This document shows, piece by piece, positions 1 through 64,000 of a stretch of DNA of 64,000 nt (position 1 is its first letter; every line of letters starts with the position of its first letter). The stretch is taken from contig NZ_JBBKTT010000001.1 in NCBI RefSeq assembly GCF_037892425.1, positions 4,092,001 to 4,156,000 of the forward strand, given 5' to 3'. Under the pieces are notes generated by a model. That model did no database searches and was not told where the DNA came from. It saw nothing but the letters and a program-made list of their open reading frames with translations. This stretch comes from Lacibacter sp. H375 (lineage in GTDB: Bacteria > Bacteroidota > Bacteroidia > Chitinophagales > Chitinophagaceae). The translations under genes and the position numbers were made by a program.

Positions 1-654
1 GATCTGCACGCTGTGGGTAATTTATGTAAAATGTATAACGCCATCTTTCATTCCGATACTGTGCAAACCATCGGTCACTTCCCGTTCGATCTTCGCAGCA
101 CACCTGTGCATTTCATCAGCGGATCTGCACATAAATTTCATGGACCAAAAGGCGCTGGTTTATTATACATCAACGAAAACGTTCACATCAAACCATATAT
201 TCATGGTGGCGGACAGGAACGTAACATGCGTGCCGGAACCGAAAATGTGTATGGCATTGTAGGCTTCGCAAAAGCATTGCAGATAGCGACAGACAAACTG
301 GAAGAGGAGAGTGCACATATTCAAAGCATCAAGTATTACATGATCGAGCAACTGAAGAAAAATCTGAAAGGTGTAAGCTTTAACGGCGACCCGATGGGAA
401 GAAGCAACTATACTGTGTTGAATGTAAGCTTCCCAAAATCAGAGAAATCTGAAATGCTGTTGATGAATCTTGATATGGATGGTATTTGTGCATCGGGTGG
501 TAGTGCATGCACAAGCGGTGCACAACAAGGCTCGCATGTGATCCGTGCAATCAACAGTAATCCCAATCAAATACCTGTTCGCTTCTCATTTAGCAAATTC
601 AATACAAAAGAAGAAGTAGATGTGGTGGTGGAGAAATTAAAAACGTTGATTTAA
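1..654 (+). CDS. Cysteine desulfurase (NifS/IscS family), 5'-truncated by the window edge
   Basis: PLP enzyme that takes sulfur from cysteine for Fe-S clusters or thiolated tRNA. The reading frame is open from base 1, so the gene enters from the left and no start is visible; the GTG at 13 is internal. The PLP-binding lysine lies in SAHKFHGPKG (codon 133-135) and the persulfide cysteine in GGSACTSG (codon 508-510), with the mobile Cys loop typical of group I (IscS/NifS-like) enzymes. About 217 residues of the usual ~380 are present, covering the second half of the large domain and the whole C-terminal domain. Which subgroup (IscS or NifS-like) cannot be settled without the N-terminus. It converges with the cupredoxin gene, whose stop lies 4 bases away. 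Confidence 0.93.
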   Translation, partial: DLHAVGNLCKMYNAIFHSDTVQTIGHFPFDLRSTPVHFISGSAHKFHGPKGAGLLYINENVHIKPYIHGGGQERNMRAGTENVYGIVGFAKALQIATDKLEEESAHIQSIKYYMIEQLKKNLKGVSFNGDPMGRSNYTVLNVSFPKSEKSEMLLMNLDMDGICASGGSACTSGAQQGSHVIRAINSNPNQIPVRFSFSKFNTKEEVDVVVEKLKTLI

Positions 655-657
655 AGT

Positions 658-1275
658 TTACCGGATCAATATCTGTTTTTCCAATCGCTCTCTTGCTGTG
701 CGCATTTGAACTATGTAAGTTCCTTTCTGTATTTCATTTACAGGAAAAGGGATGGTGAACTCTCCGGCTTTTACCTGTTGATCAATAATATTACTGATCA
801 AACGTCCGTTGAGATCATAAACTGTTATTGAAATTTTGCCTGCTGATTTTACACTTACATTCATCCATGAATCTGCCGTAACGGGGTTAGGATAAACAGT
901 GAAGTTGAAAGCCCTTGTGCGATTCTCTGAAATTCCTGAAATAACATTCACAGTAATTTGTCCCTTCATGCCTGAACCAAAATGCGCACTGCATCCGTAG
1001 TAAATAGTTGTACCGGCCATCCCTGACGTGATGTTTAATGTAAAATCAGACGATGAACCGAAACCGTCTTGAACAGCATTATTCGCATTCCAGTTTGCCT
1101 GGCTAACCTGAATTAAGGGATGTTCACCGCTTGCCTGGATGATCACCACATCACCAACATTGACAGTAAGAGTTGCAGGCGAATAACTAAAGCCGCTTAT
1201 GTTTATATTAAACTGTGCTGCTTTTGCAGAGGAGAACAAACCAAACATGATGAAAATAACAAGTAACTGTTTCAT
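658..1275 (-). CDS. Secreted plastocyanin-like cupredoxin with T9SS C-terminal sorting domain
   Basis: Predicted extracellular blue-copper protein of 205 residues. Order: signal peptide (1-20, ends AKAAQ), a cupredoxin domain (about 20-105), then a type A T9SS C-terminal domain opening with NFTVYPNP and ending in a basic KQILIR tail. Type 1 copper ligands are visible: His in GEHPL, then C-x2-H-x4-M in YYGCSAHFGSGMKG. The frame continues upstream to 1479, but the ATG at 1275 gives the signal peptide and leaves room for a divergent promoter. Export would be by Sec, then surface attachment or release by T9SS. The electron partner is unknown; no redox gene lies next to it. Confidence 0.85.
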   Translation of the reverse strand: MKQLLVIFIMFGLFSSAKAAQFNINISGFSYSPATLTVNVGDVVIIQASGEHPLIQVSQANWNANNAVQDGFGSSSDFTLNITSGMAGTTIYYGCSAHFGSGMKGQITVNVISGISENRTRAFNFTVYPNPVTADSWMNVSVKSAGKISITVYDLNGRLISNIIDQQVKAGEFTIPFPVNEIQKGTYIVQMRTARERLEKQILIR

Positions 1276-1387
1276 GACCGAAGGTTTAGTTAGAAGATAA
1301 TACAACCTGTTTCCAGAAGAAACGGATATTATTAAAGAACAGTTGCCATGCGGTAAACAAAATTGTTTAAATTTCCTCTCTAAAAAA

Positions 1388-2752
1388 ATGATTATGACCT
1401 TGCGCCAATTATTGCTTGCAGTACCTGCAATATTGCTTTTTGCAAACTCCTGCACCACAAATGAAGAAAAGAAAACCATACCGGTTGCTGCATCGGAAAT
1501 ACCGGAATATGTTTTACAATCTAATATTTATGAGGTAAACGTAAGGCAATACAGCCCTGAAGGAACATTTAAAGCCTTTGAAGCATCCCTGCCACGTTTA
1601 AAAGAAATGGGAGCGGAGATACTATGGTTCATGCCTATTACTCCCATCAGCAAAGTTGACCGTAAAGGGGTGTTGGGAAGTTATTATGCAGTTGCTGATT
1701 ACACGGCAGTGAATCCTGAGTTTGGTACAATGGAAGATTGGAAAAGCCTCGTGAATAAAGCCCACGAACTCGGCTTTAAAGTAATTACTGACTGGGTGGC
1801 CAATCATACCGGCGCCGATAACAGGTGGATGCAAAGCAATCCTGATTTTTTTGTAAAGAAAGATGATGGCACATTTGCTTTTGCTTTCGATTGGAGCGAC
1901 ACACGTGATCTCAATTTCTGGAACCCGGTGTTACACGACAGTATGATCTATGCGATGAAATTTTGGTTAACGGAAACAAAGATCGATGGGTTCCGTTGCG
2001 ATGTGGCAATGGAAGTGCCACGTAGCTTTTGGCAGAAATGCATTGCTGAATTAAAAACGGTGAAGCCTGATATTTTTATGCTGGCCGAAGGCGATGTGGC
2101 ATGGTTACACGATGCAGGTTTTCACGCAAGCTATGGTTGGGATGGTTTTGCCAAGATGAAAAAAGTAGCGAAAGGTGAAGCAAGTGCAAAAGTGCTTGAT
2201 ACAGTCATTCGTCATTTGGATGAATCTTATTCTCCCAATTATATCAAAATGTATTTTACCAGCAATCATGATGAGAACAGTTGGAACAAAGCAGACTATG
2301 AAACAATGCCCGGCGAAGTGCATGCACCATTTGCTGTGTTATCACAAACATGGAAAAATACATTGCCGTTGATTTATAGCGGACAGGAAGAACCATTCCT
2401 TGATTCCATTTCGTTTTTCTATAAAGACACTATTTCGTTTGGTAAATACCAACGTGCTCCTTTTTATAAAACTTTATTGGCGTTACGCAAAAGCACACCT
2501 GCATTAGCAGTTGATGCCGCTTACACGAAACTTACTTCTTCTAATGATGATGCCGTGTTTGCTTATACAAGAGAAAAGAGTGGAAAGAAGATATTGGTGA
2601 TATTGAATCTCTCCAACAAACCGCAGACAGTTACATTAACGGGAGCAATTGCAGGGGAAACGCAGAATGTATTTGCCAACAAACATGAGCATTTAACTGA
2701 TGGACAAAATTTTCCAATGGCACCTTGGGGTTATTTAGTTTATAGTTATTAA
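1388..2752 (+). CDS. GH13 alpha-amylase-family lipoprotein
   Basis: Predicted periplasmic or outer-membrane-anchored glycoside hydrolase or transglycosidase acting on alpha-glucans; 454 residues. The N-terminus is a lipoprotein signal (LLFANSC). The four GH13 regions can be read in order: DWVANHT (region I), GFRCDVA (region II, nucleophile Asp), LAEGD (region III, acid Glu) and TSNHDEN (region IV, Asp). A C-terminal beta-domain follows. ATG 1388 (or 1394) gives a good lipoprotein signal, while the in-frame ATG at 1343 adds residues without one. Exact substrate cannot be told; many Bacteroidota relatives are maltogenic or cyclomaltodextrinase-like. It is followed 1 base later by a small membrane protein gene. 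Confidence 0.9.
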   Translation: MIMTLRQLLLAVPAILLFANSCTTNEEKKTIPVAASEIPEYVLQSNIYEVNVRQYSPEGTFKAFEASLPRLKEMGAEILWFMPITPISKVDRKGVLGSYYAVADYTAVNPEFGTMEDWKSLVNKAHELGFKVITDWVANHTGADNRWMQSNPDFFVKKDDGTFAFAFDWSDTRDLNFWNPVLHDSMIYAMKFWLTETKIDGFRCDVAMEVPRSFWQKCIAELKTVKPDIFMLAEGDVAWLHDAGFHASYGWDGFAKMKKVAKGEASAKVLDTVIRHLDESYSPNYIKMYFTSNHDENSWNKADYETMPGEVHAPFAVLSQTWKNTLPLIYSGQEEPFLDSISFFYKDTISFGKYQRAPFYKTLLALRKSTPALAVDAAYTKLTSSNDDAVFAYTREKSGKKILVILNLSNKPQTVTLTGAIAGETQNVFANKHEHLTDGQNFPMAPWGYLVYSY

Positions 2753-2753
2753 G

Positions 2754-2942
2754 ATGTCTGACAAACCAATTGCATACCTGATCCCGATGATCGTTGGAGG
2801 ATTTATTTATTGGACATTCTCCGGCTTTCAAGGAAACTATAAGGATCAATTTAACCAGAAAAACAGTAACAGAAGTTTTTGGATTGGTTATTTATCGCTC
2901 GTGATAATAGTCACATTGATCCTTATTTCAATATTCAATTAA
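2754..2942 (+). CDS. Small membrane protein, two predicted TM helices
   Basis: 62 residues with two hydrophobic helices (about 7-23 and 43-61) separated by a polar loop rich in Asn, Gln and Lys. The start lies 1 base after the stop of the amylase-family gene, which suggests translational coupling, and a hairpin follows at once. No family is recognised. Tight spacing and the clear membrane pattern make it more likely a real gene than a chance frame, but function cannot be inferred. Confidence 0.6.
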   Translation: MSDKPIAYLIPMIVGGFIYWTFSGFQGNYKDQFNQKNSNRSFWIGYLSLVIIVTLILISIFN

Positions 2943-2946
2943 AAAA

Positions 2947-2976
2947 GAGATGGAGTGCTTAGAAGGACACCATCTC
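2947..2976. terminator. Hairpin between convergent genes
   Basis: GAGATGG at 2947-2953 pairs with CCATCTC at 2970-2976, and the stem continues inward with mismatches. It sits between the end of the small membrane gene and the end of the convergent tryptophan dioxygenase gene; T-rich sequence follows on the + side. Confidence 0.5.
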
Positions 2977-3004
2977 ATTTATCTCTTTTCCCTTTTTCAA
3001 ACTC

Positions 3005-4060
3005 CTAGCTAAGAAATCCCAACGCCTTTATCAATTCATCCGGCAGCTTTGGTAATTTTCGGCGTTCAATCAAATAAGTTGAAAGTGCAGCAAGGTCTTT
3101 AAAGATGTAATGTTGTTGCACAGCACCTTCTAAATATCCGGCGCCACTTGTATTACCCGTTCCCACACGCATACCGATCATACGGCGCACCATTACATAA
3201 TGTTTATGTCGCCAGCCTGCCAGCCAATGATCAATTTCAATCAACGTATCCAGTATTTGAAATGAAGTTTGAAACACAGGAAAATCTCTGTACAACATAA
3301 TGAACAATGCACTTCTCATCGCTGCATCACTGAAAGAACCATCAGCTTGTTTTTCCTGTATAAACTGTGTATCAAAATTAGCCAGCTTATGTTGCTCTCT
3401 TTCTGTTAAACTGTTTTGATAGATCGAGCGGTAATCGCTCCAGAATGGATGCAGTTGTGTTGATGGATATAAAGCAGCATAACCTTTCCAGAATTTTTCA
3501 TCAAAGAAGGGCATACGCTCTAACCATTGATTCACCAATTGAAGAATGGTAGAAGATGTTTCAACAGAATTGATCTCATTAAAATCATTCTGTGCAAAAC
3601 CACCTTCGTTGGTTCGTTTATAATAATCGTGCTGGTGACGTTTTTCCATCTTTAACCCAAGGGTGGCTTCAATTAAACGAAACTGTTTGCTTTGAAAACC
3701 GGAAGCAGGTGTAAGCAGGTTACGGAACTCGAGAAAATCCATCGGCGTCATGGTATCAAGTATCGTCACTTGTTGATTCAACAAACCAAGAATACGTGTC
3801 ACACGTTGCAGACGATGACGACAAAGATTCAGGTCCTCACTATTATCATCTACTTTTTCTTTGCTGAATACTTTTTTTACAAAATCCAGCTCGAATAAAA
3901 TCTGTTTGAACCATAATTCATAAGCCTGGTGAATAATGATGAACAACATTTCATCATGAGCAGGTTGCTGTCCTTCAGCAAAACTTAAAGGATGCTGACT
4001 GTCGAGAATTTTTTCAAGCTGTAAATAAGAGGGATAGTATTGTCCATTATCAGGTTTCAT
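3005..4060 (-). CDS. kynA: Tryptophan 2,3-dioxygenase
   Basis: Heme enzyme that opens the indole ring of L-tryptophan to N-formylkynurenine, first step of the kynurenine route; cytoplasmic. Family signatures: HDEMLFIIIHQAYELWFKQI near residue 35-55, LDTMTPMDFLEFR, PASGFQS, and the C-terminal block WRHKHYVMVRRMIG with VGTGNTSG. His287 matches the proximal heme ligand of the family. Length of 351 is a little above the usual ~280-330. ATG 4060 is the only sensible start. No other kynurenine-pathway gene lies in this window. Confidence 0.92.
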   Translation of the reverse strand: MKPDNGQYYPSYLQLEKILDSQHPLSFAEGQQPAHDEMLFIIIHQAYELWFKQILFELDFVKKVFSKEKVDDNSEDLNLCRHRLQRVTRILGLLNQQVTILDTMTPMDFLEFRNLLTPASGFQSKQFRLIEATLGLKMEKRHQHDYYKRTNEGGFAQNDFNEINSVETSSTILQLVNQWLERMPFFDEKFWKGYAALYPSTQLHPFWSDYRSIYQNSLTEREQHKLANFDTQFIQEKQADGSFSDAAMRSALFIMLYRDFPVFQTSFQILDTLIEIDHWLAGWRHKHYVMVRRMIGMRVGTGNTSGAGYLEGAVQQHYIFKDLAALSTYLIERRKLPKLPDELIKALGFLS

Positions 4061-4078
4061 ATGCTTTCGTTAAGGCGG

Positions 4079-4086
4079 CAAGGTTA
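4079..4086 (-). promoter_or_regulatory. Candidate -7 box for kynA
   Basis: On the minus strand the sequence is TAACCTTG, one mismatch from TAnnTTTG, 18 bases upstream of the kynA ATG. No clear -33 element was seen. Confidence 0.3.
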
Positions 4087-4187
4087 AAGAAATTTCATGA
4101 ACTTATACCAAGCTGCAGTTACTTTGCCATACGAATTCATTCTTTTATCCGTTTTATTAAATAACCTACCCCGTGTAAGACTGGCTT

Positions 4188-4195
4188 TATTTTTG
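4188..4195 (+). promoter_or_regulatory. Bacteroidota -7 promoter box (TATTTTTG)
   Basis: Exact match to TAnnTTTG, 16 bases before the ATG at 4212. A nearby upstream ATG at 4097 in another frame lies before this box and is not used. Confidence 0.6.
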
Positions 4196-4211
4196 CGAAA
4201 CAAATACTTAT

Positions 4212-5102
4212 ATGCAAAAGAAACTGATCTTAACCTTTCTCACTGTTGTAACCTTTACTGCACTTACTGCGCAAGACATCCGTTTAAATCTCTTTGGAGG
4301 AATGGCCAATTATAACGGCGACCTTCAATCAAGACCAATTACTTTTCAACAGGCACGCTATAGTGTGGGACTTTGGGCCAGTTATGATATCAACCCGTAT
4401 GTGATGTTGCGTGGCGGGCTTCATTTTGCAGAAGTTAGGGCGGAAGACCGTTTTCAAAAGAATCCAGCCAATGTTTTACGCAACCTCAGCTTTGCAACAA
4501 ATATTATAGAATTACATGCCGGTGCTGAATATCATTTTCTTGGCATGACCGACAGAGTTTTCTCACCCTATGTATTTGGTGCACTGGCAGCTTTCCATTA
4601 CAATCCTTACGCTTACGATCAGGCAGGCAATAAGGTTTTCCTGAAACCACTTTCAACGGAAGGACAGGGGTTAGCAGGTTATCCCGATCGTCAGCCTTAT
4701 AGCTTAGTTCAGTTCACAGTTCCTTTAGGTGTGGGTGTTCGCATGGTGCTTACGGACAGGATCGATGTGGGTGCAGAATTTGGCTATCGCAAAACATTTA
4801 CAGATTATATGGATGATGTCAGTCGCTCTTATGTTGATCAGGCCGTGTTGCTTGCTTCACGTGGACCAAAAGCGGTAGAAATGGCCTTTCGTACTCCAGA
4901 AGTTCCTGGTCATTCAATCGATCCATACCCGGTTGATCTCGAAAAAAGGGGCGGTTCCGAATTTAAAGATAATTACTACTTTCTTGGTTTGACCTTCACC
5001 TATCGAATTACTGGCGGAGACCGTTCGGGAGGCCGTTCAAGTGGTGGACGTAGTGGTGGTAAACGACGCTCAAGTTTGGGCTGTCCTACCAACGTTTTTT
5101 AA
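4212..5102 (+). CDS. DUF6089-type outer-membrane beta-barrel protein
   Basis: 296 residues with a signal peptide ending TALTAQ (1-20), then alternating aromatic/polar beta strands. The pattern LFGGMANYNGDLQ, followed by strands such as HAGAEYHFLGM and VGAEFGYRKTF, fits the DUF6089 family of Bacteroidota outer-membrane barrels. The last ~30 residues are a low-complexity Gly/Ser/Arg tail after the barrel, so the barrel does not end at the C-terminus as in porins; the tail would face the periplasm. No enzymatic motif. The role is unknown; members have been linked loosely to the envelope only by localisation. Confidence 0.75.
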   Translation: MQKKLILTFLTVVTFTALTAQDIRLNLFGGMANYNGDLQSRPITFQQARYSVGLWASYDINPYVMLRGGLHFAEVRAEDRFQKNPANVLRNLSFATNIIELHAGAEYHFLGMTDRVFSPYVFGALAAFHYNPYAYDQAGNKVFLKPLSTEGQGLAGYPDRQPYSLVQFTVPLGVGVRMVLTDRIDVGAEFGYRKTFTDYMDDVSRSYVDQAVLLASRGPKAVEMAFRTPEVPGHSIDPYPVDLEKRGGSEFKDNYYFLGLTFTYRITGGDRSGGRSSGGRSGGKRRSSLGCPTNVF

Positions 5103-5119
5103 ACCGATTTCTCAGCTAA

Positions 5120-5136
5120 AAAACCACCCCGGTTTT
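5120..5136 (+). terminator. Weak hairpin after the DUF6089 gene
   Basis: AAAACC (5120-5125) and GGTTTT (5131-5136) flank a five-base loop and are followed by TCTTAT. The stem has only two G-C pairs, so it is a weak candidate. Confidence 0.3.
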
Positions 5137-5217
5137 CTTATCCACAAACAGCAATAAATTGTTGAAAAACAGTGAAAATAAAGGCTGTTTTTCTGTCGGG
5201 TTCCGTATGCTTTTCGG

Positions 5218-5225
5218 TATCTTTG
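5218..5225 (+). promoter_or_regulatory. Bacteroidota -7 promoter box (TATCTTTG) for gyrA
   Basis: Exact TAnnTTTG match 30 bases before the gyrA ATG at 5256. Confidence 0.65.
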
Positions 5226-5255
5226 GCCGCTTCAATTTAAGCGACATTTTAAGCT

Positions 5256-7862
5256 ATGGATCAAACAGAAAATACAATGGAAAACGGGCAGGATAGGAAT
5301 GGTCGTATCATACCCGTAAATATCGAAGAGCAAATGAAAACTGCTTACATCGATTATTCGATGTCAGTGATCGTTGGCCGTGCGTTGCCCGATGTAAGAG
5401 ATGGATTAAAACCCGTTCATCGCCGCATTTTATATGCCATGAACGAATTGGGTTTACAATACAACAAGGCCTACAAGAAAAGTGCAAGAGTGGTGGGTGA
5501 GGTGCTGGGTAAGTATCACCCTCATGGCGATGGATCTGTTTACGATGCTATGGTACGTATGGCGCAGGAATGGAGCATGCGTTATACATTGGTTGATGGA
5601 CAGGGTAACTTTGGTAACCAGGATGGTGATGGTCCTGCAGCCATGCGTTATACCGAGGTAAGAATGGAACGTCTTACTGAAAGTATGCTGGGAGATATCG
5701 ACAAGGAAACAGTCGATTTTCAAAATAACTTCGATGATTCAGAAAGAGAACCTTCGGTTCTTCCCACACGTATTCCCCAATTATTGGTGAATGGTTCAAG
5801 TGGTATTGCTGTTGGTATGGCTACTAACATGATGCCGCATAACCTCAGTGAAGTAATTGATGGTTGTATTGCGTTTATTGATAACCGTGATATCACCATT
5901 GATGAATTGATGACGCATGTAAAGGCTCCTGACTTTCCAACGGCAGGCACTATTTACGGAATGGAAGGCATTAAAGCCGGTGCACATTTTGGACGTGGAC
6001 GTGTTGTGTTGCGTGGTAAACTAACCATTGAAACAAAAACAAGTGGAAGAGAACAGATCATTATTACAGAAGTACCTTACCAGGTAAACCGTGATGCATT
6101 AACAGATAAGATCGGTCAGTTGGTGAATAATAAAGTGATCGAAGGTATTGTTCATGTGAACAATGAAAGTAACCAGAAAGAAGGTACACGTATTGTTGTT
6201 GACTTGAAGCGTGATGCTGTTGCAAACGTGATCGTTAATCAACTGTTCAAGTTCACCGAACTCCAAACATCTTACGGTATCAACAATGTTGCTATTGTAA
6301 AAGGCCGGCCAAAAACACTTAATCTCAAAGAACTTATTTCTGAGTTTGTTGAATTCCGTCATGAGGTTGTTGTGCGTCGTACGAAATTTGAATTACGTAA
6401 GGCGCAGGAGAGAGCACATATCTTATTAGGTTATCTTATTGCACTCGATCATCTTGATGAAGTAATTGCACTCATCCGCAGTTCTGCAACACCTGATGTT
6501 GCAAAAGAGAATCTGATCAATGCAGGCTGGGGTTTGGATGAAATTCAAGCAAAAGCAATTCTTGAATTACGTCTCCAGCGTTTAACAGGCATGGAGCGTG
6601 ATAAGATCAAGAATGAATATGATGAGTTAATGAAACTGATCAATCATTTGAACGAACTCTTATCAAACGAAACCATGCGTTTCGAACTCATCAAAACAGA
6701 GTTACTCGAAATAAAAGATAAGTTTGGCGACGAACGTAAAACAGAGATCACTTACTTGGATAATGAAGTGCGTATTGAAGACCTCATTAAAGAAGAAGAT
6801 GTGGTGATCACTATTTCACATCATGGTTATATCAAACGTACTTCGGCTAACGAATACCGTCAGCAACGCAGAGGTGGCAGGGGAGCCATGGGTAGTAAAA
6901 CAAGGGAAGAAGATTATGTAGAACATCTCTTTGTTGCATCTACTCACCACACGCTTTTATTCTTTACTGAAAAAGGAAGGGTATACTGGCTGAAGAGTTA
7001 TGAAATTCCTGAAGGCGATAAAACAAGCAAGGGCCGTGCAATTCAGAACCTGATGCAATTGCCGCCTGATGATAAGGTGAGAGCAATTATTGATGTAGCC
7101 AATATCGAAGATGAAGAATTTGTGAAGAATCATTACATTGTATTGTGTACAAGAAAAGGCATTATCAAGAAGACGCTTTTGGAAGACTTTAGCAGACGCC
7201 GTGCAACCGGTGTTAATGCCATCACAATCGTAGAAGGTGATGAGTTACTTGAAGCGAAGATGACCGATGGAAGCAGCGAGATCATGATGGCAGTGAAGAG
7301 TGGTCGTGCAATTCGTTTCCCTGAAGAAAAAGTAAGACCAACAGGTCGTGGTGCGATTGGTGTAGCAGGTATTGAAGTGGATGATGAGAATGATGAAGTG
7401 GTTGGTATGATTTGTGTAAACAGGGATGATACCAGTAGAACGGTATTGGTAGTTAGTGAAAAAGGATATGGCAAGCGTACACCGGTTGATGAATACCGCA
7501 TGACCAACAGAGGCGGTAAAGGTGTAAAAACAATTAATGTTACTGATAAAACAGGTCCGTTGGTTGGTATGCTTGAAGTAACTGAGAAAGAAGATCTGAT
7601 GATCAGTTGTAAGAGCGGCATCACCATTCGAATGAAAGTGAACCAGATCAGTGAACAGGGACGTGCTACACAGGGTGTTAAACTGATACGGGTTGATGAT
7701 GGTGATGAAATTGCAGCAATTACCCGATTGGATGAAGAGGAAGAAGTAGTAGATGCAACTGAAATACTGCCGGAAGCATCTGATAATTCTGATAACATCA
7801 TATCTGACAACTTGGATACGAACACAACAACCGACGAAACACCTGAATCATCTGACAATTAG
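5256..7862 (+). CDS. gyrA: DNA gyrase subunit A
   Basis: Catalytic DNA-cleaving subunit of gyrase, working with GyrB to put negative supercoils into DNA. 868 residues. The breakage-reunion domain holds the active-site tyrosine Tyr132 in AAMRYTE; the six-bladed C-terminal beta-pinwheel carries a GyrA-box QRRGGRG (537-543), which separates it from ParC. The tail from about 815 is acidic and Asp/Asn/Thr-rich, as in many GyrA proteins. In the quinolone-resistance region the sequence is [10 protein letters not shown]: residue 93, equal to E. coli Ser83, is Gly, while Asp97 (E. coli Asp87) is kept. A start 8 codons later (MENGQ) is possible but the first ATG follows the promoter well. Confidence 0.97.
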
Positions 7863-7892
7863 TAAAAAACAATAAACACAAAAAATAAAGAG

Positions 7893-9158
7893 ATGAAAAA
7901 ATTTCTTTTCTCAGCGGTTGCTGTACTGTTTTGCCTGGGTCTTTCTGCACAGGATGTAAAGAAGATCCGCAATGCCTACGATAAAAAGGATTGGCCAAAA
8001 GCAAAAGAGGCAGTTGATCTTGCTTTAGCGAATGAAAAAGAACAAAAGAACTGGGAAGCCTGGTATTACAAAGGATTAATTTATGGCCAGATCGCCAAAG
8101 ATGCCACTCTGAAAGCATCAGTTCCTGATGCGTGGATGCAATCGTTCGATGCATATCAAAAAGCAATGGAGCTTGATCAAAAACAGGCAGAAGTATATAT
8201 GATGACCCGCCAGTACCCGGTATTTGAAAATTACCTGGAACTGCAGAAGGAAGCTAATCAGCATTACAATAGTGGTAACTACCAGGGAGCTTTGGATGGC
8301 TATAAAAAGGCCGACAAAGTTGGTCGCTTCATCTTTAAAAATAAATGGGCACTCAGTGAAGTTGATACCATCTTGTATTACTATGCAGGTGCAGCTGCAA
8401 TGCAGTTAGAAAATAAAGAAGAGGTAGTTTCTTTCTTTCAGAAAATAGCTGATGCCAACATTGGCGGCGAAGGTTATGATGTGGTGTACCGTTATCTCAC
8501 TTATTACTACGATCAAAAGAAAGATGCTGAAGCAGCTAAAAAATATGCTGAAGCAGGGCGCAAGCTTTATCCAAAGGATATGTACTACGATCGTCTGGAG
8601 CTAGATAAAATGCGTAAAAGCGGAGCAAGTGCCCAGGATATCTTCAAAAAGTATGAAACCATTATTGCAGGCGAACCAAAAGATTATGAGGTGCGTTACG
8701 ATTATGCAGCCGAGATCTTCAACTGGCTGTATATGGATTCAAAAGCAACAGCAGACCAAAAGCCCGAATACTTTGGTAAAATTCTTGCAACTCTGAAGAA
8801 CTGTATTGAACTTGATCCCAAACTGCCAGATGCTCATTTGCTCCTTGGTAAAACTTATTTCAATGAAGCTGCTTTCATGCAGGATGAAATGAAAAAGATC
8901 AAAGGAACAACTCCGGCTGATACCCAAAAGAAAACTGAGATGAAAAAGCAAATGGAAGATCGTATGAAAGAAGCGCTTCCTCATCTTGATAATTCATTGA
9001 ACATTTACACGGCAATGACTGCAGATCAGTTAAAAGACAAGCGTACAAAGAATGAATACAAATCAACTCTATACCTTTTAACTGAAGCTCATCGTTTCCT
9101 CGGCAACAAGGATAAAGAGAAAGAATTTGATGCAAAATACCAGGCGTTAAATCAATAA
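7893..9158 (+). CDS. Exported TPR-repeat protein
   Basis: 421 residues with a signal peptide ending LGLSAQ (1-19), so it is likely periplasmic. The rest is alpha-helical with TPR-like pairs: near 30-60 (NWEAWYYKGLIYG), 84-105, 128-145 (HYNSGNYQGALDGYKKA), 160-190, and 298-320 (CIELDPKLPDAHLLLGKTYF). A Lys/Glu/Met-rich helix near 330-360 looks like a coiled coil. TPR arrays bind partner proteins, so it probably acts as a scaffold; no catalytic motif is present. It follows gyrA by 30 bases and may be cotranscribed with it; a strong terminator ends the unit. Confidence 0.8.
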   Translation: MKKFLFSAVAVLFCLGLSAQDVKKIRNAYDKKDWPKAKEAVDLALANEKEQKNWEAWYYKGLIYGQIAKDATLKASVPDAWMQSFDAYQKAMELDQKQAEVYMMTRQYPVFENYLELQKEANQHYNSGNYQGALDGYKKADKVGRFIFKNKWALSEVDTILYYYAGAAAMQLENKEEVVSFFQKIADANIGGEGYDVVYRYLTYYYDQKKDAEAAKKYAEAGRKLYPKDMYYDRLELDKMRKSGASAQDIFKKYETIIAGEPKDYEVRYDYAAEIFNWLYMDSKATADQKPEYFGKILATLKNCIELDPKLPDAHLLLGKTYFNEAAFMQDEMKKIKGTTPADTQKKTEMKKQMEDRMKEALPHLDNSLNIYTAMTADQLKDKRTKNEYKSTLYLLTEAHRFLGNKDKEKEFDAKYQALNQ

Positions 9159-9178
9159 GCAAGGTGTTTTCTTAACTT

Positions 9179-9205
9179 AAAGGCTGTCGTTTTGCGACAG
9201 CCTTT
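9179..9205 (+). terminator. Rho-independent terminator
   Basis: Perfect 11-bp stem (9179-9189 with 9195-9205), loop TTTTG, then a run of T to 9209. Ends the gyrA/TPR unit. Confidence 0.92.
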
Positions 9206-9239
9206 TTTTATTACATTTAATAAACAGAAATAATATGCT

Positions 9240-9839
9240 ATGTCATTGAAATTGAACCGCACAAGCTTTGGTGATCCGAGAAACAAAGGCAATGTTTTAG
9301 ATCGGGAAGAAGCATTTGTATTGTTGTCAGACTGGGTTAAAAATGAACGCCTGCAACTTCACATGAAACAGGTTGGACATCTCATGAAATGCTGGGCGCA
9401 GGAAAAAGAAGGTTTATCAGAAGCTGACCAATGGCGCTGGGAAATGGCCGGCTTGTTACACGATGCGGATTGGGATCAATGGCCCGATGAGCATTGCAAA
9501 AAGATCATTGAAGAACTGGAAGCAAGGAGTATTGATCCGGAGATCATCCGGGCAGTTGCGAGTCACGGACCAAATCATTTTGGTGTTGAGCCCGAAACAA
9601 AAATGGACAAAATGCTGTATGCGTTTGATGAATTAAGCGGGTTGATTCATGCATACAGTTTAATGAGGCCCGAAGGTTATACCGGCATGGAATTGAAAGG
9701 AGTCAAAAAACGATTGAAAGAAAAAAGCTTTGCTGCAAATGTGAACCGGGATGAGATCATGGATGCTTTGAACAGGGCAGATGTTGATCTAGACAGTATT
9801 GTAACGTTTATTATAGAGCGACAGAGAAGCTCATATTAA
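9240..9839 (+). CDS. HD-domain hydrolase-like protein
   Basis: 199 residues, no signal peptide. The HD signature is GLLHDADWDQW (about residues 71-81), preceded by an upstream His in LQLHMKQVGHLMKCW and followed by SHGPNHFG and a late Asp (AFDELSG), the usual order of metal ligands in HD phosphohydrolases. Substrate is unknown; relatives are annotated as metal-dependent phosphohydrolases. The start ATG at 9240 is 31 bases after the T-run of the terminator, so it needs its own promoter. Its stop is directly followed by the first 28-bp repeat of the island at 9841. Confidence 0.8.
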   Translation: MSLKLNRTSFGDPRNKGNVLDREEAFVLLSDWVKNERLQLHMKQVGHLMKCWAQEKEGLSEADQWRWEMAGLLHDADWDQWPDEHCKKIIEELEARSIDPEIIRAVASHGPNHFGVEPETKMDKMLYAFDELSGLIHAYSLMRPEGYTGMELKGVKKRLKEKSFAANVNRDEIMDALNRADVDLDSIVTFIIERQRSSY

Positions 9840-9840
9840 A

Positions 9841-9868
9841 TGCGTGTTCCGTGGGCTGATTAACATAA
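9841..9868 (+). repeat. 28-bp direct repeat, left copy
   Basis: Begins one base after the HD gene stop codon and contains the core TTCCGTGGGCTGATTAACAT. Identical to 11129-11156. Confidence 0.9.
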
Positions 9869-10064
9869 AAGTTAGTTATAAGATTGTCGCCCTTAGTGGG
9901 TGACTTTTTGTTTTTATGCAGCTTATGACTTCCCGCCGTGGGAAGCAAAACGTAAAGGCAAGGATTGAGTATAGCTACGTTTTGCTTCCCACGGCGGGTT
10001 GGAATTTGCGGTTTTGCGACACATCTGATAACTTAATATTATGTCTAATCAGGTGGCCCAGTGG
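9849..10064. repeat. Long imperfect inverted repeat
   Basis: Left arm 9849-9890 matches the complement of 10016-10064 with small gaps: CTGATTA (9856-9862) with TAATCAG (10046-10052), and GTTATAAGATTGTCGC (9875-9890) with the complement of 10016-10032. A perfect 23-bp inverted repeat sits inside it. The whole block could fold as one long cruciform or RNA hairpin. The left arm includes most of the 28-bp direct repeat. Confidence 0.7.
9932..9998. repeat. Perfect 23-bp inverted repeat with 21-base loop
   Basis: Arms 9932-9954 and 9976-9998 are exact complements, beginning CCCGCCGTGGGAAGC and ending GCTTCCCACGGCGGG. The left arm also carries a smaller palindrome (TTCCCgccgtGGGAA). There is no T-run next to it, so it does not look like a simple terminator. 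Confidence 0.9.
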
Positions 10065-10140
10065 AAACGGATTTGTAAGTTTATCAAAGGCAAAGACGTT
10101 TCGGATGGCAGAACACGGAAAAGAAAATCTGAAAGGGAAT

Positions 10141-10154
10141 AGCCCGCAAGGGCT
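10141..10154 (-). terminator. Short hairpin after the 149-residue island gene
   Basis: AGCCC-GCAA-GGGCT lies 9 bases past the stop of the gene at 10163; on the minus strand it is followed by a T/C-rich stretch rather than a clean T-run. Confidence 0.4.
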
Positions 10155-10162
10155 TGTGTATT

Positions 10163-10612
10163 TTACGGCATTAATGATTTCCATTCAATAGCCAAATACA
10201 TGAGCGAGATAATAATAAGGGCGTATAAGATTGCTATGATTGTTTTAGCAACAGCATATATTGTCTTAATAATTTCGATTCCCTTCGTGTATTTATATGG
10301 TTTGTTTTTTAGTGGAAAATGGGGTTTGTCAAGGAAGGTGAAGCCTTCAAAAGACAAACGGTAACTTTTATCTTCGCCAACAACTTCCTCTTTTACGTCA
10401 TATATTCCTCCTGTAAGGGAATCTTTTTTCCATCTCTTTCTAGTTTCGATGTCTAAAGCAGCATTTATATAGCCGTCCTTTTCAAGTTTAATTATTACGG
10501 CATCGCAATCTATTTCTGGATTATCTTCTTGGATGGTCTTAAACTTGGTGTATTCATGTTTATTCTTCAAGTAAAGCAGGATGGTGTCTAATTGAGCAAT
10601 GTCCATTTTCAT
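10163..10612 (-). CDS. Unknown protein: winged-helix-like N-terminus, C-terminal membrane anchor
   Basis: 149 residues, family not recognised. The first ~55 residues (LDTILLYLKN, then KFKTIQEDN, then AVIIKLEKDGYI) have the helix-helix-turn pattern of a small winged-helix fold. A middle part ends YRLSFEGFTFLDKP, an FEG-x-FL pattern I recall from other short Bacteroidota hypothetical proteins, and one strong TM helix lies at about 118-143 (AKTIIAILYALIIISLMYLAI). Topology is probably cytoplasmic N-terminus with a C-terminal anchor. Start could be M1 or M3. The upstream block at 10622-10666 is a copy of the one before its neighbour, so both genes seem to carry the same promoter. It lies inside the repeat-bounded island. 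Confidence 0.7.
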   Translation of the reverse strand: MKMDIAQLDTILLYLKNKHEYTKFKTIQEDNPEIDCDAVIIKLEKDGYINAALDIETRKRWKKDSLTGGIYDVKEEVVGEDKSYRLSFEGFTFLDKPHFPLKNKPYKYTKGIEIIKTIYAVAKTIIAILYALIIISLMYLAIEWKSLMP

Positions 10613-10621
10613 GTTGAGTTA

Positions 10622-10666
10622 CGCTTTAGTTTCCCTTAAATATAGTGCAGAGTAGTTGTAGTTCCC
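10622..10666 (-). promoter_or_regulatory. Duplicated upstream promoter block, copy A
   Basis: Closely matches 11060-11105: the shared segments on the + strand are TTTAGTTTCC(C/T)TTAAATATA and GTAGTTCCC at the same spacing. On the minus strand this gives TATATTTA (10637-10644) as a likely -7 box, 25 bases before the ATG. Confidence 0.55.
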
Positions 10667-10684
10667 GATATGGCTGACGTAAAA

Positions 10685-10719
10685 AGCAAAGCGTTTCTAT
10701 TTATAGAAACAGCTTTGCT
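10685..10719 (-). terminator. Rho-independent terminator of the 103-residue island gene
   Basis: Stem 10685-10700 pairs with 10703-10719 with one bulged base (AGCAAAGC, TTTCTAT arms); on the minus strand it is followed by TTTTT. Confidence 0.75.
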
Positions 10720-10743
10720 GAATGATAAAAAAAGAACCTCCGT

Positions 10744-11055
10744 TTATATATATCCTTGCAGGGCTGGGAATATCTTTTTTAATAACATTATTACGAGTTG
10801 TCCTCCTGCAACTCCTATAGCTATATAAACCCATTTAGGAGTATTTTTTGTAATCATTTCCCATTTCGATAGGTGGCTGTAGTCTTCGGATTTTGGCTGC
10901 TCTGTTTTTATTTTAGCATTATGCGAATATCTATCTCTGAAATTTTCTTCCTCAATTTCATCATGGATAATTTCACGCTTAATAACAGCGTCCATGTTTT
11001 TCAATGGTCGATATGCGATTAATACAATAGGGTACTTCGGCTTTTTAACTTCCAT
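10744..11055 (-). CDS. Unknown small protein with C-terminal TM helix
   Basis: 103 residues, not recognised. The first ~70 residues are charged and soluble (MEVKKPKYPIVLIAYRPL, then a Glu/Lys/Asp-rich stretch and KWEMITKNT), followed by one TM helix at about 75-95 (WVYIAIGVAGGQLVIMLL) and a short tail. This is a tail-anchored layout like that of its neighbour at 10163. It has its own upstream block (11060-11105) and terminator (10685-10719), so the two genes are separate transcription units in the same orientation. Its position in the repeat-bounded island suggests accessory status. Confidence 0.65.
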   Translation of the reverse strand: MEVKKPKYPIVLIAYRPLKNMDAVIKREIIHDEIEEENFRDRYSHNAKIKTEQPKSEDYSHLSKWEMITKNTPKWVYIAIGVAGGQLVIMLLKKIFPALQGYI

Positions 11056-11059
11056 AAAG

Positions 11060-11105
11060 CGGTTTTAGTTTCCTTTAAATATAAGTAGGACAGACCGTAG
11101 TTCCC
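11060..11105 (-). promoter_or_regulatory. Duplicated upstream promoter block, copy B
   Basis: Copy of 10622-10666; the -7-like TATATTTA on the minus strand is at 11076-11083, 21 bases before the ATG at 11055. Confidence 0.55.
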
Positions 11106-11128
11106 ACGAGTGCGCAGGCCTTTTCTTT

Positions 11129-11156
11129 TGCGTGTTCCGTGGGCTGATTAACATAA
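11129..11156 (+). repeat. 28-bp direct repeat, right copy
   Basis: Identical to 9841-9868. Its CGTGGG can pair with CCCACG at 11103-11108, giving a second, weaker hairpin. Confidence 0.9.
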
Positions 11157-11174
11157 TATTAATTATACGAAACA

Positions 11175-12149
11175 TTATATTCTAAAGTATTCAAGATCAA
11201 CGGCTAAATCGAGATGTGAATTTTGCTCCTGCAGGCGTTTTGCCAGTTCATAGTGCTTTTGCAGGAACTGTTTGTGAAGTTGTGATGTGGGATGAAACGG
11301 TTTATGATTTCGTGCAGTAACTAACTGGCGGATATCTTTGATCAATTGCTTTGTGGGCTCGGTGAAGGCATAATCAGAAAATTTTTCCATTACAAACTGT
11401 GTGGCCGCATAATTAGGATGCGCCAGATCAATATCATAGAAACGGTAATCACGCAACACATCAATCACCAGTTCATAAGCCGGGAAATAAAACAACCGGT
11501 CGAACTTATTCACCAGGTGATGAACGGTTTCCAGCAAACGGGCTTTGCTGCGGTTATTCTCAACCACGCCGTCCCGAAGATGTCTCACGGGACTGATGGT
11601 GAAAATGATATTAAGCTTGGGGTTAAAATGAAACAATTGGTGGATCGTATTATCCAGTTCAGCCACCTGTTCATCAATTGGGATCAGATATTTATCAAAC
11701 CATTGCCCCGGAGCTTTATGGCAATTGGCTACAAAACGGCCATTATCCACCAACTTGTAAACGAACGATGATCCAAGGGTTATTATAAGCCAATCAGCTT
11801 TTTTCAGAAAATGATGAGCCGTGTGTTGAGATTGATTTATTCGCTTCAAGGCTTGGTCCTGGTCTGGTTGTGAAAATTGACTATGGTGGCTCCAGCTTTG
11901 CCAAAGCTCGTTAAAATGAAACAGATCGTTGCCGGTATATTCTTTATCCTGTATATAAGAAACAAGATTGCGGCATACACTTATTGGTTCAAACAGAATG
12001 CCACTTGGATTTTGTAATACTTTGAATTTCAAGTCACTTAGATTATTTCCGATATGCTCGGTAAAACAGCTCCCAATCAATAAAACCGAGTGTTGGTGTG
12101 TAATTGGCGCCGGTAGTGGCTTAATATCAATATTCGCAATCAGGTTCAT
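11175..12149 (-). CDS. GSCFA family protein
   Basis: 324 residues with the family-naming motif GSCF at 26-29 (LLIGSCFTEHIG). Further features are ITLGSSFVY near 125, FTISPVRHLRDG near 185, and YDIDLAHPNYAA near 240. The N-terminal GSCF block and the late D-x-x-H (DLAHPN) suggest a relation to SGNH-type esterases, but function is not known. No signal peptide. Its ATG overlaps the stop of the HMG-CoA-lyase-like gene by one base (TAATG), so the two form an operon with translational coupling. Confidence 0.85.
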   Translation of the reverse strand: MNLIANIDIKPLPAPITHQHSVLLIGSCFTEHIGNNLSDLKFKVLQNPSGILFEPISVCRNLVSYIQDKEYTGNDLFHFNELWQSWSHHSQFSQPDQDQALKRINQSQHTAHHFLKKADWLIITLGSSFVYKLVDNGRFVANCHKAPGQWFDKYLIPIDEQVAELDNTIHQLFHFNPKLNIIFTISPVRHLRDGVVENNRSKARLLETVHHLVNKFDRLFYFPAYELVIDVLRDYRFYDIDLAHPNYAATQFVMEKFSDYAFTEPTKQLIKDIRQLVTARNHKPFHPTSQLHKQFLQKHYELAKRLQEQNSHLDLAVDLEYFRI

Positions 12150-13006
12150 TAGTTAAATATTTCACCCGCTATCAGCAGGCTCTTTTGCAAGGCCTGTATG
12201 TTCAGTTGCAGGCTGTTTGTTTCTTCAAAATATCCGATCATCTTTTCTGTATCCATATTGCCCACCAGCTCGTCGTCGGCCATTGGGCAGCCACCAATTC
12301 CTTTTAAAGCGCCATCAAATCGCTTACAACCTGCCTCATGTGCAGCGGCTAATTTCTCTCGCCAGTTAAGACTTGTTGAATGAAGATGCACTCCAATTTC
12401 TGTTTCAGGCAATTGCTTTACAAGATAGCCGGTCATTCGTTTCACTTGTTCAGCAGTGGCCAAGCCAACCGTATCAGCAAGTGAAATTGTTTCAATACCC
12501 AACTCAACCAGCTGTTCCGCATAGGCAAAAACAATTTCTTCCGTCCATGGATCACCATAAGGATTACCAAAACCCATGGACAGATAAACAACCAATTGCT
12601 TTTTGTTTTTTATACAAAGTTCCTGGATAGCCTCTACCCTTTTGAATGATTCATTGATCGAGCTATTGGTATTCCGCTGTTGAAATGTTTCTGAAACTGA
12701 AAAAGGAAACCCAAGATAACCGATCTCGTCAAACAAAACTGCATCTTCTGCCCCACGTTCATTTGCAATGATTGCCAATAATTTCGATCTAGACTCTGCT
12801 AATTTAAGTTTAGGTATTACCTGGCTTGTATCGGCCATTTGAGGGATGGCTTTCGGCGAAACAAAACTGCCAAAGTCGATTGTATCAAAACCAACTTCAA
12901 GTAACGCATTAAGATACCTGATTTTCTGCTCAGTAGGTATGAACGTCTTCCAACCCTGCATGGCATCACGAGGACATTCAACTAGTTTAATGGATTGTTG
13001 CGCCAT
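12149..13006 (-). CDS. Hydroxymethylglutaryl-CoA lyase-like enzyme
   Basis: TIM-barrel DRE-metallolyase that in the classical case cleaves HMG-CoA to acetyl-CoA and acetoacetate, as in leucine breakdown. 285 residues from ATG 13006; the GTG at 13015 is a poorer start. Signature parts are ECPRDAMQGW (metal/substrate Arg and Asp), DFGSFVSPKAIPQMADT, GVHLHSTSLNW (metal His pair) and GIGGCPMADDELVGN (catalytic Cys loop). The first motif reads ECPRDAMQ where typical lyases have GPRDGLQ, so it is a divergent branch and the real substrate could differ. Overlaps the GSCFA gene start. Confidence 0.82.
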   Translation of the reverse strand: MAQQSIKLVECPRDAMQGWKTFIPTEQKIRYLNALLEVGFDTIDFGSFVSPKAIPQMADTSQVIPKLKLAESRSKLLAIIANERGAEDAVLFDEIGYLGFPFSVSETFQQRNTNSSINESFKRVEAIQELCIKNKKQLVVYLSMGFGNPYGDPWTEEIVFAYAEQLVELGIETISLADTVGLATAEQVKRMTGYLVKQLPETEIGVHLHSTSLNWREKLAAAHEAGCKRFDGALKGIGGCPMADDELVGNMDTEKMIGYFEETNSLQLNIQALQKSLLIAGEIFN

Positions 13007-13038
13007 AGCTGGCACAAAATTAAGCGAAGAGAATGGTA

Positions 13039-14031
13039 TTAAACCTTTAATGCATTCACCTTCTCCCGCATAGCATTAAAGAAACGGTTACGGTCTTTCT
13101 CTCCCGTTGCACTGATTTGTGAAGAGCGACTAACCAGCGTAAAGAAGTTAGCGAATGCTTTTTCATTAAAGCGGGGATCTTTTGTAATGAGATAACTCAG
13201 CACATTGTACGTTACAAAAGAAAGTTTCTCCTCATTTAGCTCCAGGAGAATGGTATTACTGCCTATGATCACTTCGTTTACATAAAACTGAAGTGGCGCC
13301 CGGTATACGATATCAGGATCGCCGGGCATAAACTTGATTCCTTTTTCAACTTCCAGCTCAATATGATCAAGACATTTCTGGAAAGAATCGATTACTATAT
13401 TTAGATCTTCAGGATGTTTAAAATAGCCTCCTTCCTTGTAATACCGCAATTGACTCAGTGTACTGTTTATACTCTCAGCATTCCATAATTCCAGTGACGG
13501 AATTTTATTATACTCACGGATAATTTCCTGCCCAAGATGAAAGCAATCAAGTAACGGGAACTCTTCAAGTGAAAACAATTTGCCTTTATACTCCGGCATA
13601 TCCTTAACTGTCTTACTCCAAAAAAAAGTTTTGAAAGCCGCAATTTCAGGATAGAGATAAAAATGATAAAACGTAATGTCTTTACAGAAATAATGCATTT
13701 TCCTGTTGGCAAACGTATTGAAGTACTTCATGTACTCAAGCATAGATTTAAGGTAATCCTGAAATGAATGCTTTTCTTCATTTATTTCGGGTGCTCGGAA
13801 AACAACTAATTCGTTTTGCAATTGCAAAACCTGGTCAATTGATATTTTGAAATGATGGCTGAGCGTTTTAAGTTCAGATAGCGAAACCTCTTTTTCCCCA
13901 CGAATACGACGGTATGCACTATCGTTGCTGATATTGAGCAGATCAGCAACCTGGTCTACCAATGAAATATGAGATGGCAATGACGTTTTGATGTACTGGA
14001 ATAACAGTACCTGTGGGTGATTCGTGTCCAT
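13039..14031 (-). CDS. HTH-domain transcriptional regulator
   Basis: 330 residues from ATG 14031 (MDTNHPQ), which removes 32 basic residues of an unlikely upstream extension. The N-terminal ~75 residues form a helix-turn-helix: SLVDQVADLLNISNDSAYRRI, then RGEKEVSLSELKTLSHHF, much like the HTH domain of phage-type repressors. The remaining ~250 residues are helical with many aromatic residues and no recognised ligand domain; similar long HTH proteins are common in Bacteroidota. It lies 32 bases upstream of the HMG-CoA-lyase-like gene on the same strand and could be cotranscribed. Confidence 0.75.
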   Translation of the reverse strand: MDTNHPQVLLFQYIKTSLPSHISLVDQVADLLNISNDSAYRRIRGEKEVSLSELKTLSHHFKISIDQVLQLQNELVVFRAPEINEEKHSFQDYLKSMLEYMKYFNTFANRKMHYFCKDITFYHFYLYPEIAAFKTFFWSKTVKDMPEYKGKLFSLEEFPLLDCFHLGQEIIREYNKIPSLELWNAESINSTLSQLRYYKEGGYFKHPEDLNIVIDSFQKCLDHIELEVEKGIKFMPGDPDIVYRAPLQFYVNEVIIGSNTILLELNEEKLSFVTYNVLSYLITKDPRFNEKAFANFFTLVSRSSQISATGEKDRNRFFNAMREKVNALKV

Positions 14032-14374
14032 ATCTCTGGTTTTTGGGTTTTTCTGCAATTGAGCGATCCGTGATTTGCAGAAATTAATTATTAATAGTAA
14101 GGTAATCAGATTTTTTGCAAACCGCAAGAGGGATGATCACTACATTCTACCACTTTTCGGTAATAACCCCAACTACAGGGAATTCGGCAGCACAAATCAA
14201 TTAGCATTTAGAAGTAGCAAAAAGTACGTTTGACTCTCTAAACTGAAACTTATCATCTTCATCAGTGCACTTTAATCTCAGAACCCCATTAATACTAAGC
14301 TTGAATTAAGAGCCTTTGAATGCACACTTTACACAATTGGTTTTTTTATTATTCAACACTTAAAACCACCAACC
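14032..14374. other. 343-base divergent intergenic region
   Basis: Separates the HTH regulator (minus) from the barrel/radical SAM/AlkB-like operon (plus). Apart from the candidate -7 box at 14226-14233 I see no gene, repeat or strong hairpin. Its length leaves room for regulator binding, but no operator could be recognised. Confidence 0.5.
14226..14233 (+). promoter_or_regulatory. Candidate -7 box (TACGTTTG) for the 14375-19005 operon
   Basis: Exact TAnnTTTG match but 141 bases before the ATG, so the leader would be long. One exact match in this length can arise by chance. Confidence 0.35.
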
Positions 14375-15013
14375 ATGCAACGATCAATTTTATGTGATGC
14401 TGTAAAACATCTCTTTTTGTTGATCCTTTGTCTATCTGTTTATCAACCCGGTTTTACTCAAGAATCACCCTCTAAAGTTTCTTTTGGACTTAAGGGCGGG
14501 TTTGGATTAGCTAACATCAGCGGTTCTGTTACTGATGAATACGGCGGAACGTTTTCTTACAACAGCAGAGCTTCAGTGTTTAGTGGACTAAGATTATTTG
14601 TTCCGATTGGAGAGAACGGCCTGTTCATACCTGAAATGGTGTTGACATTAAAAGGCGCCAAAGAAAAACGCAGCCAGCCTGCCAACTCACCCGATTACTA
14701 TGAGTATAGTTATTCACTGAACATGTTTTACGTAGAACTTCCACTTAATGTTACCTATAGAAAAGCTACAAAAGCAGGGCAGTTCTTTGCAGGAGGTGGT
14801 CCTTCCCCGGCAATAACTATTAATGATAATGGTCCGGCGTACAGTCCCGCTAAATCATTTGACCTCGGCATTAATCTTCTTACAGGGTATCAATTCCCAA
14901 TCGGATTTACTTTAGAACTAAACTATACGCATGGACTAATCAATATCAGCGGTAATGGCAATGCCAATTTAAAGAACAGCAATCTTGGTTTTTCCCTTGG
15001 CTACGTTTTCTAA
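14375..15013 (+). CDS. PorT-like outer-membrane beta-barrel protein
   Basis: 212 residues: signal peptide to about 29 (ending GFTQ), then an eight-strand type barrel with glycine-rich strand ends (FGLKGGFGLANISG, FAGGGPSPAI, FDLGINLLTGYQ) and a final strand LGFSLGYVF ending in Phe, as needed for outer-membrane insertion. Belongs to the broad PorT/OMP_b-brl_2 type; it resembles the barrel at 19303 in layout. First gene of a same-strand run with gaps of 44, 20 and 1 bases, so probably the surface part of that operon. Function unknown. Confidence 0.78.
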   Translation: MQRSILCDAVKHLFLLILCLSVYQPGFTQESPSKVSFGLKGGFGLANISGSVTDEYGGTFSYNSRASVFSGLRLFVPIGENGLFIPEMVLTLKGAKEKRSQPANSPDYYEYSYSLNMFYVELPLNVTYRKATKAGQFFAGGGPSPAITINDNGPAYSPAKSFDLGINLLTGYQFPIGFTLELNYTHGLINISGNGNANLKNSNLGFSLGYVF

Positions 15014-15057
15014 CAGTATTAAGCAGCACATTTTTTTATTCCCTAAAAATCTTTTGT

Positions 15058-16716
15058 ATGAAATCGAAACTTACACAATCATTGAGTTTGCTTACACTTT
15101 GCATACTCATTATTACGGCTTGTAATTACTACAAAGTGATAACGCTGAAGAACGAATCAGAAACTGCAACTTATTCAAGCCTGGACAGTTTGCAAAAACT
15201 GAAACGTCATTTTATTCTCAGAACAGGTACAAGGAGTTTTTATATAAAAGATCTAAAACTTAATGCTGATAATAAATCTGCAAGCTGTGTATTGGATACA
15301 TTGCCAGCCGACCATCTTTTTTATCTCACACAACCAAAAAATTCTAACAGAAGGTACAAGCCATCAATCAGTACTCAAAGTGCAATCATTAATGAAATAC
15401 ATTTTTATAGTGCTGATAAAACGTCTGTTGCAACCGGACCATACACATTAGATCTTTCACAGATCCAAAAAATTGAAGTAATACAACACGATAAAAAAAG
15501 GACCACTAATAGTTATGTAATTGGTACAATTGCAACAGTAGCAGGTGCAGCATTGGTTACATCTATACTTATTCTTGCCTTGAAATCATCGTGCCCCTTT
15601 GTAAGTGCTTACAATGGAAATGACTTTACGCTGCAGGGTGAAATTTATGGTGGCGCCATTTACCCACAACTCAGTCGTAAAGACTACCTGATGCTAAATA
15701 TGGCAAACAAAGAAGACGGCACATTACAGGTAAAAATCAGCAATGAATTGAAAGAAAAACAATACACCGATCTCGTAAAGCTTTGGATAATTGATCATCC
15801 AAAAAATACAAAAGTAGTTGTGGACGAAAAGGGTAAACTCCACAGTATTGCACAGCCTCATCAACCAATTAAAGCTACGCTTAACCATAAGGATGTATTA
15901 TCCTATGTTTCAAAATCAGGCGACAACAAATTACTTTACATGGACGACAGCAGCGGTAAAGATGCTATCAATGAAATTACGCTGCGTTTTAAAAGGCCAT
16001 TGCATACAAAGCAGGCGAAGCTCCTGCTTCGATTGAAAAACACCTATTTCCTTGATCTATTATATGGGGAGTTGGCCATGAACATGGGCACTTACTACAG
16101 CAGTTTTGTAGCAAAGCAAAAAAATAAAACTGCCGGCGAATTAAAGAAGTGGGTGACTGCGCAAAATATTCCACTCACAGTCAGTGTTGGTTCTGAAAGT
16201 GGCTGGATAAAACAGAATACACTCACTACAGTTGGCCCACTTGAATTCAGGGAATCTGTAATTGAACTTGATTTAACAAATTCAACTACTGAGGAAGTAG
16301 CAATAAAACTTAGCAGTGGTTTTATGTTTTGGGAAATAGATTATGCTGCCATTGACTATTCATCGAATGATATGATGACCGTTGAAGTGTTGAGTCCTGA
16401 GTCTGCAATTGATGAACTCAATAGAAATGTCAGAACCGCTATAGCAACTGAAGATAACATTTACCTGGAGCAGCCTCAAATAGGTAATGTTACTACCATT
16501 TCCTTTCGTAACTCAAATCTGCCGAAGAAAAATATGGAGCGTAGCTATGTGCTTGAAGCCAAAGGCTACTATGAACATATACGGGATTTTAAAAACAAAC
16601 CCGATTTCGCATTTCTACGTCAATTCAAGAGAGACGGAACGTTCCCTGCATATGGTTTACGATTGTATAAAAAGGCAAAGCAACATTCGGCCAATTCATT
16701 TGCATCATTACATTAA
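15058..16716 (+). CDS. Unknown exported lipoprotein with internal TM segment
   Basis: 552 residues. The lipobox LIITAC gives a mature N-terminal Cys22. Residues ~150-175 hold a hydrophobic helix (YVIGTIATVAGAALVTSILILAL), then SSCPFVSAYNGND and GEIYGGAIYPQL, a motif group seen in other Bacteroidota hypothetical lipoproteins where a Cys-Pro start precedes an Asx/Gly-rich loop. The rest is beta-rich (PLHTKQAKLLLRLKNTYF; VIELDLTNST). No catalytic residues are recognised. It lies 44 bases after the barrel gene and 20 before the radical SAM gene, so it probably belongs to the same envelope-directed operon. Confidence 0.7.
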   Translation: MKSKLTQSLSLLTLCILIITACNYYKVITLKNESETATYSSLDSLQKLKRHFILRTGTRSFYIKDLKLNADNKSASCVLDTLPADHLFYLTQPKNSNRRYKPSISTQSAIINEIHFYSADKTSVATGPYTLDLSQIQKIEVIQHDKKRTTNSYVIGTIATVAGAALVTSILILALKSSCPFVSAYNGNDFTLQGEIYGGAIYPQLSRKDYLMLNMANKEDGTLQVKISNELKEKQYTDLVKLWIIDHPKNTKVVVDEKGKLHSIAQPHQPIKATLNHKDVLSYVSKSGDNKLLYMDDSSGKDAINEITLRFKRPLHTKQAKLLLRLKNTYFLDLLYGELAMNMGTYYSSFVAKQKNKTAGELKKWVTAQNIPLTVSVGSESGWIKQNTLTTVGPLEFRESVIELDLTNSTTEEVAIKLSSGFMFWEIDYAAIDYSSNDMMTVEVLSPESAIDELNRNVRTAIATEDNIYLEQPQIGNVTTISFRNSNLPKKNMERSYVLEAKGYYEHIRDFKNKPDFAFLRQFKRDGTFPAYGLRLYKKAKQHSANSFASLH

Positions 16717-16736
16717 TCACATTTGAAACAATCGCT

Positions 16737-17975
16737 ATGCACGGCAATATCAACTTAACAGTACGTACTTCACCTAAGGTGGGCTACGCTGCGGATAAGT
16801 ACCGCAAAACTGCTTCAGTCAAAAGAATTACTGTAACGGGAATAGCACAGCAGGTAGTTCGTTTCCTGATGTGGTTAACAATACTAATTACAGCAATAAA
16901 AAAATACCAAAACCTCCGGTTAGCATTCAAAAAAATAAAGCAGCTAAAAGCATTGCGTAACAATTACCGCAACGGGTATACTCTTCAAAAATTTGTACGA
17001 AACGGGCTTAAGTTTTACGCAGGCTACAATATACCGGCATGGCCTTCTGCAACCTTTAACAGATATATTGAACGACAACTCACCCGTATGGACGACCCTA
17101 TGTCGCCAACTTTACATACTATTATTTTAGGCATCACAAAAAAATGTGGCTTTAAATGTGAGCATTGCTATGAGTGGGAACATTTAAATAAGCCAGAAGT
17201 ACTATCCAAACATGATCTCATTACAATCGTTAAACGTTTCTATGAACTAGGCGTTTCACAAATACAAATAACCGGCGGAGAACCACTTAATCGTTTTGCT
17301 GATTTACTGTTTATGTTACAGCAGTCGCCAAAGGGAATTAATTACTGGATATACACCACAGGCTATAGTCTCACTTATGAAAAAGCAAAACAACTTTATG
17401 CGGCAGGGCTCACTGGAATTACCATCAGTCTAGATCATCATATTCCTGAACATCATGATCGGTTCAGAGGTGTAAACAATGCATTTGCAAAAGCAATAAG
17501 TGCCGCATCACTTGCAAAGCAAGCAGGTTTAACTGTTTGTTTTTCACTTTGTGCAACAAAAGACTTCATAAGTCGTGATAACTTGTATGCTTATGCAAAA
17601 CTTGCAAAGGAAAGTGGCGCTTCGTTTATACAAATACTTGAGCCAAAAGCTGTTGGTCACTATTCCGGAAAATCAGTGGAGTTGAATAATGAACACTTTA
17701 GTGTGTTGAACGAATTTTTCGAACGAATTAATTTTAATAATGAATACAACAGCTATCCAATAATTGCATACCCGGGCTATTATGGACGAAAAATTGGATG
17801 CTCGGGTGGCGGCGCCGATTACCTCTATGTTGATATGGATGGAGATGCCCACAATTGTCCTTTTTGCCAACGAAAACTTTTCTCAGTTCTTCACTCAGAT
17901 CTGAAATACCAGTTGCAACAACTTAAATTAACCGGTTGCAAAACTTTTTCTCAAGTCACTTTTCAATTGAACTGA
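16737..17975 (+). CDS. Radical SAM enzyme with SPASM-like Cys-rich C-terminus
   Basis: 412 residues. The radical-SAM [4Fe-4S] motif is C137-x3-C141-x2-C144 (CGFKCEHC), with the SAM-binding GGEP at 180-183 and the ISLD strand near 230. A second cysteine set (C355, C374, C377, C401) near the C-terminus suggests an auxiliary cluster, as in SPASM or twitch enzymes. The first ~100 residues are unusual: basic, with a hydrophobic segment at about 41-54, so the enzyme may sit on the membrane. SPASM enzymes mostly modify peptides but some act on small molecules; no precursor peptide is visible here. The next gene starts 1 base after its stop, so the pair is probably coupled. Confidence 0.88.
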   Translation: MHGNINLTVRTSPKVGYAADKYRKTASVKRITVTGIAQQVVRFLMWLTILITAIKKYQNLRLAFKKIKQLKALRNNYRNGYTLQKFVRNGLKFYAGYNIPAWPSATFNRYIERQLTRMDDPMSPTLHTIILGITKKCGFKCEHCYEWEHLNKPEVLSKHDLITIVKRFYELGVSQIQITGGEPLNRFADLLFMLQQSPKGINYWIYTTGYSLTYEKAKQLYAAGLTGITISLDHHIPEHHDRFRGVNNAFAKAISAASLAKQAGLTVCFSLCATKDFISRDNLYAYAKLAKESGASFIQILEPKAVGHYSGKSVELNNEHFSVLNEFFERINFNNEYNSYPIIAYPGYYGRKIGCSGGGADYLYVDMDGDAHNCPFCQRKLFSVLHSDLKYQLQQLKLTGCKTFSQVTFQLN

Positions 17976-17976
17976 T

Positions 17977-19005
17977 ATGAATCCTTTTATTTTTTTCCGA
18001 TACATGATCTTACCAGCTGCTTTGTTTGCCGGTTGGACAGCGGGAACATACTGGAATTTTAGCATTGTCGTTCTTTGCTTTGTTATTCATCCCATGATAT
18101 GTCTTTTTCAAAAAAATAACAGGGACATTGAAGATGACTTTAAACAATATGACCATAAATTATTTTACAGAATAACCCCTCTCCTGTTTGTACCTGTGCT
18201 GTTGTTCTCAACGTTATTTTTTCTTTGGCATTCTGATTCGCTTAAATCAATTGAGTTTGCAGGAATTGCCATTTCACTTGGTATTATCAACGGAGTTTTA
18301 GGCTTCACCCTGGCACATGAATTTGTGCACAAGCATACGATGCCGGAAAAAGTTGCGGCCTGGCTGTTGTTACTGCAAAACAATTATCTACATTATGGCT
18401 CTGAGCATGTAAAGGGACATCATGTATATGCCTGTACAGACGCAGACCCACATACGGCGAAAGTGAACGAATCGTTTTATATGTTTTTGCCAAGATCAAT
18501 TTATGCAACATTCATCAATGCATGGAAAATTGAACAAGCACGATTAAGGAAAAAGAATATACATTTTTTGCATTGGCAGAATAAAATGTTACAGCACCTT
18601 TTCATAAGAACGTTATTCTACTCATTATTGGTAAGTACAGTTAGCGTTTCGGCTGCATTATTGTTCATCCTCCAAAGTTGTGTTGCCATCGTGATTCTAC
18701 ATCTTGCCGACTACCTGCAGCACTACGGTTTATTACGCAAGAAAAAAGACGATCACAAGTATGAACGTATTACTGAAAAGCATGCTTGGGGTAATACACA
18801 TGCAAAAGCTGGTTTCAATCTTTTTCAGCTAGATAAACATGCTGACCATCATCTTCATCCATCACACAGTTATGAAACGCTGGTACATCATGAGGAGTCT
18901 CCGGAACTACCTGCCGCTTACTCAACCATGATGCTGATGGCCTTGATTCCCAAATTATGGTTCAATGAAATGAACAAGCGTATACCTGCGGAATTGCTGA
19001 ACTAA
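17977..19005 (+). CDS. AlkB-like membrane di-iron alkane hydroxylase/desaturase
   Basis: 342 residues with about six TM helices and all histidine boxes of the alkane 1-monooxygenase family: HEFVH (114-118), EHVKGHH (143-149), DYLQHYG (245-251, matching NYxEHYG) and KHADHH (287-292, matching LQRHxDHH). Such enzymes use a membrane di-iron centre and O2, usually fed by rubredoxin, to hydroxylate a terminal or unactivated carbon. No rubredoxin is in the window. Being coupled to a radical SAM enzyme and behind an outer-membrane barrel and a lipoprotein, it may act on a lipid or lipid-like product instead of free alkanes; that is inference. Confidence 0.88.
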   Translation: MNPFIFFRYMILPAALFAGWTAGTYWNFSIVVLCFVIHPMICLFQKNNRDIEDDFKQYDHKLFYRITPLLFVPVLLFSTLFFLWHSDSLKSIEFAGIAISLGIINGVLGFTLAHEFVHKHTMPEKVAAWLLLLQNNYLHYGSEHVKGHHVYACTDADPHTAKVNESFYMFLPRSIYATFINAWKIEQARLRKKNIHFLHWQNKMLQHLFIRTLFYSLLVSTVSVSAALLFILQSCVAIVILHLADYLQHYGLLRKKKDDHKYERITEKHAWGNTHAKAGFNLFQLDKHADHHLHPSHSYETLVHHEESPELPAAYSTMMLMALIPKLWFNEMNKRIPAELLN

Positions 19006-19091
19006 GCAGAAAGTTGTTTTAATAGATGTGGTAGCATTTACAATCCTCAATACACAAAAAAAATCCGAAATAAGATTGCAAAAAATGCAAA

Positions 19092-19232
19092 TCACTTTAT
19101 GAGTTTAAGCATATCCTGCATGAAATGTATTTTATCAAGATCATCGTCAGCATTTTTCAAAGTCAATAAGAAGATGAAGTACCCTGTTTGTGGTATACGT
19201 CCCAAATGAAAACGATCGACCGTATCAATCAA
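19092..19232 (-). pseudogene. Possible gene remnant, 46 codons
   Basis: Between two + strand genes the minus strand holds an open frame with protein-like composition (start of the readable part IDTVDRFHLGRIPQTGYF, end DDLDKIHFMQDMLKLIK, stop 19092-19094). An in-frame TAA precedes it and there is no ATG near the 5' end. It could be the C-terminal scrap of a decayed gene, or chance. Confidence 0.25.
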
Positions 19233-19256
19233 TTAGGAATCGCTTTTGGCCTGGAG

Positions 19257-19264
19257 TAGGTTTG
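19257..19264 (+). promoter_or_regulatory. Candidate -7 box (TAGGTTTG)
   Basis: Exact TAnnTTTG match 38 bases before the barrel gene ATG at 19303. No clear -33 element. Confidence 0.4.
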
Positions 19265-19302
19265 AATGGACAAATCATTGATAACAATCTAAAACCAAAA
19301 CA

Positions 19303-19968
19303 ATGAAAAAGATTCTATTCATTACCGCAGTATTGTCATTCAGCTTGTTCAAAGCTTCTTCACAAGTAAAATTCGGCTTCAATGCCGGCATCTCAGTTTC
19401 GAATGCTGTTTCAAAAGACAAGGAAGAAAATAAAACCGAATCATACGATCCCATGACAGGTTTGAATATTGGAGTTGTAGCAGCAGTGCCTGTTGGCAAA
19501 AACTTTTCATTTGCACCTGGATTAAATTTTGTGCAAAAAGGTGCAAAGGAAACAGATAGTTATGAATCACTAGGTGGTGAAACTATTACCATTAACTGGA
19601 GTGGCAGATTAAATTGTCTCGAGTTACAGCTACCTATTCTTTACAACACGAACGGCGAAAAGGGCAATTTCTTTTTGGGAGCTGGTCCAACATTATCATA
19701 CGCAATAAGTGGAAGAAGTAAATTAAACGTAACCGGAGAGGCGCCGGAGAACAGAAAGGTAAATTTTGGCAATTCTGATGAAGATGATTTACGCCCTTTT
19801 GATGTTGGCGCAAACGTCTTAGTTGGCTATATGATGAAAAACGGATTCTTTGTTTCTGCAAATTATAACATGGGATTATTAAACTTAACTCCAGGTGAAG
19901 ATGCAAAGGATTACTCCAACCGTTTTGACTACTATTCATTAAAGATTGGCTGGATGATTGGCAAATAA
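19303..19968 (+). CDS. PorT-like outer-membrane beta-barrel protein
   Basis: 221 residues: signal peptide to about 20 (FKASSQ), then amphipathic beta strands (VKFGFNAGISVSNA, GLNIGVVAAVPVG, LNCLELQLPILYNT, FFLGAGPTLSYA, FDVGANVLVGY) and a last strand YSLKIGWMIGK. This is the same fold type as the protein at 14375, and both carry LELQLP/VELPLN-like central strands, so the two may be distant paralogues. It precedes a small frame and a TonB-dependent receptor in the same orientation. Confidence 0.78.
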   Translation: MKKILFITAVLSFSLFKASSQVKFGFNAGISVSNAVSKDKEENKTESYDPMTGLNIGVVAAVPVGKNFSFAPGLNFVQKGAKETDSYESLGGETITINWSGRLNCLELQLPILYNTNGEKGNFFLGAGPTLSYAISGRSKLNVTGEAPENRKVNFGNSDEDDLRPFDVGANVLVGYMMKNGFFVSANYNMGLLNLTPGEDAKDYSNRFDYYSLKIGWMIGK

Positions 19969-19990
19969 AATTAAAACAAAGTATTATTAC

Positions 19991-20209
19991 ATGGAACACA
20001 ACTTCAATCCAAACAAAGGCGATTACAAATACATCCTTGAAGAAGAACAACGCAAAGAGGCCGGAGAAGACTCAACTCCCCCGGTTTCACCAAAGCAGAG
20101 TTTGAGCGATCGATTCTGGAACTGGATCCTTGTTCTATTCATGAAACGTTCGAAACGAACGGATCAGATCAAAATAACTGTTCCCGTACTCTTTGAATTT
20201 TTCTGTTAA
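19991..20209 (+). CDS. Small protein of unknown function (possible)
   Basis: 72 residues from ATG 19991, placed 22 bases after the barrel gene and 39 before the TonB receptor gene. Charged N-terminal half (FNPNKGDYKYILEEEQRK), a Pro/Ser stretch, then an amphipathic aromatic helix (FWNWILVLFMKR). No family recognised. The position between two same-strand genes supports it; length and lack of homology leave doubt. Confidence 0.45.
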   Translation: MEHNFNPNKGDYKYILEEEQRKEAGEDSTPPVSPKQSLSDRFWNWILVLFMKRSKRTDQIKITVPVLFEFFC

Positions 20210-20248
20210 CCGAAGCACTACTACTATCACCAACTAAACAAGATTACT

Positions 20249-22597
20249 ATGCGACTCTCACATTTACTCATTCTTACAGCCGTATGGATAAAACCAGAAG
20301 TAAAGGCGCAGGTTACAACTCCAACTCAAACCATACGGGGCCGTGTGGTTGATGCTGAAAGCCAATCTCCAGTTAAAGGCGCTACTGTTACAATTGAAGG
20401 CACACTCTTTACAGCCATGACAGATACCTCAGGAAATTTTGCATTACAGGCAATACCGGTTGGCCGCCAACGTGTACAAGTAAGCTTTGTAGGGTACCAG
20501 ATCTTTCTATCCGATTATTTTATTCTCAACTCTGCTAAAGAAACTGATTTGCAGATCACACTTATTGAAGAAAAGAAAAGCCTGGGACAAATAACGATCA
20601 CGGGCACCCGAAACCCAAAATTACCTGTCAATAAATATGCACTCGTGAGTGGCCGTTCTTTTTCTGCGGAAGAGACACAACGTTTTGCTGCGAGCGCCAA
20701 TGATCCTGGTCGGATGGCGATGGGTTTTCCCGGCGTGCAACCTAGCCGGGACAGCAGAAACGATATCATCATTCGTGGAAATAATCCTGTTGGTATGAAC
20801 TGGCGGTTGGAAGGTTTGGATATTCCAAACCCAAATCACTTTGCCCGTAGAGGAAGCAGTGGTGGAGGCATTACTATATTCAGCTTAAGTGTTCTGGACC
20901 ATTCAGATTTTTATACAGGCGCACTAGCAGCTGAATATGGTGATGTGTTAAGCGGCGCTTTTGATGTTCACTTTCGCAAAGGCAATCAGCAAAAAGCAGA
21001 ACATACATTTAAAGCAGGTATGATCGGTCTTGAGTTTTCAACTGAAGGGCCAATTCAAAAAGGAAGAAGCTCCTATCTGGTGAACTATCGCTATTCATTT
21101 CTTGATATATTAAATGCATTTGGTATTAACCTCGTTGATGAGCGTGAGCGGAATAAGTTCCAGGATGTCTCTTTCAATTTTGCATTCAATAACAAGAAAA
21201 ATACTGTGCAAACAAATATCTGGGGAATGGGCGGCTATAGCAAAGAAACATTTCTTGCTGTAGAAGATACTGCTGATTGGAAACAATATGATGATTATGC
21301 AGTTTATGAAAACAGCACATTAATGGGAGCAATTGGTTTTGGACAAACCATTAAACTCAACACAAAATCATTTATTAAAACCTCCATTGCAGTAATGGGC
21401 CAACAGATCAAATGGGTTGATGATACACTTACAAAACAACAGGTTGCTACAAAAGTGAATGATGAGTTGTATAACAATAACCGTGTTTCTGCAACGGTTT
21501 CATTTAATCACAAAATAAATACAGTTGTTAATTTTAAAGCTGGTATGTATGCAAGCCTGTTGGATTACAAGTTTAATAAAGGCGAATGGAACTATTCAAA
21601 CAACTCGTTTAAACCAAACGTGATCATGGGCGAAGGTAACAGCTGGCTGTTGCAACCATATCTTCAATTCGGAATAAAACCAAACAACCGGATACTGATC
21701 AATCCCGGTGTACATACCATGTACTTTGCGTTGAACAAACAGTTTGTTGTTGACCCACGGCTTTCTATACAATATCGTTTCTCTGCAAAGACCAATCTCA
21801 CTGTTGCTTATGGATTGCACAGTAAACTTCTTCCATTAGGTTCATATTTCTTTCAGTCAGGATCTTCTTTTCCAAATAAGGACCTGAAGATGATGCGATC
21901 ACATCATTACATCCTTGCATTTGATCAAATGCTTGGAAAGAAGTGGCGCTTTCATATAGAGGCTTATCGCCAACAGCTGTTACAAATACCAGTTGTAGAC
22001 AATGTTAACAGAACCTACTGGATATTGAATGAAATGGAAGGTTACGCCAATGAAGCATTGGTAAGTAAAGGAAAAGGAACAAACACCGGTGTTGATATTT
22101 CATTGGAAAAATTCTTCTCGAAAGGTTTATTCATGATCGCATCATTCTCAGTGTTTGATTCAAAGTTTATTCCATTGGATGGGAAATCATACAACACCAG
22201 GTTTAACTCACGCACAAGTGCATCATGGGTCGGTGCAAAAGAATGGAAACTGAAAAAGAATAAGGTGTTGCAGGCAGGCTGGAAAATGTTGTACAATGGC
22301 GGCGTTCCACTCTCTCCTCTTGCTACGATACAAAACGGAAGTACAAGGCAACCTGTGCTTGATGAAACAAGACCTTATTCTGAATATACAGATGCCTATT
22401 TCCGTATCGATGGACGTATCTCACTTCGGAAAGATAAAAAGAAGATCAGCTGGCAATTAGCGCTAGATATTCAAAACCTGTTTGCACAAAAAAATATAGA
22501 TCCGTTAGGCAGAAGATATGATCCCACAACCAATCAATGGACATTCAAGCAACAATCAGGCATTGTTCCCGTGTTGAGTTACCAGGTAGATTTTTGA
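20249..22597 (+). CDS. TonB-dependent receptor with carboxypeptidase-regulatory-like domain
   Basis: Outer-membrane transporter of 782 residues. Order: signal peptide (to about 21, KAQ), a CarboxypepD_reg-like domain (28-110; IRGRVVDAESQSPVKGATV, VSFVGYQ), plug domain (about 115-240; with NDIIIRGNNPVGMNWRLEG and GLDIPNPN), then the barrel to the terminal VLSYQVDF. No TonB-box can be fixed by eye. Shorter than SusC proteins (~1000), so it is more like a siderophore/metal or small-ligand receptor; no SusD partner follows. It converges on rlmB with only two bases between the stops. Confidence 0.9.
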   Translation: MRLSHLLILTAVWIKPEVKAQVTTPTQTIRGRVVDAESQSPVKGATVTIEGTLFTAMTDTSGNFALQAIPVGRQRVQVSFVGYQIFLSDYFILNSAKETDLQITLIEEKKSLGQITITGTRNPKLPVNKYALVSGRSFSAEETQRFAASANDPGRMAMGFPGVQPSRDSRNDIIIRGNNPVGMNWRLEGLDIPNPNHFARRGSSGGGITIFSLSVLDHSDFYTGALAAEYGDVLSGAFDVHFRKGNQQKAEHTFKAGMIGLEFSTEGPIQKGRSSYLVNYRYSFLDILNAFGINLVDERERNKFQDVSFNFAFNNKKNTVQTNIWGMGGYSKETFLAVEDTADWKQYDDYAVYENSTLMGAIGFGQTIKLNTKSFIKTSIAVMGQQIKWVDDTLTKQQVATKVNDELYNNNRVSATVSFNHKINTVVNFKAGMYASLLDYKFNKGEWNYSNNSFKPNVIMGEGNSWLLQPYLQFGIKPNNRILINPGVHTMYFALNKQFVVDPRLSIQYRFSAKTNLTVAYGLHSKLLPLGSYFFQSGSSFPNKDLKMMRSHHYILAFDQMLGKKWRFHIEAYRQQLLQIPVVDNVNRTYWILNEMEGYANEALVSKGKGTNTGVDISLEKFFSKGLFMIASFSVFDSKFIPLDGKSYNTRFNSRTSASWVGAKEWKLKKNKVLQAGWKMLYNGGVPLSPLATIQNGSTRQPVLDETRPYSEYTDAYFRIDGRISLRKDKKKISWQLALDIQNLFAQKNIDPLGRRYDPTTNQWTFKQQSGIVPVLSYQVDF

Positions 22598-22599
22598 TA

Positions 22600-23379
22600 T
22601 TACCCCCGTTGCTTCATTGCTTCGTATAATATCATGGCCGTTGCTACACCTACATTCAAACTTTCAAAATCTCCTTTCATGGGGATTTTGAAAGTTTCAT
22701 CGCATATTTTCATCAAGCCGGGAAAAACACCTTTCTCTTCTCCTCCCATTACAATGGCACAAGGTTCTTTAAAATCGCAATAGTAAATACTTTTTTTTGC
22801 AGTCATTTCACTGGCTAATACACGAATGCCATTGAGATGAAGATCATCAACGGCTTTCATTAAACTGTTCACTCTGCAAACAGAAATCAATTCTAAAGCA
22901 CCCGCACTTGTAAGAATTGCATCTTCATTCAATGCCCCTACTCCTTTGTCAGGTATGATGATAGCTTGAGCACCACAACATAATGCAGTGCGTGCAATAC
23001 CGCCGATATTCCGGATATCAGTAACACCATCAAGAATCACAAACATCGGCACTTCGCCTTTTGCTACCACCCAATCAATTACCTGTTGCAGATCCTGATA
23101 GCGGATCTTTGAAAGTTGAGCAATGCATCCCTGGTGATCGCTCACATTAAAACTATTTAGTTTTTCAACCGGCACTTTGTTTACCGGCACCTGTTGTTTA
23201 AAAGCGAGCTTTTGAATTTCTTCTGCAACATCGCCGTGCAACGTATTCTGCATGTAAATACGATCGAGCTGTTTGCCTTCCTGCAATGCTTCAAGCACAG
23301 GAATACGACCGATCACTAATGACGATTTCTTGGGACGTTGCTGTTTTTGACGGAACTGTTTCACGCTGCAAAGAAACAT
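22600..23379 (-). CDS. rlmB: SpoU-family rRNA 2'-O-methyltransferase (RlmB-like)
   Basis: TrmH/SpoU methyltransferase that puts a 2'-O-methyl group on 23S rRNA (G2251 in E. coli numbering for RlmB). 259 residues from ATG 23379. An N-terminal substrate-binding part (VIGRIPVLEALQEG) precedes the knotted SPOUT domain with motif 1 DGVTDIRNIGGIARTA, motif 2 VMGGEEKGV and motif 3 IPMKGDFESLNVGVATA. The start is odd: ATG 23379 lies directly next to the U-run of the metK terminator, and a GTG at 23394 lies inside that hairpin. A GTG at 23364 is another choice. The symbol follows overall likeness; TrmH-type relatives cannot be fully excluded. Confidence 0.85.
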   Translation of the reverse strand: MFLCSVKQFRQKQQRPKKSSLVIGRIPVLEALQEGKQLDRIYMQNTLHGDVAEEIQKLAFKQQVPVNKVPVEKLNSFNVSDHQGCIAQLSKIRYQDLQQVIDWVVAKGEVPMFVILDGVTDIRNIGGIARTALCCGAQAIIIPDKGVGALNEDAILTSAGALELISVCRVNSLMKAVDDLHLNGIRVLASEMTAKKSIYYCDFKEPCAIVMGGEEKGVFPGLMKICDETFKIPMKGDFESLNVGVATAMILYEAMKQRG

Positions 23380-23389
23380 AAAAAAGAAA

Positions 23390-23413
23390 CCCACAAACCT
23401 TTCGGTTTATGGG
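23390..23413 (-). terminator. metK terminator
   Basis: On the minus strand CCCAUAAACC-GAAA-GGUUUGUGGG, a 10-bp stem with one G-U pair and a GAAA tetraloop, then UUUCUUUUUU. Lies in the 62 bases between metK and rlmB and touches the rlmB start. Confidence 0.85.
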
Positions 23414-23441
23414 TTGAACCACATTGATGGTTTTGTTTGGG

Positions 23442-24698
23442 TTATTTTAAACCGAAAGCTTTTTTCACTTTCGATACGTAATCTAATTTTTCCCAGGTAA
23501 ACAGTTCCACTTTTACTTTTTTCACTTTACCATCGGGGCTCTTGAATGTTTTTTCAACCACTTCAGGAACACGACCCATGTGACCATAAGCAGCAGTTTC
23601 ACTGTAAATAGGGTTACGTAATTTCAAACGTTGTTCGATAAAGTAAGGACGCATATCGAAGATACCTTCAACGATCTTTGCAATAGCACCATCACTCAAA
23701 TCAACCTTGGCAGTACCGTATGTATTTACGTTAATTGAAGTTGGTTTTGCAACACCAATTGCATAAGAAACCTGTACCAACACTTCACTACACAAACCGG
23801 CAGCAACTAAGTTCTTTGCAATGTGACGTGTAGCGTAAGCAGCTGAACGATCTACTTTAGAAGGATCTTTACCACTGAAAGCACCACCACCGTGAGCACC
23901 TTTACCACCATAAGTATCAACAATGATCTTACGACCTGTCAAACCTGTGTCACCATGAGGGCCGCCAATTACGAACTTACCTGTTGGGTTGATGTGGTAT
24001 TTAATATCGTTGTTAAACAACTTCGCATATTTCTTGTACTTTGATTTGATACGTGGGATCAGGATGTTGATCACATCAGCTTTGATCTTTGCCAACATTT
24101 TGGCTTCAGCATCAAAATCATCGTGCTGAGTAGAGATAACGATCGCATCGATACGAACCGGCTGGTTGTTATCATCATATTCCAACGTGACCTGGCTCTT
24201 TGCATCGGGACGCAGGTAAGGCATTTTTGAATTCTTCTCACGACGGATAGCTGCTAATTCGATCAAGAGGTTATGTGCAAGATCCAATGCCAATGGCATA
24301 TAATGTTCCGTTTCGTTGGTAGCATAACCAAACATCATTCCTTGGTCACCGGCACCCTGCTCTTCTTTTTTCTTGCGGTCAACACCTTGGTTAATGTCGG
24401 CACTCTGCTCATGGATGGCGCTCAACACACCACATGAGTTTGCTTCAAACATATATTCACTCTTTGTATAGCCGATCTTCTTAATTACACCACGGGCAAT
24501 TTCCTGCACATCGAGGTAAGCCTTTGAACGTACTTCACCAGCCAAAACAACCTGGCCGGTAGTAACCAATGTTTCGCAGGCTACTTTTGATTGGGCATCA
24601 AATGCAAGAAAATTATCAATGAGTGCATCACTGATTTGGTCAGCTACTTTATCAGGATGACCTTCAGAAACTGATTCAGATGTAAATAAGTAAGGCAT
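23442..24698 (-). CDS. metK: S-adenosylmethionine synthase
   Basis: Makes SAM from methionine and ATP in the cytoplasm, feeding methyltransferases and the radical SAM enzyme at 16737. 418 residues, slightly longer than E. coli's 384. Visible signatures: [17 protein letters not shown] at the N-terminus, [15 protein letters not shown] (hallmark GDQG hexapeptide), and [20 protein letters not shown] with the Lys/Asp ligands. The spacer near residue 145-175 is longer than in E. coli. A -7 box lies 45 bases upstream and its own terminator follows. Confidence 0.98.
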
Positions 24699-24742
24699 AA
24701 TAATGAGTTTAGATGTTCCGTTATTTTTAGTTCGGAAAGGCG

Positions 24743-24750
24743 CAAAGATA
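24743..24750 (-). promoter_or_regulatory. Bacteroidota -7 promoter box (TATCTTTG) for metK
   Basis: Exact TAnnTTTG on the minus strand, 44 bases from the metK ATG. No SAM-riboswitch-like fold was recognised in the short leader. Confidence 0.65.
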
Positions 24751-24771
24751 AGCCGTGAAACAATTCAAAAC

Positions 24772-26268
24772 TTACTGCTTGGAGTAATAGATACGCACAT
24801 ACATTTTTTGTGTAGGATGTGAGCCCCCACCAAGTTGCACACGACCGTAAGCTAACGGGTTAAGAGACGTAGCACTTGCTTTTTTTGCAGTGAAATGAAC
24901 GACGTATGGAGCCGAAAGTTTAAAGTCTCGTCTTGTTGTTTTATTATTGACCAGGTTCTGAATATAGCTGGTCATGTTCAAACGATATTCAGAGATAAGA
25001 TTGTTAGATGCATCCCTTATAAAATTAGTTCCACCGCCTGCATAATCATAATCGAAAGTGTATATCGTATCCAATTGCTGATTTAGGAACGAACCAGCGC
25101 TAGTGCCGAGCGTCATATAGTATTGCTGATCGAATGGGATCGGCTCTACAGAACCAGATGCTGAGAAACTTGACATATGCAGGAAAGGCGGCATAAACAT
25201 ATTTTCAAGAGTCAACGGCCCTTGATAAACCTGCTGTGCAACCAACTCTGCACGGTGGATAATATAAGGACGGTTTGTTAAGGTGTCAAGACCAGGAATC
25301 GATACCCGAACTGCAGTACCGGGAGCTGTTTGAACATACACAAGGCTCGATGGCACACCCGCCGCTATTACAGGCTGTGCAGTGCTGCCGGCATAATTGC
25401 GATGTATTTTGTTGGCATTAGCACTACGGATTGTATCATTCACGAACGTAAAACGAGCAACAGTTGTATCAATTTTGCCTTCCTTATTCGTTTGTCTGTA
25501 ATACAGATTTAACCTTGTTGTTTCACCCGTAAGCTGAAAGTAGTTGATGACATTTCCGCTGGTAACAGAATCAGCAACAATAGCAAAACCGTTGAGGAAG
25601 TTCTTAAAAGTTGTATCGTTCTGGAAAGCCCCGTTTACATTGTTCTGGTCCAATAACAACCGACCAAAAGCATCACTCAAACGAATACGTAATTGATTCA
25701 CTACGCTATCCGCTTTATATGCTGCACGGTAAGGTCTCCTGATGTCTCTTACAGAAACAGAGGTTGATCCAAGAAAATCTCCAGTAGAAAAATTAGGTGC
25801 GTCCGTTAAGCGGTATAATTTATTTGCTTTAAACGTTGGATCGCTGATCTTGTAAACATTCACTTTTGAAACAGCTGATGTATCACCATAAGAACCAGAG
25901 AAAGATAACGAGAGTACACATGAGTCAAGAAACAAACTATCTTTTGATACCGCATAGGTAAAAGGATAAAGTGTTGGCAGCAACTGCAAATACATTGAAG
26001 CAGTAGTTGTACCAAACATCGGATCGTTGATATAACCTAACAAATGCTGATCAGCCTTGCCACTGAATGTTGAATCGATCTCAAGATAATTGGTAGTTGT
26101 AACCGGAAGTATAATTGTATTGGTTACCAAACGATCAGTACTAGGTAACAGATCACCTCCTAAAGTTGTACGCTCTAATTTCGTACAACTGCTGATAAGG
26201 ATTGCAATAACTAAAGGGAAAAATAAAAAGGAACTCTTACTGCGCATTTCCGGTGTGAGAAAACTCAT
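24772..26268 (-). CDS. DUF4270 lipoprotein
   Basis: 498 residues, lipoprotein signal with lipobox LISSC; the ATG at 26247 (MRSKSSFLFF) is an equally good start. Family features: LGGDLLPSTD just after the lipid anchor, LLGYINDPMFGTTTAS (the DxxFG-type signature of DUF4270), and a beta-rich body ending in LGGGSHPTQKMYVRIYYSK. Found throughout Bacteroidota, outer-membrane or periplasmic; function unknown. It lies 15 bases after the glycogen-synthase-like gene on the same strand, and that pairing recurs in the phylum as I recall it. Confidence 0.82.
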   Translation of the reverse strand: MSFLTPEMRSKSSFLFFPLVIAILISSCTKLERTTLGGDLLPSTDRLVTNTIILPVTTTNYLEIDSTFSGKADQHLLGYINDPMFGTTTASMYLQLLPTLYPFTYAVSKDSLFLDSCVLSLSFSGSYGDTSAVSKVNVYKISDPTFKANKLYRLTDAPNFSTGDFLGSTSVSVRDIRRPYRAAYKADSVVNQLRIRLSDAFGRLLLDQNNVNGAFQNDTTFKNFLNGFAIVADSVTSGNVINYFQLTGETTRLNLYYRQTNKEGKIDTTVARFTFVNDTIRSANANKIHRNYAGSTAQPVIAAGVPSSLVYVQTAPGTAVRVSIPGLDTLTNRPYIIHRAELVAQQVYQGPLTLENMFMPPFLHMSSFSASGSVEPIPFDQQYYMTLGTSAGSFLNQQLDTIYTFDYDYAGGGTNFIRDASNNLISEYRLNMTSYIQNLVNNKTTRRDFKLSAPYVVHFTAKKASATSLNPLAYGRVQLGGGSHPTQKMYVRIYYSKQ

Positions 26269-26283
26269 AGAATGATGACAATA

Positions 26284-27102
26284 TTATTTCGACGAAAGGT
26301 CGGTATATAGTTGTAAATAGTCTGTTAAATCACCATCTGGTTTAAAAGGTAATACTTTCTTGCCTCTCACTTTGTTGAACTCTTCCAATAATTTTTTGTC
26401 AACCTTTTCGGCACCAAATGTAATCGCATCAGCATACGTTGCACCACCACGGAACATGGCTGTGTTATTCGCATCTTTATAAGGTTCAAGGTCTTTGTCT
26501 TTAATACTTGCATGAATATTCGCAAGCTTCAAAAACTTAGCACCAAGTTTTTCCTTAAATGTATTTTGACCAACAGTGTAAATGAGTTTGCTGTTCCCAA
26601 AAACCGGTTCTTTCTTGTACGCTGTTTGCAGATACATAGGAATCAAACCAGTCATCCAGCCACTGCAATGAATAATGTCTGGCGGCCAGCCGAATTTTTT
26701 TACTGTTTCAAGAGCTCCTTTGCAGAAGAAGATCGTACGCAGATCATTATCGTCAAACCACTTTTCATTTTCATCATGATAAATGAACTTGCGTTTGAAA
26801 AAATCTTCGTTCTCAAGGAAATAAACCTGCAAACGTGCATTGGGCAAAGAAGCAACTTTGATCTGGAGCGGATAATCATCATTGTCAACCGAAACATTGA
26901 TACCACTGAGCCTAACCACTTCGTGTAAACGGTGACGACGTTCATTAATGACACCGAAACGGGGCATTATGCAACGTATTTCGAAACCACTATCATTTGC
27001 TTTGATCGCCAGCTGATTGACAATTGAAGAAAAATCTGTTTCCTCCAGATACGGCGACATTTCACTGGCAATAAATAAAATTCTTTTCTTTGCTGCTACC
27101 AT
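26284..27102 (-). CDS. Glycogen/starch synthase N-terminal-domain protein (single GT-B half)
   Basis: 272 residues matching only the N-terminal Rossmann half of GT5 glycogen synthases: RILFIASEMSPYLEETDFSSIVNQL, then IRCIMPRFGVINERR, then PDIIHCSGWMTGLIPMYL and TYADAITFGAEK. The C-terminal nucleotide-sugar-binding half is absent, and the K-x-G-G-L loop typical of the donor site is replaced (EETDFSS). It is therefore probably not a working glycogen synthase by itself; a regulatory or partner role is inference. The gene heads an operon with the DUF4270 gene and is divergent to panC. Confidence 0.78.
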   Translation of the reverse strand: MVAAKKRILFIASEMSPYLEETDFSSIVNQLAIKANDSGFEIRCIMPRFGVINERRHRLHEVVRLSGINVSVDNDDYPLQIKVASLPNARLQVYFLENEDFFKRKFIYHDENEKWFDDNDLRTIFFCKGALETVKKFGWPPDIIHCSGWMTGLIPMYLQTAYKKEPVFGNSKLIYTVGQNTFKEKLGAKFLKLANIHASIKDKDLEPYKDANNTAMFRGGATYADAITFGAEKVDKKLLEEFNKVRGKKVLPFKPDGDLTDYLQLYTDLSSK

Positions 27103-27143
27103 TACTGATTGTTAAAGAATCGTTACCTGTTAAATAAGGTGTG

Positions 27144-27151
27144 CAAAGGTA
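27144..27151 (-). promoter_or_regulatory. Bacteroidota -7 promoter box (TACCTTTG)
   Basis: Exact TAnnTTTG on the minus strand, 41 bases upstream of the ATG at 27102. Confidence 0.6.
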
Positions 27152-27209
27152 GTGGATTTTAGGCAAAAGCCTTGTATTTCACAAGTTTTGCCCTTAAAAA
27201 ACAACATTC

Positions 27210-28058
27210 ATGCTCATTTTTCATACCGTTCAGCATTTACAGAAATACCTCCGCCGCCAAAGACAAAAAGGCTTGACAACGGGTTTTGTACCGACCATGG
27301 GAGCTTTGCATCAGGGTCATTTGTCATTGATGGAAGAAAGCAAAAAAGCTACTGACTTAACTATTTGCAGCATTTTTGTGAACCCCACACAGTTCAACGA
27401 TCCGAAAGATTTTGAAAAATACCCGGTTACGATCAGTACAGATATTGAGCTTTTATTGAAGGCTGATGTTGATGTGCTCTTTCTACCTCCGGTTAAAGAG
27501 ATTTACCCGAACGGAACAAATGATCAGCCCCATTACGATCTCGGCTTTTTGGAAACAGTGCTTGAGGGCAAATATCGTCCGGGCCATTTCCAGGGGGTTT
27601 GCCAGGTAATGCATCGGTTGTTGGATATTGTAAAAGCCGATGACTTATTTATGGGTCAGAAGGATTACCAGCAATGCATGGTCATCAATCATCTTATAAA
27701 TACGAAGCTCATACCCACCAAACTTCATATTGCTCCTACCCTTCGTGAAACCGATGGACTGGCCATGAGCAGCCGAAATATGCGGTTAACAAAAGAGGAC
27801 AGGCAAACAGCCGTGGCTATTTCGCAAGCGCTTCATCAAATGAAAAAGCAGTTGCAACCGGGTTCATTGCAAAAAATAAAAGACGAGGCAAACGCCTTTC
27901 TCACTGCGACAGGTTTCAGAGTTGATTATACCGAATTGGCGGATGCAGATACGCTTGCATTGGTTGATTACTGGAACGGCACAGATCCCGTAGTTGCATT
28001 AATTGCAGCTTATATTGGCGAAGTGAGGCTTATTGATAATATGCAATTAAATGCATGA
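27210..28058 (+). CDS. panC: Pantothenate synthetase
   Basis: Joins pantoate and beta-alanine with ATP to give pantothenate (vitamin B5), the precursor of CoA. 282 residues. Motifs: GFVPTMGALHQGHLSLM (the HxGH-type nucleotidyltransferase motif), NPTQFNDPKDFEKYP, LPPVKEIYP, GQKDYQQCMVI and SSRNMRL. Length matches the family. Followed 36 bases later by panD, which supplies its beta-alanine; the third gene panB is about 5 kb further on. Its first bases lie in the divergent region with the glycogen-synthase-like gene. Confidence 0.97.
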   Translation: MLIFHTVQHLQKYLRRQRQKGLTTGFVPTMGALHQGHLSLMEESKKATDLTICSIFVNPTQFNDPKDFEKYPVTISTDIELLLKADVDVLFLPPVKEIYPNGTNDQPHYDLGFLETVLEGKYRPGHFQGVCQVMHRLLDIVKADDLFMGQKDYQQCMVINHLINTKLIPTKLHIAPTLRETDGLAMSSRNMRLTKEDRQTAVAISQALHQMKKQLQPGSLQKIKDEANAFLTATGFRVDYTELADADTLALVDYWNGTDPVVALIAAYIGEVRLIDNMQLNA

Positions 28059-28094
28059 TCAATGCATTCAAAACTTTCCTTATAAATTTGCCAA

Positions 28095-28439
28095 ATGGAA
28101 ATTGAAGTATTAAAGTCGAAAATTCATCGGCTTACGATTACGGAAGCTAATCTTCATTATGTCGGCAGTCTTACTTTAGATGAAGACCTGATGGATGCAG
28201 CCAATATGATTGAATATGAAAAAATTCAGGTGGTGAATGTAAACAACGGTAACCGTTTAGAAACTTATCTCATAAAAGGTAAACGTGGAAGCGGTGTTTG
28301 TTGTCTTAACGGTCCTGCAGCACGCCAGGGTTCTGTTGGAGATGTGGTAATTATCATATCTTACGCCACCATGGATTTTGAAAAAGCTAAAAGCTTCACT
28401 CCATGGGTTGTGTTTCCAAAAGAATCAAATAAACTTTAG
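28095..28439 (+). CDS. panD: Aspartate 1-decarboxylase proenzyme
   Basis: Pyruvoyl enzyme that turns aspartate into beta-alanine for PanC. 114 residues, close to the usual ~117-126. Self-cleavage is expected between Gly24 and Ser25 in HYVGSLTLD; Ser25 becomes the pyruvoyl group. Other signature parts are [13 protein letters not shown] and [19 protein letters not shown]. An exact TAnnTTTG match (28083-28090) lies only 5 bases before the ATG and may be chance, since panD follows panC closely. Confidence 0.96.
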
Positions 28440-28456
28440 ACAGGCCAATACACATT

Positions 28457-29494
28457 ATGCTCAAGAAAAGAATCATCCTTGTTGTACAGTTCTTATTTTT
28501 CCTTGGGCTTGGATTGTTTCTTGTGTGGTGGATGGCCCGTGGCATTGATGATAAAGGTTGGGCGCAAATCCGAGTTTCGCTGAAGCAGGCAAACTACTGG
28601 CTTTTTGTTCCTGTATTTGCGATGCTGCTGCTTAGCCATTATGTGCGTGCCCTCCGTTGGAAAATATTAATGGAGCCACTTGGTTATAAGCCCGGCACTT
28701 TTAATGTGTTTAACGCAGTTATGATCGGTTACCTGGCAAACCTGGCTTTCCCTCGCTTGGGAGAAGTGTTGAAGTGTACATTGCTTGCACGTTACGAAAA
28801 AGTAGCTCCTGATAAACTTGTTGGTACTATTGTAGCTGAACGGGCAATTGATCTTGTTTGTTTGATCACGGCTTTCGTGATCACAATCCTGTTGCAGATC
28901 GATACTGTTGGAAGCTATGCATTAGATATGCTGCAAAGTATTTTTAAAGGAAAAGGCAGTGAATTTTCATGGCTCCGTGTAGGAATGTTTGTGGGCATAG
29001 CTGCTTCTTTTATACTTGTATGTTATTGGATACTTAGCCGTTTTGCACACATCCGCATCATTGAGAGAATCAAGAATGTGATCAAGGGCATCTGGCACGG
29101 GTTAAACAGTGTACGTTTTATTAAGAAACGTCGTGTGTTTCTTTTTCATACGGTTCTTATCTGGACTTTATATTTCCTTAGCAGCCGTGTTGGTTTTTAT
29201 GCTATGGAAGAAGTGTCGCACTTAGGTACACGTGAAGCATTCTCTATTCTTTCATTTGGCAGTATTGGAATGATTGCTACACAGGGTGGCATTGGTGCTT
29301 ACCAGTTTATTGTACAGGAGATATTGATGCTGTATGGTCTTTCACAGATCACCGGCTTTACGTTCGGATGGATCTTGTGGATAGCTCAAACACTCGTGAT
29401 CTTACTAGGCGGATTGATCTGCTTTATTCTTTTACCAGTTCTTAATCGTAAACGCAATGAAAGCAACCAAACACATTCAGCAGAAAATACTTGA
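28457..29494 (+). CDS. YbhN/LPG-synthase-TM-type integral membrane protein
   Basis: 345 residues with about eight TM helices. The pattern (HYVRALRWKILMEPLGYKP, then AVMIGYLANLAFPRLGEVLKC, ERAIDLVCLITAF, and later FGSIGMIATQGGIGAYQFIVQEIL) is that of the lysylphosphatidylglycerol-synthetase transmembrane/UPF0104 family. In Bacteroidota such proteins are annotated as flippase-like or lipid-related; the catalytic transferase domain of MprF is missing. It overlaps the heptose adenylyltransferase gene by 38 bases, so the two are coupled and could serve envelope glycolipid assembly. Confidence 0.83.
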   Translation: MLKKRIILVVQFLFFLGLGLFLVWWMARGIDDKGWAQIRVSLKQANYWLFVPVFAMLLLSHYVRALRWKILMEPLGYKPGTFNVFNAVMIGYLANLAFPRLGEVLKCTLLARYEKVAPDKLVGTIVAERAIDLVCLITAFVITILLQIDTVGSYALDMLQSIFKGKGSEFSWLRVGMFVGIAASFILVCYWILSRFAHIRIIERIKNVIKGIWHGLNSVRFIKKRRVFLFHTVLIWTLYFLSSRVGFYAMEEVSHLGTREAFSILSFGSIGMIATQGGIGAYQFIVQEILMLYGLSQITGFTFGWILWIAQTLVILLGGLICFILLPVLNRKRNESNQTHSAENT

Positions 29495-29948
29495 TGCACA
29501 TTTGCTTCAACAGGAATTGATGCGCTGGCGAAAATTCACCAAAAAGATTGCGTTTACAAATGGCTGTTTCGATATCCTTCATGCCGGTCACATCCATTCA
29601 CTGATGCAAGCAGCTTCGTTTGCAGACGTATTGATCGTTGGTTTAAATAGTGATGCTTCCACCAAACGATTAAAAGGTGATAACCGGCCCGTTAATAATG
29701 AACAGAACCGTGCGTTATTACTGGCTTCGCTGGTAATGGTAGATGCAGTTGTCTTATTTGATGAAGACACGCCGTATGAGTTGATCACTTCTGTTATGCC
29801 TGACGTATTGGTGAAAGGCGGCGATTATACCGTTGATACCATTGTGGGAGCAAAAGAAGTAATTGCAAATGGCGGCAAGGTTGAAATTATCCCGCTGGTG
29901 GAAGGTTTGTCCACAACCTCTCTTATACAAAAAATCGAACGATTATAA
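29457..29948 (+). CDS. rfaE2: D-glycero-beta-D-manno-heptose 1-phosphate adenylyltransferase
   Basis: Cytidylyltransferase-like enzyme (C-terminal half of E. coli HldE) that makes ADP-heptose for the LPS inner core. 163 residues. Motifs: FTNGCFDILHAGHIHSL (the HxGH nucleotide site), VGLNSDASTKRLKGDNRPVN, VLVKGGDY and the end GLSTTSLIQKI, the usual STTxLIxKI. As a separate chain it needs a partner kinase (HldE-N type), which is not in the window. The start overlaps the upstream gene by 38 bases; ATG 29520 is an alternative. Confidence 0.92.
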   Translation: MKATKHIQQKILDAHLLQQELMRWRKFTKKIAFTNGCFDILHAGHIHSLMQAASFADVLIVGLNSDASTKRLKGDNRPVNNEQNRALLLASLVMVDAVVLFDEDTPYELITSVMPDVLVKGGDYTVDTIVGAKEVIANGGKVEIIPLVEGLSTTSLIQKIERL

Positions 29949-30020
29949 AAGAGTTTGCAAAAACTTAATCTTACAACTGTTCCTGCATTCGTAATTTTAG
30001 GGTAAGTATCCCCGATAGTT

Positions 30021-32120
30021 ATGGCATCAGAAAAACGCAAGACGATTGTTCGTGATATCAGCTGGTTATCTTTTAATGCAAGGGTATTGCAGGAAGCCAA
30101 CGATCCCTCTGTTCCTCTTCGTGAACGTGTTCGTTTCCTCGGCATTTTTTCCAACAACTTAGATGAATTTTTTCGTGTGCGTGTAGCCACGCTCAAACGT
30201 ATGGCTGAGTTTGGAGATAAAGCCAAAAGCAAAATGCACATGGAAAAAAACCCTCAGAAGATACTTGAGGAGATACAGGATGTAGTATTGCAGCAGCAGA
30301 ATGAATTCAACCGCATCTGGAATCATGTGCAGCAGGAATTAAAAAAGGAAAAAATTTTTCTTGTTACTGAGAAACAGTTGAGTCGTGATCAGAAAAAATT
30401 TGTGGAGACTTTTTTCGATGAAGAAGTAAGACAGGAAGTAATTCCGCTCATGATTGAAAGTAACCCGCAGATACCGTACCTGCGTGAACGCTCCCTATAC
30501 CTTGCTGTTGCGATGAGTAACAAATCAAATGCGTACAAAAAGAAATATGCGTTGATCGAGATACCGGCCAAGTTCAAACGCCGTTTTGTTAAACTCCCCT
30601 CGCCTGCCGGTCATCACCATATTATTTTAATGGAAGATGTGATCCGTCATTGTTTGCCCAAAATATTTTCATTCATGGGTTTTGATGAGTATAGTGCTCA
30701 CATCATTAAAGTAACCAAGGATGCCGAGATAGATCTTGATGCGGATGTGAGTACTTCACTGATTCAAAAAATACAGAAAGGATTAAAGAACCGCCGCAAG
30801 GCAAAGCCTGTTCGGTTTATTTATGATAAAGAAATTGATGCAGGACTGCTTGAGTATCTCATCCGTCGTTTGAATCTTTCACGTAGAGATAATATTATTC
30901 CCGGCGGGCGCATTCATAACTTTCGTCACTTCATGGATTTTCCCAACGAGGTTTTCACTGTTAAACATGAACGTAAAAAACCATTTCCGCATCCGGTATT
31001 ACGCAGAACAATTCGTGTAACCGATGAGATCATTCGCCAGGATCTGCTTATGCACTTCCCTTATCACTCATTTGATGTTGTGATCGAGTTGTTACGTGAA
31101 GCAGCAATGGATCCTGATGTGAAGGAGATCAAGATTACGGCCTATCGCCTCGCTGAAAATTCAAAAGTTATTAATGCCTTGGTTAATGCATCACGCAACG
31201 GGAAAATAGTAACCGTTATGCTTGAGCTGCGTGCCCGTTTTGATGAAGAAGCCAATCTTGAATGGAAAGAAAAACTGGAAGAAGAAGGCGTGCGTGTGTT
31301 GATCGGTGTTCCCAATATGAAAGTACATGCAAAACTCTGTGTTATAAAAAAACGTGTACAAAACAAAACGATACAATACGGATTTGTAAGTACAGGTAAT
31401 TTGAACGAAGGCACATCTAAAGTGTATGGCGACCATTGCCTGCTCACATCCAACCGGAAGGTCATGGCCGATATCAACCGCATCTTCACCTACCTTGAAC
31501 ATCCGGTAATGAGCCGTTTAAAATACCTGCGTCAATGCAAAACATTGGTTGTTTGCCCAACTGGTATGCGCCGGCAGTTCATGCATCTCATCGATAATGA
31601 GATCAAGAATGCACATAAAGGATTACCAGCCTCCATCATTCTAAAAATGAACAGCTTTAGCGATGAGCAACTGATCGAAAAATTGTACGAAGCGGCAAGA
31701 GCCGGTGTAGAGATCAAATTAATTGTTCGTGGTATTTTTTGTATGCTTACGCAAAGCAATAAATTCAAAGTTCAACCATATGCCATCAGTATTGTTGACC
31801 AATACTTGGAGCATAGCCGTGTGTTGATATTTCACAATAATGGTAAAGAGAAAGTTTATCTATCTTCGGCAGACTGGATGATACGCAATCTAGATCACCG
31901 TATTGAAGCGGCTGTTGAAGTTACCAACAAAGCTATTCAGGAGGAATTGAAAGAATGCATCAACATCCAGTTAAAAGATAATGTAAAAGCGAGGATACTG
32001 GATAACAACCTGCAGAATGCATATGTGAAACGTAAAGGAAAAACAGTGCGTTCGCAGGTAGAGATCTATAATTTCCTGCATCAAAAAATTCCGAAGCAAC
32101 TTGAAACTGGCCGCCATTGA
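30021..32120 (+). CDS. ppk: Polyphosphate kinase 1
   Basis: Reversibly makes polyphosphate from ATP. 699 residues in the four-domain PPK1 layout: N domain (RDISWLSFNARVLQEA near residue 10), head domain, and two phospholipase-D-like C domains. His436 in KVHAKL corresponds to the phosphorylated His435 of E. coli, and His598 in EHSRVL to His592; RIEAAVEV and SSADWMIRN are conserved. The gene ends 20 bases inside the downstream exopolyphosphatase gene, so synthesis and breakdown are translationally linked. Confidence 0.97.
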   Translation: MASEKRKTIVRDISWLSFNARVLQEANDPSVPLRERVRFLGIFSNNLDEFFRVRVATLKRMAEFGDKAKSKMHMEKNPQKILEEIQDVVLQQQNEFNRIWNHVQQELKKEKIFLVTEKQLSRDQKKFVETFFDEEVRQEVIPLMIESNPQIPYLRERSLYLAVAMSNKSNAYKKKYALIEIPAKFKRRFVKLPSPAGHHHIILMEDVIRHCLPKIFSFMGFDEYSAHIIKVTKDAEIDLDADVSTSLIQKIQKGLKNRRKAKPVRFIYDKEIDAGLLEYLIRRLNLSRRDNIIPGGRIHNFRHFMDFPNEVFTVKHERKKPFPHPVLRRTIRVTDEIIRQDLLMHFPYHSFDVVIELLREAAMDPDVKEIKITAYRLAENSKVINALVNASRNGKIVTVMLELRARFDEEANLEWKEKLEEEGVRVLIGVPNMKVHAKLCVIKKRVQNKTIQYGFVSTGNLNEGTSKVYGDHCLLTSNRKVMADINRIFTYLEHPVMSRLKYLRQCKTLVVCPTGMRRQFMHLIDNEIKNAHKGLPASIILKMNSFSDEQLIEKLYEAARAGVEIKLIVRGIFCMLTQSNKFKVQPYAISIVDQYLEHSRVLIFHNNGKEKVYLSSADWMIRNLDHRIEAAVEVTNKAIQEELKECINIQLKDNVKARILDNNLQNAYVKRKGKTVRSQVEIYNFLHQKIPKQLETGRH

Positions 32121-33012
32121 TATAGGAAGTAACGCAGCAAGATTACTCATTACCGAAGTAGAGGAAAATGAGAAAGGGATACCTCAATTTAATAAGCTCA
32201 ATCTTGTGCGTGTTCCACTTCGATTGGGTTTTGATGTGTTTGAGACAGGTGACATTCCCAAAACGAAGATCAACAAGGTAATAGAAACCATTAAGGCATA
32301 CAAGCATCTGCTCAGCATTTACGAAGTAAAATATCTTAAAGCATGTGCTACCTCTGCCATGCGTGATGCGAGAAATTCAGAAGACATCATCCGCAAAGTG
32401 AAAATGGAAACGGGAATTGAGATTCGTGTGATCAGTGGCGATGAAGAAGCATCATTCATCTACGAAAATCATATTGCTGAAAATTTGGCTAAGGATCACG
32501 CTTACCTTTATATTGATGTGGGTGGCGGTAGTACCGAACTTACTTTTTTTAACGCAGGTAAGCTGGTGTTTAAAGAATCATTCAACATTGGCACCATTCG
32601 TTTGTTAAAAAATCAGGTGGACTACAAATTGTGGGATGAAATGAAAGAGTTCATTAAGTTGGGCACAAAAGGAACTCCCGGCATTATTGCTATTGGTTCG
32701 GGCGGTAACATCAACAAAGTATTTTCCTTATCAAAAAGGAAGGAAGGCAAACCTCTTACGCTTGAACTTTTACGTGATTATCATAAAGAACTCAGCAGTT
32801 TTTCTCTGGAAGACCGCATGAAACAATATAAATTACGTGAAGACAGGGCCGATGTAATTCTTCCTGCCCTACAGATCTACATTAACGTTATGCGCTGGGC
32901 CGATATTGAAGAAATTTATGTACCAAAGATCGGCTTAGCCGATGGACTGGTGCATATGTTATACGATGAGGTGAAGAGTAAAAAACTTAATGCCTCAACA
33001 TTAGTATTGTAA
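32101..33012 (+). CDS. ppx: Exopolyphosphatase (Ppx/GppA family)
   Basis: Removes terminal phosphates from polyphosphate, or pppGpp to ppGpp in GppA relatives. 303 residues in an ASKHA fold with [13 protein letters not shown] at the N-terminus, [12 protein letters not shown] (phosphate 2 loop) near 140, and AIGSGGNI. Only the two ASKHA subdomains are present; the C-terminal HD-like extension of E. coli Ppx is absent, as in the short ~300-residue Ppx1-like form. The start is a TTG at 32101, within ppk; no ATG gives the full DIGSN motif. The 20-base overlap with ppk and the rare start suggest a lower translation rate coupled to ppk. Confidence 0.92.
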
Positions 33013-33040
33013 TTTCAACTTACCAAATTTCAAATTCTCC

Positions 33041-33856
33041 ATGTCAGTTAATAAAGAAGTAAAGCGCATCACCACCAATACACTTCAAAAAATGAAGTCA
33101 AACGGTGAAAAGATTTCCATGATCACCGCTTATGATTTTTCCTTTGCCAAATTGTTTGATGCAGCCGGTATTGATGTGATACTTGTTGGTGATAGCGCCA
33201 GCAATGTAATGGCAGGACATGAAACAACCTTGCCCATTACACTTGAACAAATGATCTATCACGCACAATCCGTATTGAGAGCAATCAGCCGTTGTTTGGT
33301 AGTGGTGGATCTGCCCTTCGGCACCTATCAATCAAACTCAGATATTGCTTTGGCTTCAGCCATCCGCATCATGAAAGAGACAGGAGCACATGCCATTAAA
33401 CTGGAAGGTGGCGAAGAAGCATTAGACTCCATCAAACGAATAGTTAATGCAGGTATTCCTGTAATTGGGCACCTGGGACTAACGCCACAATCCATTTACA
33501 AATTTGGTACTTACACTGTTCGTGCAAAAGAAGAAGAAGAAGCCAACAAATTGAGAAAAGATGCTTTGCTTCTTCAGGAAGCAGGTTGCTTTGCTACTGT
33601 TCTTGAGAAGATACCTGCACAGCTGGCGAAAGAAGTTTCAAAAAGTCTGCACATCCCAACTATTGGAATTGGAGCAGGAAATGATTGTGACGGACAAGTC
33701 TTGGTGATGCATGATATGTTAGGCATTAATACTGAATTTAAACCAAGGTTTCTTCGTCAATATTTAAATCTTCATGAACAGATCACCGGTGCTGTTCAGC
33801 AATACATTACCGATGTAAAAAGTGGTGATTTCCCGAATGAAAGCGAATCATACTAA
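33041..33856 (+). CDS. panB: 3-methyl-2-oxobutanoate hydroxymethyltransferase
   Basis: First committed step of pantothenate synthesis: adds a hydroxymethyl group from methylene-THF to ketoisovalerate. 271 residues; TIM-barrel with [33 protein letters not shown] at the N-terminus (read in pieces ITAYD, LVGDS, MAGH), [22 protein letters not shown] and [15 protein letters not shown]. The Mg-binding Asp residues in VGDS and VDLPFG are kept. It is parted from panC/panD by ybhN-like, heptose and polyphosphate genes, all on the same strand, so one long transcript is possible. Confidence 0.97.
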
Positions 33857-34004
33857 AAATGCATCGGCTAATTAAAAGATGTTGCAGCTTTTGCAAGTTT
33901 TAAAAATAAGACCGGCCGAAAATACTATAAATAAGATATGTTTTCCTTCTTCTGTTGCCAACAGTAGACTATCTTTAAGTATCCTTAACCAAAAATTAAA
34001 TACC

Positions 34005-34445
34005 ATGCTAAAATCAACAGTGAAACTCCTCCCCTTTTTATTTCTCCTTTTATTTGCAGCAAACTCCTGTAAAAAGAAAAACGATCAGAAGTCAAAAACG
34101 CAGCTGATTACCGAAAAATCATGGATTGTAAGTAATGACGAGTACAGGGTTGGAACAAACCCCAATTGGACATCCGAGTATGTAAACTACTCAGCTTGTG
34201 AAAAAGATGATTTTTTGAAGTTTGAAGCAAATAACACAGGAGTTGCAAATGCCGGTGCTTTAAAATGCGGTGCAGAACCTCAGACACTTCCATTCAACTG
34301 GTCTTTTACAGATAGCGAAACGAAACTTTCCCTTCAGGGAGAATCATATAAAATCGAACAGCTTACCGAAAGCACTCTCGTAATAAGTTACGAGGATAAT
34401 TCAGTGTCTCCAATTGAATACTACCGTTTAACTTTTAGACATTAA
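34005..34445 (+). CDS. Lipocalin-like lipoprotein
   Basis: 146 residues from ATG 34005, which starts a clean lipoprotein signal (LLFAANSC); the frame upstream to 33879 is an unlikely extension. After the Cys comes a basic KKKND stretch, then LITEKSWIVSN (the L-x-x-x-x-W start of small lipocalin-like domains), an acidic beta strand DDFLKFEANNTG, and a final strand YYRLTFRH. Calycin-type fold in Bacteroidota; ligand unknown. TATCTTTA at 33970-33977, one base from the -7 box, may be its promoter. A 48-bp palindrome ends it. Confidence 0.65.
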   Translation: MLKSTVKLLPFLFLLLFAANSCKKKNDQKSKTQLITEKSWIVSNDEYRVGTNPNWTSEYVNYSACEKDDFLKFEANNTGVANAGALKCGAEPQTLPFNWSFTDSETKLSLQGESYKIEQLTESTLVISYEDNSVSPIEYYRLTFRH

Positions 34446-34460
34446 CATGCACATTGCGAA

Positions 34461-34508
34461 AGAAATAAAATGAAAGGTCGGCAATTGCCGACCTTTCATT
34501 TTATTTCT
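34461..34508. terminator. 48-bp perfect palindrome, bidirectional terminator
   Basis: Every base from 34461 to 34508 pairs around the centre 34484/34485 (core GGTCGGCAATTGCCGACC, with A-rich and T-rich outer arms on both sides). Lies between the convergent lipocalin-like and aminotransferase genes and has A/T runs on both flanks, so it can end transcription in both directions. Confidence 0.92.
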
Positions 34509-34519
34509 GTGACGATACC

Positions 34520-35710
34520 TTATTTCAACTTAGCCAACGCCTCTTTAATTCTTCTATAAGCTTCTTCAATTTTTTCCAAGCTGTTAGCAAACGACAAACG
34601 GATACAATCCGGTGTACCGAATGCACGACCTGTAACTGTTGATACATGCGCTACGTTTAACAAATACATACAAAGATCATCTGCATCGTTGATCACATTT
34701 GTACCATCTGATTTGCCAAAGTAATAGCTCACTTGAGGAAACACATAAAAGGCTCCATCGGGTTCAGCTAATTTCCAACCGGGAACCTCGCTTACCAGTT
34801 CCAACACACGCTTTTTACGACGTTCAAATTCTTTCGTCATTTCATGTGTAGGAGTTTGATCGCCTACCAAAGCATCAATTGTTGCACGTTGTGTTACGGC
34901 ATTGGTACCACTTGTAAACTGGCCTTGTAATTTTTCGCAACCCTTAGCTACATCAACATTTGCAGCTATATAACCAAGACGGTAACCCGTCATAGCATAA
35001 CCTTTGCTCAAGCCGTTTACAATGATTACCTGGTTTTTGATGGCATCGAACTGGGCAATGCTCTCGTGTTTACCAACAAAATTGATATACTCGTAGATCT
35101 CATCAGAAATAATAAATATTTCAGGATGCTTTGCAAAAACATCGGCAAGGCTCTTTAACTCATCATAACTATAAACTGAACCTGAAGGATTACAAGGAGA
35201 TGAAAACAAGAACACTCTTGTTTTAGGAGTGATCGCTGCTTCAAGCTCAGCACCTGTGATCTTGTATTTGTTTTCCATTTTGGTAGGAAGAATAACAGGA
35301 ATACCACCTGCAATTTTCACCAACTCTGAATAAGTTACCCAAAACGGAGCAGGAATAATTACTTCATCACCATGATCAACTGTTGCAAGTATCACATTTG
35401 CCAAACTTTGCTTGGCGCCGGTTGATAAGACAATGTTCTCAGGTTTATAATCAAGATTGTTGTCACGCTTTAATTTTACACACACAGCTTCACGTACGTC
35501 GAGGTAACCAGGTACCGGAGTATAGTGACTGTAGTTATCGTCTACTGCTTTCTTTGCAGCTTCTTTAATATGTTTTGGCGTATCGAAATCGGGTTCGCCA
35601 AGACTAAGATCAATTACATCTACACCTTGTGCTCTTAACTCACGGCCGAGCTTTGCCATCTTTAACGTCTCAGGTTCGCTGAACCTGCTCAAAAGGGAAG
35701 AAAGTTTCAT
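34520..35710 (-). CDS. Class I aspartate aminotransferase
   Basis: PLP aminotransferase of about 396 residues, most like the Iγ aspartate/prephenate aminotransferases. Seen motifs: SLGEPDFDTP near 36, YTPVPGYLDVREAV, SPCNPSGSVYSYDEL (Asn and Pro of the substrate pocket), SDEIYEYI (Asp-Tyr to PLP), NGLSKGYAMTGYRLGY (Schiff-base Lys) and RLSFANSLEKIEEAYRRI (Arg for the alpha-carboxylate). Subgroup, hence exact substrate, is not settled. Gene is flanked by the palindromic terminator and by a short promoter region. Confidence 0.93.
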   Translation of the reverse strand: MKLSSLLSRFSEPETLKMAKLGRELRAQGVDVIDLSLGEPDFDTPKHIKEAAKKAVDDNYSHYTPVPGYLDVREAVCVKLKRDNNLDYKPENIVLSTGAKQSLANVILATVDHGDEVIIPAPFWVTYSELVKIAGGIPVILPTKMENKYKITGAELEAAITPKTRVFLFSSPCNPSGSVYSYDELKSLADVFAKHPEIFIISDEIYEYINFVGKHESIAQFDAIKNQVIIVNGLSKGYAMTGYRLGYIAANVDVAKGCEKLQGQFTSGTNAVTQRATIDALVGDQTPTHEMTKEFERRKKRVLELVSEVPGWKLAEPDGAFYVFPQVSYYFGKSDGTNVINDADDLCMYLLNVAHVSTVTGRAFGTPDCIRLSFANSLEKIEEAYRRIKEALAKLK

Positions 35711-35771
35711 TTGTTTTACTGAATTAAATTGATTGTTCGCCGCAAGTTACCGCATCCGCAGCTATTACTTG

Positions 35772-36509
35772 TTAGTTATGTTTGATAATTGAAAGTGAGA
35801 GTGAATCTGCATTTGTTTTACCCATGTAACCCTTCATAACAAGTGTGTAAAGAGCGCCCTTGCTAAACTGCAGTTGATATTGTTTCAAAATGTTGCCGCT
35901 TGTACTCGACCTGATCTTGATGTTTACAGTAGTATCTGCATAAAAGGCTTGAAATGCTCCGGAGCTGAGCAAGTTTTCCTGTGTGAGTTTCCCGGCATAA
36001 GACTTTGCAGCGATCACGACAGAATCTGCTGCTATATTCGATGGACGGTTGGTGAGCACTGTAAGCGAATCAGCATCTGGGCTTAAGTGTATCAAACGGA
36101 TCTTCGATTGTTTTCCCAAACCTGTTGTATCAATTACATCTTCAACAAAAAAGTATTTCAGCTTATCGGCTGTTGCCGTATCAAACATAAAGAAAGAATA
36201 GTGGCCTCCTGTATTACTAAAAAACCAATTCGCCAATTGTATTGTGCCAAGCTGTAACCGGTAATTATTAAATCCGCTGTCAACAGAACTATAATTAGCC
36301 GGCACATTTAAACCAGTAAGATAATTGTAACTGCCAACTGTTTTCAGGTTCTGTAACACGTCAATACTTCCTGTGCCTGCTGATGCGTGAACAATATTTA
36401 CTTGTATTTGCCTACCGGGTACAGCATCCTTTTTACAGGATTGAATGATGCATGCTGTACATAACAGGCATACTAAAACAACACAATAACTCTTCAATTC
36501 TTTATTCAT
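35772..36509 (-). CDS. DUF4397 lipoprotein
   Basis: 245 residues from ATG 36509. The lipobox is IIQSC; the body opens IQVNIVHASAGTGSIDVLQN and holds a repeat KIRLIHLSPDADSLTVLTN, two copies of the VRxVHxSPDA pattern of DUF4397 (beta-sandwich). Cell-surface or periplasmic; function unknown. A start at 36527 would lie before the promoter box (36525-36532), so the ATG at 36509 is chosen. It is transcribed away from the serine-hydrolase stop on the same strand. Confidence 0.8.
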   Translation of the reverse strand: MNKELKSYCVVLVCLLCTACIIQSCKKDAVPGRQIQVNIVHASAGTGSIDVLQNLKTVGSYNYLTGLNVPANYSSVDSGFNNYRLQLGTIQLANWFFSNTGGHYSFFMFDTATADKLKYFFVEDVIDTTGLGKQSKIRLIHLSPDADSLTVLTNRPSNIAADSVVIAAKSYAGKLTQENLLSSGAFQAFYADTTVNIKIRSSTSGNILKQYQLQFSKGALYTLVMKGYMGKTNADSLSLSIIKHN

Positions 36510-36524
36510 AATGTTCACGGGTGG

Positions 36525-36532
36525 CAAATTTA
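36525..36532 (-). promoter_or_regulatory. Bacteroidota -7 promoter box (TAAATTTG)
   Basis: Exact TAnnTTTG on the minus strand, 15 bases from ATG 36509; it overlaps the stop codon of the upstream hydrolase gene (36530-36532). Confidence 0.55.
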
Positions 36533-37792
36533 TTTATCGTAGCTCACTTTAAATTTTGAAAGATCGGGTTGATGTTTTCGTTTACGTTTTATTTCTTCTT
36601 CATAAATAACCTTGCCAAGATTTTCCAGGAAAGGCAACCCAACGGAATCGTAATCATATTTATCATCGTTGAGAATACCATCTTCATTGCAATAAACCGT
36701 CGCACTCAACATAAATTCGATGTTCTTTTCAAAATCAACAATGTAAGCTACATCAGTTAAGAATCCGTACGACCACCCTACTTTGTTAAAAATGCGGATG
36801 TGTTTTGGAAGGGATTCTTTCTTTTGCGTACCAAACATCAGGAACTTACAATAAGCATCAAAAAAATGAGCAGTATCGTACTCAGGAAATCTTGTTTCGG
36901 CTGGGAGCTGACTCATGTATTGGTAGAGAAACTTATAATCAGCTTCGTTGATATTGAAACGTCGCTCAGCTGGTACATCTTGCGGAAACAAAACACTGCG
37001 TAAAATATCATGAAGGTCTTTCAGATAGATCCTGTTCTTTCTGCTGAAATCCATGGCAGCATTTACCAATTGATCTTTTTCATCGAGATAGCCTTTTCCT
37101 AAAAAGTCTTTTCGGTTGATGTAATTGTAATTGCTCTTTGCCAACGGTTGCTCATACAAAACCCTGCCTGTGCTGTCACGAAAGCTTACGGGGTTTGTTG
37201 TACGGTGAAGTTCTTCCGGCATGGTAATAGCAAGCCGGCGAATGATCTGTACATCGCTATACCCTTTTGCTTTTAGTTGATCATATATGTATTGCTGACC
37301 CAAAAACTCGTAGAGCCGGTTATTGGCATCGTTATCACTCACCACAAATATTTTTTTGATGTAATGCTCAACTGTTGGCCGTCCGTCAGGCGAAGTTGGA
37401 TCGTTATACACAGCCGTTAAACCTTCCTGTCCTTTTTCTGTGATCATAGTGGCATTACGATTGATGCCAAGTTGGTTCAGTTTCTCCAAAGCCAGAAAAG
37501 CCACCGGCATTTTCACAGTTGAAGCCGGGTAAAAATAATTGTCGGGTTTCAGGTTGAAATAATAGTCGGTGAAACGGGGTCTGTTCTTTTTGTCTCTTTC
37601 AATTCGGGTGTAAATGACCTTCACCCTCATGGAATCACGGTTGGCAAGCACCGTAGAAAAATGATCCGGATGCTGTTGCATCAGGTTTTCGAGAAAATTT
37701 TCGTTGGCAACCACTGTTTTAGCAGGTTTACAGGCGTTCAATATGAGCAACAGTACCAGGCTGAAACTGATAAAAACGACAGATTTGAACAT
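36530..37792 (-). CDS. Class A beta-lactamase-like serine hydrolase, lipoprotein
   Basis: 420 residues from ATG 37792. Lipobox LILNAC at Cys21; catalytic S91-T-V-K94 (SxxK), then S152-D-N (SDN loop) and K-V-G (in NKVGWSYG) where active beta-lactamases have K-T-G. The fold is therefore the class A lactamase/DD-peptidase type, but the loop change and extra ~120 residues between SDN and KVG make a true lactamase unlikely; a peptidoglycan or ester role is possible. A TATTTTTG box (37796-37803) lies just before the ATG, which would mean a leaderless or very short leader if used. Confidence 0.8.
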   Translation of the reverse strand: MFKSVVFISFSLVLLLILNACKPAKTVVANENFLENLMQQHPDHFSTVLANRDSMRVKVIYTRIERDKKNRPRFTDYYFNLKPDNYFYPASTVKMPVAFLALEKLNQLGINRNATMITEKGQEGLTAVYNDPTSPDGRPTVEHYIKKIFVVSDNDANNRLYEFLGQQYIYDQLKAKGYSDVQIIRRLAITMPEELHRTTNPVSFRDSTGRVLYEQPLAKSNYNYINRKDFLGKGYLDEKDQLVNAAMDFSRKNRIYLKDLHDILRSVLFPQDVPAERRFNINEADYKFLYQYMSQLPAETRFPEYDTAHFFDAYCKFLMFGTQKKESLPKHIRIFNKVGWSYGFLTDVAYIVDFEKNIEFMLSATVYCNEDGILNDDKYDYDSVGLPFLENLGKVIYEEEIKRKRKHQPDLSKFKVSYDK

Positions 37793-37795
37793 GGC

Positions 37796-37803
37796 CAAAA
37801 ATA
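37796..37803 (-). promoter_or_regulatory. -7-like box (TATTTTTG) next to the hydrolase start
   Basis: Exact match on the minus strand, ending 4 bases before ATG 37792. Function uncertain because the transcript would start at or inside the ATG. Confidence 0.35.
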
Positions 37804-37885
37804 GGACATAAACCCTAACCTCAAACAGCCTTAGAATAGTGGATAACAGCGATTTGGCGCCTGTTCGCTTTCGATATGAAACCCC

Positions 37886-37893
37886 TATCTTTG
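37886..37893 (+). promoter_or_regulatory. Bacteroidota -7 promoter box (TATCTTTG) for secDF
   Basis: Exact TAnnTTTG match 39 bases before ATG 37933. An in-frame ATG at 37876 lies upstream of it, so the box decides the start. Confidence 0.7.
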
Positions 37894-37932
37894 CCCTCCT
37901 TAAAAAATAAGAACCCAAATTATTATTCTACT

Positions 37933-40932
37933 ATGGCACTGAAAGGTTTGGTTAGGTTTTTTGCGATCATGCTTATCCTCATTTCTGTTTGGCAATTAAG
38001 TTATACGTGGATTGTCAATAGTTTTGAACGCAAGCAAAAAGCCAGAGCTGAGAAATTTGTCAAGAACAATTTCGGAACTGCATCGAAAGAAACGAAAGAC
38101 TCTGCAACGAACGCTGTCTACCGCAGGTACATCGACAGCTTAAAAGAAAAGGAACTACTTGATATTCCTGTTCTTTTTCCAAAGCTTACTTATCAAAAAG
38201 CAATTGAGCAGGAACTGAACCTTGGTTTGGATCTTCAAGGTGGTATGAACGTAACATTGGAAGTTGGTTTAGATGGTTTGATCCGTTCAATGAGTAACAA
38301 TCCGAAAGATGTTACACTCAATAAAGCATTAGCAAGTGCCATAGAGTTGAAAAAGAACAGCGATGCTGATTTTGTAACACTTTTTGGACAGGCTTACAAC
38401 ACAGCTTCTTTAAATGGAAGACTTGCTCCTCTCTTTGCAGGCGGTAAAAACAAAACCATTAAGATCGATGCAAGTAACAGCACTGTTCTTGATGCCATTC
38501 GTGTTGAAGCAAGAGATGCCATTAAAAGAACTTACGATCGCTTAACTGCACGTATTGATCAGTTTGGCGTTGCTCAACCTAACATCAGCTTTGATGAGAA
38601 TAAAGGTATCATCACTGTTGAATTAGCAGGTATTGATGATCCTGAGCGTGTTCGTAAATTCTTACAGGCTACAGCGAATCTTGAATTCTGGGATACCTAT
38701 TCAAATGCTGATCCTGTTGTTGCACAAAGCATGGCACAAATAGACCAAAAGGTAAAAGCTTACCTGAGTGGTGCAACTGACACTACATCTGTAGATACAA
38801 CGGGTGCTCCAAAAGTTGATACAACTGCAACTGCCGGTGCAAACAATAACCCTGTAACTTCTCTTTTTGCACCTAACCAGCCCGATGGTTCTGCTATGAT
38901 CGGCATGATCCGTATTTCAGATACAGCAATGTTCTCGAAATATGTGAACCTCGATGTGGTAAAAAATTCTATCCCTTCTACTATGCGTTTCATGTATGGA
39001 GCAAAGGCAGAAGCTAAGAATAAGAGCGGCGAAAGCATGTTGCCGATCTACGTAATTAAGACTGTGCCCGGTACTGATCAACCAAAACTTACCGGTGAAT
39101 ATATAACTGATGCACGCCAGGACTTTGACCAACGTAACAACGAGGTTGAAGTACAAATGGAAATGAACACACGTGGTGCTGCCATTTGGGAAAAAATGAC
39201 CGGTGATGCGTTTAATGGTAAATATGCCATTGCAATTGCACTTGATAACTATGTATACTCTGCTCCCGGTGTAAACAACGGCGCAATAAGCGGTGGTATT
39301 TCGCAGATCAGCGGAAGCTTTACTATCCAGGAAGCACAGGATCTTTCAAGCGTATTACGTACAGGTAAACTTCCTGCCCCTGCAAGAATCGTTCAGGAAC
39401 AAGTTGTTGGACCAACACTTGGGGAAGAAGCTGTAAGAGGTGGATCATTATCATTCATCATTTCATTTGTGATCATCTTCATCCTCATGTTGCTTTATTA
39501 CAACACAGGTGGATGGATCGCTAATATTGCCCTGATCCTAAACCTTCTGTTTACAGTTGGTGTGTTGAGTGCTTTTGGTGCAACATTAACAGCTGCAGGT
39601 ATTGCCGGTTTGGTATTGACGATTGGTATGGCGGTTGATACAAACGTGATCATCTTTGAACGTATCAAAGAAGAGTTAACGAAAGGCAAGAGTTATCAAA
39701 TGGCTGTTGAAGATGGTTACAGACGCTCATTGGCTCCGGTACTCGATGGCCACATCACTACCCTCTTAACATCATTCATCCTTTTGTACTTCGGTTTAGG
39801 CCCGGTAAAAGGTTTCGCAACTACACAGATCATCGGTATCCTGTTGAGCTTGTTCTGCGGTATCCTTGTATCAAGACTGATCACTGATATGTGGACGAAC
39901 AAGAAACGCCACTTTGAATATTTCACTGCAGTTTCACGCCGCATCTTTGCACATGCTGCTTATAAGTTCATTGAGTTCCGTAAGTATACTTATATGATCT
40001 CTGCACTTGTGTTACTGTTAGGCATTGGTACGTTGTTCAATGGTTTTGATTATGGTGTTGAATTCCGTGGCGGTCGCAGCTACACTGTTAAGTTCGATCG
40101 TGAATTGAAGAATGAAGAAGTAGCAAACGAACTCAACAAAGTGTTTGGCAAGTATCCTATCATTAAAACCGTAGGAACTCCTAAGCAACTGAACATTACA
40201 ACTGATTACATGATTGAACAACCTGGCCAGGATGTAGATGCGCAGGTTGAAACAAAATTATATGAAGGTTTAAAAACATTCTTACCTGCCGGCACAACGT
40301 ACGAGCAGTTCAAGACTGGTTTCAAACAAAGTTCACAAACGGTACAACCTACCATTTCGGATGACTTGAAGAAAGGTGCGTTATGGGCAACCATTCTCGG
40401 TTTGCTGGTAATTACACTCTATATCTTTATCCGTTTCCGTGACTGGCGCTATTCAGTTGGTACAATTGTGGCCTTGCTGCATGACGTATTGGTAACATTG
40501 ATCGTGTTCTCGTTCCTCCGTAACATTGTTCCGTTCCCGTTAGAGATCGATCAGCACTTTATTGCGGCGATCCTTACTGTAATTGGTTTCTCAATGAACG
40601 ATACGGTGGTTGTATTCGACCGTGTTCGTGAATACAGTGCAAAAATGTTTGGACAGCCTAAAGGTGTAATTCTTAACAAAGCAATCAACGATACATTGGC
40701 ACGTACTGTAATGACTTCATTAACAGTATTCTTAACCTTGTTAACGCTCTTCATCTTTGGTGGTGAAGTAACAAGAGGTTTTGCCTTTGCTATGTTGATT
40801 GGTGTTATTACCGGTGTTTATTCATCTGTGTTTGTTGCTGCACCAATCCTGATGGATTTTGCAAAAGATAAACCATTGGGTGAACCTGAAAAAGATAAAA
40901 CACTTGCAAAAGCAAGACATTCTATCAGCTAA
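37933..40932 (+). CDS. secDF: Fused SecDF protein translocase subunit
   Basis: Membrane subunit that uses the proton gradient to pull secreted proteins through SecYEG. 999 residues joining SecD and SecF in one chain. SecD part: TM1, the large periplasmic P1 region (NLGLDLQGGMNVTLEV; QFGVAQPNI; later EVQMEMNTRGAAIWEKM), then TM helices with LLYYNTGGWIAN and AGLVLTIGMAVDTNVIIFERIKEEL. SecF part from about 690: FDYGVEFRGGRSYTV and AAILTVIGFSMNDTVVVFDRVREYS. It carries a long insertion of Thr/Ala/Asp residues near 280-310 in P1. ATG 37933 follows the promoter; ATG 37876 does not. Confidence 0.96.
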   Translation: MALKGLVRFFAIMLILISVWQLSYTWIVNSFERKQKARAEKFVKNNFGTASKETKDSATNAVYRRYIDSLKEKELLDIPVLFPKLTYQKAIEQELNLGLDLQGGMNVTLEVGLDGLIRSMSNNPKDVTLNKALASAIELKKNSDADFVTLFGQAYNTASLNGRLAPLFAGGKNKTIKIDASNSTVLDAIRVEARDAIKRTYDRLTARIDQFGVAQPNISFDENKGIITVELAGIDDPERVRKFLQATANLEFWDTYSNADPVVAQSMAQIDQKVKAYLSGATDTTSVDTTGAPKVDTTATAGANNNPVTSLFAPNQPDGSAMIGMIRISDTAMFSKYVNLDVVKNSIPSTMRFMYGAKAEAKNKSGESMLPIYVIKTVPGTDQPKLTGEYITDARQDFDQRNNEVEVQMEMNTRGAAIWEKMTGDAFNGKYAIAIALDNYVYSAPGVNNGAISGGISQISGSFTIQEAQDLSSVLRTGKLPAPARIVQEQVVGPTLGEEAVRGGSLSFIISFVIIFILMLLYYNTGGWIANIALILNLLFTVGVLSAFGATLTAAGIAGLVLTIGMAVDTNVIIFERIKEELTKGKSYQMAVEDGYRRSLAPVLDGHITTLLTSFILLYFGLGPVKGFATTQIIGILLSLFCGILVSRLITDMWTNKKRHFEYFTAVSRRIFAHAAYKFIEFRKYTYMISALVLLLGIGTLFNGFDYGVEFRGGRSYTVKFDRELKNEEVANELNKVFGKYPIIKTVGTPKQLNITTDYMIEQPGQDVDAQVETKLYEGLKTFLPAGTTYEQFKTGFKQSSQTVQPTISDDLKKGALWATILGLLVITLYIFIRFRDWRYSVGTIVALLHDVLVTLIVFSFLRNIVPFPLEIDQHFIAAILTVIGFSMNDTVVVFDRVREYSAKMFGQPKGVILNKAINDTLARTVMTSLTVFLTLLTLFIFGGEVTRGFAFAMLIGVITGVYSSVFVAAPILMDFAKDKPLGEPEKDKTLAKARHSIS

Positions 40933-40953
40933 TAATTTCAGAACAGACTACAT

Positions 40954-40985
40954 AAAAAAAACCCGATCAAATGATCGGGTTTTTT
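40954..40985 (+). terminator. Terminator of secDF
   Basis: CCCGATCA (40962-40969) and TGATCGGG (40972-40979) with a two-base loop, preceded by A and followed by six T. It also fits the opposite strand, but the gene at 41040 ends 55 bases away. Confidence 0.88.
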
Positions 40986-41039
40986 ATTTTAATGGAAGAC
41001 TGAATGCGTGTTATCAACTCAGAACTTGCAACTCTCAAT

Positions 41040-41930
41040 TTACCTAAAACCATTCCATTTTCTATTCTGCTTATCAAACACCCAATAAATACCATTTGAA
41101 TATGAGAAATTAAATCGGGTTTCCAATTCAAACCGAACAGGCAATTTTATTACTATACTCAGATAGCCTGATTTAATATTGTATAATTCAATCTCTTTCT
41201 TTGTTATGTTCAGTAACCCGATTTCCGCACCCTTCATTCCTGTATAAATAATCGAACTTGTATTGTAGGTCTTTTCAAAATCAGCAAGTGATAATGTTGC
41301 CGCATCATTTGCATTTATGGCACCAAAGTGCAGTTGAATCGATTTACGTTTATCAGTTCCATCAGTTGAATAACAAACAATATTTAAACCATCAAGAAAC
41401 AGCACTTCATTATCTTCCGTATTTAATACACCTGCACTGTTCTGATCGGGTTGATACAACCCTTCTTTTTTCTTATTCAGTTGTTCCGGCAAGCCATCTT
41501 TATTGAGCTCGTATGAAAACCATCCGAACTCTTGATAGGCATTTCCTTCCAGCTTTTTTGTTTTAGGGTTATACCAAAGGCCCCGTACATCAATTAATGT
41601 TTTCTGATCTTCAGCTGAAACAACTTTACCATTTGCATTAAAGATCACGAGCGGAAATTCTGCGTTACCTGCCTGTGCAGCATAGTACAATTTTTCTTTT
41701 GGGTTATAAGCAACCGATGCTCCATTAGCACCACCTTCCGGTATTGCCATGTCCATCACTTTTTCGGCTGAAATAATTTTCAGCTCTTTATTGCCGACAT
41801 TTTTTTCATCTTTTGTGGCTTCGTTGCCTATTAAACCTGATACGGCAGCCGATTTTTTTTTCTGTGCTAAACTTTCACTAACTGTTAAAAGTGCAAGTGC
41901 AACTAAGGGAAGGAATATTTTTTTCATCAA
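41040..41930 (-). CDS. Exported protein of unknown function
   Basis: 296 residues; signal peptide to about 22 (SESLAQ), then a basic Lys patch. The body shows repeating beta strands with aromatic/glycine pairs (ASVAYNPKEKLYYAAQAGNAEFPLVIFN read in parts AYNPKEKLYYAA and LVIFNANGKVV; GLWYNPKTKKLEG; VLFLDGLNIVCY; WVFDKQNRKWNGF), which suggests a beta-propeller-like fold, but no family is recognised. Probably periplasmic. It stands alone, between terminators. Confidence 0.65.
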   Translation of the reverse strand: MMKKIFLPLVALALLTVSESLAQKKKSAAVSGLIGNEATKDEKNVGNKELKIISAEKVMDMAIPEGGANGASVAYNPKEKLYYAAQAGNAEFPLVIFNANGKVVSAEDQKTLIDVRGLWYNPKTKKLEGNAYQEFGWFSYELNKDGLPEQLNKKKEGLYQPDQNSAGVLNTEDNEVLFLDGLNIVCYSTDGTDKRKSIQLHFGAINANDAATLSLADFEKTYNTSSIIYTGMKGAEIGLLNITKKEIELYNIKSGYLSIVIKLPVRFELETRFNFSYSNGIYWVFDKQNRKWNGFR

Positions 41931-41993
41931 TACTTTTTTATGCTAGTTACAGCAATTTATTTCTTTTTTCAATACCGTGTAATGGGTACAAAA

Positions 41994-42013
41994 AAACTCC
42001 CCGCAGGGAGTTT
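41994..42013 (-). terminator. Terminator of the iscA-like gene
   Basis: AAACTCCC (41994-42001), loop CGCA, GGGAGTTT (42006-42013); on the minus strand it is followed by a run of T. Confidence 0.85.
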
Positions 42014-42039
42014 GTAATTTTCTATAGAATGAATTCTGA

Positions 42040-42378
42040 TTATACAGCAAAGCTGGTTCCGCAGCCACATGTCTTACTGGCGTTAGGATTGCTGAACGTA
42101 AAGCCACGATTGTTTAACCCATTATCCCAATCAATCTGCATACCGTGGAGATACATGCCATGGCTTTTATCCATGATGCAGGTAATACCTTCTATATCAA
42201 ATAACTCATCTGCTTCTTTTTTCTCATCAAATTCAAGTACATAACTTAACCCTGAACAACCACCACCTTTTGCTCCCACACGCAGGTATTTACCTTCGGG
42301 CTGTTCCGTTGACAATCTTTTCAACTCGTTAATTGCAGTTGTGGTGAATGTAACCGGTACCATGCTTATCGTTTCCAT
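42040..42378 (-). CDS. Fe-S cluster assembly protein, HesB/IscA/ErpA family
   Basis: 112 residues; carrier of nascent Fe-S clusters to target enzymes. The three conserved cysteines are Cys41 (GGGCSGL) and Cys104/Cys106 (KTCGCG). Domain matches the A-type carrier fold. IscA, ErpA or SufA cannot be told apart by eye, so no symbol. It is an independent unit with its own -7 box (42395-42402) and terminator. A cysteine desulfurase sits at the left window edge, far away. Confidence 0.92.
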   Translation of the reverse strand: METISMVPVTFTTTAINELKRLSTEQPEGKYLRVGAKGGGCSGLSYVLEFDEKKEADELFDIEGITCIMDKSHGMYLHGMQIDWDNGLNNRGFTFSNPNASKTCGCGTSFAV

Positions 42379-42394
42379 ACAAGTTTATTTATTG

Positions 42395-42402
42395 CAAATT
42401 TA
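42395..42402 (-). promoter_or_regulatory. Bacteroidota -7 promoter box (TAAATTTG)
   Basis: Exact TAnnTTTG on the minus strand, 16 bases before the iscA-like ATG at 42378. Confidence 0.6.
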
Positions 42403-42462
42403 CGCAGTATTTGCCTTTCGTGTACAAACTGTCTGCAAACCTTGTTTTCAACTGCAAAAACC

Positions 42463-42470
42463 TATTTTTG
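42463..42470 (+). promoter_or_regulatory. Bacteroidota -7 promoter box (TATTTTTG)
   Basis: Exact TAnnTTTG match with a TTG about 18 bases upstream as a possible -33 element. It lies 16 bases before ATG 42487; a frame-compatible ATG at 42442 precedes it and is not used. Confidence 0.65.
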
Positions 42471-42486
42471 CTTCAATTCAGTCTTT

Positions 42487-43068
42487 ATGGATACAATTTA
42501 TTATTACTTATTTGGTGGCGCTATCGTTGTATTTATTGCCTTAGGTTATTATTTGCGGGTAAAAGGCAGAAAAGAATTACTGGAAGAGCAACGCCAGGCA
42601 GCTTTACAGGAACAAGCCGTAAGACAACAACAGGCTGCTGCTCCCCAGCCACAACGAAAAGCACCGTCAACTAACCCTGAAATGCTCCGCTTGCAACTGC
42701 AGGCTTATGAACGCATGACCATATTATGCGAACGTATTGGCCTCAACAATTTGCTTGGACGTTTGCCCATCAATCAACTATCTGCTGTTGAATTGCAGAA
42801 CCTGATGGTGCAATCGATCAAAACAGAATTCGAATACAATGTAAGTCAGCAATTATATGTTTCTAATGCTGCTTGGGATGGCGTTAAAAACCTGAAAGAA
42901 CAGAATATTTTTATCATCAATGAGCTTGCTTCAACTTTACCACAGGGAGCAACAGGCGTTGATCTCAGTAAAAAGATTGTTGAGTTATTATCGCATGATG
43001 AACATGTATCCTTACAAAACATTGTGGCAACACTCATCAACAACGAAGCCAAACAATTGATGGGATAA
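42487..43068 (+). CDS. Membrane-anchored protein of unknown function
   Basis: 193 residues from ATG 42487. One TM helix at 5-25 (YYLFGGAIVVFIALGYYL), then a Gln/Ala-rich coiled-coil-like stretch (about 30-65), then a soluble domain of helical character (LRLQLQAYERMTILCERIG, LPINQLSAVELQNLMVQSI, EFEYNVSQQLYVS) that looks conserved in Bacteroidota. It starts 24 bases before the mutase gene on the same strand, so both may be cotranscribed. No known function. Confidence 0.7.
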   Translation: MDTIYYYLFGGAIVVFIALGYYLRVKGRKELLEEQRQAALQEQAVRQQQAAAPQPQRKAPSTNPEMLRLQLQAYERMTILCERIGLNNLLGRLPINQLSAVELQNLMVQSIKTEFEYNVSQQLYVSNAAWDGVKNLKEQNIFIINELASTLPQGATGVDLSKKIVELLSHDEHVSLQNIVATLINNEAKQLMG

Positions 43069-43092
43069 ACCATCTGCAACGATTGCCTGCTT

Positions 43093-44640
43093 ATGGAAGA
43101 AAAAAAGATCTATACTGATTCGGGAATTGAAGTAAAGCCACTTTACAATGGAGCTGGTGAACAGGAATTACCCGGGCGGTTTCCCTTTACACGTGGCGTG
43201 CAGCCCGATATGTATCGTGGCAAACTCTGGACCATGCGCCAGTATGCAGGTTTCTCTACTGCAGAAGAAAGCAACAAACGCTATCATTATTTATTATCAC
43301 AAGGTGTAAGTGGTTTAAGTGTGGCATTTGATCTGCCCACGCAAATTGGTTACGACAGTGATCATGCATTAGCTGAAGGCGAAGTTGGAAAAGTGGGTGT
43401 GGCCATTGATAGTATTGAAGATATTCAAACACTGTTTAATGGAATTAAACTGGAAGATGTATCCACGTCAATGACCATTAATGCCACTGGTTTTATTCTC
43501 CTCTCTTTGTACGTTGCCTTGGCAAAACAGCAAGGTGCTGATCTGAAAAAAATTACCGGCACTATCCAGAACGATATTTTAAAAGAATACGCTGCCAGAG
43601 GAACATACATCTATCCGCCCAAACCAAGCATGCGCATCATCACAGATATTTTTGAATGGTGCAGTCATGAATTACCAAAGTGGAATACGATCTCCATCAG
43701 CGGTTATCATATCCGTGAAGCAGGAAGCACAGCGGTACAGGAAATCGCATTTACATTAGCAAACGGAAAAGCATATGTAAAAGCAGCGTTAGAAAAAGGA
43801 TTAGACATTAATGTATTTGGTAAACGTCTCTCCTTCTTCTTTAATGCACACAACAATTTGTTTGAAGAAGCCGCAAAGTTTCGTGCAGCACGCCGCATGT
43901 GGGCGCATATGATGAAAGAACTGGGTGCAACAGATCCTAAAGCCATGATGTTGCGTTTTCATACGCAAACAGGTGGCAGTACATTAACAGCACAGCAACC
44001 GCTCAATAATATTTCAAGAGTAACTATTCAAACATTAGCTGCGGTGTTGGGCGGTACGCAATCACTTCATACAAATGGGTATGATGAAGCATTGAGCTTG
44101 CCAACCGAAGAGGCTGCACGCATTGCGTTGCGCACACAGCAAATCGTAGCCTTTGAAAGCGGTGCACCTGATACGGTTGATCCATTGGCCGGTAGTTATT
44201 ATGTGGAAGCTCTTACCAATGAAATTGAGCAAAAGGCTTGGGATCTCATTTCAAAAATCGACGTGATGGGCGGCAGTGTATCTGCTATTGAAGAAGGTTT
44301 TATACAGGATGAAATTGCAAGAAGTGCTTATGAGTACCAACGCAATATTGAGAATGGTTCCAAGATCATTGTTGGCGTTAATAGATTCCAGGTGAAGGAA
44401 GAAAACACTACACCTGTTTTCAGGATCGATGACAGCATCCGTGCTGTACAAACAGAAAAACTTCAACGCTTAAAAAATAACCGTGATCCCGGCAAAGTGG
44501 ATCAATGTCTGCAGGAGATCAACGACAGAGCAGGCAGCGGCGAAAACCTGATGCCGGCAGTGATCACCGCAGTTGAAAATAAATGTACCCTTGGTGAAAT
44601 TTCCGATGAGTTGAGGGCTGTATATGGTGAGTACAAATAA
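43093..44640 (+). CDS. Methylmalonyl-CoA mutase, catalytic chain without B12 domain
   Basis: 515 residues covering the TIM-barrel catalytic half of the family: [31 protein letters not shown] near the N-terminus (read in parts), [15 protein letters not shown], and the later [25 protein letters not shown] (LHTNSxDEA-type). The C-terminal cobalamin domain (DxHxxG) is absent, so a separate B12-binding subunit must be encoded elsewhere. Tyr51 (in RQYAGFST) and Ala78 are the residues of methylmalonyl-CoA mutases, not the Ile/Asp pair of hydroxyisobutyryl-CoA mutase. It may feed propionate or branched-chain breakdown with the acyl-CoA dehydrogenase at 51605. Confidence 0.9.
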
Positions 44641-44728
44641 AAGATAGCTTATCACAATCAGTTCCCCAACTAATACAGGTTAGCCCGGCTCTTTGTATAT
44701 TCATACATCTTTATTTAAAATTTCAACC

Positions 44729-45178
44729 ATGGCAACTACCGATACATCAGCATCTCCAGTAATGAACGAGCATATTGCTGCTTTTTTGAAAGAGCAATCA
44801 GTTATCTCAATTGCCACAACCGTTAATGATGAGCCTTATTGCGCTTCTTGCTATTATGCGTTTGAACCAAGCCAGAATCTGCTTGTGTTTAAATCTGATT
44901 CAGATACAAAGCATATCGAGAATGCATTAAAAAATAATCTTGTAGCCGGAACCATTCTACCAGATAAAATTGTGAAAGCAAAAGTGAAGGGTGTACAGTT
45001 CAATGGAAAATTCATGAAGGCCGAAGGCAGTATTGGAAGCAAGGCCAAGGAAACCTATCTCAAAAAATTTCCTGTAGCAGGCCTCTTTCGTGGAGATATC
45101 TGGGTAATTGAAATAAGCCGTGTTAAGTTTACTGATAACACATTGGTATTTGGAAAAAAGTTATTGTGGGAACGATAA
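44729..45178 (+). CDS. Pyridoxamine-5'-phosphate-oxidase-fold protein
   Basis: 149 residues from ATG 44729. N-terminal split-barrel pattern: FLKEQSVISIATTVNDEPYCASCYYAF, then VFKSDSDTKHIENALKN, and VQFNGKFMKAEG, similar to the YhbP/FMN-binding PNPOx-like family, which bind flavin or heme-like cofactors. Substrate unknown. Ends before a strong terminator. No signal peptide. Confidence 0.72.
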   Translation: MATTDTSASPVMNEHIAAFLKEQSVISIATTVNDEPYCASCYYAFEPSQNLLVFKSDSDTKHIENALKNNLVAGTILPDKIVKAKVKGVQFNGKFMKAEGSIGSKAKETYLKKFPVAGLFRGDIWVIEISRVKFTDNTLVFGKKLLWER

Positions 45179-45196
45179 ACGAATTGCTGATAATAG

Positions 45197-45225
45197 AAAG
45201 CGGATGTAATTGATACATCCGCTTT
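45197..45225 (+). terminator. Rho-independent terminator
   Basis: AAAGCGGATGTA (45197-45208) pairs perfectly with 45214-45225 around a five-base loop, followed by T. Confidence 0.9.
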
Positions 45226-45302
45226 TTTTATTCAACAAAAGCCAGTTGTTGCCAATCATTCATCAGGCATTTTTCTGTATCTTCCTTCAAACAAACTGTT
45301 CG

Positions 45303-46814
45303 ATGAAATATTTATTTGCACTTCTGTTTTTAGTTGCTACTTCAGTATATGCCCAGGAACCGCCTGCCTTCATTAAAGATAGCCTTGAACGCTACATTGA
45401 ACGTGGTATGAAAGACTGGAACATACCCGGCCTTGCTATCACAATTGTAAAAGATGGGAAGATCGTTTTCATTAAAGGCTATGGCGTAAAAGAAGTGGGC
45501 AAACCTGAAAAAGTAGATGCGAATACACTATTCATTATTGCATCTAATTCAAAGTTGTTTACAGGTACCAGTCTTGCATTAGCTGAACATGAAAAAAAAT
45601 TATCGCTGGATGACAAGGTAACAACACATATTCCATGGTTTAAGTTGTACGATTCAACATCAACCAAACTGGCAACCGTGAAAGATATGTTGTGCCATCG
45701 TTTAGGAACCAAAACATTCCAGGGCGATTTCACTTTCTGGAACAGCAACCTGCCAAAAGATTCCATCATCTGGAAAATGCGTTTGCTGAAACCGGAAGGA
45801 GAATTTCGCCAGAACTATGGATATTGTAATGCAGGCTTTTTGGTGGCAGGAGAAATCCTGCAAAAAGTTACCGGCAGCACATGGGAAAAATTTGTGCAGG
45901 ATCGCATGCTTAATCCTATTGGCATGACGAATACTTATATGAACACTGCGGGTATGGCAAACCGGAAGAATGTGGCTGTTCCCTACTCCAACTCATTCGG
46001 CCCGTTGAGCAAATTGCCTTATGATGAAATCGACAATCTGGGTCCGGCAACAAGTATGATCAGTTGTGTGAATGATCTCAGCAAATGGCTCATGTTTCAA
46101 TTAGATAGCGGAAAGATCAATGGTCAATCTGTTATTCCATGGCAGGTGTTACAAAAAACAAGAGATGGAAATATATTGACAGGCACACGAAAATCGCCTT
46201 ACTACCCTACTCATTTCCGTGCGTATGGTTTAGGTGAATACATGACGGATTACAATGGCAGGCAAGTGTACTGGCATACAGGCGGTGCGTTTGGTTTTGT
46301 TACCAATGTATGTTTTATACCGGAAGAAAAACTCGGTATCAGTATTTTGACCAACAACGATAACCAGAATTTCTTTGAAGCATTGCGCTACCAGATCATG
46401 GATGCCTACTTAGGTGTTCCTTATGTTGACAGAAGCAAATTCTTACTACAGTTTCAACAACAGGATCAGGTGTTGAACGATTCAAAAATGAAAGGCTGGG
46501 AAGAACGGGCGAAGAAAAAACCAAGTTTACCGGTAAGTGCAGATGCATTTGTTGGAACCTATTACAATCATGTGTATGGTAACATGCAGATCGTTAAAGA
46601 GAATAATGAGTTAACCGTGTTGTTGAGTCATCATCCAAAACTGAAAGGCAAACTTGAATACATAGACAATAAAAATTTCTTACTTACCTGGAACCATCCG
46701 TCGTACGGAAAGTTTGCTGTACCATTTGAGATCAAGAACAACAAAGTATCAGCGATCGAAATAAAAGCATCTGACTTTGTGGAATACGATGGCTATGTAT
46801 TTCTTAAAAACTAA
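45303..46814 (+). CDS. Exported serine hydrolase (beta-lactamase/PBP-like)
   Basis: 503 residues from ATG 45303 (signal peptide to about 18, SVYAQ). SxxK is S81-N-S-K84; the Y-x-N motif is Y174-C-N176; H-T-G-G lies in VYWHTGGAFG. This is the class C beta-lactamase/D-aminopeptidase/esterase type (family S12-like). The last ~100 residues (AFVGTYYNHVYGNMQIV onward) form a small beta-barrel domain of the DUF3471 type. Periplasmic. It is followed 27 bases later by an M20 peptidase gene, so the two form a small exported-hydrolase pair; peptide or ester targets are not known. Confidence 0.88.
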   Translation: MKYLFALLFLVATSVYAQEPPAFIKDSLERYIERGMKDWNIPGLAITIVKDGKIVFIKGYGVKEVGKPEKVDANTLFIIASNSKLFTGTSLALAEHEKKLSLDDKVTTHIPWFKLYDSTSTKLATVKDMLCHRLGTKTFQGDFTFWNSNLPKDSIIWKMRLLKPEGEFRQNYGYCNAGFLVAGEILQKVTGSTWEKFVQDRMLNPIGMTNTYMNTAGMANRKNVAVPYSNSFGPLSKLPYDEIDNLGPATSMISCVNDLSKWLMFQLDSGKINGQSVIPWQVLQKTRDGNILTGTRKSPYYPTHFRAYGLGEYMTDYNGRQVYWHTGGAFGFVTNVCFIPEEKLGISILTNNDNQNFFEALRYQIMDAYLGVPYVDRSKFLLQFQQQDQVLNDSKMKGWEERAKKKPSLPVSADAFVGTYYNHVYGNMQIVKENNELTVLLSHHPKLKGKLEYIDNKNFLLTWNHPSYGKFAVPFEIKNNKVSAIEIKASDFVEYDGYVFLKN

Positions 46815-46841
46815 TGTTCAATTCCAACTAAACAATAAAGC

Positions 46842-48131
46842 ATGATGAGAAAACTATTTTCGTTTATCGTTTTGTGCGCCGCTGTTTCATCAGCGTCTGC
46901 ACAAAACATTCAGCAATTGATCGATCAGAAAGCAAAAGCATTGCTACCTAAAGTAATTGAATGGCGCAGGCATATTCATCAAAATCCTGAACTGGGTAAC
47001 CGTGAGTTCAAAACGATGGAATACATCGCTGCACATTTACGAAGCCTTGGACTGGAAGTAAAAACAGGCGTTGCTAAAACAGGTGTGGTTGCTATACTGA
47101 AAGGAGGGAAACCTGGTCCTGTGGTTGCGTTGCGTGCAGATATTGATGGACTGCCAATCAAAGAACGTGTTGATGTTCCTTACAAATCAACTGTGATGGC
47201 TGATTACCTTGGTCAGCAAGTTCCCGTAATGCATGCCTGCGGACATGATACGCATGTTGCCATTTTAATGGGTACTGCTGAAGTGTTGGCATCGATGAAA
47301 AAAGATGTAACAGGTACAGTGAAATTTATTTTCCAACCTGCAGAAGAAGGTCCTCCAGGCGATGAAGAAGGCGGCGCTGCCTTGATGGTTAAAGAAGGTG
47401 TAATGGACAACCCGAAAGTAGATGCAATTTTTGGTTTGCACATTTCAGCTGACACAGAAATTGGAAAGATCACATATAAGAGCGGTGCATTTATGGCCAG
47501 CAGCGATTGGTTTACCATTAAAGTAAAAGGTAAAGGAGCACATGGTTCTGCTCCATGGACGGGTATTGATCCCATCATGATCTCGGCACAAATTATTAAT
47601 GGTTTGCAAACTATTGTAAGCCGTAGTTCCGACTTAACAAAAGCGCCCGTTGTAATTACAGTAGGTAAATTCAACGGCGGGGTTCGTGAAAATATCATTC
47701 CTGAAGAAGTGAGCTTCAGTGGCACGATCCGCACACTCGACAGTAAAATGCAAAAAGAAGTTCATGAAAAAATAAAGCAAGTAGCACAAACGATTGCCAG
47801 TGCTTATGGTGCAACGGCAGAAGTGGTGATCGATACGAAAACATTGGTGACATACAATACACCTGCACTTGTTACAAATACATTGCCTTCTTTGCAACGG
47901 GCAGCAGGCAATGAAAATACGGTAGAAGAAACCTGGACAACAGGAGCAGAAGACTTTTCCTATTTCGGTGAAAAAGCTCCCGCATTTTTCTTTAATCTTG
48001 GTGGTATGCCAAAAGGTGCACAACCGACCGGACATCATACGCCCGATTTTATAATTGACGACAGTATGCTGGATGTAGGGGTAAAAGCTTTTTGCAATAT
48101 TGTATTTGATTATGGGAAGATGAAGAAGTAA
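46842..48131 (+). CDS. Exported M20 amidohydrolase
   Basis: 429 residues; signal peptide to about 21 (SASAQ). M20D amidohydrolase: RRHIHQNPELG near 43, ALRADIDGLPI, VMHACGHDTHVAIL (metal-binding Cys/His/Asp), IFQPAEEGPPG (catalytic Glu), and GHHTPDF (C-terminal His). Family members split N-acyl amino acids, such as hippurate or IAA conjugates. The Cys in ACGHDTH is the usual metal ligand. Periplasmic location is unusual but seen in Bacteroidota. Ends at a strong palindrome. Confidence 0.92.
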   Translation: MMRKLFSFIVLCAAVSSASAQNIQQLIDQKAKALLPKVIEWRRHIHQNPELGNREFKTMEYIAAHLRSLGLEVKTGVAKTGVVAILKGGKPGPVVALRADIDGLPIKERVDVPYKSTVMADYLGQQVPVMHACGHDTHVAILMGTAEVLASMKKDVTGTVKFIFQPAEEGPPGDEEGGAALMVKEGVMDNPKVDAIFGLHISADTEIGKITYKSGAFMASSDWFTIKVKGKGAHGSAPWTGIDPIMISAQIINGLQTIVSRSSDLTKAPVVITVGKFNGGVRENIIPEEVSFSGTIRTLDSKMQKEVHEKIKQVAQTIASAYGATAEVVIDTKTLVTYNTPALVTNTLPSLQRAAGNENTVEETWTTGAEDFSYFGEKAPAFFFNLGGMPKGAQPTGHHTPDFIIDDSMLDVGVKAFCNIVFDYGKMKK

Positions 48132-48160
48132 ACAGCAATAGAAACAAGGATTGAACTGAT

Positions 48161-48203
48161 TAAAGCGGATAAGCACAGATTTCTTCTGTGCTTATCCGCT
48201 TTA
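48161..48203. terminator. 19-bp perfect stem between convergent genes
   Basis: 48161-48179 pairs exactly with 48185-48203 around TTTCT (core GCGGATAAGCACAGA). Ends the M20 gene and is near the end of the response regulator gene on the other strand. Confidence 0.82.
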
Positions 48204-48225
48204 TCCGTGTTAGCTGCGACTCTAT

Positions 48226-48948
48226 TTATCTTTTCAAAAATTTATTCTTCAACAATTGCTCCAGCACATCTTCTTTTTCATTCCGACTGATTGGAATCCG
48301 ATGCTCAGCAATACGTATCTCGTTTCCACCAATAGCTTCGATCCTCGCTGCATTTACAATAAACGATTTGTGCGTTTTGATGAATTGCGATGCGGGTAAA
48401 TATTCTTCCACCGATTTCATCGTGAGATAGCTGATGTATTTCTTTTCCTTCGTATAAATGCATACATAATTCTGCAATGCTTCCACATACTGTATATCAT
48501 TGAAGGCGATGCGCACAAAGCGGTTATCGGCCTTGATATAAAAATCTGTTTGTTGCTCTGCAGTTTCAGCGGCTTTGTTTTGTTGACGCAGTTCGTAATA
48601 TTCTTTTGCTTTCATGGCCGCTTTCAGAAAACGATCGAATGAAATTGGTTTCACCAAATAATCCAAGGCATTCAGTTCAAACCCATCCAATGCATATTGC
48701 GGATAAGCAGTGGTAAAAATAACCGGCGGTGCCTGTTGCAGTGTTTTAAAAAAATCAATGCCAGTGATCTTTGGCATTTGTATATCAAGCAACAACAATT
48801 GCACTTCGCCTTTACTGATGAGATCGGCTGCTTTCAACGGATGATCAAACTCTCCCACCAGTTGCAGAAAATCTACATCAGCAACATACTCCTTTAATCC
48901 CTTACGGGCAAGCGGCTCATCATCGATGATCACAACTTTAATTAACAT
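48226..48948 (-). CDS. LytTR-family response regulator
   Basis: 240 residues: receiver domain (1-120) with acidic pocket D9/D10, phospho-acceptor Asp55 in LLLDIQMPK, Thr79/80 and Lys100 (YLVKP), then a LytTR DNA-binding domain from about 135 (DFYIKADNRFVRIAFNDIQYVEAL; THKSFIVNAARI). LytTR regulators bind direct repeats and control envelope, virulence or transport genes. Its ATG overlaps the stop of the sensor kinase by one base. Target genes cannot be read here. Confidence 0.92.
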   Translation of the reverse strand: MLIKVVIIDDEPLARKGLKEYVADVDFLQLVGEFDHPLKAADLISKGEVQLLLLDIQMPKITGIDFFKTLQQAPPVIFTTAYPQYALDGFELNALDYLVKPISFDRFLKAAMKAKEYYELRQQNKAAETAEQQTDFYIKADNRFVRIAFNDIQYVEALQNYVCIYTKEKKYISYLTMKSVEEYLPASQFIKTHKSFIVNAARIEAIGGNEIRIAEHRIPISRNEKEDVLEQLLKNKFLKR

Positions 48949-49970
48949 TAGACATGCAGTTTAAGATGAACAGAATAAACCTCCCCCCCATTTTGTATGT
49001 TGAGATCATACTTGCCGGGATATAATAATTCCAATCTTCGTTTTACATTCTGCAAACCAATACCACCATTCTTTTCAATTGAAATCGCATCTTCTTTTGA
49101 ATTCTCTACCTGAAAATCCAATGTGCCCTTTGTTTTGGAGAGTTTCACTTTTACATAATTCGTTTCATTACTTCGATGTGAAATATGTTTGAAAGCATTT
49201 TCAACAAACGATACTAAAAGCAAAGGTTCAATCGAAAATCCTTTCACTTCGGTATCTGCTGAAAAATCTACTTTGTATTGATCATCCTTCCGCAGTTTTT
49301 GTAAGGCTACGTAATCATTTAAAAAGTCGATCTCTTTTTCAATCGGTATTTTATCACCACCGGCTTCGTATAACTGGTAACGCAACATGTCCGAAAATTT
49401 ATGCAGCGCTTCTCTTGCTTCTTTGTTTTCTTTGTCGATCAAAAAATAAACAGCGTTGATGGAGTTGAACAGGAAATGCGGATTGATCTGTGACTTTAAA
49501 AAACTCAATTCGGCCTCTGCTTTTTCTTTTGCCATATCGGCCATCTTTTTTTGCATGGCGGTGTAATCAAACATCAACTTAAAGGCAGCGCCTGCTAAAA
49601 CCAGGAAGAAATGTGGTATTACATTGTCATACACTCTGCCTTTCCAATTGCCGGAAATATTCAGCAAAGCAGGGTTATTGGTCATGCGGCCAATGATATT
49701 CATCTTTAACAGGCTGCTCAAAACAATTAAGCTGATCAGTATAACAGCAAACAAAACATACTTCTTCTTATAAAGCAGTTTAGGAATAAGAACATAGTTG
49801 GTGAAATATACCAATGCCGCCAAATCTATCACTTTAATAAGTGTAACTTTAAATGCAGTGGCGGGAAGACTATACCCTTCGTACCGGAACAGAAACCATG
49901 TGCCGAACACCAGCATCCAGATAAGTACATGATGCAGTTTATACTTCAAAAAAAATGGTGCGTTATGCAT
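48948..49970 (-). CDS. LytS-type sensor histidine kinase (His_kinase family)
   Basis: 340 residues: four TM helices in the first ~135 residues, a short coiled coil (KKMADMAKEKAEAEL), then the H-box SQINPHFLFNSINAVYFLI with His165 as phospho-acceptor, and the atypical ATPase end (VSFVENAFKHISH; NGGIGLQNVKRRLELLYP). Typical Bacteroidota LytS-like kinase without an extra sensor domain. Signals its partner at 48226 by phosphotransfer; the pair is a tight operon. Confidence 0.92.
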   Translation of the reverse strand: MHNAPFFLKYKLHHVLIWMLVFGTWFLFRYEGYSLPATAFKVTLIKVIDLAALVYFTNYVLIPKLLYKKKYVLFAVILISLIVLSSLLKMNIIGRMTNNPALLNISGNWKGRVYDNVIPHFFLVLAGAAFKLMFDYTAMQKKMADMAKEKAEAELSFLKSQINPHFLFNSINAVYFLIDKENKEAREALHKFSDMLRYQLYEAGGDKIPIEKEIDFLNDYVALQKLRKDDQYKVDFSADTEVKGFSIEPLLLVSFVENAFKHISHRSNETNYVKVKLSKTKGTLDFQVENSKEDAISIEKNGGIGLQNVKRRLELLYPGKYDLNIQNGGEVYSVHLKLHV

Positions 49971-50140
49971 AGTTCAAAATAAATGTACAAAATCCGCCTG
50001 TTAAAACCGATTACAGTTCCTGTTGCTTTTTGCTGACGAAATGCAAACCTGCCGTTGGTCAAGCAACAAGTGCTGCTGGTGTAAATGAATTGGACGATCA
50101 TTTTATTTGTTCAAGATTTGTACTACAAACCAAATTTGCC

Positions 50141-50785
50141 ATGAACCATATCATCACTCTTGCAATTCTTCTGTTTACCAATCTCCCAATCATTTCCTGT
50201 GCGCAACAGCAATCAACAAACGACATTAAAGTTGATGTGGGAGGTTGCGAAGGATGTGAAGCCATTTATGAAAGCCCGATTCCATTCGACAAATTAGAAC
50301 CAATGGTATGGCTCCCCGATTGGAACTTACCGGGACAAAAACTTGCCGTTAACGGAACGGTGTATAAAGCTGATGGTAAAACACCTGCTGAAGGAGTGAT
50401 CATCTATATTTATCATACTGACCATACGGGTGTTTATCCGCAAAAAGGAGATGAAATAGGCTGGGCCAAGCGACATGGTTATTTACGGGGCTGGATGAAG
50501 ACCGATAAGAATGGCTTTTATAAATTCTTTACGCTTCGTCCGGGATCTTATCCCAACAGTAAGAGTCCGGCACATATTCATATCACCATTAAAGAGCCGG
50601 GCAAACAAGAATACTGGATCGATGAATTTGTATTTGATAATGATCCCTTCCTTACAACAGAAGAACGAAGTCGTTTACAAAACCGTGGTGGCAGTGGTAT
50701 ACTTACGATAAAACCCGGAGGCAGTTTGGTAAAAGCAGAACGCAACATTTACTTGGGAAGAAATATTCCGGGTTATCCTAAATAA
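50141..50785 (+). CDS. Intradiol ring-cleavage dioxygenase-like lipoprotein
   Basis: 214 residues from ATG 50141, with a lipobox IISC20 that puts it on the envelope. The fold is the intradiol (protocatechuate/catechol) dioxygenase beta sandwich. Ligands visible: Tyr99 (TGVYPQ), Tyr137 (GSYPN), His145 and His147 (HIHITI), the usual two Tyr and two His of the Fe(III) site. A Cys-rich GGCEGCE stretch follows the lipobox, which is not typical. Lipid-anchored intradiol enzymes occur widely in Bacteroidota without a known aromatic substrate. It stands alone between the sensor kinase and yggS. Confidence 0.85.
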   Translation: MNHIITLAILLFTNLPIISCAQQQSTNDIKVDVGGCEGCEAIYESPIPFDKLEPMVWLPDWNLPGQKLAVNGTVYKADGKTPAEGVIIYIYHTDHTGVYPQKGDEIGWAKRHGYLRGWMKTDKNGFYKFFTLRPGSYPNSKSPAHIHITIKEPGKQEYWIDEFVFDNDPFLTTEERSRLQNRGGSGILTIKPGGSLVKAERNIYLGRNIPGYPK

Positions 50786-50813
50786 AAAACATTAATCATT
50801 AAACCTTATCCAA

Positions 50814-50843
50814 TGGTCTGCATGGTTGCAAACCGTCAGACCA
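50814..50843. terminator. Two-part hairpin between convergent genes
   Basis: TGGTCTG (50814-50820) pairs with CAGACCA (50837-50843), with an inner GGTT/AACC stem. No T-run, so a modest terminator candidate. Confidence 0.4.
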
Positions 50844-50849
50844 CACTCA

Positions 50850-51530
50850 TCACTTCACATAATTTCTTGCACCAAATAACAAACTACCTATTCGCACCAT
50901 ATTACTTCCTTCTTCCATTGCAATTTTATAATCGCCACTCATACCCATTGAGAGAATGGTGAATGATGAATGGTGATCTGTGAATTTTGAAGCGCTTTCA
51001 GTAAATAAAGATTTTAAATAGCGGAACTCTCGTCTTACTTTTTCTAAGTCATCACTGAAACTAGCCATCCCCATTAAACCACAAATCTGTACGTTTGGAA
51101 TTTTCAAATTTTCAAATTCACCAATTATCAAATTAAGTTCGTTTTCGTCTAACCCAAACTTGGTTTCTTCCTGCGCAATATGCACCTGCAAAAGCACATC
51201 GATCACCCGGTTGTTCTTTGCTGCTTCCTTGTTGATCTCTTTCAGCAATTTGAAACTGTCAACGCCATGGATCAAATGCACAAAGGGCGCAATGTATTTT
51301 ACTTTATTACTTTGCAAGTGACCAATAAAATGCCAGCGGATATCTTTTGGTAATGCAGCTTGTTTTTCAATCACCTCCTGCACATAATTTTCGCCAAAGT
51401 CACGTTGACCTGATTCGTATAATTTAAGAATGGCTTCAACGGGCTGAATTTTACTGACTGCTACCAGGGTAACCTTCTTTGCATCTAATTCCTGCCTGAT
51501 CGATTGGTATGCTTCTGTATTAACTGCCAT
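50850..51530 (-). CDS. yggS: YggS/PROSC-family PLP homeostasis protein
   Basis: 226 residues; pyridoxal-phosphate binding protein that buffers free PLP and affects amino-acid metabolism. PLP lysine in LVAVSKIQP (about residue 27), FGENYVQE, WHFIGHLQSNK, GLMGMAS and SMGMSGDYKIAMEEGSNMVRIGSLLFG, the family's C-terminal signature. Length matches. It lies between convergent hairpins and has its own promoter region. No other PLP gene is next to it. Confidence 0.95.
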   Translation of the reverse strand: MAVNTEAYQSIRQELDAKKVTLVAVSKIQPVEAILKLYESGQRDFGENYVQEVIEKQAALPKDIRWHFIGHLQSNKVKYIAPFVHLIHGVDSFKLLKEINKEAAKNNRVIDVLLQVHIAQEETKFGLDENELNLIIGEFENLKIPNVQICGLMGMASFSDDLEKVRREFRYLKSLFTESASKFTDHHSSFTILSMGMSGDYKIAMEEGSNMVRIGSLLFGARNYVK

Positions 51531-51553
51531 TGCACAAAGTTGCTGAAAATAAA

Positions 51554-51584
51554 AATGTGCTGATCATTTTCAAATCAGCACATT
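51554..51584 (-). terminator. Terminator of the acyl-CoA dehydrogenase gene
   Basis: AATGTGCTGAT (51554-51564) and ATCAGCACATT (51574-51584), perfect 11 bp, then on the minus strand TTTTTATTTT. Confidence 0.85.
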
Positions 51585-51604
51585 CACAAATTTTCAAATG
51601 ATGT

Positions 51605-52759
51605 TTATTTCAAAATACCTCTGCTGATAACGATGCGCTGTACTTCACTTGTGCCTTCGTAGATCTGGGTGATCTTGGCATCACGCATTAAACGCTCCAC
51701 ATGATATTCCTTTACAAACCCATAACCACCATGTACCTGCACCGCTTCAGTAGCGGTCCACATTGCAGTTTCGCTGGCAAATACTTTCGCCATTGATGAG
51801 CTGAGTGTGTAATCGATGCCATTATCTTTTTCCCATGCAGCTTTCAAACATAGTAAACGGGAACCTTCAATGCGGGTTGCCATATCAGCAAGCTTAAACT
51901 GAATAGCCTGATGGTGCATGATCTCTTTACCAAATGCTTTACGTTGTTTGGAATAAGCCAATGCCAGCTCATACGCACCACTTGCAATACCAAGCGCCTG
52001 CGCAGCAATACCTATACGCCCGCCTGCAAGCGTCTTCATCGCAAACTTGAAACCGAAACCATCTTCACCAATGCGGTTTTCCTTGGGCACTTTTACATCT
52101 TGAAAAGAAATGCTGTGCGTATCACTTCCACGAATACCGAGTTTATTTTCTTTCGCACCAACCGTTACACCGGGCCAGCTTTTCTCAACAATAAACGCAT
52201 TAATACCTTTGCTGCCTTTAGATCGATCGGTTTGTGCAATCACGAGATAAACTGAAGCAGAATTACCGTTAGTTATCCAGTTTTTTATCCCATTAATTAC
52301 ATAATGATCGCCTTTATCTTCGGCAGTGGTTTGTTGAGACGTGGCATCGCTTCCAGCCTCCGGTTCGCTCAACAAAAATGCGCCGATGTATAATTCGCCA
52401 TCTTTCTTACCCTGGGCAAGTGGCGTCAGATATTTTTGCTTTTGTTCTTCACTCCCGTACTCCTGCAAGCCATAACAGACGAGGCTGTTGTTTACGCTCA
52501 TACACACACTCACACTTGCATCGATCTTGCTGATCTCTTCCATTGCCAGCACGTAACTAACTGTATCCATGCCAGAGCCACCGTACTCCGGTTTTACCAT
52601 CATGCCCATAAAACCAAGATCGGCCAGTTTGCTGATCTGTTCTTTCGGAAATTTCTGTAATTCATCCCGATCAATAACGCCGGGTAAACATTCTGTTTTG
52701 GCAAAATCTCGGGCAGCTTTTTGAATCATCAACTGCTCCTCTGTTAATTCAAAGTGCAT
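51605..52759 (-). CDS. Acyl-CoA dehydrogenase
   Basis: FAD enzyme of fatty-acid or branched-chain breakdown. 384 residues from ATG 52759; the ATG at 52783 lies at the promoter box itself. Signatures: LLSEPEAGSDATSQQTTAE (FAD/substrate loop), WITNGNSAS, GRIGIAAQALGIASGAYE, HQAIQFKLADMAT and the catalytic Glu in YEGTSEVQRIVISR near the C-terminus. Catalytic Glu position matches short-chain or butyryl-CoA types; substrate chain length is not certain. Confidence 0.95.
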   Translation of the reverse strand: MHFELTEEQLMIQKAARDFAKTECLPGVIDRDELQKFPKEQISKLADLGFMGMMVKPEYGGSGMDTVSYVLAMEEISKIDASVSVCMSVNNSLVCYGLQEYGSEEQKQKYLTPLAQGKKDGELYIGAFLLSEPEAGSDATSQQTTAEDKGDHYVINGIKNWITNGNSASVYLVIAQTDRSKGSKGINAFIVEKSWPGVTVGAKENKLGIRGSDTHSISFQDVKVPKENRIGEDGFGFKFAMKTLAGGRIGIAAQALGIASGAYELALAYSKQRKAFGKEIMHHQAIQFKLADMATRIEGSRLLCLKAAWEKDNGIDYTLSSSMAKVFASETAMWTATEAVQVHGGYGFVKEYHVERLMRDAKITQIYEGTSEVQRIVISRGILK

Positions 52760-52780
52760 ATAGAGTTTAAAAGTTTGCGG

Positions 52781-52788
52781 CAAAGATA
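52781..52788 (-). promoter_or_regulatory. Bacteroidota -7 promoter box (TATCTTTG)
   Basis: Exact TAnnTTTG on the minus strand, 21 bases before ATG 52759. Supports that start over the ATG at 52783. Confidence 0.65.
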
Positions 52789-52902
52789 AGGGATACTAAC
52801 AGTTGAAAGTTTTAGTCCTTTTTTGCAACTAAATAAATACCAACTTCAGGGTATTTGTATCTTTAGGATGCATTGTAACTTTCAACCAAAATAACCCAAA
52901 AT

Positions 52903-54945
52903 ATGAAAGCCTTTGTTTTCATTTTCTCTTTTAACCTTATCCTTTCCTTACAAATTTCCGCACAAACCTGTCTAAGCGGCAACTGCAGCTCCGGCTTTGG
53001 CAAATTCAAATACGAGAACGGCGATATTTATGAAGGTGAGTTTTATGATGACAAACGTGAAGGCTTTGGTGTGTACACCTGGAAAACCGGCGAAAAATTT
53101 ATTGGTGAGAGTCTTGCCAACACGTTCAGTGGATTTGGGGTTATGGAGTTTAAAGATGGTACTAAATACATCGGCGATTTTAAAAATGGTGAGTTTGATG
53201 GTGAAGGTGAGAAAACATTAACCAGCGGTACAAAACAAACCGGCATCTTCGAAAAAGGAAAATATCTCGGCAAAATATCATACTACGGAAAAGCAGTCGG
53301 CACCACAGGTTGCCTGAATGGTGATTGTGAAGCTGGTTATGGGATGAAATACTATAGCGGTAACGACCGCTATTTTGGCTATTTTAAAAACGGTAAGCGT
53401 GATGGTTATGGCGCTTATTACTGGGATGATGGCACCCGTTGGGTTGGCCAATTTGAACAAAATCTGTTAACAGGTTATGGCACCTATTTCTTTATCACCG
53501 GCGAAAAGTATGTAGGTTATTTTATTGACAGCAAGCGGAACGGCTGGGGTATTAATTACGACCCAAATACAGGTGTAAAGAAAATTGGTTTTTGGAGTGA
53601 TAACAATCTGATCACACCAAAATCATCATTGGTAAAAACAGGCGGTGCTACAGGTTGCATCAGTGGCGATTGTAAAAATGGCTATGGTAAATACGTTTAC
53701 AACAACGGCTACTACGAAGGTTATTTTAAAAATGGCTACCGCAATGGTCAAGGCAAATACTACTTTGATATAGGCGATTTCTATTCAGGAAATTTTGATG
53801 ACAATAAATTTAACGGCAAGGGCACTTATTACTACACAAATGGTGAACGATATACCGGCGAATGGAAAGATCAGCGTACACATGGAAAAGGTGAGCTCGT
53901 TCAGTTTGATGGTACATTGAAGATCGGTTATTGGAAAGAAGGTACTTACCAGGATAAAACCACGCCACCACCCGGCTACGATGCATGGGTGCGAAACAAT
54001 TACCAAATTGGCACAGGCTCCGGAACAATTGCTTCAAACAACAATACGCCAACAAATACAAACAATAACAAACCTGTTGTTACAAACCCAACCAATACAA
54101 AACCTAATACTAGCGGAAACACAACTACCGGAACAAATAAACCGAGTGGCAACAATACAAATCCGACCAATAACAACAAGCCAAATAATAATACCCCTAA
54201 CAACAATGTTGTTACCACAGGTTCAAATACCAGTGGTTTAGTTACCACGAACTTCAAAAAGAAAATGGCTCTTATTATTGGTAACCAATCTTATCAATAC
54301 ACTACCGCACTGAAAAACCCGAAGAACGATGCCCGTTCAATGGCACAAGTGTTACGTTCATGCGGATTTGAAGTGATTGAAGTAATTGACGGTAGTGCAT
54401 CCCAAATGAAAACAGCCATCCGTGATTTTGGTGCAAAGATCATAGGGGCAGATGTGGCATTGTTTTATTACTCCGGACATGGCATGCAGGTTGATAACTT
54501 TAACTATATCATCCCAGTCGATTTCAGGTTGCAGACAAAAGCCGATATCAAAGAAGATTGTCCCAACATTAACTGGGTGTTGAACAGGATGGAAAATGCA
54601 GCAACAAAATTGAATATTGTTATTCTTGATGCCTGCCGCAACAATCCATTTGATCGTGGTTCGTTTGGTGAAGATGATGCAAATGAAGGATTAGCTTCTA
54701 TTACTCCACCCGACAATACGGTGATTTCTTTTGCAACAGATCCTGGTTCCGTTGCAAGTGATGGCGTTGCCGGCACCAATGGATTGTACACAGGCTCGTT
54801 GATCAAATACATTGCATCACCCAACATGCAACTGGAGAATGTGTTTAAATTAACCGGTCGTGAAGTGAGAGAAAAATCAAGCGGTAAACAAAAACCCTGG
54901 CTCAATACAAACTTCTACGACATTTTCTATTTTAAAATGCAGTAA
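52903..54945 (+). CDS. MORN-repeat protein with C-terminal caspase-like protease domain
   Basis: 680 residues, exported (signal peptide to about 21). Residues ~24-360 hold many MORN repeats (YENGDIYEGEFYDDKREGFG type), in three groups each opened by C-x2-G-x-C (CLSGNC, CLNGDC, CISGDC). Then comes an Asn/Thr/Pro/Gly low-complexity linker (~375-445), then a caspase/metacaspase-like peptidase C14 domain from about 450 (MALIIGNQSYQYTTALKNPKNDA) with catalytic His526 in YYSGHGMQ and Cys578 in LDACRNNPF. MORN repeats usually bind membranes or partners. Substrate unknown. Confidence 0.9.
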   Translation: MKAFVFIFSFNLILSLQISAQTCLSGNCSSGFGKFKYENGDIYEGEFYDDKREGFGVYTWKTGEKFIGESLANTFSGFGVMEFKDGTKYIGDFKNGEFDGEGEKTLTSGTKQTGIFEKGKYLGKISYYGKAVGTTGCLNGDCEAGYGMKYYSGNDRYFGYFKNGKRDGYGAYYWDDGTRWVGQFEQNLLTGYGTYFFITGEKYVGYFIDSKRNGWGINYDPNTGVKKIGFWSDNNLITPKSSLVKTGGATGCISGDCKNGYGKYVYNNGYYEGYFKNGYRNGQGKYYFDIGDFYSGNFDDNKFNGKGTYYYTNGERYTGEWKDQRTHGKGELVQFDGTLKIGYWKEGTYQDKTTPPPGYDAWVRNNYQIGTGSGTIASNNNTPTNTNNNKPVVTNPTNTKPNTSGNTTTGTNKPSGNNTNPTNNNKPNNNTPNNNVVTTGSNTSGLVTTNFKKKMALIIGNQSYQYTTALKNPKNDARSMAQVLRSCGFEVIEVIDGSASQMKTAIRDFGAKIIGADVALFYYSGHGMQVDNFNYIIPVDFRLQTKADIKEDCPNINWVLNRMENAATKLNIVILDACRNNPFDRGSFGEDDANEGLASITPPDNTVISFATDPGSVASDGVAGTNGLYTGSLIKYIASPNMQLENVFKLTGREVREKSSGKQKPWLNTNFYDIFYFKMQ

Positions 54946-54966
54946 CTTTTTCGAAAGAATGTTTTC

Positions 54967-55551
54967 ATGAGTCAATCAACACTCGATGCAGATTACTGGA
55001 GTAACCGTTATCAGCAACAGCAAACGGGTTGGGATATTGGCTATGGCTCCACTCCTCTTGTTGAATACCTGCAATCATTAAAAGATAAAAGCATTTCCAT
55101 ACTCATCCCGGGCTGTGGAAATGCTTATGAAGCTGAGTGGTTGCTGCAACAAGGGTTTACCAATGTAACTGTGCTCGATATTTCACCTGTTCTTACCGCT
55201 GCATTAGAAGAAAGATTCAAAGGACAGCCCATCAAGATTATTACGGGTGACTTCTTTGAACACCAAGGACAGTATGATCTTATTCTTGAACAAACTTTCT
55301 TCTGCGCACTCGATCCTTCATTACGCAGCAAGTATGTAGAACATATGGGACAACTGCTGAAACCCGATGGTAAACTCGTTGGTGTTTTATTTAATAAGGA
55401 ATTTGAAGGTGGGCCTCCTTTTGGTGGCAGCAAAGAAGAATACGAACAGCTCTTCAACAAACATTTACTCATAAAAAAAATGGAGCTGTGTTACAACTCC
55501 ATTCCGCCACGTAAAGGCTCTGAATTATTTTTTAGTGCTGGTAAAGCTTAA
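54967..55551 (+). CDS. Thiopurine-methyltransferase-like SAM methyltransferase
   Basis: 194 residues in the TPMT family: YWSNRYQQQQTGWDIGYGSTPL at the N-terminus (the Trp-Asp patch), ILIPGCGNAYEAEWL (SAM motif I), VLDISPVLTAALEERF, EQTFFCALDP and the end LCYNSIPPRKGSELFF. Related enzymes methylate thiols, selenium or tellurium compounds, or halides; the substrate here is unknown. It starts 22 bases after the caspase gene, so they may be cotranscribed. The end overlaps the convergent desaturase by 20 bases. Confidence 0.88.
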   Translation: MSQSTLDADYWSNRYQQQQTGWDIGYGSTPLVEYLQSLKDKSISILIPGCGNAYEAEWLLQQGFTNVTVLDISPVLTAALEERFKGQPIKIITGDFFEHQGQYDLILEQTFFCALDPSLRSKYVEHMGQLLKPDGKLVGVLFNKEFEGGPPFGGSKEEYEQLFNKHLLIKKMELCYNSIPPRKGSELFFSAGKA

Positions 55552-56620
55552 CTTCTCCTCTACCCATTTCACGCAAATAAGCCACGTGTGATGCAATAGC
55601 CATACGCATCTTGGGATATTCAATATACTCCACATTAAACTCCTGGCAGGTTTGCTTAATGATGCGGCTGATAGCGGGATAATGTACATGCGAAATTTTT
55701 GGAAACAGGTGATGCTCCACCTGGAAATTCAATCCACCAACCAGCATAGAGATCAATTTATTTCTTGTAGCAAAGTTTGCTGTTGTTTTTAACTGGTGAA
55801 TAGCCCACTCATCCTGCAGGCGACCATCTTCTTCACTTGGCATCGGGAAATGTGTATGCTCAACTGTATGCGCCAACTGAAACACAATACTGATCACCAC
55901 ACCCGCAAACAATGTAGTTACAAGGAATCCAACTAACCAGGGAACAAATCCTGCAAAGTAAATTGGTATACCAACAAAAATGATCAGGTGAACTAATTTG
56001 AACGACCAGAAAACAACATGATCTTTCACTTCCATTTTCTTTAATGGCATGTTACCGATCTTTTGCTTAAAATATTTCTGATAGTCCATTACAAATATCC
56101 AAAGGATGTAAAGCAACGCATATAAGAACCAGAAATAGTAATGCTGGTATTTATGCAGCTTGTATTTTTTCTGTGTGCTGCTCATACGCAACCACGGCTG
56201 AATATCGATATCATCATCTACCCCATCAATATTGGTATAAGCATGATGAATTATGTTGTGTTTGAAATTCCACATAAAGCTGCTGCCACCTAACATGTTC
56301 AATGAAAACGCAGCCATCATATTTACAACCTTATTCGTGCTGAAACTTCCGTGTGCTCCATCGTGCATTACATTAAAACCAATTGCTGCGATCAATCCGC
56401 CTAACACAATTGACTCAGCTACACCAAGCCACCAAACCGGAGTAAAGAAAACCAGGTGAACATAAACAGCAATCAATGCAACACCAAAACCGATTGCTTT
56501 GAAATAGAGGCTGAAATTTCCTGTTGGCTTCTTTCGTTGTTCTTCGAAGTAAGAATTTACCCTTCTCTTTAGTTCTGTGTGGAAGGATTGTGCCTTAACG
56601 GCAAATTTAGGAGTGCTCAT
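55532..56620 (-). CDS. Membrane fatty acid desaturase
   Basis: 362 residues from ATG 56620, with several TM helices. Three His boxes: HDGAH (HxxxH), HNIIHHAYTN (HxxHH) and QVEHHLFP (QxxHH), so it belongs to the acyl-lipid/linoleoyl-CoA-type desaturases without a fused cytochrome b5 domain. It would set double bonds in membrane fatty acids, likely for fluidity. The N-terminal extension to 56719 is not needed. It overlaps the convergent methyltransferase by 20 bases. Confidence 0.92.
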   Translation of the reverse strand: MSTPKFAVKAQSFHTELKRRVNSYFEEQRKKPTGNFSLYFKAIGFGVALIAVYVHLVFFTPVWWLGVAESIVLGGLIAAIGFNVMHDGAHGSFSTNKVVNMMAAFSLNMLGGSSFMWNFKHNIIHHAYTNIDGVDDDIDIQPWLRMSSTQKKYKLHKYQHYYFWFLYALLYILWIFVMDYQKYFKQKIGNMPLKKMEVKDHVVFWSFKLVHLIIFVGIPIYFAGFVPWLVGFLVTTLFAGVVISIVFQLAHTVEHTHFPMPSEEDGRLQDEWAIHQLKTTANFATRNKLISMLVGGLNFQVEHHLFPKISHVHYPAISRIIKQTCQEFNVEYIEYPKMRMAIASHVAYLREMGRGEVKLYQH

Positions 56621-56722
56621 TGTACAAAAAAATAATTGCACGAAGGTAACGATTCTCGTCCTTTTAACCTCTAAACTGTTGAAGAATGACAGAGGATTAA
56701 CAGTAACATCTACAAACAAGCA

Positions 56723-57457
56723 TTAGGTGCTCACTTGAATTAATGCATCGAACGTGTTGATACCTATGCGTTTCTCTGTAATAAACCCTTCGCCGTACTC
56801 CACACCAATGCGTTTACCAAACATCTTATGGCGGCTGATGATTGTTTCAAAATAAGCTGGTGTGGATATATATGTCTGTGGTTCATCATTACCGGGATTG
56901 GGATTGTGAAACTGTGTGCCGTATGCTTTGATGCTTTCTACTTTACGATCGAACACCGAACTGATATCAAATATAAAATCAGGTTCTGCATAACGATCCT
57001 GGATATAATGAAACACATACTTTGGTCGCCACGCCTGTTGTGCTTCACCATTAATGCTGGTTTCTATTTTGCGAAGACCAGATAAAAAACTTGCATCAGA
57101 CACCAGTTTTGATGAACGGCCATGATCCGGATGACGATCGACCAATGCATTACAAATAACAATTTCCGGTTGGTATTGACGTATCTTTTGAATGATCTGC
57201 AGTTGATGTTCTTCATTGTTCTGAAAAAAACCATCACGCATACCTAAGTTCTCTCTTACATGCACACCCATGATCTTTGCTGCAACAGCTGCTTCTTCTT
57301 TTCTTGTTTCGGCTGTACCTCTTGTACCAAGCTCACCACGTGTAAGATCGATCACACCAACTTTTTTCCCGTTGTTGATTTCTACCATTAATGTTCCGGC
57401 GCAACTCAATTCAACATCATCGGGGTGAACACCAAATGCGAGTATATCTAATTTCAT
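56723..57457 (-). CDS. bshB1: Bacillithiol biosynthesis deacetylase, BshB1 type
   Basis: 244 residues; zinc LmbE-like N-deacetylase that frees glucosamine-malate in bacillithiol synthesis. Motifs: AFGVHPDDVELSCAGT (metal His/Asp/Asp), LTRGELGTRG, RDGFFQNN and RHPDHGRSS (metal His pair). Length and order fit BshB1 of Bacteroidota and Firmicutes. No bshA or bshC is in the window. It is on the same strand as the desaturase, 102 bases upstream. Confidence 0.9.
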   Translation of the reverse strand: MKLDILAFGVHPDDVELSCAGTLMVEINNGKKVGVIDLTRGELGTRGTAETRKEEAAVAAKIMGVHVRENLGMRDGFFQNNEEHQLQIIQKIRQYQPEIVICNALVDRHPDHGRSSKLVSDASFLSGLRKIETSINGEAQQAWRPKYVFHYIQDRYAEPDFIFDISSVFDRKVESIKAYGTQFHNPNPGNDEPQTYISTPAYFETIISRHKMFGKRIGVEYGEGFITEKRIGINTFDALIQVST

Positions 57458-57552
57458 CTAATAAAATTTTGGACTGTGAAAGTAGCAAATAAGCAGACAC
57501 ATACAAGAAGATGGAATCCAGTTAACAATCTATTATGTGGAAAACAATAAAG

Positions 57553-58272
57553 TTACCTGCCTGCTGAAGCCCTAACAGTAGTTGTAGTATAACCCGGCGC
57601 ACCATAATACATCCGGTCAATTTCAAGCACAATATCTTCGATCTGTTTATCGAATTTATCATCGGTTGGGTTCCAGCCCTGCTTTAAACTTGTGCCTGCA
57701 AAGAACATCAGCGTTTGATAAAAACCTGCTGTAAAACCGCCTTTCATTTCATGGACAATTTCATAACAGTTATTACCTGTCTGGCGGTTGATCAGTTTCA
57801 TCAACACCTTGCCCTGGTAAATAGAAAGATCAGTTACTTTATCGGTGAAGCTTGAACGCAATTCTTTTTCCCTTGACTTGATGTATTTCTTGCGTTCAGA
57901 TTTACCGCTGATATTTTCAAGATGTTTGTTTACATCATTCATCACCACACCTGCTGAACGTGCATAAGGATAAGTGAGATAAACAGCATTTCTTAACCTC
58001 GTCCAGTTGGCCCAATACTTTGCTGCATCCTTTGGATTACCACCCCATACCAATACTTCACCTATTTCCCTGCCACCAATGATCTCGCCATTAATCAACA
58101 TGGCTTTCACATAAATGGTATCGTTTACACCGTATTCTGTTTTAATAACCTGTTTGGGAGAAGTTGAATCGGGATGTGGAGGTAAAACCTCCTGCGCATA
58201 AAGAGAACTGTTGCTTAACAGGAAGCATAAAAGGAGTACAGATAAACATGATATACACTTGCAGCTCTTCAT
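57553..58272 (-). CDS. DUF4294 protein, exported
   Basis: 239 residues from ATG 58272 (the frame could begin at a TTG 6 bases earlier). Signal peptide to about 27 (NSSLYAQ). Body: YGVNDTIYVKAMLINGEIIGGREIGEVLV, then AKYWANWTRLRNAVYLTYPYARSAG, DVNKHLENI, SIYQGKVLMKLINRQTGNNCYEIV and GGFTAGFYQTLMFFAGTSLKQGW (read in parts). This fits DUF4294, a conserved Bacteroidota family of unknown function, probably periplasmic. Confidence 0.85.
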   Translation of the reverse strand: MKSCKCISCLSVLLLCFLLSNSSLYAQEVLPPHPDSTSPKQVIKTEYGVNDTIYVKAMLINGEIIGGREIGEVLVWGGNPKDAAKYWANWTRLRNAVYLTYPYARSAGVVMNDVNKHLENISGKSERKKYIKSREKELRSSFTDKVTDLSIYQGKVLMKLINRQTGNNCYEIVHEMKGGFTAGFYQTLMFFAGTSLKQGWNPTDDKFDKQIEDIVLEIDRMYYGAPGYTTTTVRASAGR

Positions 58273-58433
58273 CGACAATGTAAATTAAGCATTCTACCTT
58301 GTTAATACAACAGACAGGAAGAATGTAACCGATGCTGCCTTGTGAAGATTTTCTTAATTTATTGTCACGGAAACACAGAATAAATCGGCAAAAATCGTTT
58401 CAATCTGCCTCATCTTCTTTATCAGCGACTCTA

Positions 58434-60902
58434 TTAAACAGATTTCAACTCGGCCTTCCTGTTTTTCTGAATATGATTCCAGCTTGCCAGCAAAAAGCCA
58501 AAGGTCATTAGTAAAATACCAAACCACAATACATTTATCGCCGGAAACTGGTAAGCTTTTAGTGTTACATATTGCAATACTGCGTTACTTTCCTTCACCC
58601 CAAGTTTAATACCATCAGCTTCAGCTCCGCTGAATGCCAATACCAGGCTTTGCGAAATAACTGTATCAGCCACGGGCATAATATTGTTACCACGCAGGAT
58701 CAACAATGGTTCGGCGCTGTAACGGCTGCTGTCTTTTGCATAAACTGTAATTGATGCAGCAAAAACTGAATCAGATGATTCGTAAGGAATATTCTTGCGC
58801 TTAATATCACGACCAACATTATCCAACACTAAAAATCCTTGTGAATAAAAGACAGTATCACCCGGCTTAATCTTATGTTCTTTAAACGAAGATGTGTCTT
58901 TATTTTTATCAGGGTTGGGCAATGAAGTGATGTAGGTAAACACATCTTTATGCAGATAATGTTTGCTATCAGGATTTGCCATGATGCCTTCGTTGCCTTT
59001 GAAGTTTACGAATGCATCAGGATACAACGTAAATCCTTCCTCAGAATTCTTATACTTGAAATGAATTTTGAAATACTGCTTGGGATCTGATGGATGCGTT
59101 GAATCGCCGAGATAAGTGACCATGTACTTACCCATATCTGTTGCTATCCCTTTTACAAGTGTTAAATTCTCAGCAGGGTTCTCTTTACTCTCTTCGCCAA
59201 AATTCACCATAATACCACTTGTGTTCCAGCTGATCACCTCTTTCTTTGAAGAAGAGATAAGTATACCCAGCAAGGTCAATCCAAAACCAACGTGTGCAAT
59301 GGATGCACCGGCCTTGATCATCTTTCCTTTAATACCGGTAAAGATGTACATGGCGTTTGCAATCACTCCAAACACAGCTGCAAATATGCTGAAATGAATC
59401 ACAGTGAGATAACCGATACCGTATTTGTTATAATTAATGTCGCCAAAAATGCTGATGCTTAACGAAGCGATCAAAGCAATTAATGCCGGTAGCCAGATTG
59501 ATTTGATAAATGCGGGTCCGGGTGTTTGTTTATATTTTAAATACTGGCTGATAGCAGTAAGAATCGCAATGACAAAGGAGAAAAGGATAAGTACTTTGTT
59601 GTATGAATATTCAATATCCTGTGCAGGCGCATACTTGGTGCCAAATATTTTATTGAATACAGGTAATGAAGTTTTACCAATAATATAAAGTGCGGAGATG
59701 AAGAACAACAATGAACCAACAAACAACCAGAACTCTCGTGAGCTGAAGGCTTCTTCTTTATAAACTGTCGGAATTTGCTTATAGCGAATAGCAAACAAAG
59801 CCAATGATGGAATAACAAAGATTAAAAGGAAGGTGAGCAATTGAGCATTCATTCCAAGATCAGTAAAAGCATGCACACTCGTATCACCCAAGATTCCGCT
59901 ACGGGTTAAGAAGGTGGAATAGATGATGAACAGGAACTGAAGTATAAAGAATAAGAAAGTAGCTCGTAAAGAATGACCGGTGTGCTTATAAGCGATCAGC
60001 GTATGAATACCACAAATGGCGATTAACCAAGGCACCAGCGATGCGTTCTCTACAGGATCCCATGCCCAGTAACCACCAAAGGTTAAACTTTCATAAGCCC
60101 ATGCAGCCCCCATCATAATTCCCAAACCGAGAATACCGGCGCTGAAGATTGCCCAAGGACGGGCGGGTAACACCCAGCCGCCAAAATCTTTCTTCCAGAG
60201 TCCGGCAATGGCAAAGGCAAACGGCACGATAGTACTCGCAAAACCCAGGAAGAGAACCGGCGGGTGAATGGTCATCCAGTAGTTCTGCAACAATGGATTC
60301 AATCCATTTCCATCACGGATAAAGCTCAGGTAGTCGCTACGCAAATGACCTTCTGAATCAAAACCAATCGGGAATTGCTCAGGGCTTAACATGCCTTGGT
60401 CACGCATCAACACAAATGGATTACTACCTAGTTTAAAATCGAAGAAGTAAATACCTATCACCATGGTTGCCAATGCAAATTGCATGAAACTAATGGTGAC
60501 CATTACAGGTGCTTCCCATTTCTTTTCACGCAACATGATAATACCACCTAACACACAATGCCAGAAACTCCAAAGCAGGAAGCTACCCTCCTGTCCTTCC
60601 CAAAAACAGGCAAGAATGTATTGCATAGGCAGTTGGTAATTGCTGTGCTGCCAGGCATATTTATATTCGAAACGATGATTGGAAATAATGAAATAGAGTA
60701 CTGCAAAAATGCCGATGATGGCGATGATCTCGGCAATAAACGACACACGAGCAATCCGTTTCCAACTTTGCTGTACAGACGGTATTTGTGATTGTGTTGC
60801 TTTGAAGTAAGCAACGGTTGCCAGTAACGAGGCGACGAATGAAAGAATAGCTAAAAAATTTCCGATCTGTCCGGGCAATAACTGTTCACCTATAAATGGC
60901 AT
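58434..60902 (-). CDS. ccmF: Cytochrome c biogenesis protein CcmF-type (heme handling)
   Basis: 822 residues, many TM helices. It carries the tryptophan-rich heme-binding motif TFGGYWAWDPVENASLVPWL (WWD-like) and the nearby His (GNGLNPLLQNYWMTIHPPVLF). These are hallmarks of CcmF and its CcsA relatives, which hold heme and pass it to apocytochrome c. Long soluble loops near 590-700 and 730-790 are periplasmic. It follows ccmE on the same strand, 56 bases away, so the two form an operon. CcmC and the rest are not in the window. Confidence 0.93.
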   Translation of the reverse strand: MPFIGEQLLPGQIGNFLAILSFVASLLATVAYFKATQSQIPSVQQSWKRIARVSFIAEIIAIIGIFAVLYFIISNHRFEYKYAWQHSNYQLPMQYILACFWEGQEGSFLLWSFWHCVLGGIIMLREKKWEAPVMVTISFMQFALATMVIGIYFFDFKLGSNPFVLMRDQGMLSPEQFPIGFDSEGHLRSDYLSFIRDGNGLNPLLQNYWMTIHPPVLFLGFASTIVPFAFAIAGLWKKDFGGWVLPARPWAIFSAGILGLGIMMGAAWAYESLTFGGYWAWDPVENASLVPWLIAICGIHTLIAYKHTGHSLRATFLFFILQFLFIIYSTFLTRSGILGDTSVHAFTDLGMNAQLLTFLLIFVIPSLALFAIRYKQIPTVYKEEAFSSREFWLFVGSLLFFISALYIIGKTSLPVFNKIFGTKYAPAQDIEYSYNKVLILFSFVIAILTAISQYLKYKQTPGPAFIKSIWLPALIALIASLSISIFGDINYNKYGIGYLTVIHFSIFAAVFGVIANAMYIFTGIKGKMIKAGASIAHVGFGLTLLGILISSSKKEVISWNTSGIMVNFGEESKENPAENLTLVKGIATDMGKYMVTYLGDSTHPSDPKQYFKIHFKYKNSEEGFTLYPDAFVNFKGNEGIMANPDSKHYLHKDVFTYITSLPNPDKNKDTSSFKEHKIKPGDTVFYSQGFLVLDNVGRDIKRKNIPYESSDSVFAASITVYAKDSSRYSAEPLLILRGNNIMPVADTVISQSLVLAFSGAEADGIKLGVKESNAVLQYVTLKAYQFPAINVLWFGILLMTFGFLLASWNHIQKNRKAELKSV

Positions 60903-60958
60903 GGTTCGGTAATTGGTTCAAAAAAACTATTTCGCAACGTGGGTTAACTCAATATTTA

Positions 60959-61366
60959 TCATTTAGCAACTGTACTGATCTTTGTTTTTTCGTCTTTGTA
61001 CTTGCTGGGGCATTTAATAAGAATATCATCACACAAAAAAGCACTGTCTGTCATCTTTCCTTTCAGCACCATACGTTCGCTACGTTCCATATCTGTTGGA
61101 GGCTTTCCCTTCATGTAAACAACTTTGGTAGATCCTCCTAAAGAATCAACCACATGAAAGGCCAGGTAATTCGGATTTTTAAATGCATCGTATTCGATCT
61201 CTTTGCCATTTGCAGTATCAAGCTTGGCGATCAGGTGCAAAAACTTACCCGGCTTGGCTTTTGCTGAATCAATGGTATCGTAGGTTGAAAGGTCACCCAT
61301 GCTGCTGATAAGTATGCCAATCGCAACGGCAATAACGATTAAGATCAGGATATGTGAGGTCTTCAT
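60959..61366 (-). CDS. ccmE: Cytochrome c maturation heme chaperone CcmE, Cys variant
   Basis: 135 residues: one N-terminal TM helix (5-22), then the OB-fold periplasmic domain. The covalent heme site is not the H-x3-Y of E. coli CcmE but C119-P-S-K-Y123 (CxxxY), as known for archaeal and some Desulfovibrio proteins. Identity rests on the fold pattern (GKFLHLIAKL, KVVYMKGKPPTDMERSERMVLKG) and linkage to ccmF. It should take heme from CcmC/CcmF-type partners at the outer face of the membrane. Confidence 0.85.
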   Translation of the reverse strand: MKTSHILILIVIAVAIGILISSMGDLSTYDTIDSAKAKPGKFLHLIAKLDTANGKEIEYDAFKNPNYLAFHVVDSLGGSTKVVYMKGKPPTDMERSERMVLKGKMTDSAFLCDDILIKCPSKYKDEKTKISTVAK

Positions 61367-61389
61367 TCGATGCTTTTTTATTGCAGCCG

Positions 61390-61397
61390 CAAAGTTA
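61390..61397 (-). promoter_or_regulatory. Bacteroidota -7 promoter box (TAACTTTG) for ccmE-ccmF
   Basis: Exact TAnnTTTG on the minus strand, 23 bases before the ccmE ATG at 61366. Confidence 0.65.
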
Positions 61398-61614
61398 GAC
61401 CAAAAACAAGTCGCTTTTTGTGATGTTAAACATAAAACACAGATAATTGGATAGATGGCATAATTCCTTGTAACAACTGTTGAGACAAGTGAGCGAACTG
61501 CAATTATGTTTCCGATTTGCCTTTCCCAACAATTACTTCAACCACCTTCTTTTACAACTTTCTTCATTGTGCAAAACTTTCCATGCAACTCTTTCAGGTT
61601 GTGATAATGTCTAT

Positions 61615-61622
61615 TACCTTTG
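61615..61622 (+). promoter_or_regulatory. Bacteroidota -7 promoter box (TACCTTTG)
   Basis: Exact TAnnTTTG, 25 bases before ATG 61648. An open frame upstream of the box back to 61480 is therefore not part of the gene. Confidence 0.65.
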
Positions 61623-61647
61623 CGAAGTTTTTCCAAATTGTAACCAC

Positions 61648-62694
61648 ATGGCCGATCTATCGGGGTTTGACCCCAACAGCGCAGGTAACCCCAACAATAA
61701 TATTTTCGGGCTCCCATTTTCAGAAGAAGATGCCGATTTGATCATACTGCCCGTTCCCTGGGAAGTAACGGTAAGCTACAAAGCAGGTACAGCCCGTGCT
61801 CCTGAACATATTTTCCGTGCAAGTTTGCAGGTTGATCTGCTCGACAATGACACCAATGATGCCTGGAGAAGAGGTATCTACATGCGTGATGTTGACCGCA
61901 CAATCCTCCTTAAAAGCGATTATCTCCGTAAAGAAGCAGAACTCTACATTAACTATATATCACAAGGTGAAAATGTGAACGATAACAAGTTCATGTGCAA
62001 AACGCTAAAAGAGGTAAACGCCGGCAGCGTATTTCTTAACAACTGGGTGTATGAGCAAACAAAAGCCTTGCTTGATAAAGGTAAGCTTGTTGCATTGCTC
62101 GGAGGCGATCATAGCACTCCGCTTGGTTACTACAAAGCAATTGCTGAAAAGTATGGCGATTTTGGTATTCTGCAGATCGATGCGCATTTTGACCTGCGTG
62201 AATCATACGAAGGTTTCGTTTACTCACACGCCTCGATCATGTACAATGCGTTGAAAGAAATACCACAGATCAAGAAATTAGTACAGGTTGGCGTTCGTGA
62301 TTTTGGAGATAACGAGTGGAAGATTGTTTGCGAAAGCAACTCCCGCATCGTTCCTTATTTCGACAGAGACTTAAAAGAACGTATGTATGAAGGGCAAACC
62401 TGGAAACAGGTGGTTGATGATATAATTGAACATTTGCCGGCCAAAGTATACATCAGTTTTGATGCCGACGGGCTTGATCCAAAACTTTGCCCACACACCG
62501 GCACACCGGTTATGGGTGGACTTGAAACAGAACAGGCTTTCTATTTATTCCGCAAAATCATTAGCAGTGGGCGAAAGCTGATTGGCTTCGATTTGAATGA
62601 AGTGGGTATAAGCAGCAATGAGTGGGATGAGAACGTAGGTGCAAGAGTGCTTTACAAACTCAGCAACATGCTGTTGGCTTGTAATCCAAACTAA
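61648..62694 (+). CDS. Arginase/agmatinase/formimidoylglutamase-family enzyme
   Basis: 348 residues from ATG 61648. Binuclear Mn ureohydrolase: GGDHSTPLG (metal His), IDAHFDLRESY (D-A-H-x-D) and SFDADGLDP (S-x-D-x-D-x-x-D-P), all ligands kept. Family members hydrolyse arginine, agmatine or formimidoylglutamate; the long N-terminal half (YINYISQGENVNDNKFMCK) and PVMGGLETEQAFYLFRKI are not decisive. The gene stands alone between its promoter and a terminator, so no neighbour names the substrate. Confidence 0.92.
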   Translation: MADLSGFDPNSAGNPNNNIFGLPFSEEDADLIILPVPWEVTVSYKAGTARAPEHIFRASLQVDLLDNDTNDAWRRGIYMRDVDRTILLKSDYLRKEAELYINYISQGENVNDNKFMCKTLKEVNAGSVFLNNWVYEQTKALLDKGKLVALLGGDHSTPLGYYKAIAEKYGDFGILQIDAHFDLRESYEGFVYSHASIMYNALKEIPQIKKLVQVGVRDFGDNEWKIVCESNSRIVPYFDRDLKERMYEGQTWKQVVDDIIEHLPAKVYISFDADGLDPKLCPHTGTPVMGGLETEQAFYLFRKIISSGRKLIGFDLNEVGISSNEWDENVGARVLYKLSNMLLACNPN

Positions 62695-62715
62695 ACATAC
62701 AACTGTATATCAATG

Positions 62716-62740
62716 AGAGGTTCATTTTTAATGGGCCTCT
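62716..62740 (+). terminator. Terminator of the arginase-family gene
   Basis: AGAGGTTCATT (62716-62726) pairs with AATGGGCCTCT (62730-62740), using two G-U pairs and a three-base loop, then a run of T. Confidence 0.8.
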
Positions 62741-62810
62741 TTTTTATGCTAACAGGCGTAAGGAAATATCTTTGAGCTTGTTTGAGATGTTCTTAAAAAA
62801 AGAAAGCCAA

Positions 62811-62853
62811 CCCTAAAAAGAGTCGGCCGTTGCTAACCTATGAAAAACACCTA
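62811..62853 (+). repeat. 43-bp repeated box, copy 1
   Basis: Matches 63012-63054 with two differences; 37 bases from 62817 are identical. The core is GAGTCGGCCGTTGCTAACCT then ATG. Spacing between the copies is 201 bases. Confidence 0.85.
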
Positions 62854-62893
62854 CGTGCAATATAGAATAAAAAACAATTCAGCGTGTGGTTGA
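62840..62893 (+). CDS. Tiny open reading frame in repeat box copy 1 (possible)
   Basis: Begins with the ATG inside the repeat: M-K-N-T-Y then 12 further residues (VQYRIKNNSACG), stop 62891-62893. Supported only by the shared start with 63041. May not be translated. Confidence 0.25.
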   Translation: MKNTYVQYRIKNNSACG

Positions 62894-63011
62894 AAAAGAC
62901 ATTTTAAACTAAGTCAGGAAAAAAATGACAAAACTGTGCCGATTGGGATGTAATACTTAAAAGTGATGGACAAAAAACTGATGTAATAAGTATGGGCAAA
63001 AAATAGGCCGT

Positions 63012-63054
63012 CCCTGGAAAGAGTCGGCCGTTGCTAACCTATGAAAAACACCTA
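63012..63054 (+). repeat. 43-bp repeated box, copy 2
   Basis: Second copy of the box at 62811. Lies in a 613-base stretch (62695-63307) that holds no normal-size gene: terminator, two repeat boxes with tiny frames, then AT-rich sequence. Confidence 0.85.
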
Positions 63055-63202
63055 TGACACAAAAGAACAGCGAAATTTGATATTCTTTTGTAGTATAAAA
63101 TATGATATTGGCAATGTTTTTACGTTTTTCACATTTTTTAGCCGGCATTGTGCAAAACCTAAACCCGGTGAAGAGATGATATCTATTTATTTGTTTTATT
63201 AA
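63041..63202 (+). CDS. Small open reading frame in repeat box copy 2 (possible)
   Basis: 53 residues starting M-K-N-T-Y, like 62840, then a hydrophobic aromatic middle (GNVFTFFTFFSRHC) and a short tail ending ISIYLFY. Family not recognised. The repeated upstream box with the same first codons is the only support; it could be a peptide, or the box could be an RNA or recombination remnant. Confidence 0.35.
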   Translation: MKNTYDTKEQRNLIFFCSIKYDIGNVFTFFTFFSRHCAKPKPGEEMISIYLFY

Positions 63203-63307
63203 CAGTACAAGCTGTATTGTTTGTCCTTGAAATACAAATTGTCACTTAGCATTCCCAACAACAGTGCGGCCAATGTATAAATTCATATGCTGTATCTTTA
63301 TCCTGCC

Positions 63308-63910
63308 ATGAACACATATCGTATTCCCATTTTCTTTGAACCGTTTGAAAAACAAAAAAAAGCAGCCCGTCTTTTACATTTACTGGCTGGGTTTTTAATG
63401 ATTGCAAATGCATGGGGCGAATTCAAGACCCCTACTCCGGGTTTATTTTTTGTTGTGGTACAAGTGTCGGTTGCCTTGCTGATTATTCTCTATGCATTCG
63501 TTGGAAAAAAATGGATGGCTGATCAGTCGAGAAGTAATGGCATTTTTCGGTTATTGGGAGCCGTGGTTCTGTTTTATGCTGCATGGCATTTCTTGCAATT
63601 AAACGAAGGAATGAGAGCCGTGCTTCAGTTCTTTGCAGGTGGAGGCCTCCTGTTCCTCTTCTTTACCGAACGAAAGATCTTTTCACCCTGCTATATCACA
63701 ATTGATGAAAAGGGTGTGCACACACCTGATAACCTGAAACAGCGACTAATTGAATGGAAGAATATTGACAACATGATTGTCAAGAACGATTTTGTTTCCA
63801 TCAACACCGTTCAGAACCAATTCATACAATACGAAACCGGTGCTGTATTGAGCGAAATTCAAATGGATGAGACGAATGCCTATTGCAGGGAGCAGTTTAC
63901 AAAAAAGTAA
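63308..63910 (+). CDS. Membrane protein with four TM helices and PH-like C-terminus
   Basis: 200 residues from ATG 63308. TM helices at about 20-37, 45-66, 80-97 and 105-121, followed by a soluble C-terminal part from about 125 (CYITIDEKGVHTPDNLKQRLIEWKNIDNMIV) resembling a small PH-like or YcxB-type domain (basic loop, then EW-x-NID). Function unknown. TATCTTTA at 63293-63300, one base from the -7 consensus, lies just before this ATG and after an earlier in-frame ATG at 63287. Confidence 0.7.
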   Translation: MNTYRIPIFFEPFEKQKKAARLLHLLAGFLMIANAWGEFKTPTPGLFFVVVQVSVALLIILYAFVGKKWMADQSRSNGIFRLLGAVVLFYAAWHFLQLNEGMRAVLQFFAGGGLLFLFFTERKIFSPCYITIDEKGVHTPDNLKQRLIEWKNIDNMIVKNDFVSINTVQNQFIQYETGAVLSEIQMDETNAYCREQFTKK

Positions 63911-63965
63911 TGCGCTTGAAACCTAGTTGCAATTTATATGCAACCAACTTCCAGGTATTTTAAAA

Positions 63966-63973
63966 TATCTTTG
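63966..63973 (+). promoter_or_regulatory. Bacteroidota -7 promoter box (TATCTTTG) reading out of the window
   Basis: Exact TAnnTTTG match followed by 27 bases to the window end, so a + strand gene probably starts just beyond. Confidence 0.55.
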
Positions 63974-64000
63974 CTTTGTTGAAAAAGGCTATCTGTATAT

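What the first reader, a model, noticed from the sequence alone, without database searches (positions are those of the whole stretch)
9841..11156. Two-gene island bounded by perfect 28-bp direct repeats, with no recombinase inside
The 28 bases directly after the HD gene recur exactly at 11129. Between them lie two small tail-anchored membrane proteins with separate but duplicated promoters and terminators, and a large inverted repeat. This is cassette-like: each gene is a self-contained unit, and the direct repeats look like attL/attR. A 28-bp exact repeat is longer than the target duplications made by usual transposases. It could be a mobile cassette or satellite moved by a host or other element's tyrosine recombinase.
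Basis: partly seen in the sequence, partly recalled or inferred. Interest (0 to 1): 0.7.

Follow-up and report, generated by a model that had tools for sequence, protein, structure and literature searches.

The report
Gene cassette parked at dif
A 1.3-kb stretch carrying two small genes of unknown function has apparently slotted itself into the spot where this bacterium separates its copied chromosomes, most likely by folding as single-stranded DNA and borrowing the host's own XerC/XerD recombinases, and similar tiny elements with different genes sit at the same spot in related bacteria.

Summary
The 28-bp direct repeats are real and unique in the genome, but they are not ordinary attL/attR. 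Their last 11 bp are the XerD arm of the chromosomal dif site; the other 17 bp are element end sequence, at the left probably a relic of an earlier element. The right copy continues into an intact host dif (centre TATTAA); the left copy has a different 7-nt centre (AAGTTAG). As single strand this folds into one hairpin (z = -10), like the folded attP of phage CTXphi. Same-genus relatives have either an empty dif between the same genes or the same architecture with other cargo. In 22 such elements (681-1558 bp, mostly Chitinophagaceae) own-arm pairing beat 10,000 of 10,000 permutations at both stem ends. Junctions and centre homology place the strand exchange on the XerD side (17 of 20 match; XerC side 0 of 20), the mirror image of CTXphi. 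No replication, capsid or recombinase gene was recognised among 21 of 31 cargo ORFs scanned. Best reading: a minimal IMEX, a new variant of a known kind; what copies and carries it is unknown.

The parts
9240..9839 (+). left flanking chromosomal gene (HD domain); its C-terminus differs from that of empty-site relatives
   Evidence: PF01966 E 2.4e-5; sequences of relatives
9841..9857 (+). 17 nt identical to the element's right-end flank; read as a relic of an earlier element of the same family (inference)
   Evidence: identical to 11129-11145; empty-site relatives have a different flank here
9858..9886 (+). attP1 / left junction: XerD arm (9858-9868, chromosomal), 7-nt centre AAGTTAG (9869-9875), XerC arm from 9876
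   Evidence: comparison with empty sites
9932..9998 (.). perfect 23-nt hairpin arms inside the folded attachment site
10022..10048 (-). attP2: inverted dif-like site, XerC arm, centre CTTAATA (TATTAAG on the other strand), XerD arm TTATGTCTAA
   Evidence: pairing tests
10062..10103 (+). second small hairpin with GTAAGTT loop, a similar one seen by eye in the three other Lacibacter elements; function unknown, possibly an origin or packaging signal
   Evidence: sequence shown; not tested further
10163..10612 (-). cargo gene 1, 149 aa, C-terminal helix 109-147 probably transmembrane, possibly a winged-helix N-terminus
10625..10666 (-). upstream segment of cargo gene 1; 97.7% identical over 43 nt to the right end of the G013 element, so probably an internalised right end
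10744..11055 (-). cargo gene 2, 103 aa, hydrophobic stretch, no known family
11064..11145 (+). right-end flank of the element
   Evidence: 11053-11170 is 80.8% identical over 120 nt to the G013 right end
11146..11173 (+). right junction = host dif: XerD arm (element-derived), centre TATTAA (11157-11162) and XerC arm from 11163 (chromosomal)
11175..12149 (-). right flanking chromosomal gene (GSCFA family)
   Evidence: PF08885 E 6.3e-88

Best explanation
This is a minimal IMEX (integrative mobile element exploiting Xer) integrated at the chromosomal dif site of a Lacibacter species (family Chitinophagaceae). In its mobile form it is a circle of about 1.3 kb. As single-stranded DNA, two inverted dif-like sites (attP1, attP2) pair and form a duplex-like XerC/XerD site with a largely unpaired centre. 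Host XerC and XerD bind it and the chromosomal dif. XerD cuts each TTAACATAA strand at the centre and exchanges it; the incoming dif centre (TATTAA) pairs with the attP2 strand (TATTAAG). Host replication completes the insertion. The right junction is again a normal dif, so dimer resolution survives and a further element can be added. The left junction has a mismatched 7-nt centre, so excision as double strand should be poor. Shown by sequence: insertion at dif, empty sites, two inverted sites, pairing that co-varies, junction positions, cargo exchange. Inferred: catalysis by XerC/XerD, the single-stranded circle, the order of events. Unknown: how it is replicated and carried, and what the cargo does (a guess: small membrane proteins that act on phages or on other elements).
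For: dif: the exact form TTAACATAA-TRTWAA-TTAT occurs once in 12 of 14 genomes of the genus, twice in G007 (two near-duplicate contigs), not in G004; reversed control 0 of 14. Skew changes sign in the window near 10-12 kb and sampled cumulative skew is at its maximum between 3.7 and 4.4 Mb, site at 4.10 Mb. A XerD gene (347.9 bits, over cut-off) and two further Xer-type matches are present. Empty sites in G001, G011, G007. Same architecture with other cargo at the same place in G003, G013 and G009 = Lacibacter cauensis. Fold z = -10, 0 of 200 shuffles as good; in 22 of 22 elements the attP1 XerD arm pairs with the attP2 arm in the predicted fold. Own-partner pairing: 0 of 10,000 permutations as good at the XerD-distal end and at the XerC-distal end. 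XerD-side centre homology 17 of 20, XerC side 0 of 20. The attP pattern occurs in 12 of 394 family genomes; the reversed control in 1.
Against: No circle and no recombination was observed. The element encodes nothing recognisable that would make single-stranded DNA, and no helper was found. In 6 of 22 elements the hairpin folds better with the chromosomal left flank than with the element's own right end, in 4 (the window among them) equally, in 12 worse; by the simple match score left flanks are nearly as good as right ends (mean 6.4 against 6.9). The 20 elements are not independent (17 distinct centre combinations), and the permutation tests take no account of kinship. Local skew changes sign several times in the window and the sampled maximum is broad.
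Confidence: 0.82

Rival explanations
1. A decayed remnant (deletion derivative) of a single-stranded DNA phage (microvirus, PhiCjT23-like or inovirus) that integrated at dif; the cargo is what is left.
For: Bacteroidetes microvirus proviruses, some with an extra inverted dif-like site, are known (PMC3091885, passages), and PhiCjT23-like prophages are flanked by dif sites in Flavobacterium (PMC9719478, passages).
Against: 22 elements of 681-1558 bp with intact, co-varying attachment hairpins and different small cargo look like a size class, not random decay; no capsid or replication family among the 21 of 31 cargo ORFs scanned against Pfam. No microvirus capsid over the cut-off in 294 family genomes.
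Confidence: 0.1
2. The same element, but integrating as a double-stranded circle through attP1 alone (VGJphi or TLCphi style); the hairpin serves another purpose such as an origin of replication.
For: Junction positions alone would also fit a double-stranded XerD-side exchange.
Against: attP1 centres match dif poorly next to the XerD arm (mean 1.15 of 3), whereas the opposite strand from attP2 matches well (2.85 of 3), as expected if attP2 forms the other strand of the recombining site.
Confidence: 0.12
3. An ordinary insertion by an unrelated transposase, or a chance duplication; the resemblance to dif is accidental.
For: A direct repeat flanking an island is by itself compatible with duplication or slippage.
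Against: Repeated occupation of the same dif by structurally alike but cargo-different elements in several genera, with empty sites in relatives.
Confidence: 0.02

Closest known systems
CTXphi-type IMEX (Vibrio cholerae filamentous phage)
   Same: Two inverted dif-like sites on one strand that fold into a single-stranded attP, a lengthened centre, integration at dif without its own recombinase (PMC4246890 and PMC5357621, passages).
   Different: CTXphi specificity rests on homology next to the XerC site, with XerC catalysis; here junctions and homology lie on the XerD side. CTXphi is a phage genome; this has two small genes.
TLCphi-type IMEX
   Same: XerD makes the first exchange (PMC4246890, passages).
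   Different: TLCphi is a satellite phage with a replication module and an attP whose XerD site is degenerate, and its integration is reversible; here there are two inverted sites with good XerD arms and no recognised replication gene.
Bacteroidetes microvirus proviruses (BMV) and PhiCjT23-like prophages
   Same: Bacteroidota host, dif-like flanking sites, an extra dif-like sequence in BMV4-6 that the authors compare with CTXphi (PMC3091885 passages; PMC9719478 passages).
   Different: Those are proviruses with capsid and Rep genes (BMV1 6.3 kb; PhiCjT23-like about 6-8 kb); no such gene here.
Integron gene cassettes
   Same: Small cargo, hairpin attachment site, arrays built at one chromosomal place (comparison from recall).
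   Different: No IntI in the stretch; the target is dif and the recombinases would be the housekeeping Xer pair.
Acinetobacter dif modules
   Same: Genes flanked by Xer sites (PMC6449649 passages).
   Different: Those lie between pdif sites, mainly on plasmids; here each element carries a foldable two-site hairpin at one end and sits at the chromosomal dif.

Membership tests
IMEX (integrative mobile element exploiting Xer) | carries a dif mimic and is integrated at the host dif | tested here: met
   empty sites in relatives
IMEX (integrative mobile element exploiting Xer) | encodes no recombinase of its own | tested here: met
   only two small cargo genes without known family
IMEX (integrative mobile element exploiting Xer) | integration depends on host XerC/XerD | not testable with these tools
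   Xer genes are present in the genome; needs an experiment
CTXphi-type IMEX | two inverted dif-like sites that fold into a single-stranded attP | tested here: met
   and permutations
CTXphi-type IMEX | homology to dif next to the XerC arm, XerC-side exchange | tested here: not met
   XerC side 0 of 20, XerD side 17 of 20; junction positions
CTXphi-type IMEX | phage replication and virion genes | tested here: not met
   window proteins; other elements
TLCphi-type IMEX | attP with a degenerate XerD site | tested here: not met
   two inverted sites, XerD arm TTAACATAA intact
Microvirus provirus | major capsid and Rep genes | tested here: not met
   element is 1.3 kb
Integron cassette | recombined by IntI at attI/attC | tested here: inconclusive
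   no integrase in the stretch and insertion is at dif; attC boxes and an IntI elsewhere in the genome were not searched for
Acinetobacter-type dif module | genes between Xer sites, mainly on plasmids | tested here: not met
   sits at the chromosomal dif; no DNA match in 72,556 plasmid records

The most novel reading that the evidence does not exclude
The chromosomal dif of Chitinophagaceae works like an integron without an integron integrase: host XerD captures folded single-stranded cassettes one after another. Because attP1-hairpin-attP2 stays intact in the chromosome, it could re-fold on single-stranded DNA at the replication terminus and be excised through the same XerD exchange with the neighbouring dif, restoring both dif and circle. 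Cassettes would then be exchanged by capture and loss, possibly with tailed phages as vehicles, since one phage contig carries at least three copies of a hairpin of this type next to small genes.
Probability: 0.3. Interest if true: 0.88.

Novelty: new variant of a known kind. Interest (0 to 1): 0.68.

Why it matters
The passages I read on the three described vibriophage IMEX types give a folded single-stranded attP with XerC (CTXphi), one double-stranded site with XerC (VGJphi), and one site with XerD first (TLCphi). This family appears to combine single-stranded folding with XerD, which is not among them. It suggests that gene-cassette-sized elements can live on the dimer resolution system alone, gives a natural set of attP sequences for testing Xer rules, and raises a concrete question: who copies and moves them. 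Eight searches of the open-access paper library listed no paper that, by title and start of abstract, describes such elements in Bacteroidota; that library lacks most subscription papers.

Tried and rejected
Helper or source: blastn of 9841-10200 against 50,697 phage records and of the whole element against 72,556 plasmid records, no match; tblastn of both cargo proteins against phages, no match; relatives of the 149-aa protein in IMG/VR, 1 pattern hit, not confirmed; the attP pattern in IMG/VR in four gap ranges gave 0, 1, 1 and 0 contigs, one of which (L149) I take as chance (no inverted partner recognised) and one (L148) is the tailed phage reported in passing. Microvirus capsid family PF02305: 1 weak match below the cut-off in 294 genomes. 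Zot family PF05707: 21 of 294 genomes at E <= 0.001, 16 over the cut-off, but 19 of the 21 lie in frames of 510-540 aa and the family also rings in 4 of 14 control genomes; I did not take them as inoviruses and did not inspect them.

Cargo function: no Pfam, PHROG or PADLOC family at E <= 0.01 for the window's two proteins. The structure prediction of the 149-aa protein is poor (mean pLDDT 55.0; only the C-terminal helix 109-147 is good), so no fold search was run. A profile of six cargo proteins gave 8 weak hits in solved structures, best E 0.022 to an uncharacterised protein, two to PadR-family regulators; the six share little with Pfam. A lead only.

A loose dif pattern (N6-8 centre) turned out not to be specific: in the genus it gave 17 matches against 16 for the reversed control, so I rest the dif argument on the exact form and not on the 295 of 394 family genomes that the loose pattern matched.

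Rfam: best matches are hairpin-like microRNA families far below gathering scores. Rejected: transposon target duplication and chance resemblance to dif (see rivals).

Rows dropped: left out of the 22-element set were loci without a clear attP2 or a following site (L089, L090, L093, L094, L095, L096, L100, L101, L104, L108, L111, L118, L119, L123, L148), the first of two units in L097, duplicates of one genome (L107, L109, L116, L120), and two genomes found later (G314, G369). For two of the 22 (RIFOX_a, G117) the next site is another attP1, so centre homology was counted on 20.

Full report
Observation. The two 28-nt copies at 9841-9868 and 11129-11156 are identical and occur nowhere else in the 5.08-Mb genome with up to 3 mismatches. 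Between them lie two leftward ORFs of 149 and 103 aa, a perfect 23-nt hairpin and a 20-nt repeat upstream of each ORF. The neighbours are an HD-domain gene and a GSCFA gene. The claimed duplicated promoters and terminators were not borne out by a simple scan.

The site is dif. The end of the repeat, TTAACATAA, is on the other strand TTATGTTAA, which I recognised from memory as a XerD arm of dif. The exact form TTAACATAA-TRTWAA-TTAT occurs once in 12 of 14 genomes of the genus, twice in G007 (two near-duplicate contigs; that genome is listed with 9% contamination), not in G004 (about 800 contigs); the reversed control matches in 0 of 14. A looser pattern used earlier is not specific (17 matches in the genus against 16 for its control), so its 295 of 394 family genomes is only a hint, although the listed family matches repeat the centres TATAAA, TATTAA, TGTAAA and TGTTAA. 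In the window the skew goes from positive to negative near 10-12 kb, with other sign changes further on; 20 samples of 20 kb along the contig put the cumulative maximum between 3.7 and 4.4 Mb, and the site is at 4.10 Mb. The genome has a XerD gene over the curated cut-off and two further Xer-type matches.

Empty and occupied sites. In G001, G011 and G007 the matched coding parts of HD and GSCFA are 62-82 nt apart, with one dif between them. In the window genome, G003, G013 and G009 the same place holds 1288, 1558, 1053 and 935 bp. In these four the left site has a 7-nt centre (AAGTTAG, AAATTTG, AAATTTG, AAATTTC) and the right site is the 6-bp-centre dif with the GSCFA flank. G012 has about 1.8 kb between HD and dif without a recognised left site; in G008, G002 and G010 one neighbour differs, judged by eye. 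The 149-aa protein has no relative in the 58 other genomes searched.

The attachment site. An inverted second site follows the first after 148 nt. The strand 9841-10075 folds into one long hairpin, -54.6 kcal/mol against -24.0 +/- 3.1 for 200 shuffles, z = -10: XerD arms paired, centres largely unpaired, XerC arms paired, then the perfect hairpin. I collected 22 elements of this kind (exclusions under Tried and rejected). In 22 of 22 the XerD arms pair in the predicted DNA fold at 25 C (DNA parameters confirmed available). Beyond the XerC arms each element's two sides match each other (mean 11.5 of 18) better than those of other elements (7.5); 0 of 10,000 permutations reached this. Beyond the XerD arms the element's right end pairs with the sequence after its own attP2 (6.9 against 5.6; 0 of 10,000). 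The right end and attP1 are about 1.3 kb apart in the window and adjacent only in a circle, so this argues for a circular single-stranded form. Against it: left flanks score nearly as well (6.4), and the fold with the left flank was equal in 4 and better in 6 of 22, worse in 12. Several of those left flanks look like ends of neighbouring elements (inference). Elements are related, which the permutations ignore.

Which recombinase. The host centre stays with the host XerC arm at the right, and the element centre with the element XerC arm at the left, so the exchange point is at the XerD-arm/centre border on the TTAACATAA strand. In a folded attP the incoming dif centre must pair with the attP2 strand. 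Its first three nucleotides match in 17 of 20 elements that end in a host dif, the first four in 15; on the XerC side the last three match in 0 of 20 for either strand. In CTXphi specificity is set by bases next to the XerC site and XerC does the exchange (PMC4246890, passages). This family looks like the mirror image. That XerD is the catalyst is inferred.

Why 28 bp. Only the last 11 nt are recombination site. The other 17 nt at the right are the element's own end; at the left a chromosomal flank would be expected, as in L. cauensis and the empty relatives. In the window and in G003 the left flank instead looks like an element end, directly after an altered HD C-terminus. Tandem elements exist elsewhere (L122, L097), and G010 has an element-end-like sequence before an otherwise empty dif (by eye). 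The likely history is an earlier element, deleted except for its last bases, then a second insertion. This is inference; gene conversion is not excluded. The element itself looks composite: 43 nt upstream of gene 1 are 97.7% identical to the right end of the G013 element, and the window's right end is 80.8% identical over 120 nt to the same region.

Cargo. The 22 elements have 31 non-overlapping ORFs of 60 aa or more, 12 of them with a strongly hydrophobic 19-residue stretch. I scanned 21 of the 31 against Pfam: one match over its cut-off (DUF2335, predicted membrane protein, in L115) and two below theirs, nothing resembling a replication, capsid or recombinase protein. Ten were scanned against PHROGs, 3 of which match families of unknown function; the window's two gave nothing at E <= 0.01. 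A winged-helix N-terminus is a weak lead.

Spread. The folded-attP pattern with a gap of 130-160 nt occurs in 12 of 394 family genomes (8 of 101 genera); the reversed control in 1. By, 10 of the 12 have a dif or dif-like site in the right place within about 2 kb; the other two (G117, G156:C222) lie near contig ends. A scan of the species genome collection with a gap of 135-165 gave 20 stretches. In 14 a dif follows, all in records labelled Chitinophagaceae, Chitinophagia, Sphingobacteriia, Sediminibacterium, Lacibacter or Flavisolibacter; L108 ends too early to tell; L104, L111, L118, L119 and L123 do not show it. These searches miss other gap lengths (G013, G274 and G201, for example), so prevalence is a lower bound.

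Mechanism and what is open. The best reading is a minimal IMEX with a folded attP and XerD-side exchange. Nothing found says what makes the single strand or carries it between cells. The most interesting lead is a 55-kb tailed-phage contig with at least three copies of a hairpin of this type beside small genes.

Literature. Passages only were seen of PMC5357621, PMC4246890, PMC3091885, PMC9719478, PMC6449649, PMC9765430, PMC3025954 and PMC13109099. Eight searches listed no paper that, by title and abstract start, describes sub-2-kb Xer cassettes in Bacteroidota.

Noticed in passing
IMG/VR contig IMGVR_UViG_3300015171_000006 (loci L148, L152-L154): 11642-11950, 13006-13117, 52081-52503, 54927-55093 and 1-138: A 55-kb tailed-phage contig (tape measure; terminase, portal, capsid) carries at least three copies of an attP hairpin of this type next to small unknown genes and encodes two tyrosine recombinases (290 and 356 aa). 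One copy is split within the hairpin around a 249-aa gene; mis-assembly is not excluded.
   Followed up: partly
L090 from 2677, L092 from 2009, L093 from 3387, L100 from 2651: A second class seems to lie on the other side of dif: a 6-bp dif-like centre is followed by a pairing stretch and an inverted 7-nt-centre site, as expected if XerC made the exchange.
   Followed up: no
L099 1-900 (G117:C77) and L122 2779-4351: Repeated attP1 sites 728-832 bp apart, so arrays of these elements exist.
   Followed up: partly
L056 near 3560-3645 (G010:C2): Element-end-like sequence directly before an otherwise empty dif beside a sigma-factor-like gene (by eye): a possible scar of a lost element.
   Followed up: no
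L104 133-314 and 952-1129: A 3.7-kb contig labelled Flavobacteriales with two attP-like patterns 0.8 kb apart and no dif recognised; might be a tandem or circular form outside Chitinophagaceae.
   Followed up: no
G009:C1:607376-607817 (loci L024, L027): The HD gene beside the occupied dif of Lacibacter cauensis is broken: two partial matches in different frames with residues 71-118 unmatched.
   Followed up: no
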